This document shows, in pieces, positions 1 to 22,861 of a stretch of DNA of 22,861 bases. The translations under genes and the position numbers were made by a program. The stretch is from a virus. Under the pieces are notes generated by a model that was not told where the DNA came from, did not search any database, and saw only the letters and a program-made list of their open reading frames with translations. The first letter of the stretch is position 1. Every line of letters starts with the position of its first letter. Location: positions 1 to 22,861 of the IMG/VR virus record IMGVR_UViG_3300043446_001572; one strand, written 5' to 3'.

Positions 1-400
1 AACTGCCATTGTTATCCCCTTCAAATAATGGTGGTTGCGAATAATCGTCTATATTCCTCATACCCAATCTAATCCCTATCTTGCCATTAATCATTTGTAG
101 GCCAGTAGTGGGCATGATTCTCGGTTTTGCTTCCCTGCGGTATTCAACGTATTTGCTACGGTTACGCAATTGCATGATGGCTACCTCGCCACGTTGCCAT
201 GCTTTGTAGCCCTTATCGACTCTGCGCTGGATATATTCGGTCAGAGGTTCAGAGCGATACCAGAAGACGTCTAGCAGATGGGCCTTGTTGACCCCACACA
301 AGTCTGCAAAGAGCTTCATGGAGATGCCGCGCTCCTTATCCCTAATGAAGCGGCGCATCTGCGTCATCAATTCACGCTTGGTAAGAACCGGCTGAGACAT
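1..400 (-). CDS. Phage protein of unknown function, cut by the window edge
   Basis: An open frame runs without a stop from an ATG at 400 to the left edge, giving 133 residues that begin MSQPVLTKRELMTQMRR. It overlaps the end of the preceding glycosyltransferase-like gene by 29 bp, in the tight style of this operon. Residues about 26-45 (ISMKLFADLCGVNKAHLLDVF) look like a helix-turn-helix, and the chain is rich in Arg and Lys, so nucleic-acid binding is possible. In many phages the genes just after the large terminase lead towards the portal, but nothing here resembles a portal. No function is assigned. The reading frame is well supported; the HTH reading is an inference by eye. Confidence 0.7.
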   Translation of the reverse strand, partial: MSQPVLTKRELMTQMRRFIRDKERGISMKLFADLCGVNKAHLLDVFWYRSEPLTEYIQRRVDKGYKAWQRGEVAIMQLRNRSKYVEYRREAKPRIMPTTGLQMINGKIGIRLGMRNIDDYSQPPLFEGDNNGS

Positions 401-1172
401 AGTTGAGTATGTAACCTTTGGATTGCAGGAAGTCTAAGAACTCTTTTTCTCGGTAAGCGTCTTGAATACCCATTGGCAAGAGAATCTCATTGTCTCTGAT
501 TAGCTTTCTCGATGTTGAGTGATGACCAAGGAGTTTAGAAAAGTCCATATCGTCATGAAACTTGGGAGCAATGTGTTCCATCGAAAAGTATTTAGCTACT
601 TCGTTGGGCGCATATTTAAATCCCAAGGACTCAAAGAGTCCACGCTTTAAGCAAGACAATTGAATGTCTTCATTCCAGAGATGAATTTCATCGGAATACG
701 ATTGAACAATGCCTAGCTTTGTTGGAGCTTCTAAGAAGCGTTTGCTACGCAAGGAAAAACCCCCGTTTAGGACAAGCGTATAGTATTCAAACTTAGTCCA
801 CTCAAAGCCTAGATGTAATGTGTTGCCCACCAGACCAGCATGAGTAATGCCGCCAATGTAATCGTAGGTGTAATAGTCTTCTCTCCAGTTGGACCCGTCC
901 AAAACCCAGCCGTCATCCTGAACAATTAAGCAGAAGTCCGTCATGATGTATTCATGCAAGCAGTGCATGATAAATGTGCTGTAACCCCGGTAGTCAAAAG
1001 GAAAGCAATGCAGCCATTGGATGTCTTCTGGCAAGTTCTCTGGTTTTGATGGAGAAATGAGCAAACCTTTTGAACACGGCAACTCTCGCATACTGCGAAC
1101 AATGGACGGCAAGGTGGCTGACCCATCTGTGTGTCCATGAACTGACACAATGGTTAATTGATTATGCGCCAT
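372..1172 (-). CDS. DUF5672-type glycosyltransferase-like protein
   Basis: A 266-residue protein. It carries the features of the DUF5672 family, which has a glycosyltransferase-like fold: an acidic QDDG motif at about residues 85-88 (DXD-like, usually binding the nucleotide-sugar metal), the hallmark NGGFSLRS at about 136-143, and EDIQLSCLKR at about 168-177. The ATG at 1172 is chosen; an in-frame TTG at 1181 would add three residues and cannot be excluded. The start overlaps the terminase stop, so the gene is in the packaging operon. A sugar-transfer role on a phage or host component is inferred; the substrate is unknown. A second glycosyltransferase-like gene lies at 9958-10698. Confidence 0.8.
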   Translation of the reverse strand: MAHNQLTIVSVHGHTDGSATLPSIVRSMRELPCSKGLLISPSKPENLPEDIQWLHCFPFDYRGYSTFIMHCLHEYIMTDFCLIVQDDGWVLDGSNWREDYYTYDYIGGITHAGLVGNTLHLGFEWTKFEYYTLVLNGGFSLRSKRFLEAPTKLGIVQSYSDEIHLWNEDIQLSCLKRGLFESLGFKYAPNEVAKYFSMEHIAPKFHDDMDFSKLLGHHSTSRKLIRDNEILLPMGIQDAYREKEFLDFLQSKGYILNYVSAGSYQA

Positions 1173-2922
1173 ACACACCAATCGCTTTCAAGTAGTTGGA
1201 TACTCCCTTGCCTACAGACAATTGCTCCGGGGTCTTTGCTTCTAATTCTCTGGATACTTTTCGGCTTAACTTGCGTTGAATTAATTGGGGCTGAACCTGC
1301 TCTGAGTAAGCAGCGCATGCTAAAGCCATCGCCATTACACGGTCATCTTTGTTGCGGCCTGATGCCTCGATAGATGCGCCGTCACGGATGATGGTCTTCA
1401 TCTCCTCAATGGTGTCGACTGAGTAGACAGCTAACATCCCGCGCTCAAACAAGTCTTTCGTGTAATTCATCATTCGCTCTTTGGTGCCTTGCGTTGTTAT
1501 CCAACCCAGCGAGTTAGACATCCCGCCCATCGTATCGTTACGTCGCCAGATGTAATTCGACATAGAACCAAAGACGTCCATTAGGCTTTTGCCCATTGCG
1601 TTGCCCATGCTGGCAGCTTGACGGCGTAAGTTCTTAATCTCGTTTAGCACAGCCTGTCCCGGCCCGTTAACTTCCAGATTAAGCGTCGAGTTCTTGTAGG
1701 CTCCTGCCAAGTGAGCGATAACCCATGCAAACTGGTACGTATTAAGTTCTGAAGTGGCAAACTCAGCAACCTGCTCCATTCCGTCCGAATAGCAGCGGAA
1801 GACTTGAACGCAGAACCTATCAGCCCAATCAGAAGAACCATAAGCAGGGTCTGCACCGATAACGTAGTAAGCGGTATCAATTGGCTCCTCCCACACCTTT
1901 AACGTAGACAAGCGTTCAGTAGACTTCAACACTTCTGTGTCTTGAAAGTTGACACCCATCGCGTAGCGGTAATGGTCGCATAGAATCTTCTTCGCAATCT
2001 TCATGGCGTCAGTACACCGTGAGTTTGAGAAGAAGGATGTACCTGTCATTACGAACGCATAGTCTTCGGTAGGCGGGAACTCTTGATACATCAAGGAATC
2101 GTCTTTGATGCCTTCAATCATTTTCCAACGCCACCACGCCATCTGGCGCGAGTTAATCTCAAAGTTGTAGAGCTTCTTAATATCTCGCGTCCATTCTTTT
2201 TCTTCGGGTGTGAGTTTGCCGTCCCAATAGACTTTGTAGACATCTGTATCAGGTGCCGCAGAATAGAACTCATTGCGCCACCAGCCACAGAAGATAGCCT
2301 TTTGAGTTCTAGCTCTCTTGGCGGTTACGTACATATCGTGAAACATATTAAAGCCGCGAGCAGTGGACTCGAATATGTAGAGACGTTTAGGGTTGGTTTC
2401 AGCTAAAGACGCCAGCAAGGATGCTAGTCCTTCTTCATCTCCCCACGATGACGTCTCTGTTCCATGAAGGAATGTGATGCCCTTGCCACGACCAAGACTT
2501 CCTTTCGCTCTAAGCCCAGCGACTTGATAAAAGATACGGCTGCGGTTTTTGAGGGAAAGCGAGTTTCGATTGTGTGCAAGTATGGGTATTTTGTACTCTT
2601 TAGGCAGACCTTCCATATAACTGCCGAGCGTTCCTCGGAACATATCTCGGTTTTCTTCTGTGTCTGTAACAAGTGTTCCATTTAACCCCGCATTGATGTA
2701 GTGCCAGTAAAGGTCTAGGGCTAGGCTAATCGTAGTAATGCCAAGCTGACGGCCTTTTAAGATGACAAAGAAATGGATACCGTTCTCTAAGCCGTTAGCA
2801 ATCTCATCCATGACATAGGTCTGAGTGCCGAGAAGGTTATCCATCTTACGTAACCCCTGCTCTTTGGTTTCAATCTTTAATTGAGAGCAGAAGGTGTAGA
2901 ACTGTTTGAGATTGAACTTCAT
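1162..2922 (-). CDS. terL: Terminase large subunit (packaging ATPase and nuclease)
   Basis: A 586-residue protein, normal length for TerL, the motor that pumps DNA into the prohead and cuts it. The N-terminal ATPase shows a divergent Walker A at about 56-64 (KGRQLGITT), a Walker-B-like TFLHGTE with Glu156, and the coupling motif FESTARG at about 184-190. YQEFP (about 279-283) is typical of terminases. The C-terminal RNase-H-like nuclease shows the expected acids: GADPAYG (Asp358), LNLEVNGPG (Glu417) and KDDRVMA (Asp526/527). The start ATG overlaps the upstream gene's stop by 4 bp, and the next gene overlaps its end. The unusual points are RQ in place of GKS-type residues in Walker A and GTE in place of the common DE. 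Identification is firm. Confidence 0.95.
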   Translation of the reverse strand: MKFNLKQFYTFCSQLKIETKEQGLRKMDNLLGTQTYVMDEIANGLENGIHFFVILKGRQLGITTISLALDLYWHYINAGLNGTLVTDTEENRDMFRGTLGSYMEGLPKEYKIPILAHNRNSLSLKNRSRIFYQVAGLRAKGSLGRGKGITFLHGTETSSWGDEEGLASLLASLAETNPKRLYIFESTARGFNMFHDMYVTAKRARTQKAIFCGWWRNEFYSAAPDTDVYKVYWDGKLTPEEKEWTRDIKKLYNFEINSRQMAWWRWKMIEGIKDDSLMYQEFPPTEDYAFVMTGTSFFSNSRCTDAMKIAKKILCDHYRYAMGVNFQDTEVLKSTERLSTLKVWEEPIDTAYYVIGADPAYGSSDWADRFCVQVFRCYSDGMEQVAEFATSELNTYQFAWVIAHLAGAYKNSTLNLEVNGPGQAVLNEIKNLRRQAASMGNAMGKSLMDVFGSMSNYIWRRNDTMGGMSNSLGWITTQGTKERMMNYTKDLFERGMLAVYSVDTIEEMKTIIRDGASIEASGRNKDDRVMAMALACAAYSEQVQPQLIQRKLSRKVSRELEAKTPEQLSVGKGVSNYLKAIGVYGA

Positions 2923-3179
2923 TTAGACTTTCGTCGTTCATTGCTGAACTGTTCTAGGTTCCAGTTAGCTATACGGTACCGTGCCTCTGGATTCTTAGCT
3001 ACCCGCAATAGCTCATTAACTAACTCAGGGCTATATTGGTTTTTCCAAGACTGTAGCAAGTCCTTCTTTTCTTGTGGACTGTAAGCACGGTTAGCCTTGC
3101 CCATCTCAGACTTCAAGATACGGCGAGAGAGCAGAAGTTCTTCTGCGTAATTATCAATTGATAGTTTGGAGGCGTCCAA
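2919..3179 (-). CDS. Small protein directly upstream of TerL; possible small terminase
   Basis: An 86-residue protein starting MDASKLSIDNYAEEL, read from a TTG at 3177-3179. The TTG is preferred because an AAAGGA-type ribosome binding site sits a few bases before it and no ATG occurs before residue 26. The frame overlaps the upstream gene by 26 bp and the terminase by 4 bp. The sequence is charged, predicted mostly helical, with a basic C-terminus (NERRKSK). Position immediately before terL and small helical character are compatible with a small terminase subunit, but no recognisable TerS motif is seen. Function is not assigned. Confidence 0.75.
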   Translation of the reverse strand: MDASKLSIDNYAEELLLSRRILKSEMGKANRAYSPQEKKDLLQSWKNQYSPELVNELLRVAKNPEARYRIANWNLEQFSNERRKSK

Positions 3180-3360
3180 GGGTATCCTTTAGTCGCTCAT
3201 TCTCATCATTAGCATCCCGCAGCAACTTAGCTGACTCGGTATGGACACGCATTAGTTCATGAAATAGCTCTGCATGGGTCATAGCGTAGACCTTCTCCAT
3301 GTAGGCTTTTTTGACGTCCTCCATTGCTAGAGGCATCATCGTTTGAATCGTTTCAGTCAT
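3154..3360 (-). CDS. Small helical phage protein, unknown function
   Basis: 68 residues starting MTETIQTMMPLAMEDV. The ATG at 3360 follows a strong GGAGG site about 7 bases upstream, so an in-frame upstream GTG at 3378 is rejected. The C-terminal half (LLRDANDENERLKDTLGRLQ) has heptad-like spacing and probably forms a short coiled coil. It overlaps the genes on both sides by 26 and 8 bp, indicating translational coupling within the packaging operon. No family is recognised. Real coding is supported by the ribosome binding site and operon fit. Confidence 0.7.
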   Translation of the reverse strand: MTETIQTMMPLAMEDVKKAYMEKVYAMTHAELFHELMRVHTESAKLLRDANDENERLKDTLGRLQTIN

Positions 3361-3526
3361 CTTTATCCTCCGGGGCACTCATAAAAATAATTAGTTCTCG
3401 GCAAGCCCTTCTAACTCGCGGGTCATCTTCAACCTCTAGCAAGTCTTTAAGCCGCCAAACAATGTATTGGTCCATAACGTCTACAAACAAGCTCTCCTCT
3501 AAGAACTCCATTTTGTTGACACTCAT
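3353..3526 (-). CDS. Small acidic phage protein, unknown function
   Basis: 57 residues starting MSVNKMEFLEESLFVDVM and ending with an acidic PEDKDD tail. The ATG at 3526 has an AGGAGA site about 7 bases upstream and overlaps the stop of the previous gene as ATGA, so a TTG further upstream is rejected. It is predicted to be all helical. No motif is recognised. Its place in the chain of overlapping small genes before terL suggests the late packaging transcript, but its role is unknown. Confidence 0.7.
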   Translation of the reverse strand: MSVNKMEFLEESLFVDVMDQYIVWRLKDLLEVEDDPRVRRACRELIIFMSAPEDKDD

Positions 3527-3822
3527 AGGTATTCTCCTGTCCAACCACGCCACTGCATATCCTGCCAAGGAGAAGGAGAGCCATCACCACGAACCCATTG
3601 CTTGCCATCCCATTCATTTAATACAGACAACGCATCTGAGCCAACAGAGTACAAGCCCTTGTGAACCGGCTTTTCTTCTGGAGGAAACCAAGGAGTAGCT
3701 TTGCAAAGCAATGTCTTTCCCCCTTGATATATCTTTACCGTGTTCCTATAACGACGGGATTGCCAGCCAGCAAGCTCCTCCTCCGTCATCTGATGGTCTG
3801 GCACCTCTACGCCGTTCTCCAT
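3523..3822 (-). CDS. Phage protein of unknown function, Trp-rich
   Basis: 99 residues starting MENGVEVPDHQMTEEELAGWQ. The N-terminal part is charged. The C-terminal part is rich in Trp and Gly (LNEWDGKQWVRGDGS, WQDMQWRGWTGEYL), suggesting a small beta-rich domain. The ATG at 3822 follows a G-rich stretch that could act as a ribosome binding site. The 3' end overlaps the next gene by 4 bp. About 40 bp separate it from the first gene of the operon. No family or function is recognised. Confidence 0.7.
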   Translation of the reverse strand: MENGVEVPDHQMTEEELAGWQSRRYRNTVKIYQGGKTLLCKATPWFPPEEKPVHKGLYSVGSDALSVLNEWDGKQWVRGDGSPSPWQDMQWRGWTGEYL

Positions 3823-3864
3823 ACCCGTACCCCCAACTTTTCACTTCGTTCAAAGCAGCGGCGT

Positions 3865-4077
3865 TTAAGCTGTACGCCACACTCTAACGCCGCCACTATC
3901 TTTCCTCGCTATGAACTGCATCCCTAACCGCTTGGATGCCCTGTAATTGGCATTGCACACCACCTGTAACTTGCCAGCATCCACAAAGAAGCTATCTCCA
4001 ATATCCATACTGGCGTATGGATAGCGTTTCTTGGCTTCAGGCAGCGGCACTGACTTCTCTACTTCTAAGTTAATCAT
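3865..4077 (-). CDS. Small conserved phage protein (DUF7303-like); first gene of the leftward operon
   Basis: 70 residues with the pattern of a small family common in phages: a YPYASMDIGDSFFV block at about 19-32, a basic middle (NYRASKRLGMQFIARKD) and a C-terminal GVRVWR. From memory this corresponds to DUF7303; its biochemical role is not known to me, and the basic residues suggest nucleic-acid contact. The ATG at 4077 has a GAGGG site about 7 bases upstream. It is the first gene of the leftward late or packaging transcription unit. The leader before it contains a strong intrinsic terminator only about 35 bp upstream of the start, so its expression probably depends on read-through or a promoter in that short gap. 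Confidence 0.75.
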   Translation of the reverse strand: MINLEVEKSVPLPEAKKRYPYASMDIGDSFFVDAGKLQVVCNANYRASKRLGMQFIARKDSGGVRVWRTA

Positions 4078-4112
4078 ATCTATCCCTCATAACCAATATA
4101 CACACTATAGAC

Positions 4113-4141
4113 GAAAAAAAGGGACCCCACAAGGGAGGTCC
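4113..4141 (-). terminator. Strong intrinsic terminator in the late-operon leader
   Basis: Read on the minus strand, an 8-bp stem (GGGACCTC paired with GGGGTCCC, including one T-G pair) closes a 6-base loop and is followed directly by seven T residues. This is a textbook Rho-independent terminator pointing left. It lies about 35 bp before the start codon of the first packaging gene, so it would stop any transcript starting in the divergent region before it reached the late genes. No gene lies upstream on this strand, so the transcript it ends would be a short untranslated RNA. Confidence 0.8.
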
Positions 4142-4419
4142 CAAAATGACTACGCCAAGCGAGAAGAGATGCGTAGCCAACACAGAAGGAAAATCTAAAC
4201 AGAGATTAGCAGAAACACAGAAAACATGAAATTTTTTATGGGGGGAATCGGAGGGGGGCACGCACCCACAGACCCCCGAACCCACAGCAGCTGCCAGATT
4301 AGCAGCGATGACGATTGTGCAAGCCGGACAATCTACCCAAGTGGACAACCAGGCTGTGCAGGCTGCCTGTCATCACCAGGCTGAAGGTATGCAATCATCA
4401 CAGGGCGACCCAATGGACA

Positions 4420-4453
4420 ATTGTTAAATCTAAGGGGGGAAAGAGTTAACAAT
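4420..4453. promoter_or_regulatory. Operator-like inverted repeat ATTGTTAA/TTAACAAT
   Basis: Perfect 8-bp arms at 4420-4427 and 4446-4453 separated by 18 bp that contain a G6 run. The arms lie in the divergent control region beside a leftward TATACT box at 4474-4479. The geometry suits a dimeric regulator binding on one face of the helix, but no cognate repressor gene is recognised in the window. Binding is an inference from symmetry only. Confidence 0.4.
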
Positions 4454-4505
4454 CTTCAACGTTATCCGCTTAGAGTATAGGCATGCTTAATATATAACAC
4501 CTAGT

Positions 4506-4635
4506 ATGTAGATACTATGTAAGTAATAGATACATATATATATATATAGTTACTATGATATGTAGATATTATGTTATCTACATAATATCTTTTATATATA
4601 CAAAGGGTATATTTTAAATATAAATATATACAAAG
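4506..4635. repeat. AT-rich block with nested palindromes and direct repeats; possible origin
   Basis: The 15-mer ATGTAGATACTATGT at 4506-4520 recurs with one change at 4560-4574. The second copy is part of two overlapping inverted repeats: ATGTAGATA/TATCTACAT (4560-4568 and 4575-4583) and AGATATTATGT/ACATAATATCT (4564-4574 and 4580-4590, 11 bp, 5-base spacer). The 12-mer ATATATACAAAG occurs at 4594-4605 and 4624-4635, exactly 30 bp apart. A run of alternating A and T lies between the 15-mers. Such iteron-like, easily melted DNA between divergent transcription units is typical of replication origins or of multi-site regulatory regions; which one it is cannot be told here. Confidence 0.5.
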
Positions 4636-4638
4636 CAG

Positions 4639-4666
4639 TTCACATAATCTCTATCGTCTATATAAT
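4639..4666 (+). promoter_or_regulatory. Sigma-70-type early promoter, rightward
   Basis: TTCACA (4639-4644) and a perfect TATAAT (4661-4666) are separated by 16 bp, five of six and six of six matches to the sigma-70 consensus. Transcription would begin near 4673, about 40 bp before the first early gene. It is the best promoter match seen in the window and presumably drives the first early operon using host RNA polymerase. Confidence 0.75.
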
Positions 4667-4713
4667 GCGTTACAGCAGCACAGAAATATTCCTAACCTAA
4701 CCGGGAGTTCACC

Positions 4714-4971
4714 ATGAAAAAAGCATACGTTAAGGCCTTCAACGAGTTAACCAAATTAGGCTGCCCAGTCTTTAATCGTTCCGACTATGTAGATGGTTTC
4801 TTTATCAGCGCAGAGGGCAGTAACAGCGATGAATGGGCTGATTACTACAACACATACCCTTGGCAATGGAACGGCGAAACAACTAACCCTAAAATTGACG
4901 AGGTATTGAAAAAATATAAGTTATTCGCTGAATGGAACAATCCAGGCTGTTTGCAAGTATTCGAGAACTAA
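4714..4971 (+). CDS. First early gene, small phage protein of unknown function
   Basis: 85 residues starting MKKAYVKAFNELTKLGCPVFNR. The middle is acidic and aromatic (SNSDEWADYYNTYPWQWNGE) and the overall character is that of a small soluble globular protein. The ATG follows GGGAG at a good distance and lies about 40 bp after a strong promoter start point. As the first early gene it may be a host-takeover or regulatory protein, but no motif supports that, and no family is recognised. Confidence 0.7.
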   Translation: MKKAYVKAFNELTKLGCPVFNRSDYVDGFFISAEGSNSDEWADYYNTYPWQWNGETTNPKIDEVLKKYKLFAEWNNPGCLQVFEN

Positions 4972-4982
4972 TCAAACCGCTA

Positions 4983-5004
4983 GCCGGAGCGTATCCGGCA
5001 TTTT
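4983..5004 (+). terminator. Intercistronic hairpin with short T tract
   Basis: GCCGGA (4983-4988) and TCCGGC (4994-4999) form a 6-bp stem with a 5-base loop, followed by ATTTT. It sits between the first and second early genes, 28 bp before the next start. The tract is short, so it may be a leaky terminator or an RNA-stabilising or processing stem. A similar hairpin with the same GTATC element and a CATTTT end lies at 9183-9206. Confidence 0.5.
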
Positions 5005-5026
5005 CCTAACATTTAAGGGGTACACC

Positions 5027-5344
5027 ATGCAAAACATATTTGACCAATTTCAAGGCGCAGACTTAGACCGACTCACAGACTGTTTGAAAGCTATCCGACA
5101 AGCCGGACTGTCTGTAGACAAATACACTCAGGCCGGAGTCAATCCTACCTCTGGCAATGTCTGGGTGTGGTCTGAGGACTGGTACGGCTCAGTCTATTGC
5201 TCTATCAGCTTTGACGTTCAATGGTGCTATTCGTGCCCAGAGTGCGGAGAGGAGCATGACTTCGACACTTACCAAGAATTAGAGAATTACGTCACAGAAC
5301 ATGATTACAACCATTGTGACTCTTGCCGGACTGTGGAGGCTTAA
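5027..5344 (+). CDS. Small zinc-ribbon-like early protein
   Basis: 105 residues. The C-terminal half carries two CxxC pairs, CPEC at about residues 71-74 and CDSC at about 97-100, spaced as in a zinc ribbon. The N-terminal half is helical, then aromatic (NVWVWSEDWYGSVYCS). The ATG follows AAGGGG with good spacing. A zinc-bound structural or nucleic-acid-binding role is inferred from the cysteines. It lies in the early operon after a leaky hairpin. The exact function is unknown. Confidence 0.75.
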   Translation: MQNIFDQFQGADLDRLTDCLKAIRQAGLSVDKYTQAGVNPTSGNVWVWSEDWYGSVYCSISFDVQWCYSCPECGEEHDFDTYQELENYVTEHDYNHCDSCRTVEA

Positions 5345-5346
5345 CC

Positions 5347-5433
5347 ATGCCTGAATCATTCTTTGAATATGCTCTTGGCCTTATCGGCTTTGCTCTGTTT
5401 TATCTGTTTTTCTTTGTTTTGCTTTCTTTCTAA
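5347..5433 (+). CDS. Tiny single-span membrane peptide
   Basis: A 28-codon frame encoding MPESFFEYALGLIGFALFYL and a further hydrophobic stretch ending LSF. After a short acidic head nearly the whole peptide is hydrophobic, so it would be a single membrane span. The ATG lies two bases after the stop of the zinc-ribbon gene, and the next ATG is 12 bp after its stop, so spacing supports translation by coupling. Its own ribosome binding site is weak. Candidate roles are an early membrane effector or lysis-timing peptide; nothing decides between them. Confidence 0.5.
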   Translation: MPESFFEYALGLIGFALFYLFFFVLLSF

Positions 5434-5444
5434 TCGGGGGTTTT

Positions 5445-5615
5445 ATGAGTTCACTATTACGTACCGCTTCATGGGTTATTGTTGACAAGATAACCAACAA
5501 AGCAATATTTGAGACTTTTAGCGAATCAATTGCAAGCAAGATAAATGTTGAAAAGTATCAAGCAGTGCCAGTGCTTGAATACCTGCAAAACCTAAACAAA
5601 CAGATAAGGGGCTAA
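5445..5615 (+). CDS. Small conserved phage protein, unknown function
   Basis: 56 residues starting MSSLLRTASWVIVDKITNKAI. The pattern W-V-I-V-D-x-x-T-N-x-x-I-F-E-T-F followed by KINVEKYQAVPVLEYLQNLN resembles a small protein found in early regions of many phages, known to me only as hypothetical. The ATG follows a GGGGG stretch with short spacing. Length, charge and codon use fit the neighbours. The stop lies 2 bp before the next ATG. The function is unknown. Confidence 0.7.
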   Translation: MSSLLRTASWVIVDKITNKAIFETFSESIASKINVEKYQAVPVLEYLQNLNKQIRG

Positions 5616-5617
5616 TC

Positions 5618-5863
5618 ATGGGTAAAGTTAAACAATCATTAATAGTTGAGCGAGAGAACATAGACCTTGATTACAGGCCTTTTAAGCCCGTCGAAAGGTT
5701 ATCTGATGTCGAGGTATCAGCGGCCTATTTAAAGCCCGCTACAGGCCTTCTAGAGGGTCGAGAATGGACGCCTAGTAGTCAAACTGACGTAACAAAGACT
5801 TGGCGTAGGTTTGGTTGGCGTCCTATTGCTGAAATCAAAGCAGAGCAAGAGGGGCAATCATGA
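5618..5863 (+). CDS. Small early phage protein, unknown function
   Basis: 81 residues starting MGKVKQSLIVERENIDLDYR, with a charged C-terminus (EIKAEQEGQS). AAGGGG lies about 8 bases before the ATG. The stop overlaps the next gene's start as ATGA. A predicted strand-rich core with WTPSSQTDV and TWRRFGWRP is visible, but no family is recognised. Confidence 0.65.
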   Translation: MGKVKQSLIVERENIDLDYRPFKPVERLSDVEVSAAYLKPATGLLEGREWTPSSQTDVTKTWRRFGWRPIAEIKAEQEGQS

Positions 5864-6033
5864 GCGAAAGATTCTTAATTATTGTTACCAGCGCAATTAT
5901 TTTGTGTTTATTTGTTTATGGTTTTGATTTTAAAAATAATGTTTTAGAACAAATTGCGCTACTGGTTTCTGGCTATTTATTCGGAAACCTGACAACAATC
6001 GCTGACTACGCAAAGGATGATAATGCTTGCTAG
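5860..6033 (+). CDS. Small two-span membrane protein
   Basis: 57 residues starting MSERFLIIVTSAIILCLFVYG. Two hydrophobic segments, at about residues 5-22 and 31-44, are joined by a short polar loop with Asp and Lys, and the tail is acidic (ADYAKDDNAC). The start overlaps the previous stop (ATGA), and the ribosome binding site AGAGGGG lies in the preceding coding sequence. The two-span layout recalls small holin-like proteins, but the gene is in the early block, far from the endolysin, so an early membrane role is equally likely. Confidence 0.6.
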   Translation: MSERFLIIVTSAIILCLFVYGFDFKNNVLEQIALLVSGYLFGNLTTIADYAKDDNAC

Positions 6034-6136
6034 TTTATTCACAATCTTAGTCGGGGGGATATTTATGGGCATGGGAGTTATGCTTTTGACAGTCGTTGCA
6101 TGGATTCTTTGGACTTTTTTAACGCCAGAGGATTGA
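6023..6136 (+). CDS. Tiny single-span membrane peptide
   Basis: 37 residues starting MLASLFTILVGGIFMGMGVM, then a Trp-rich stretch and a short TPED tail. The peptide is almost entirely hydrophobic. The ATG at 6023 overlaps the end of the preceding gene by 11 bp and has an AAAGGAT site about 6 bases upstream. It is the third tiny membrane protein in this block. The candidate promoter of the C4-like RNA overlaps its stop codon. Confidence 0.55.
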   Translation: MLASLFTILVGGIFMGMGVMLLTVVAWILWTFLTPED

Positions 6137-6162
6137 CAAAATCCCCCACGCGCATGTAGATT
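6133..6162 (+). promoter_or_regulatory. Candidate promoter for the C4-like RNA
   Basis: A perfect TTGACA (6133-6138) overlaps the stop of the preceding gene. TAGATT (6157-6162), four of six matches to the -10 consensus, follows after 18 bp. Initiation would fall near 6169, almost exactly at the first hairpin of the structured RNA. The -10 match is imperfect, so the RNA may instead be processed from the longer early transcript. Confidence 0.45.
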
Positions 6163-6166
6163 CGCC

Positions 6167-6267
6167 TTGTTGTCGTGGAAAACAACAAATCTGAGGCCGT
6201 TTGAATCTGTTCCTTGCCCCGCCGATATAGGGGTTTCCACCAAGGAGCAGTTTCAAGCGGCTTTTTT
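6167..6267 (+). ncRNA. C4/CI-like antisense immunity RNA with terminator
   Basis: Two hairpins are visible. The first is TTGTTGT/ACAACAA (6167-6173 and 6182-6188) with an 8-base loop. The second is long: GCCGTTTGAA pairs with TTCAAGCGGC (6196-6205 and 6252-6261, one T-G pair), then CTG/CAG and TCCTTG/CAAGGA continue the stem, and CCCC/GGGG (6217-6220 and 6230-6233) closes the apical loop, leaving TTTCCAC (6234-6240) unpaired. Six T residues follow at 6262-6267, so the hairpin doubles as a terminator. The CCCCGCC loop, unpaired TTTCCACC and GCGGC-T6 end resemble, from memory, the C4 antisense RNA of phages P1/P7 and the CI RNA of P4, which base-pair with target sites in their own transcript. 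Family identity needs a covariance-model search. Confidence 0.7.
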
Positions 6268-6406
6268 GTTGCCCATGATGACCGTACTGGTCGCGTTAGC
6301 AATGGGCTTGAATGGGCTGCTACCAAGAAAACACCGCATACCGGAGACACCCACGGTGTGTGACAGAACTTGGTTAGGGTATCTGTAAAGTCTATGGCAG
6401 GTGGCA

Positions 6407-6526
6407 ATGACAAGACATAGACATAAGCCAACTAACCCGTCACGCGCACTTGGTACTGGTTTTGTAGCCTTAAATCAGTATGGAGAGGAGGCCGGTATAG
6501 GCCACCCTTGGCAGGTTATCGACTAA
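6407..6526 (+). CDS. Short ORF downstream of the C4-like RNA, possible target gene
   Basis: 39 codons starting MTRHRHKPTNPSRALGTGFV and ending HPWQVID. The head is strongly basic and the tail mildly acidic. AGGTGG lies just before the ATG and could serve as a ribosome binding site, though the spacing is short. That same site, GGTGGCAA at 6400-6407, is complementary at seven of eight positions to the unpaired TTTCCACC of the C4-like RNA. In P1 and P7, C4 represses translation of a small ORF (icd) in this manner. The protein itself is not recognised, so coding is possible rather than certain. Confidence 0.4.
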   Translation: MTRHRHKPTNPSRALGTGFVALNQYGEEAGIGHPWQVID

Positions 6527-6549
6527 AGAAAGTGAGGTGAAAAAAGATA

Positions 6550-6578
6550 TTGAACATAATGGAATTAACCTATATAGT
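6550..6578 (+). promoter_or_regulatory. Promoter for the recombination operon
   Basis: TTGAAC (6550-6555) and TATAGT (6573-6578) are separated by 17 bp, giving four of six and five of six consensus matches. Initiation would fall near 6585, with about 30 bases of leader containing TTCCTAAC and an AAAGGGG ribosome binding site before the ATG at 6615. It would let the second early block be expressed independently of termination at the C4-like RNA. Confidence 0.55.
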
Positions 6579-6614
6579 CCTACTGTATTTCCTAACCATC
6601 TAAAGGGGTAAATC

Positions 6615-6857
6615 ATGAGTGAACCAAAGCTCTGCATCGACTGTAAGCACTTCAAAGCACGTTCCTGCTATCACCCATCCAACGGCATCGATTTAGTCGA
6701 AGGAAAAATCCAGTCTGAATTCTGCGCGATTATGCGTTTAGATTATCGCGAGTGTAAGCCTGAAGGACTTCTATTTGAACCGATGGAGGCCGTTGTATAT
6801 GACATTGCAGCACTTTTTCCAGACACCAATTTTCCTAACATCAGAGGTGAAAAATGA
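6615..6857 (+). CDS. Small Cys-rich protein, possible zinc binding
   Basis: 80 residues starting MSEPKLCIDCKHFKARSCYH. The N-terminus has CxxCKHF followed by further Cys and His (CYHP), with Cys at about 42 (FCAIMR) and 52 (ECKPEG). This spacing is that of a small metal-binding domain seen in phage early proteins. A strong AAAGGGG site precedes the ATG. It is the first gene of the recombination operon and its stop overlaps the next start. The function is unknown. Confidence 0.75.
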   Translation: MSEPKLCIDCKHFKARSCYHPSNGIDLVEGKIQSEFCAIMRLDYRECKPEGLLFEPMEAVVYDIAALFPDTNFPNIRGEK

Positions 6858-7045
6858 GCATCCAAACAGAAGGTCTGAAAGGACTAGAAACAATAAGCAT
6901 AAACGACCTACTTAGGCCGTTTGAAAAAGACTACGAAAAAGCTCAAATGCGTGACCAGATTGAAATGCTGGAGCGTGAAATAGACCGTCAATCAACCATC
7001 ATTGACGCACTAATCAAAGCAATCAAAGTTATTGAGAGGGGTTAA
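6854..7045 (+). CDS. Small coiled-coil protein
   Basis: 63 residues starting MSIQTEGLKGLETISINDLL. Residues about 25-60 (KDYEKAQMRDQIEMLEREID and onward) form a clear heptad-patterned coiled coil. The start overlaps the upstream stop (ATGA), with AGAGGTG as ribosome binding site, and the stop lies 2 bp before the exonuclease start. The tight coupling suggests it works with, or is needed in amounts similar to, the recombination proteins, but no family is recognised. Confidence 0.7.
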   Translation: MSIQTEGLKGLETISINDLLRPFEKDYEKAQMRDQIEMLEREIDRQSTIIDALIKAIKVIERG

Positions 7046-7047
7046 TC

Positions 7048-7950
7048 ATGGCAAATGACCAGAACGATTTCGCACCAGAAGTTCGCAATTCGGCTTGGTG
7101 GTCGGGTGACTCTAGGAAAGCAGCCAACGGCAGAGGTAATGAAGCTGTCCTAGAGAAATTAGGCTTGAAAGAACGGCCAGACTTATCTCAAGTGGAAGCT
7201 GTCCAAATGGGTCACGTTATGCAGCCCATCATCGGACGTTTAGCTCAAGATAAATTGCAGATTGAATTGAAGGACGCTGATTATGCGCTTACGCATCCAA
7301 AAGAAACGTGGCTCAAATCACATTTCGATTTTATCTCTGCTGACGGTAAAACGCTGGTTGAAGCGAAGAATTACAACGCGAATGTTCGTAATAAGTTTGA
7401 CGCAGAATCAAACATTATCCCTGCGGCTGATATGGCGCAGCTCGTACATGAAGCGGCTTGCCATAACGTCGAAAATATTGTTTTGGCGGTCTTGTTTGGC
7501 GGTCAAAATTTTGAGACGTTTGAATTTACAATTTCGGAAGCCCAAAAGGAAAGTCTCATTAAGGATATGGCGAGGTTTTGGGCAGCAGTTCAAACTAAGC
7601 AACCACTTGAGCCAGAGACAACAGAACAGACAAAACTTGTTTACGCTCAAGACAAAGGCACAAGCATCGTCGCAATCCAACCCATTGAAAAGGCAGCAGA
7701 AGCTCTCAAGTTCGTTAAAGAAGAAATTAAGCGGCTAGAGGAAAAGGAAGAACATCTCTTAACTGCTATTCAAAACCACATGCAATGGTCGAGCGAACTG
7801 GTGAGCTTCGATGGCAAAGTTCTCGCTACATGGAAAAACTCTAAGGGCAGCAAACGATTCGACGCTAAGTTATTCCAAGCCCAACACCCCGACATCTACG
7901 AAAAGTTTGTCACGGAAACGGCAGGTTCTCGCCGCTTCTTACTTAAATAA
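7048..7950 (+). CDS. YqaJ-family viral exonuclease (PD-(D/E)XK)
   Basis: 300 residues. The N-terminal two-thirds match the lambda-exonuclease/YqaJ fold: an early WW-S-G-D-S-R-K-A segment, QMGHVMQP (about 53-60), the metal-binding HFDF (Asp94) and VEAKNY (Glu105, Lys107) of the PD-(D/E)XK core, and the conserved QLVHEA (about 131-136). The C-terminal third adds a Glu/Lys-rich helix (KFVKEEIKRLEEKEEH) and a conserved-looking NSKGSKRFD segment. Such enzymes chew 5' strands of double-stranded ends and hand single strands to an annealing protein; the RecT-like gene lies three genes downstream. Start ATG has an AGGGG site. Assignment is firm. Confidence 0.9.
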   Translation: MANDQNDFAPEVRNSAWWSGDSRKAANGRGNEAVLEKLGLKERPDLSQVEAVQMGHVMQPIIGRLAQDKLQIELKDADYALTHPKETWLKSHFDFISADGKTLVEAKNYNANVRNKFDAESNIIPAADMAQLVHEAACHNVENIVLAVLFGGQNFETFEFTISEAQKESLIKDMARFWAAVQTKQPLEPETTEQTKLVYAQDKGTSIVAIQPIEKAAEALKFVKEEIKRLEEKEEHLLTAIQNHMQWSSELVSFDGKVLATWKNSKGSKRFDAKLFQAQHPDIYEKFVTETAGSRRFLLK

Positions 7951-7960
7951 TGGAGGATTT

Positions 7961-8152
7961 ATGTACGCATTTCCTAGTGGACACAATCCAAAAACAGGTA
8001 CGCAAGAATCTGGCATGACCTTGCGTGATTACTTTGCAGCTAAAGCTATGCAAGCGATTTTGAGCAATCCAGACTACACCAACGAAGACCATGTATTAGC
8101 TTCTTCGTCTTATAACGTGGCTGACGCAATGATGAAAGCGAGGGATTTATGA
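7961..8152 (+). CDS. Small conserved phage protein (MTLRDYFAAKAMQ motif)
   Basis: 63 residues starting MYAFPSGHNPKTGTQESGMT. The segment GMTLRDYFAAKAMQAIL at about 18-34, followed by a patch ending in ASSSYNVADAMMKARDL, is a pattern seen in many small phage and prophage proteins of unknown function. GGAGG lies at ideal distance before the ATG at 7961, so the longer in-frame reading that overlaps the exonuclease is rejected. The stop overlaps the next start (ATGA). Confidence 0.8.
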   Translation: MYAFPSGHNPKTGTQESGMTLRDYFAAKAMQAILSNPDYTNEDHVLASSSYNVADAMMKARDL

Positions 8153-8361
8153 CAGTATTTGTTCCGCTTGTGACTGAAAAAAGAATAGTAGAAATTATTC
8201 GTGGTTATATTGCAGAACACGCTACTGAAACTACTCATCCTGATATGAACAATGAAAATCATTTATTGAAATTATCAGAACTAATGGTTGATGAGTGTGT
8301 TGCAAGAATTCCATTGTTTAGATTAGAAAAAGACGCTGTTGAGAAAGCGAGGAAACCATGA
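8149..8361 (+). CDS. Small early phage protein, unknown function
   Basis: 70 residues starting MTVFVPLVTEKRIVEIIRGY, predicted helical, with several His/Glu/Asp residues mid-chain (HATETTHPDMNNENH). Both ends overlap neighbours by 4 bp, so it is translationally coupled between the preceding small gene and the annealing protein. No family is recognised. Confidence 0.7.
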   Translation: MTVFVPLVTEKRIVEIIRGYIAEHATETTHPDMNNENHLLKLSELMVDECVARIPLFRLEKDAVEKARKP

Positions 8362-9167
8362 CTGCCTTAGTGCCAATAAATGAAATAAGAGAAATGGCTG
8401 AAGTCGCAGCCAAGAGCAAGATGTTTGGCTTTAAGTCTCCAGACGAAGCAATGGCTATCATGTTGCTTTGCCAAGCTGAGAACCTGCATCCTGCTATTGC
8501 TATGCGTGACTATCATGTCATCCAGAATCGCCCTGCTTTGAAGGCGGATAGTATCCTCGCCCGCTTCCAGCAGAACGGAGGTTCAGTCAAATGGGAGGAA
8601 TACACTGATGAGCGAGTCACTGGTACTTTTTCTCACCCCGCTGGTGGGTCTGTTGCTATCACTTGGACATTTGAGATGGCAAAGAGAATCGGACTTACGT
8701 CTAAGGATAACTGGCGGAACTACCCACGCGCCATGCTCCGCTCAAGATGCATCAGCGAGGGTGTCAGAACCGTATTTCCCGGAGTTGTTGCGGGAGTCTA
8801 CACAGACGAAGAAACGGAGTCTTTCTCTGCAAAGAGCCAGCCTTATCAAGCGCAGACAAAAGATATGGGCGAAGCGGAAATCGTTATTGAGGAACAGGTA
8901 ACCGAGTATCAATTATTTTTGCCTGACGGTTCTGTCTACGCTAATTGCACGAACTGGCAAGACTACATTGAGCGTTATGTATCCATGTTGGACGCTATCG
9001 AGAATTCGCCGAAGCTAAAGAAAGAAGAAAAGGCAGAAAAGCGAAAAACTTGGGAGGCGGGGAACGCTGACGCAATTAAGCGCATGGACGCAGTGACCAA
9101 GACACAATTTATAGCGGCTAAACAAGGTGTAGATACCTTTGCAGACTTGGAGGACGCTATTGAGTAA
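8358..9167 (+). CDS. RecT-like single-strand annealing protein
   Basis: 269 residues. The core GFKSPDEAMAIMLLCQAENLHP, AMRDYHVIQNRPALKADSIL, RFQQNGGSVKWEEY and NYPRAMLRSRCISEGVRTVFPGVV with VAGVYTDEE follows the pattern of phage RecT/Bet-like annealing proteins, in which the segment after the Ala-Leu-Lys-Ala-Asp motif builds the beta-sheet core. The C-terminal 100 residues are a charged, less conserved tail. The family anneals complementary single strands; here the YqaJ exonuclease in the same operon would make the substrate. Start overlaps the previous stop by 4 bp. Fold-level assignment rests on recalled patterns. Confidence 0.8.
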   Translation: MTALVPINEIREMAEVAAKSKMFGFKSPDEAMAIMLLCQAENLHPAIAMRDYHVIQNRPALKADSILARFQQNGGSVKWEEYTDERVTGTFSHPAGGSVAITWTFEMAKRIGLTSKDNWRNYPRAMLRSRCISEGVRTVFPGVVAGVYTDEETESFSAKSQPYQAQTKDMGEAEIVIEEQVTEYQLFLPDGSVYANCTNWQDYIERYVSMLDAIENSPKLKKEEKAEKRKTWEAGNADAIKRMDAVTKTQFIAAKQGVDTFADLEDAIE

Positions 9168-9182
9168 TTTCAGGCATGGACA

Positions 9183-9206
9183 GCCCCAAAGTATCGGGGC
9201 ATTTTT
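9183..9206 (+). terminator. Intercistronic hairpin with T tract
   Basis: GCCCC (9183-9187) and GGGGC (9196-9200) form a 5-bp stem with an 8-base loop, followed by ATTTTTA. It lies between the annealing protein and the SSB-like gene, 23 bp before the next start. The stem is short, so partial termination or RNA processing is more likely than a full stop. It shares the GTATC element and CATTTT end with the hairpin at 4983-5004. Confidence 0.5.
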
Positions 9207-9228
9207 ACCCAAAATTAAGGAACCCATT

Positions 9229-9510
9229 ATGAGTGAAGCAAGAGAGTACACAAAGTTTATTCCCCAAGAACTAAAGGGGCGTATCACGCACAATAAATAC
9301 AAACAAAAGGATACAGAGCCAGACATGAAAGGCACATTGTGCGTCAAAGGCATGATTGTGAATTTCGGTATTTGGAAGAATGATGGTCCCCACGGTGAAT
9401 ACTTCAACATTAAGGTATCTGACCCTGACTGGAAGGATAAGCAGAAGGACGCTCAGTATCCGAAAGAGGTAACGCCTAAATCTAAGATGGCTGGCGATAT
9501 TCCTTGGTGA
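9229..9510 (+). CDS. Small SSB-like protein with DIPW tail
   Basis: 93 residues starting MSEAREYTKFIPQELKGRIT. The body is small, Lys-rich and predicted beta-rich (TLCVKGMIVNFGIWKNDGPH, EYFNIKVSDPDWKD), and the chain ends GDIPW, close to the DDIPF-type tip by which bacterial single-strand binding proteins recruit partners. With exonuclease, annealing protein and RusA beside it, a single-strand DNA binding or accessory role is likely. The ATG at 9229 follows TTAAGG. The body does not look like a canonical OB-fold SSB at first sight, so identity is inferred from the tail and context. Confidence 0.6.
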   Translation: MSEAREYTKFIPQELKGRITHNKYKQKDTEPDMKGTLCVKGMIVNFGIWKNDGPHGEYFNIKVSDPDWKDKQKDAQYPKEVTPKSKMAGDIPW

Positions 9511-9893
9511 TGCACGCATGGCTTGAGTTGCCGTTCCCGCCTAGTCTTAACACCTACTGGCGTAACTTTCGAGGGAGAACTGTTCTATCAAAAAATGGAC
9601 GGCAATTCAAGAATGACGTTCAGGACTACATCATAGAAAAGAACATTCCTAAATTTGGGGACAAGAAGTTGAAGATAACAATGATTTTGCGCCCTAGAGA
9701 TAAAAGGAAAATTGACATCGATAACCGGATTAAAGCGGTGCTAGATTCGCTTCAAGACGCAGGGGTTTTCGATGATGATTTTCAGGTAGACCACATTGAG
9801 ATGATTCGCGGAGAACAAATCAAGGGTGGCCTTATACGGGTTTTGATTGAAGAACTACCAGACCCCCGTCAGACCGAGGGCGAGTCCCTCTGA
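9510..9893 (+). CDS. rusA: RusA-family Holliday junction resolvase
   Basis: 127 residues from the ATG at 9510, which overlaps the preceding stop (TGATG). The N-terminus LPFPPSLNTYWR and the core KIDIDNRIKAVLDSLQDAGV then FDDDFQVDHI match RusA, whose catalytic aspartates lie in the DxDN motif (Asp69 and Asp71 here) and in the later acidic cluster (Asp88-90). RusA dimers cut Holliday junctions during phage recombination and packaging-substrate maturation. Two in-frame codons upstream (TTG, GTG) are alternative starts. Length is normal for the family. Assignment is firm. Confidence 0.9.
   Translation: MHAWLELPFPPSLNTYWRNFRGRTVLSKNGRQFKNDVQDYIIEKNIPKFGDKKLKITMILRPRDKRKIDIDNRIKAVLDSLQDAGVFDDDFQVDHIEMIRGEQIKGGLIRVLIEELPDPRQTEGESL
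9876..9890 (+). other. GAGGG/CCCTC stem-loop at the end of rusA
   Basis: A 5-bp stem (9876-9880 and 9886-9890) with a CGAGT loop overlaps the last codons of the resolvase gene. No T tract follows, so it is not an intrinsic terminator; it could block decay or ribosomes between rusA and the next gene, which starts 65 bp downstream. Confidence 0.25.
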
Positions 9894-9957
9894 GGACAGG
9901 TTAGGAACGCTTGGGCAACGTCTCGGTCAGCCCACTAATTCAACTAAAGGGGATTAC

Positions 9958-10698
9958 ATGAATAAGCATCTATTTGTCGCAACACCTCAATATGGCGGTC
10001 TGTGCTATGGCTTTTATGCTCAGTCTTGCTTGCAGCTTCAAATGCTGTGCAAGAACGCTAATATAAATATTAGCTTTTCTTTCTTGTTTAATGAGTCTTT
10101 GATTCAGAGAGCCAGAAACTTGTTGACGCATCATTTCTTAAAATCTGATGCAACACACATGATGTTTATTGATGCCGACATACGGTTCAATCCAAACGAC
10201 ATCTTTCCGATGATGGAGGCTGACAAAGACATCATTTGTGGCATCTACCCAAAGAAAGAAATCAACTGGCAGACCGTCCGTAACGCGATTGAGGCCGGTG
10301 TACCCAATGAGCAGCTAAAACACCATACAGGGGCGTTTGTGGTCAATCTGGTGGACTATCAGACTGAGGTCACAGTGCCGGTCAACCAGCCAGTAGAGAT
10401 TTGGAATGGTGGAACTGGATTCATGCTGATTAAGCGTGAGGTTTTCGAGGGTTTAATTGGGAAAGTGCCGATGTACCTAAATAACGTGTTGGATTTGCAG
10501 AGCAACCAGAACGGCGAAACCATTCATGAGTTCTTTGCAACGCAGATTGAGCCAGAGTCGCAATTGCTTCTGTCTGAAGATTATGACTTCTGCAAAAAGG
10601 CTAGAAACAACGGATATAAGGTATGGGCAGCACCTTGGGTGCAATTAGCCCACGTTGGCACCTACGCATTTGAAGGTCAGTTGCTGCAAACGCCATGA
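9958..10698 (+). CDS. Glycosyltransferase-like protein (GT-A fold)
   Basis: 246 residues starting MNKHLFVATPQYGGLCYGFY. The chain follows a GT-A pattern: an N-terminal strand and glycine loop, ESLIQRARNLLTHHFL (about 46-61), the metal-binding MFIDADI with DAD at about 72-74, and later GGTGFMLI and SEDYDFCKKARNNGYKVWAA, which corresponds to the acceptor-side acidic motif. Phages use such enzymes on DNA bases, virion proteins or host surface polymers; the target here is unknown. The ATG at 9958 with AAAGGGG upstream is chosen over a longer frame that overlaps rusA. The stop overlaps the next start by 4 bp. Confidence 0.8.
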   Translation: MNKHLFVATPQYGGLCYGFYAQSCLQLQMLCKNANINISFSFLFNESLIQRARNLLTHHFLKSDATHMMFIDADIRFNPNDIFPMMEADKDIICGIYPKKEINWQTVRNAIEAGVPNEQLKHHTGAFVVNLVDYQTEVTVPVNQPVEIWNGGTGFMLIKREVFEGLIGKVPMYLNNVLDLQSNQNGETIHEFFATQIEPESQLLLSEDYDFCKKARNNGYKVWAAPWVQLAHVGTYAFEGQLLQTP

Positions 10699-11048
10699 TG
10701 CGCGATAAGTACGCTCCCCATGTTGATTTTGGGGAGTTGTCCGGCTTGCTTGGCAAGGTTTTGCCGTCAAATCTGGATATGGTCCTAGAACGCAAGGGAC
10801 ACTTCCTGTTCGGCGAATGGAAGCGAGACGGGGAAAAGATAAGCAAAGGCCAAGAAATCCTCTTAAAAGCCCTCTCAGGGCTGCCGAAAACAACCGTTCT
10901 GGTTGTTTCTGGAGATACAGACAACGGGATGCGTGTAGAGCGTTTCTGGAGGATTTTGCCGGACGGCAGTTACGCTCAATCCGGCAAAGGTTTAATAGAG
11001 TTCAAAGACTATATTACTGAATGGTACCTAGTAGCTGATATAGGATAA
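10695..11048 (+). CDS. Possible PD-(D/E)XK nuclease, last early gene
   Basis: 117 residues starting MMRDKYAPHVDFGELSGLLG. The sequence SNLDMVLERKGHFLFGEWKR at about 26-45 has the spacing of a small PD-(D/E)XK core: Asp in a first strand, then E-x-K in the next (EWK). GQEILLKALSG and TTVLVVSGDTDN follow as in resolvase or VRR-NUC type folds. It is short for most such families, so it may be a compact single-domain nuclease or an inactive relative. Two adjacent ATG codons (10695, 10698) are possible starts. A terminator follows at once. Confidence 0.65.
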   Translation: MMRDKYAPHVDFGELSGLLGKVLPSNLDMVLERKGHFLFGEWKRDGEKISKGQEILLKALSGLPKTTVLVVSGDTDNGMRVERFWRILPDGSYAQSGKGLIEFKDYITEWYLVADIG

Positions 11049-11073
11049 TGTTGCAGCGCAACATACAGTTTTT
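11048..11073 (+). terminator. Intrinsic terminator ending the early operon
   Basis: ATGTTGC (11048-11054) and GCAACAT (11058-11064) form a perfect 7-bp stem with an AGC loop, followed by ACAG and five T residues (11069-11073). It begins at the stop of the last early gene and lies in the 43-bp gap between convergent units. On the opposite strand no T run follows the stem, so it serves the plus strand only; no comparable terminator for the leftward late RNA is seen here. Confidence 0.7.
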
Positions 11074-11091
11074 CTTGGGGGATGGGCCAGC

Positions 11092-11607
11092 TTATTTAAA
11101 TCCCCAAAAATATAGGTCTTTGGCATCTTCATTCGTGCTGAATTCGTAGTAATAAAACTGGCTTAGGTCGCAATCCCTACGAATGTCTTCTTCCGTGATG
11201 TTGCGGTAGTAGTCGTGAGCTGTGAACGGGGAGTCCCAAGGGTTAGTTTTTGTGGTTCCGTGTTCAAGCCGTCCGGTTGTAGCGCACGTAAAGAACACTA
11301 GCTTGGATGACATCCTAGCCATGTTATTGAATATCCTAGCCCACTCAGGAGCGTGTTCAAAGCACTCACAAGAGGCTACAACGTCAAAAGAACCATCGCT
11401 GTAGTCCAAGTCCTCACCTTTGCCAACAACATCAACGCAGGGGCCTTTAGCTAGGTCTACACCGATGTAGGTGCATTGCTCAAAAAAGTCTCTTATTGTG
11501 CCATTCAGATTTAAACTGCCCACTTCTAGTACAGCTTTGCGCTGAAACATATCAGGAAAGCGTTCCTTCAGACCGGCTATGAAAGCCAGTTGTGCTGGAT
11601 GTGACAT
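11092..11607 (-). CDS. SAM-dependent class I methyltransferase
   Basis: 171 residues with the class I fold: motif I VLEVGSLNLNG (about 26-36) for SAM, an acidic YIGVDLA (Asp51) at the end of strand 2 binding the ribose, and FDVVASCECFEH (about 74-85) as strand 4. EHAPEWARIFNNMARM and HDYYRNITEEDIRR then follow the order of the methyltransferase-11 group. The (N/D)PP(Y/F) motif of DNA amino-methylases is absent, so a small molecule, sugar, protein or RNA substrate is more likely. GGGGAT precedes the ATG. It is the last gene of the late unit. The substrate is unknown. Confidence 0.85.
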   Translation of the reverse strand: MSHPAQLAFIAGLKERFPDMFQRKAVLEVGSLNLNGTIRDFFEQCTYIGVDLAKGPCVDVVGKGEDLDYSDGSFDVVASCECFEHAPEWARIFNNMARMSSKLVFFTCATTGRLEHGTTKTNPWDSPFTAHDYYRNITEEDIRRDCDLSQFYYYEFSTNEDAKDLYFWGFK

Positions 11608-11627
11608 AGTTATCCCCTATGATTTGA

Positions 11628-11852
11628 TTAACGGCAGCCCCAACGACGTCTAGCTGCCTTACCTCTCTCACCCTTCCAGTTCTTAGACCTCGCACAGAAA
11701 GACTTGTGTCTTGGTCCTGATTTGGTTGGAGCCTTCAAGTTACTGCCGGTAGCACGGTTGTACTTCTTGCGTCCTTTAGCGGTCAGGCCACCGCCAGCTT
11801 TAACAGAGAGCTTCTCACCCCTGCCGACAGAAAGATTAGTGCTTTTAGACAT
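11628..11852 (-). CDS. Small basic protein, DUF6321-like
   Basis: 74 residues, very rich in Lys, Arg and Gly. The middle GGLTAKGRKKYNRATGSNLK, with APTKSGPRHKSFCARSKNWKG after it, matches a short domain I recall as DUF6321, common in tailed phages and of unknown function. The charge suggests binding to packaged DNA or nucleic acid in the virion. Other members keep a longer insert before the C-terminal Arg/Lys run; this one is compact and ends RRRWGCR. The start overlaps the preceding stop by one base. Confidence 0.85.
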   Translation of the reverse strand: MSKSTNLSVGRGEKLSVKAGGGLTAKGRKKYNRATGSNLKAPTKSGPRHKSFCARSKNWKGERGKAARRRWGCR

Positions 11853-12256
11853 TATCTAGTCCTCTGTATCATCTGAAGCATGAGTTCTTGTCTACGTTTT
11901 TCGACAGCTTCTCTAAGCATTTCCGCTTTAATTTGATTAAAGTATTCGCTTCTAGCCTGTGCTGCTTTTTCAGCTTCTTCAACAGAAGGAAAGTTAGGAA
12001 ACCTAAATCCTTGAGCTGCTTGTTTCTGCACGTAGTTTTTGATGGTTTCGTAATGGGCTGGGTCCTGCGGGTTATAAATTTTTCCCTCATAAATGGAGGG
12101 AACATTGTAAAAACCCTCGCCGGGCAACCCTAAATCAGAGGCACTCTCTGTTATAGAAAGCTCAGTATGAGGGTCTAATTTACCCTCATCAAAAACAACA
12201 GGTCTATCCATCTCAATAGGATAGCCGTGCGGGTCAAGGACTTCTTTGCTAGGCAA
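11852..12256 (-). CDS. Probable virion-associated protein, unknown function
   Basis: 134 residues read from a TTG at 12254-12256, which has GGGAG about 6 bases upstream and overlaps the endolysin stop by 8 bp. The first ATG in frame lies only at residue 16. GEGFYNVPSIYEGKIYNP and FRFPNFPSVEEAEKAAQARS follow a pattern that in other phages occurs next to large virion proteins and is sometimes fused to them. The C-terminus is a charged helix. Function is unknown; the TTG start is inferred from the ribosome binding site. Confidence 0.75.
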   Translation of the reverse strand: MPSKEVLDPHGYPIEMDRPVVFDEGKLDPHTELSITESASDLGLPGEGFYNVPSIYEGKIYNPQDPAHYETIKNYVQKQAAQGFRFPNFPSVEEAEKAAQARSEYFNQIKAEMLREAVEKRRQELMLQMIQRTR

Positions 12257-12668
12257 TTTTTTCTCCCGTCTGTAACTGAGCTAGGGTCAATCCACCTGTG
12301 TACTGAAAGTGAGGGTACTCTTTGAACCGCTTCCAATCCCCTGCCCACTCTAAACCCTGTGCTTTGCCAAGTTTGCCAATCGTTTGCCAAACTTCATCTT
12401 TAACATTCCACGCTGGCTTGCCATTGACAATAGGAACAACGTCAACAGCGCAACGATAATTATGAAAAGATTGACCAGCCTTTGCGTTCGTGACAACTCT
12501 CCCCGCAGTCGTTCTACCCTGCGCGTAAAGAGCGTTTTGGCTTTCATTGTCTCTATAGGTGCTAGTTACTAGCAAGTCGATGCCGGAAGCGTCTGCGGCC
12601 TTAATAAAGGCTTCTACACGCTGTTTAACCTGCGGTAGCAAGTCATCCAGACTACGACTGTTTATCAT
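12249..12668 (-). CDS. Endolysin, M15-family peptidase
   Basis: 139 residues matching M15 (VanY-like, L-Ala-D-Glu/DD-carboxypeptidase group) phage endolysins such as that of T5. STYRDNESQNALYAQGR (about 36-52) and the zinc ligands are visible: His69 and Asp76 in SFHNYRCAVDVV, and His120 in EYPHFQ. The enzyme cuts the peptide cross-links of peptidoglycan at lysis. No signal peptide is present, so it would need the holin-like protein encoded just upstream, whose gene overlaps this one by 4 bp. Assignment is firm. Confidence 0.9.
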   Translation of the reverse strand: MINSRSLDDLLPQVKQRVEAFIKAADASGIDLLVTSTYRDNESQNALYAQGRTTAGRVVTNAKAGQSFHNYRCAVDVVPIVNGKPAWNVKDEVWQTIGKLGKAQGLEWAGDWKRFKEYPHFQYTGGLTLAQLQTGEKIA

Positions 12669-12832
12669 TTGTCAGCCGTAACCACACCAATCAAACCAGC
12701 AATGCCTAAACCAGCCGAAATAATGGCTTCTTGAAGCTGTGGAGCCAACGGCACACCAATAGCTGTCAGGAACAGGATAGCTCCACGCCAAGTAGACGGT
12801 TCTTTAGCACGGTCAAGAATGTACTGTCTCAT
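12665..12832 (-). CDS. Holin-like small membrane protein
   Basis: 55 residues starting MRQYILDRAKEPSTWRGAIL. A charged head is followed by two hydrophobic segments at about 17-29 and 35-50, ending with a short polar tail (TADK). This size and layout, with a 4-bp overlap into the endolysin gene, is typical of a holin: a membrane protein that opens the inner membrane at a set time. The ATG at 12832 follows GGAGAAG with good spacing, so an upstream in-frame start is rejected. Function is inferred from topology and context. Confidence 0.7.
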   Translation of the reverse strand: MRQYILDRAKEPSTWRGAILFLTAIGVPLAPQLQEAIISAGLGIAGLIGVVTADK

Positions 12833-13182
12833 AGACCTTCTCCGGGGGTAAAGTAGCACTCAGCGGTGCTGCTCTCAGTAATGAAAGCAACGTAAATGCC
12901 GTCCGTAGGAGTGCATTGGTTTGGAACAGTGAATACTTTGTTCTGTCCGGGCAACGCTACATAACAATACTGAGCATTTCCGGGGGAAGGAGCCGTCACC
13001 GTTACTGATGAATTGCCAAACCTAAAGTAAACAGGCTTTCCAGTTCCGGCTGTATTTTCATGACTTGAAACCAATACTTGATTGCAAGCAATATCAGATA
13101 CAAGATTTATGCGCTGAGAAGTAGTCGTAGCATTTGCTTGATACGTTTTTCCCATGCTTTGAAAAGCAATGTTGTTAGCCAT
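12829..13182 (-). CDS. Small virion protein with YFTPGEGL terminus
   Basis: 117 residues, predicted almost all beta, rich in Thr, Val, Asn and Gly, with few charges. It ends YFTPGEGL, and the protein at 22211-22540 ends YITPGDGL with a similar overall layout, so the two are likely paralogues. Beta-rich proteins of this size in late operons are often capsid-decoration or tail proteins; that role is inferred. It overlaps the holin-like gene by 4 bp and touches the next gene upstream by one base. Confidence 0.7.
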   Translation of the reverse strand: MANNIAFQSMGKTYQANATTTSQRINLVSDIACNQVLVSSHENTAGTGKPVYFRFGNSSVTVTAPSPGNAQYCYVALPGQNKVFTVPNQCTPTDGIYVAFITESSTAECYFTPGEGL

Positions 13183-13400
13183 TAGTACACCTTTTTGCCG
13201 CCACCTGACGTTGGACTTAACTTAGTCGAATAGTTACCGTCTTCAAAGCAAAATATGGAACGATACCCACCTTTAGGCAATTGACCTGTTTCCCACTTAG
13301 TCATGTCCTTGCTGCCGTCTCTTGGCAACTGTGGGCGAACTGATTTGGCAACCTGTTGATTTACGTCACTCGGACGCTTGGGAGCTTTGTCGTACATCAT
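13182..13400 (-). CDS. Small phage protein, unknown function
   Basis: 72 residues starting MMYDKAPKRPSDVNQQVAKS, basic, with an aromatic segment (RSIFCFEDGNYSTK) and a Gly-rich end (SGGGKKVY). AAAGG lies before the tandem ATG codons. It overlaps the upstream membrane-protein gene by 35 bp. No family is recognised. Confidence 0.65.
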   Translation of the reverse strand: MMYDKAPKRPSDVNQQVAKSVRPQLPRDGSKDMTKWETGQLPKGGYRSIFCFEDGNYSTKLSPTSGGGKKVY

Positions 13401-13590
13401 TATTCCTTTCTTTCGTTTTTACCAAAAGGTAACTGAATATTACGAATATCGCTAGAGTTGATACTCGTTCCCACAATGGGTTCGTCATTGTCCAACCACA
13501 CATTACGCTTGACGCTATCAGTGCCAAAATTGTAATCAAGCGGTCTGAGATGACTCTGAGCGCAATAGTAACGACTTGGATTCCGTCCAT
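13366..13590 (-). CDS. Small two-span membrane protein near the lysis genes
   Basis: 74 residues starting MDGIQVVTIALRVISDRLIT. Two hydrophobic spans are visible, at about 16-33 and 44-58, followed by a charged, probably cytoplasmic tail (KTKERNNDVRQSSQASE). GGGGATAAAT precedes the ATG at 13590. Its position three genes upstream of the endolysin makes a second holin, antiholin or other lysis accessory plausible. It lacks the periplasmic Pro-rich or coiled-coil segment of a spanin. Role inferred from topology only. Confidence 0.65.
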   Translation of the reverse strand: MDGIQVVTIALRVISDRLITILALIASSVMCGWTMTNPLWERVSTLAIFVIFSYLLVKTKERNNDVRQSSQASE

Positions 13591-13621
13591 ATTTATCCCC
13601 TAAATAAAAGAGATTCACAGT

Positions 13622-13831
13622 CTAATCCTTATCGTCCTCATCGTCCATACCAAAGCCAGAACCCCACTCATCGTCTGAGAGCTTCAACTTAATTGCTTCC
13701 AGCTTTAACGCCCTATCCAAAACCTTTGTCTTGTCTGTAATGGACGCCATCGGGTCATTCATTACAGCAATCAACATATGAGCAATAGCACTCTCAAGCT
13801 CTGGATTTATCCCCTTTTGTTTCTTAGCCAA
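13622..13831 (-). CDS. Small conserved phage protein, acidic tail
   Basis: 69 residues starting MAKKQKGINPELESAIAHML. A helical body (VMNDPMASITDKTKVLDRAL) precedes the acidic tail DDEWGSGFGMDDEDDKD. I recall similar proteins in several uncultured and cultured phages without a known function. It begins 3 bp after the large upstream gene's stop. A structural or scaffold-like role is possible but unsupported. Confidence 0.7.
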   Translation of the reverse strand: MAKKQKGINPELESAIAHMLIAVMNDPMASITDKTKVLDRALKLEAIKLKLSDDEWGSGFGMDDEDDKD

Positions 13832-13834
13832 ATC

Positions 13835-16102
13835 TTATCTCCTAGGCTCCATAGAAGTTACTTGACCTTTTCCTGTCATGTAATCGTATGCAGATGAACC
13901 AACTCTATACGCTCCGGGTGCAACATATCCAGTAATAGCGTTTCTTAACAATCGTTGAGCAAAAGATAATTTTTCTTCTTCATTCATTACTACTTTTGTT
14001 ATTTCATCTAATTGGCCTTGTAGTTTAGAAATTGCTTTTTCGTCCATTAAACCTGTTCTACGCAAAGCTGGTGCTACGTTTTCCCTAAACGTAATTCCCG
14101 CGCTTCTAAGACCTGTAGATGCCTTGTCAGCCATAATTTGATTTACAGCTTCAGCTAAAGTTTCTTTACCTTTATTTGTTTGAACAATAACCGGAGCAAT
14201 CGTATTCCATGTTTCTCTGTCGCCAGAAAGAATCATGTTCTTAATTTGCATTGGTGCTTCTTTAGAACCAATAAGACGGTCAACAATTTTTTCAGCTTCT
14301 TTAGTAATTTTCCCTGCTTCTGAACTAGCCTGTCTTTCAATGACTTTTCCTTCTTCTTTAGCCATTTCCCCGCGCTGCTCAATACCTTTTTGAGCTTTTG
14401 CTGTTCTAGCTGAATACGATTCAGCACGTTCAAGATTGTTCAAATAAGAATTAACTTTTGTATTTACTTCAGGAAGTGTTTTTAGCCAATCAGAATTAGA
14501 GTTCATCCAACGGCGTACCGCAGCAGCATCTTTTAAATTACGCATTTGGTTTGCAGCATAGTTACTTGCTTCCGAATTAACAAATGCTTTGTCACCAGTT
14601 AAATCAATCAAATCTTGAACTGATTGTGCGCTTTTAAAATAATCTTTTGGTAAAGATTGAGCATCAGTTTTGTAGCGAGTAGGGTCAAACCTATCTAAAG
14701 CTGTAGCTTTTTCTCCAGACTTAGATTTGTATTTTTCAAGCAGTCTAGACGCCATTTCGTAATCACGTTGCAAAACATCCTGTGCTTCGCCAGCAAATTT
14801 AGACTGCAACTCACTTATCTTTGCATAATACTTTTCTGCTATTTTTGTACCTATAGCAGAGTAACCTTCTACATCTTTACCAAAAGCCGTGTCACCTAAA
14901 CGACGTCGAACATCGTCAAGAGCCTGAAAAGATGTTGGAAAAGTTTTATAAACGGGATTACCCATATCGTTTACGCCAACCTGAACCCGTCTTGCTGTTA
15001 CTGCATCATAAATATTTTGATACGCCTGAAGCACACCTTTTTCAGTAACTTCAGCAGTTTTTTGTTCTTGAGCAACTTTCCCAATTAATAGCTTTTTTCG
15101 TAAATCATCAACCAAAGACTTATATTCAGGCAAAGATTCAACAAGAATTCCTTTTCCTTCTTTTTCTGCTACAGCCGCATTTCTAATAGCTTCTTGTGCT
15201 TTATACGCATCAGAACGCTGTACAGATTCAGTGCTGTATTTGTTAGCAATCTTGTCTCTAATTGTATTGCCTATATTAGACACTTCTCTTGATACGTCTC
15301 CAACATTAGAGATGGTTGATTTTGCTTCATCAATAACTTTTTTACCGGATGCACCAACATCTTGACCTAATTCAGCTATCTTTAATGCTCTACGTTTTTC
15401 TTCAAGGCCAGCAGCAGTTCCCGCTCTCTCAGTACCGGCAGCGCGTTGAGCAGCTTCAGCAGTAACTCGTTTAGCTTCTGCGTCTAAATCAGCAAAAATC
15501 TTTTCTTGAGGAACTCCAGCTTTAGTCTTTCCGCGAATATCACTAATTTGCTTTTCAATAAAAGCTCTTTGGCTTGGAGTTAGATTTGCCTCATCCAAAC
15601 CTACGTCTTTAGAAAGAGCGCGAATAGCACCGGCTGTTTCTAAACCAAGTATTTTTTGCGCTCCTTTTTTTAACGCCCAAACAGTTGCATTAGCAAACTC
15701 AGGGGCAACCAAAGCCCCCCCAAGACGTATTGCCTCAACAGTTGCTGGAGACGCTCCCATAGCTTCAGAAGTTTCCCCACCTGCAGAGCCAACAAAACCG
15801 CCCAAAGCACCTAATCCGGCCTGAGCTAAACGAGAACCTCTCATTGCGCTACCGGCAGCTAATAAAGGAGGTCCAGCAGGAGCAGTTAAAGGGAAAGCCG
15901 ACGCAGCCAAACCAAGGCCAGTAGTTATTTCAGGAGCAAATGCTCCAACAACACCGCCCGTACCAGTTTCAACAGCAATGTCTTTTAACCTTGAGCCAAA
16001 AGATTTTTTTTCTTCTTTTGGTTTTGGAGATGTGTCTTTTGCTCCCGGCAAATCCGATTCAGGAACCAGATTTGATGGCATATCAGATTCTGGTACAGCC
16101 AT
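13835..16102 (-). CDS. Large virion protein, candidate internal or ejection protein
   Basis: 755 residues from the ATG at 16102, which overlaps the upstream stop (TAATG) and has GGGAG about 8 bases before it; an in-frame ATG at 16117 lacks such a site. The N-terminus repeats PESD-P units (VPESDMPSNLVPESDLP). Residues about 45-130 are Ala/Gly-rich and hydrophobic, with membrane-insertion character. The rest is long, charged and helical (Lys, Glu, Ala-rich). In short-tailed phages, late genes of this size and composition between fibre and lysis genes encode internal virion proteins ejected with the DNA. No enzymatic motif is seen. Role is inferred. Confidence 0.8.
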   Translation of the reverse strand: MAVPESDMPSNLVPESDLPGAKDTSPKPKEEKKSFGSRLKDIAVETGTGGVVGAFAPEITTGLGLAASAFPLTAPAGPPLLAAGSAMRGSRLAQAGLGALGGFVGSAGGETSEAMGASPATVEAIRLGGALVAPEFANATVWALKKGAQKILGLETAGAIRALSKDVGLDEANLTPSQRAFIEKQISDIRGKTKAGVPQEKIFADLDAEAKRVTAEAAQRAAGTERAGTAAGLEEKRRALKIAELGQDVGASGKKVIDEAKSTISNVGDVSREVSNIGNTIRDKIANKYSTESVQRSDAYKAQEAIRNAAVAEKEGKGILVESLPEYKSLVDDLRKKLLIGKVAQEQKTAEVTEKGVLQAYQNIYDAVTARRVQVGVNDMGNPVYKTFPTSFQALDDVRRRLGDTAFGKDVEGYSAIGTKIAEKYYAKISELQSKFAGEAQDVLQRDYEMASRLLEKYKSKSGEKATALDRFDPTRYKTDAQSLPKDYFKSAQSVQDLIDLTGDKAFVNSEASNYAANQMRNLKDAAAVRRWMNSNSDWLKTLPEVNTKVNSYLNNLERAESYSARTAKAQKGIEQRGEMAKEEGKVIERQASSEAGKITKEAEKIVDRLIGSKEAPMQIKNMILSGDRETWNTIAPVIVQTNKGKETLAEAVNQIMADKASTGLRSAGITFRENVAPALRRTGLMDEKAISKLQGQLDEITKVVMNEEEKLSFAQRLLRNAITGYVAPGAYRVGSSAYDYMTGKGQVTSMEPRR

Positions 16103-17646
16103 TATTGATACTCCCATTTGCCATTTGTAAAGATAATTGGCCTACCACTTTTTGAAACATTTTTATCGCCTTCTTTGGGTCCTGAAGGAGCAGAAGATTG
16201 CTCGTCACCAAGGCCAAAATATTTTCTAACGTCGGCAGGTATTTCAATTTTTTTGTTATCAGGTAATGTTTTGTTAGCTTCATCAACGCGAGTAACAACT
16301 GCTCTCCAGCGAGCCTTCTTAGTTGCCTCTGGTTGAGATTCTAATGGCATTTGAGAAACAACAGCTCTGACTTTAGTATCTGACAATTGACCTCTACCGC
16401 CAGTTTGAGCAGACGCAATATCAAATGCCAAGTTTGTCATCAAGGCATCAATGGTTTGTGGGTCTGCATCAATTGTCTGAGTTTCAATATAACGCTTGAT
16501 ATAAGAACTAATGTCTCCCGTAAACTTGCCAGCAAACGCAACAGAACCACCGGGAACCTTACCTTCTTTTTCTCCAATGTTTTTTAAGTCTTTAAGGTTG
16601 AACACAGCGTTGCCAATATCTTGTTGCATTACTCTTTCAGAAGTTACTTGAGCAGAACTTCCTTTCCCGCCCGCTCCTAATTTTGTAACGTCACCCGATA
16701 TACCAGTAATTTCTTTTGGAGGTTTATCTGCATTTTTTGTATCAAGAGCAAAAACTTTTCCTTCTGGAGTTGAAAAGTATTGATAATTTGCTCTATTTTC
16801 AACAGTTCTTTGATGTTCTCTTACGTCTTTATAATGTTCTGCAGTAATATCATGTCCACGTTTAACTTCTTGTAGTTGAGCAGTTTTTAAGTTTTGTTCA
16901 AACGCTTCTTTAAAACCAGATTGAATTTCCTTAACATATTTAGCTGCTTCTTGAACACCTTGAAGGTTTGCTTTTTGTGTAAGAATTTGGCTACCAGTTT
17001 TAGCAACTAATTCTTGCATCATTGCTTCTGCTTTTCTAACATCATAAGGCAACATTTTTAAAGCAAGGTCAGCATCTCTAGCAGCAGAATCAAGATTAGC
17101 TTTGACTTGAGCCATATCTTTTTCAAACTTAATTTGTTCTTGTTTCCAAAGGTCAGCACGACCCTCTCGCCACCCTTTCAACATTCCTGTCATAGAATTA
17201 ATAGCACCCATTGCAGACAGTTTGTTTTTGCTACCTCCACCAATAGCTATAACGCCAAGCAAGCTAAACAATGTTGAAAGACTTTGGACGTTTTCTTGAG
17301 TTGGAATAAATTTAGGATAAGGATTTTCTAATTTAATTTGTTCCTGACCCTGTTTAATTTGCGTAGCTCTATCTGCCGCATATTCAGCAACGCCAGCCTC
17401 ACCAATCTTTAATGCTTTCTCACGACCAGACTCAAGTTCTCCGACAACTTTACGCAATCTTTGCTCTTGTTCTGCCAGAGAGCCTAATTCGGTAGTAGCA
17501 GCTTGAGGAGTAGTTACACGCTCCTTAATTTTTGAAATGTCGGTTGCTCCGGGAACGCCTTCCATATTGACGTTCAATGCTTCAGCAATTTTGCTGGTAT
17601 CAATATAGTCAGCAGGACTTTTCTTTGATTGTCCAATGTCAGCCAT
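16102..17646 (-). CDS. Large coiled-coil virion protein
   Basis: 514 residues starting MADIGQSKKSPADYIDTSKI. Helical Glu/Lys/Gln-rich stretches fill residues about 55-115 and 165-290, with a short hydrophobic segment near 122-137 (LSTLFSLLGVIAIGGG). The C-terminus, KSGRPIIFTNGKWEYQ, resembles a short motif seen at the ends or starts of several phage virion proteins. Start and stop both overlap neighbours as TAATG, so the three large genes are translated together and are probably needed in fixed ratio. Candidate internal or ejection protein. No catalytic motif is recognised. Confidence 0.75.
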   Translation of the reverse strand: MADIGQSKKSPADYIDTSKIAEALNVNMEGVPGATDISKIKERVTTPQAATTELGSLAEQEQRLRKVVGELESGREKALKIGEAGVAEYAADRATQIKQGQEQIKLENPYPKFIPTQENVQSLSTLFSLLGVIAIGGGSKNKLSAMGAINSMTGMLKGWREGRADLWKQEQIKFEKDMAQVKANLDSAARDADLALKMLPYDVRKAEAMMQELVAKTGSQILTQKANLQGVQEAAKYVKEIQSGFKEAFEQNLKTAQLQEVKRGHDITAEHYKDVREHQRTVENRANYQYFSTPEGKVFALDTKNADKPPKEITGISGDVTKLGAGGKGSSAQVTSERVMQQDIGNAVFNLKDLKNIGEKEGKVPGGSVAFAGKFTGDISSYIKRYIETQTIDADPQTIDALMTNLAFDIASAQTGGRGQLSDTKVRAVVSQMPLESQPEATKKARWRAVVTRVDEANKTLPDNKKIEIPADVRKYFGLGDEQSSAPSGPKEGDKNVSKSGRPIIFTNGKWEYQ

Positions 17647-18797
17647 TATGGAGTACCTCTAACTTGTTGAGGGTTGTAGCCGTATGTACCGCCACCAGCG
17701 ATTGCAGCCAGTTGCGTATAGAACTGCTGATTAGCCTGATTAAGCTGCTGGTCAAGCTGCATACCCGTTCTAATAGCACCCAACGCAATGTTGTCGCCAA
17801 TCTGAGAAACCTGTAGACCAAGGTTGTACTGATTTGCTAGTAATTGCTGACGGAAAGCCTCTACCTGTGCTTGGGCTTGAGCAACGCCAACACCGCCCCT
17901 AGACTCAACGCCTTGCGCCATTTGCGCTCTCATGGCCTGATAAGCCTGTGCGCCTTGTGGGGTCAGTTCACCAGCTTGAGCAGCACGCTGTAAATCCTGT
18001 CCTGCCTTTTGATATGGCTGACCTAAATTCTTTTGCTCTTGCGTAGCTTGCTGTATTTGTTCAGCAGCTTTTTTGGCTTGTTGTCTACCAACAATTGCAC
18101 CAGCACCAGCACCGCCAACACGAAGTAAATCAGCAGCACCTAAACCTGTAGCATCTTTTAATGCTTTGTACGGGTCAATTACATATTTTTTCAACGCTGA
18201 TTCTGGAGGTTCTTCTAACGCAGATGGTCTTTGACCCGGCAATGGTATTGCTGGCCTTGCTGCAGCACCTACATCAACGGGAAAGTCAGCCATTCCTTGC
18301 GGATATGCAGCAGCAGTAGCAGCAGCTTGTTGAGCGGCTATCAAATCTGGACGAGAAGACATTTCTGGAGGAAATTCTTTTCTTGCTATAAGTTTGTTAA
18401 CGTCAGCATCCGAAATACTTGGAGAATAATTAAAAGCAGAATCTACATATTGTTGTTGCGCTTGTGTTTCTGGAGAAACGATATCAGCCGCTGTTCCTCT
18501 TTGAAATTCTTCCGGATAAACATCAGATACAGGAGGTATTGTTGCTCCATAATCAGCACCATAACTATATGATTCTGGAATAGAATAATCTCCATCGTAA
18601 AACTCTAGCAATCCAGTTTCAGGATTAGTTGTTCCCGCACCGCCAGCCTCTTTCAGCAAGTTGACCTCTTTCGGCGTTATATGAGCAAGAATGGTGTCAC
18701 CACCCCGGCCTTTATTGGCGAGCATCTTAGCAATTGATTTTAAATCGCTAGTTTCTTGAATATCAGCCCGTAAAAGCCGTGCTAGTTTTTTAGTCAT
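17646..18797 (-). CDS. Virion protein with AHITPKE motif
   Basis: 383 residues. The N-terminus carries LAHITPKEVNLLKEAGGAGT followed by NPETGLLEFY, a short segment found in many phage structural proteins of unknown role. A disordered Pro/Ser/Tyr-rich middle follows, then a Gln/Ala-rich helical half from about residue 235 (QQAKKAAEQIQQATQEQKN). The C-terminal GTYGYNPQQVRGTP is flexible. This order, motif then linker then helical bundle, fits a tail- or neck-associated or ejected virion protein. It begins directly after the stop of the next gene upstream, with TAA and ATG adjoining. Confidence 0.75.
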   Translation of the reverse strand: MTKKLARLLRADIQETSDLKSIAKMLANKGRGGDTILAHITPKEVNLLKEAGGAGTTNPETGLLEFYDGDYSIPESYSYGADYGATIPPVSDVYPEEFQRGTAADIVSPETQAQQQYVDSAFNYSPSISDADVNKLIARKEFPPEMSSRPDLIAAQQAAATAAAYPQGMADFPVDVGAAARPAIPLPGQRPSALEEPPESALKKYVIDPYKALKDATGLGAADLLRVGGAGAGAIVGRQQAKKAAEQIQQATQEQKNLGQPYQKAGQDLQRAAQAGELTPQGAQAYQAMRAQMAQGVESRGGVGVAQAQAQVEAFRQQLLANQYNLGLQVSQIGDNIALGAIRTGMQLDQQLNQANQQFYTQLAAIAGGGTYGYNPQQVRGTP

Positions 18798-19874
18798 TTA
18801 AGCCTCCGAATTACCCATATAGCGCAACGATTCCACGTTCCAGCCAGCCTTCTTACCGCCTTCTTTATCACCGCCAAATATCGGCGCACCAGCGTCGCCA
18901 ATACGTAACGCTTGTCCTAATGCCGCAGTACCAACAGAAGATGTTGTTTGTATTGGGCTAACAGGTTGTTGAGTCGGTGCTTTAGTAGTTGTTGTTGGCG
19001 TAGCAGATATTGGAGCTTGTTGCTGTTTGCCAAACAAAGTCGAATAAACGGCTGGATACAAAGCACTAGCCAATAATCTTTCTTCAGACCTTCCAATAAG
19101 AGGGTCAGTACCCATTAACGCTGTAGATTTATCGCTTAATGGCACTTGTTGACTTCCAGCAACATACGTATCTTCTGCTGGCGCACCAGTGTCAGCCGAT
19201 GTTCCTCTTTCCTCAACCGGAACAAATCTACTTGGTTCTGGATTAAACGCAGCCTTTAATCCTTCAATGCTTCCTGTAGTAATACCAGCGGCAACACCTA
19301 CTTTAGCTCCGGCAGAAACAGCATCTGACAAACTGCTACCGTCAGCTAATTGTTTTAATGTCGTTGTTGTAGAGCCGCCAACAGCAGAAGAAGTAATTTT
19401 TCCTAGCGTAGTTAATTGTGCGCCAGAGGTTTCCGAGCCAATTTCTGCACCAACAGCCGTACCAGCGGTTTGTCCTGCGTAACCACCTGCACCAGAAGTA
19501 ATTGCAGCCGTAGCAATGTCACCTACATTGCCACCATTCATTGCCTTTATAGCGGCAGAAGAAACGGCAGAAGTAGCCGCAGCCGCAGCCGCAGTGCTAC
19601 CACCAGCAGCAGCAACAGCAGGGCCAACATACGGACCAACAACAGCAGCTACAGCCAAAGTCTCAATAACTGGCAACGGATTCTTAATGACGTTAGAAGC
19701 AGCCGTCCCTATGTTTTTAACTGTTTTTTGAGCGCAGCTTCCTACTCCTCCAGCGGCACCACCAGCAGCCGAGCCAACACTAGAGACAGCTTTACCGGCA
19801 CCGCTAACGACTTTAGAAACAGCTTTTCCTGCGCCGCTAACTACGCTACTAACAGCTTTAACTACACCACCCAT
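18798..19874 (-). CDS. Ala/Gly-rich hydrophobic virion protein
   Basis: 358 residues. The N-terminus is built of decapeptide repeats (SSVVSGAGKAVS, SKVVSGAGKAVS), followed by Ala/Gly/Thr-rich, weakly amphipathic sequence to about residue 200, with a hydrophobic core near 68-100. The last 150 residues are Pro/Ser/Thr-rich. The composition is that of membrane-active proteins packed in virions and released at infection. Its low complexity produces long antisense frames that are not genes. The start overlaps the upstream stop by one base. Role inferred from composition and place. Confidence 0.7.
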   Translation of the reverse strand: MGGVVKAVSSVVSGAGKAVSKVVSGAGKAVSSVGSAAGGAAGGVGSCAQKTVKNIGTAASNVIKNPLPVIETLAVAAVVGPYVGPAVAAAGGSTAAAAAATSAVSSAAIKAMNGGNVGDIATAAITSGAGGYAGQTAGTAVGAEIGSETSGAQLTTLGKITSSAVGGSTTTTLKQLADGSSLSDAVSAGAKVGVAAGITTGSIEGLKAAFNPEPSRFVPVEERGTSADTGAPAEDTYVAGSQQVPLSDKSTALMGTDPLIGRSEERLLASALYPAVYSTLFGKQQQAPISATPTTTTKAPTQQPVSPIQTTSSVGTAALGQALRIGDAGAPIFGGDKEGGKKAGWNVESLRYMGNSEA

Positions 19875-20356
19875 CAGAATTCTCCTATGCCAATCATTTG
19901 TGGCGCACCAGTTTGAGTAGGAACATCGCTTGATTGAATTTGAATAGGTATGCCAGCCATCTCTAACAATCGTGTTAATTGAGGATTGTCTACAGTAAAC
20001 ATAGCCGTTTTAAATCCAGCAATTTTCATAGATTTTTTAAATTCCTGAATAGCAGCTATTAAATCTCTTGGTGAATCCGCAGTTTCCATTGCTATAGATG
20101 CTGAACCATCTTTGTTGTTGTAATACACAAACAACGTGTTTCCAGACCTCATCACCCGAACATTAGGGTCCGTATTTACTAAGTCAGCTAATACGTTGTA
20201 TAACTTCACGCCGTCTTCTTGGCTACCAGTTGATTGACCTAAAATATCAATCACATCCATAGGCTCTGCTGACTGACGTTGCTTCTTAACCTGCTCCATA
20301 ACAGCTTGATTATTTGACAACTCAAAACCTGATTTTTTTTGGGGGACGGGGAGCAT
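19874..20356 (-). CDS. Late phage protein, possible acetyltransferase-like fold
   Basis: 160 residues. After a polar N-terminus (KKSGFELSNNQAVMEQVKKQ), alternating strands and helices follow: VRVMRSGNTLFVYYNNKDGS, SIAMETADSPRDLIAAIQEF, KTAMFTVDNPQLTRLLEMAG. The last, a strand then D-N-P-x-x-x-R-L-L-E-x-A-G, is how many GNAT proteins end, and phages often carry a GNAT-like gene in the late operon. The acetyl-CoA loop (R/Q-x-x-G-x-G/A) is not evident, so activity is doubtful. Start ATG at 20356 lies 3 bp after the upstream stop. Confidence 0.7.
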   Translation of the reverse strand: MLPVPQKKSGFELSNNQAVMEQVKKQRQSAEPMDVIDILGQSTGSQEDGVKLYNVLADLVNTDPNVRVMRSGNTLFVYYNNKDGSASIAMETADSPRDLIAAIQEFKKSMKIAGFKTAMFTVDNPQLTRLLEMAGIPIQIQSSDVPTQTGAPQMIGIGEF

Positions 20357-20358
20357 TT

Positions 20359-20697
20359 TTATAGTCCTAAAGAAGCTGCGATTTGTTCATGAATGTACAA
20401 ATGGCTGGCTATCCAATCATAGAAATCAGACTCATTATTGAAGTCAACGTCCAACATATTGAACGGATTATTCAATCCTAAGAGGCTTGCAAACGCTTGA
20501 TGCTCGACTTGATGAGCCAATAACCAGTCATCTAGGTTGTCTGTTTGGGCGTCAATAATGGGGTAAATAGGCACTGAAATGCCGCTATCCATGAATACTT
20601 CCTGAAATAGCTTATGTTGCAGACCATTTTCAAACAAAAACTCTCCTAGGGAATCATTGTTCCCGTATTCAACAATGGAGAGCGTGTCCATATTCAC
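20359..20697 (-). CDS. Conserved acidic phage protein, unknown function
   Basis: 112 residues, acidic. The pattern LDDWLLAHQVEHQAFASLLGL with NNPFNMLDVDF and then DFYDWIASHLYIHEQIAASL looks like an internal duplication of a (D)-W-L/I-x-x-H-x-x-H/E-x unit, and I recall the same pattern in late regions of other phages without a known role. Paired His residues in helices could bind metal. It overlaps the upstream membrane-protein gene by one base. Confidence 0.75.
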   Translation of the reverse strand: MNMDTLSIVEYGNNDSLGEFLFENGLQHKLFQEVFMDSGISVPIYPIIDAQTDNLDDWLLAHQVEHQAFASLLGLNNPFNMLDVDFNNESDFYDWIASHLYIHEQIAASLGL

Positions 20698-20918
20698 TAT
20701 TTATCTGCCTTATTCTCTAAGCGGTCAAATATCTTTTCACACATCTTCTTAATGTCAGCAATGTCCGTCTTGTAATCATCTTTGTTCACATAAACATGAG
20801 GCAATTCACGAATATCGTCATCAATACGATTAAGCATCCGTGTAATGTTGTTCAGCGTCCAGCCACCAAAGAAGGCGGCTATACCAACAACTAAATTAAA
20901 CAAAGACTGTCCGTCCAT
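20697..20918 (-). CDS. Small membrane-anchored coiled-coil protein
   Basis: 73 residues starting MDGQSLFNLVVGIAAFFGGW. One hydrophobic span at about 6-23 is followed by a charged helix (NRIDDDIRELP) and a C-terminal coiled coil (YKTDIADIKKMCEKIFDRLE). The layout, short head, single span, then helix, recalls small lysis or hemolysin-like (XhlA-type) proteins, although XhlA has the opposite order. The adjacent start and stop overlaps place it in the fibre block rather than the lysis block. Function is unknown. Confidence 0.65.
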   Translation of the reverse strand: MDGQSLFNLVVGIAAFFGGWTLNNITRMLNRIDDDIRELPHVYVNKDDYKTDIADIKKMCEKIFDRLENKADK

Positions 20919-21685
20919 TAGAAGCTGCCTGAAGTTCCATTACGTCCAAAGACCATACCTATGATGCTCCAGTTAGCACCGTCAGACTGAACCCTGTAAG
21001 CGTCGTACTGATAAGCCAAAGACTTCGTAGTAACGCCGTCAATCGTCTGAGCAGATGTTGTAGCGATGGTCACTACGTTAGCTGTGCTATCTGTCTTCTT
21101 AATTGTGTAGGCTTTGCCAGTAACTCCAGCAGCGGTCGGCAATGTCACCGTCACAGCAGAAGCAGCAGCACTAGCTAAAATGGTTTCGTCTAATGTTGCA
21201 GCAGTATAGTTAGCTGTCTTAGATACCAGATTGCCTTGATAGCCGAGGAACTGAACGCCAGAAATAGTGCCGCCAGTAATAACGACAGCATTAGCATTTT
21301 GCTGAGAGAGCGTGCCGTAACCCGTGTTCTTCAAAGAACCATACGTGTCAAAGGTGCCGTCAGTAGTCCATGTATCACCGACGTTTAATGTGACCTTGGC
21401 TATGGTCCGTAACGTACTGTTATTGTTGTAGCTAACAGTAATTGTTACAGCAGCCGTGTCTTTGTTTTCAATCGTTATGGTTTTTACTTGACGTCGGGTA
21501 GAAGCACCGGGAGCAGACACAAGCGTAACGCTAGAGGTTCCGTTAAGTGCGCCATCATTTGCGCCCTCAAGAATGGTTGAACCATTATTGTCTAAATAAG
21601 CCGCAGTAAAGTCTGGATTAGTTGTAGCCGCAGCCCCGGACATGGCTACTACAATTGATTTTGTGGTTGCGTCTAGAACTAACAT
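20918..21685 (-). CDS. Tail-fibre or tail-associated beta-rich protein
   Basis: 255 residues rich in Thr, Ala, Val, Ser and Asn, with almost no helices predicted. Two parts are visible: an N-terminal beta domain (about 1-115, ending VTLNVGDTWTTDG) and a C-terminal part beginning LSQQNANAVVITGGTISG, a sequence common in tail-fibre and spike proteins where the fibre meets its tip. The end VTLPTAAGVTGKAYTIKKTD and DAYRVQSDGANWSIIG is also typical of fibres. It probably contributes to host recognition. One base overlaps the next gene. Confidence 0.75.
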   Translation of the reverse strand: MLVLDATTKSIVVAMSGAAATTNPDFTAAYLDNNGSTILEGANDGALNGTSSVTLVSAPGASTRRQVKTITIENKDTAAVTITVSYNNNSTLRTIAKVTLNVGDTWTTDGTFDTYGSLKNTGYGTLSQQNANAVVITGGTISGVQFLGYQGNLVSKTANYTAATLDETILASAAASAVTVTLPTAAGVTGKAYTIKKTDSTANVVTIATTSAQTIDGVTTKSLAYQYDAYRVQSDGANWSIIGMVFGRNGTSGSF

Positions 21686-21694
21686 AATTTCCTC

Positions 21695-22201
21695 TTAACT
21701 AATAAACCAAGCGTAGGCATAGGCTTGGTCAACGCTTGCGTTACCACCGCCACCGCCGCTAATTGCAACATTTGCTACCGCCGTAATTCGACCTTGTGCA
21801 TCAACCGCAATTTGAGCAACTTGCGTAGCACTTCCATAAGTTCCAACATTTGCTGCTGTGTTGGCAAGACTGATTGTTACGTTACTTGCTAAGTTACCGC
21901 CGCCGGTTAAACCTGTGCCAGCAGTAATATTGATTGTGTTTGCTACTGCGCCAGAAACATTCGCTACTGCAATGTTAATAGCTACATTTGATACAGATGT
22001 AATTTGTCCTTGCGGATTAACTTCAATTACAGGAACTGTAGTAGCGTTTCCATACGTTCCAGATACAACCGTTGTGTTAGCAATACGAATAGTCCCGCTG
22101 GTCGTAATCGGGCCACCGGACAAGCCAGTTCCCGTATTGACTTGGGTTACTGTGCCTGACGCATTACCTCCACCCCCTACTCCACCAGCTACCTTCAGCA
22201 T
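21695..22201 (-). CDS. Tail-fibre protein made of two tandem repeats
   Basis: 168 residues. Two repeats of about 60-70 residues follow the pattern GTGL(S/T)GG, I-x-(I/L)-A-N-T, GTYG(N/S)AT-x-V, I-x-V-(N/D)-x-QG(Q/R)IT, V-x-NVAI. Such repeats build the triple-beta shaft of phage fibres. Gly-rich runs (GGVGGGG and GGGGGN) border the repeats and would act as hinges. The short C-terminus (DQAYAYAWFIS) may be a trimer clasp or lead to the next fibre part. GGAGCAATC precedes the ATG. Confidence 0.8.
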   Translation of the reverse strand: MLKVAGGVGGGGNASGTVTQVNTGTGLSGGPITTSGTIRIANTTVVSGTYGNATTVPVIEVNPQGQITSVSNVAINIAVANVSGAVANTINITAGTGLTGGGNLASNVTISLANTAANVGTYGSATQVAQIAVDAQGRITAVANVAISGGGGGNASVDQAYAYAWFIS

Positions 22202-22210
22202 GATTGCTCC

Positions 22211-22540
22211 TTACAGGCCATCGCCCGGCGTAATATAAATTGTTGCTGCTCCACTACTTGTTATGCCAGTAAAATACGCATTTGGCACAAACGTCAAAAT
22301 CTCATCAGTGTTCGGCAATATCGGAAACGCTGTTTGTGAGCTAGTCACAACCACAGCATTGTTTGTGGCTTCCGATGCCGTTGAGCCATAACCCATAAAC
22401 ACAGTTACCGTTCCAGTATTGATGACACGGTATTGATTGCCTCCAAGCGTTGTTGACGCACATTGAACCGGAGTTGGCGCAACTGTATCAGCGGCAAATG
22501 TGACCGTATTACCTGTCTTTTGAAACGCATTAAGTCCCAT
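22211..22540 (-). CDS. Small virion protein with YITPGDGL terminus
   Basis: 109 residues, beta-rich, with an N-terminal NAFQKTGNTVTFAADT and a jelly-roll-like rhythm (QYRVINTGTVTVFMGYGSTA). It ends YITPGDGL, matching the YFTPGEGL end of the protein at 12829-13182; both are about 110 residues and of similar composition. A decoration or fibre-base role is inferred. The start ATG has AAGGGG upstream. Confidence 0.75.
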   Translation of the reverse strand: MGLNAFQKTGNTVTFAADTVAPTPVQCASTTLGGNQYRVINTGTVTVFMGYGSTASEATNNAVVVTSSQTAFPILPNTDEILTFVPNAYFTGITSSGAATIYITPGDGL

Positions 22541-22549
22541 AATTTCCCC

Positions 22550-22834
22550 TTATAAAGCCTGTATGTCTGAGCTAGTTAGTGCTGGCACATCCATGCTAGA
22601 CAACGTAGTTACATCAACTGTCTGAACCTCTGGCAACACATACTCAACCCATCGTTCTTCTGATTGCGACCATGACCAGTTAGGACCCGGCTGTGGGTCA
22701 CGAATAACCCAACCCGGTGGATACCACCACACTACTTCTTTGCCTTCAGGGCACTCAGGAGGTTCGGATACTTCAATCCAGCCACCTGTGCCATCCGTCT
22801 CAGGTTTTGGTATAGAACCATTTTTAGAATACAT
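22550..22834 (-). CDS. Small Trp/Pro-rich tail-region protein
   Basis: 94 residues starting MYSKNGSIPKPETDGTGGWI. The chain is rich in Trp, Pro and Glu (VVWWYPPGWVIRDPQPGPNW), then has a flexible end VTTLSSMDVPALTSSDIQAL of alternating small and acidic residues. I recall similar short proteins in late regions of uncultured phages, with no known role. AAGGTG precedes the ATG. It lies 8 bp after the stop of the gene cut by the right edge. Confidence 0.7.
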   Translation of the reverse strand: MYSKNGSIPKPETDGTGGWIEVSEPPECPEGKEVVWWYPPGWVIRDPQPGPNWSWSQSEERWVEYVLPEVQTVDVTTLSSMDVPALTSSDIQAL

Positions 22835-22842
22835 ACGTCACC

Positions 22843-22861
22843 TTATTGAACAGGGAAAGCT
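22843..22861 (-). CDS. End of an upstream late gene (five codons)
   Basis: One minus-strand frame reads AFPVQ followed by TAA at 22843-22845, just before the ribosome binding site of the next gene. Terminal FPVQ is a common end for phage structural proteins in my memory. Other frames also lack long continuation, so this is a weak call limited by the window edge. Confidence 0.35.

Follow-up and report, generated by a model that had tools for sequence, protein, structure and literature searches.

Paired control RNAs with diversified recognition loops are known from ColE1, where RNA I is antisense to RNA II. In the Salmonella prophage Gifsy-1, IsrK is made both as a short, intrinsically terminated RNA and as a read-through RNA that contains it; the former acts on the latter in trans, and the gene lies ahead of the antirepressor gene anrP (PMC4825925). 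CI of P4 is a processed antisense RNA that acts on sites either side of CI (PMC4825925). The putRNA of HK022, a two-hairpin RNA downstream of an early phage promoter, suppresses termination in cis (PMC9378689). Pseudoknots are not mentioned in a 2025 review of phage sRNAs (PMC12197685).

The locus described here was predicted in the window, the whole stretch of 22,861 nt that was analysed, a 22.9-kb linear fragment; the lack of a visible repressor or integrase stated in the first-pass annotation applies to this fragment and not to the phage as a whole. It encodes a putative small RNA, RNA1, followed by a second structured region, RNA2 (Table 1). Judged by analogy, IsrK is the closest functional precedent, and in the best model the locus would work like IsrK or P4 CI, to which it is unrelated in sequence. 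Both IsrK and RNA1 are short terminated RNAs, the latter as read from the hairpin and T-run in the sequence alone; the read-through form and the trans action were shown for IsrK and are predicted for RNA1. IsrK differs in being followed by anrP, whereas structured noncoding RNA2 and recombination genes come after RNA1. The C4 RNA of phages P1 and P7 (RF01695) and P4 CI resemble RNA1 as short hairpin RNAs of the early region with a proposed role in early control and with type-specific recognition words, but RNA1 has its own promoter, terminator and internal pseudoknot, and neither a match to RF01695 nor leader sites were found for it. Like RNA1, putRNA is a two-hairpin RNA past an early promoter, but it is not itself a terminator, whereas RNA1 ends at one. 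RNA1 and RNA2 would form a pair of control RNAs as in ColE1, however arranged in tandem on one strand. The family Betaproteobacteria-1 (RF02932) corresponds to one exchangeable type of RNA2 and not to RNA1; the RNA2 of the window is of another type.

Table 1. Features of the RNA1-RNA2 locus in the window
Feature	Position	Strand	Remarks
Small ORF, 37 aa, hydrophobic, membrane-type	6023..6136	+	just upstream of RNA1; overlaps the -35 box
Sigma70-type promoter of RNA1, TTGACA (6133-6138), 18 nt, TAGATT (6157-6162)	6133..6162	+	predicted start ~6169
RNA1, predicted small RNA of ~99 nt	6169..6267	+	covariance-model match 6167-6267
P1 hairpin, 5 conserved bp	6169..6186	+	at the predicted 5' end
Pseudoknot 5' strand GTGGAAA	6175..6181	+	P1 loop; covariation with 6234-6240
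P2/P3 terminator hairpin	6193..6264	+	arms 6193-6216 and 6241-6264; apical P3 6217-6220/6230-6233
Pseudoknot 3' strand TTTCCAC	6234..6240	+	3' bulge between P3 and P2; covariation
T-run of the intrinsic terminator, six T	6262..6267	+	
RNA2 type 1, conserved structured noncoding region	6281..6515	+	~13 nt past the T-run; 3' boundary approximate; without Rfam match
Second promoter-like site, TTGAAC-17-TATAGT	6550..6578	+	ahead of the early recombination operon; conserved in relatives
First operon gene, 80 aa	6615..6857	+	no assigned function

Structure and distribution of RNA1

The fold of the predicted RNA has a free energy of -44.8 kcal/mol compared to a mean of -23.6 kcal/mol for shuffled sequences (z = -6.7); none of 200 shuffles was as stable. 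The first-pass annotation had described two hairpins, an unpaired TTTCCAC and six T, and all of these lie where it had placed them. The full P1 stem has 7 bp (TTGTTGT 6167-6173 with ACAACAA 6182-6188), the conserved part being 6169-6173/6182-6186. In the long hairpin, a helix of 13 bp (6193-6205/6252-6264) is separated by a 1x1 mismatch from one of 10 bp (6207-6216/6241-6250), and a third of 4 bp (6217-6220/6230-6233) follows. TTTCCAC is indeed unpaired in the nested fold, but it did not hold up as a free antisense word: it is the exact complement of the P1 loop and, judged by covariation, pairs with it in cis. This complementarity, the promoter of RNA1 and the second conserved structured RNA in the next ~250 nt had escaped the first-pass annotation. 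Open reading frames across 6167-6388 were rejected as a coding region, being chance frames that run through the hairpins, and a tRNA or tmRNA identity of the locus was rejected as well.

When 29 sequences were aligned with MAFFT, the structure including the pseudoknot comprised 30 pairs, with 97.8 % of the cells paired and two-sided changes in 20 pairs; the controls gave 0 of 500 shuffles, and slid structures were 36-53 % paired. Two-sided changes occurred in five of the seven pairs of the pseudoknot helix alone. Among relatives found through RecT, the words of loop and bulge change together: GUGGAAA/UUUCCAC, GUGAAGGU/ACCUUCAC, GUGAUGGU/ACCAUCAC, UGUAGCGGCA/UGCCGCUACA, UGUGUGCGCA/UGCGCACACA, GUCAGAC/GUCUGAC and others. 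Because this first set had partly been chosen by a descriptor requiring loop/bulge complementarity, a second set was built without pseudoknot information; its contigs were fetched by one P2 strand only or by the RNA2 pattern only, and scored with a model lacking the pseudoknot. RNA1 was present in 99 of 99 contigs, and 96 of these 99 homologues had retained a T-run of at least six. There were 70 distinct hits, among them 7 weak artefacts on the opposite strand; 61 of the 70 had a loop/bulge complementarity of at least 7 nt, compared to ~12 % after random re-pairing of loops and bulges. Over both sets, more than 30 different word pairs occur. Among the paired regions, variability is highest in the pseudoknot core, with a column diversity of 0.54 versus 0.24-0.39 for P1 and P2; in RNA1 of type C, four core pairs vary next to invariant columns. 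Covariation, which the first-pass annotation had named as a check, was found in the 29-sequence alignment and again in the second set; it supports P1, P2 and the loop-to-bulge pseudoknot as predicted here, and the structure of RNA1 as a two-hairpin, pseudoknotted small RNA with a terminator is well supported. The annotated view of a real structured RNA of ~100 nt with its own terminator, heading early recombination genes, was borne out. A possible natural mutant is a type C RNA1 (L018 39-145) with a broken 3' word of the pseudoknot, TGCCGCATACA in place of the full complement of TGTGACGGCA.

The viral contigs fetched that carry RNA1 number ~140, and they include contigs whose RecT is only ~53 % identical. 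The 18-nt P2 word GAAGCCGTTTACWCATGC retrieved at least 120 IMG/VR stretches, compared to an estimated chance expectation of ~3 for a collection of ~45 billion bases; the matches to the pattern GGTTTCCACCAAGGA were mostly due to chance. The model match in the window scored 90.6 bits, the window being among the 29 sequences used to build the model. A match of 82 bits was obtained in the circular 41.8-kb phage MW202484 from Manatee Spring, its own copy being likewise part of the model alignment. MW202753 has a divergent RNA of the same architecture, as read by eye, with the loop CTGATAAC and the bulge GTTATCAG. All homologues are environmental records. Compared to the 4227 families of Rfam 15, RNA1 gave no match at the curated threshold; weak matches to CRISPR-DR47 (E 1.7) and a group II intron (E 0.67) were rejected, their scores lying under the curated ones. 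No RNA1 was found in 399 Burkholderiales genomes, a prophage search that is uninformative because it lacked a positive control and a known host. From its sequence RNA1 is to be seen as a member of a phage RNA family unlisted in Rfam 15, which may be published under another name. In L271 (33533-34157) and L187 (1672-2103), the RNA1/RNA2 locus is covered by the hypothetical proteins UOF77725, UOF77726 and UOF81610, which seem to be artefacts of annotation. Pieces resembling a tRNA T-arm (GGTTCGAATCCAGAC, GGGTTCGATTCCCG) were seen within the locus in L319 (minus strand, between RNA1 at 3488 and RNA2 at ~3294) and L342 (5740-5900); ARAGORN called no tRNA at these pieces.

RNA2 and the gene surroundings

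RNA2 usually starts ~10-25 nt past the T-run of RNA1 and comes in at least five exchangeable types. Two-sided changes were found in 16 of the 36 predicted pairs of type 1, the type of the window, and in 20 of 34 for type 2. Type 3 is Betaproteobacteria-1, with 87-97 bits in phages; types 4 and 5, like additional variants, were recognised by eye. Motifs placed 103 of 146 loci in types 1-5, and most of the 42 classed as other were further variants by inspection. All contigs fetched solely by the type-1 pattern have RNA1 upstream. The position of RNA2 downstream of RNA1 holds in the type-1 set and, by motif or by reading, in most other loci; L362 and L058 are among a few exceptions with no evident RNA2 directly past RNA1. 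The partners are exchanged: the RNA1 types A, B and C pair with differing RNA2 types, and the RNA2 region of L009 is 99.7 % identical to that of the window, yet lies behind a different RNA1 type.

As an RNA2 module of phages, RF02932 was located at L012 2751-2866, L016 2600-2717 and L247 3362-3479; in the window it gave no match at E<=10. Its occurrence in Burkholderiales chromosomes is patchy, with 5 of 300 genomes over the cut-off and up to 3 matches in one. The chromosomal copies inspected have no RNA1 ahead, thus type-3 RNA2 can exist without RNA1. One copy (L184) lies beside TnsAB-like and hsdM genes. No paper naming the Betaproteobacteria-1 RNA was found in the literature searched. Phages with a type-5 RNA2 carry one or two DnaA boxes (TTATCCACA) ~185 nt past the RNA1 terminator (L212 4192-4212, L243 4344-4364, L054 3133-3141).

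The -10 box of the RNA1 promoter ends 6 nt upstream of the conserved P1, and across the loci this spacing is mostly 6-7 nt. A promoter of at least 9/12 was present upstream of RNA1 in 37 of 87 distinct loci, compared to 5 of 87 shuffled windows. The promoter position predicts a primary, unprocessed 5' end, with transcription starting at the foot of P1. Between the T-run of RNA1 and RNA2, a promoter of at least 9/12 was found in 0 of 64 loci; RNA2, with no recognisable promoter of its own, should therefore be made by transcription that reads through the RNA1 terminator. The small hydrophobic ORF upstream is conserved in relatives; there, as in the window, the -35 box of the RNA1 promoter shares bases with the stop codon of this ORF. 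The early operon behind RNA1 and RNA2 encodes a RecE-like exonuclease, RecT, an SSB-like protein and RusA. In its leader (6585-6614) most close relatives share a conserved TTTCCTAAC...AAAGGGGTAA ahead of the start codon. Due to the second promoter past RNA2 in the window and close relatives, the operon need not depend on read-through.

A predicted switch and its alternatives

We propose a terminator-gated two-RNA switch of early control, with a specificity element in the P1 loop and feedback in trans, as a tentative model of the function that has somewhat less than an even chance of holding. The host RNA polymerase would start at P1, and the majority of transcripts would end at the T-run, yielding a compact, end-protected RNA1 of ~99 nt. 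The remaining transcripts would read through into RNA2 and, in many phages, into the leader of the early recombination operon. Specificity would reside in the P1 loop together with its complement: in a transcript of its own phage type, whether nascent or read through, free RNA1 may recognise the same words and so shift the balance of stop and read-through, resulting in dosage feedback or in a type-specific exclusion of a second infecting genome. The model is based on two facts: the pseudoknot core retains its pairing although no other paired region varies as much, and the coupling of RNA1 with RNA2 persists even though phages exchange both. Both favour, as far as sequence comparison goes, a regulatory, type-specific element over a plain terminator; the fast, compensated change of the pseudoknot could, however, also stem from neutral drift if the helix has a structural role only. 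Trans action, read-through and the target of RNA2 are what we infer; exact complementarity revealed no trans target outside RNA1 in 10 records. Since the nested terminator and the pseudoknot are mutually compatible, a classical antiterminator was not identified. RNA-based control of early expression, as suggested by the first-pass annotation, remains the best reading of the putative function. In its widest form, the locus would represent a widespread, undescribed RNA-only class of phage immunity or incompatibility systems: the short pseudoknotted RNA, with the hypervariable loop/bulge words as its code of self-recognition, would gate read-through into an interchangeable RNA2 that drives early expression or replication; we consider this unlikely.

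It is distinctly unlikely that RNA1 regulates nothing and is only a strong, pseudoknot-stabilised terminator that stops upstream transcription or insulates the RNA2 region. The very stable hairpin and the conserved T-run suit such a terminator. However, a covarying loop-to-bulge pseudoknot, a promoter starting exactly at P1 and a strict coupling with RNA2 are not expected from it.

A replication control, with RNA2 as primer precursor or origin transcript in the manner of ColE1 RNA II and RNA1 as copy-number regulator, receives little probability. Among the ORFs scanned, helicase, primase, polymerase and initiator were recognised neither in the early genes of the window (4714-11050) nor in the complete circular 34-kb relative MW202825, where none is annotated either (L272 1-34188). 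In view of this and the DnaA boxes after type-5 RNA2, a replication role keeps its small share. The pseudoknot words also diversify like incompatibility determinants. The DnaA boxes past RNA2 were seen only with type 5, however, the RF02932 form had no plasmid match, and RF02932 also occurs in chromosomes. The minima of the GC skew, at a distance of 1-3.5 kb, follow the orientation of the genes, and an origin position from GC skew was rejected for this reason.

The chance is slim that RNA1 acts in trans on host targets, i.e., a host mRNA, the RNA polymerase or an RNA-binding protein. Its compact, protected fold and the conserved sequence at the P2 base and at the 3' side of the P2 2x2 internal loop would fit this role, but a conserved unpaired seed is missing and the exposed words, besides being hypervariable, are taken up by pairing in cis. 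Quite improbable is also a single functional RNA of ~350 nt with RNA1 and RNA2 as domains and an incidental T-run. The strict order and close adjacency would agree with one RNA, as would the divergent MW202753 that shows only TTTTCTC at the place of the T-run; the conservation of the T-run, the free shuffling of RNA1 and RNA2 types and the chromosomal RF02932 copies without RNA1 argue against it.

The first-pass annotation had placed RNA1 with the antisense immunity RNAs C4 and CI. As such an RNA, RNA1 would pair through TTTCCAC and the loops with the phage's own leader or an antirepressor mRNA; this is very improbable and already strongly weakened, in spite of a similar size, two hairpins, short unpaired words and the early-region position. 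A search with RF01695 (gathering score 45 bits) at E<=1 over 13 records, the window and 12 relatives, gave no match, nor did 5900-6600 at E<=10. The word proposed as antisense is engaged in cis pairing. RNA1 comes with a promoter and a terminator of its own; CI, in contrast, is described as a processing product of a primary leader transcript (PMC4825925). Membership is unsupported because the defining complementary sites, in the leader or near the RBS of a target transcript, were sought and not found as exact complementarity: a search for exact, ungapped pairing revealed no complement of RNA1 longer than 12 nt or at a shared position in 10 records, eight relatives of ~35 kb and MW202484 included.

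A structured RNA of well over a hundred environmental phage contigs, with distantly related recombination modules, is thus missing from Rfam 15. The orphan family Betaproteobacteria-1 is now linked to a phage control locus, which would be the first functional context for that RNA. By swaps of the 7-10 nt loop/bulge pair, RNA1, possibly a novel type of RNA switch acting on early genes of phages, offers a compact system for testing an RNA self-recognition code.
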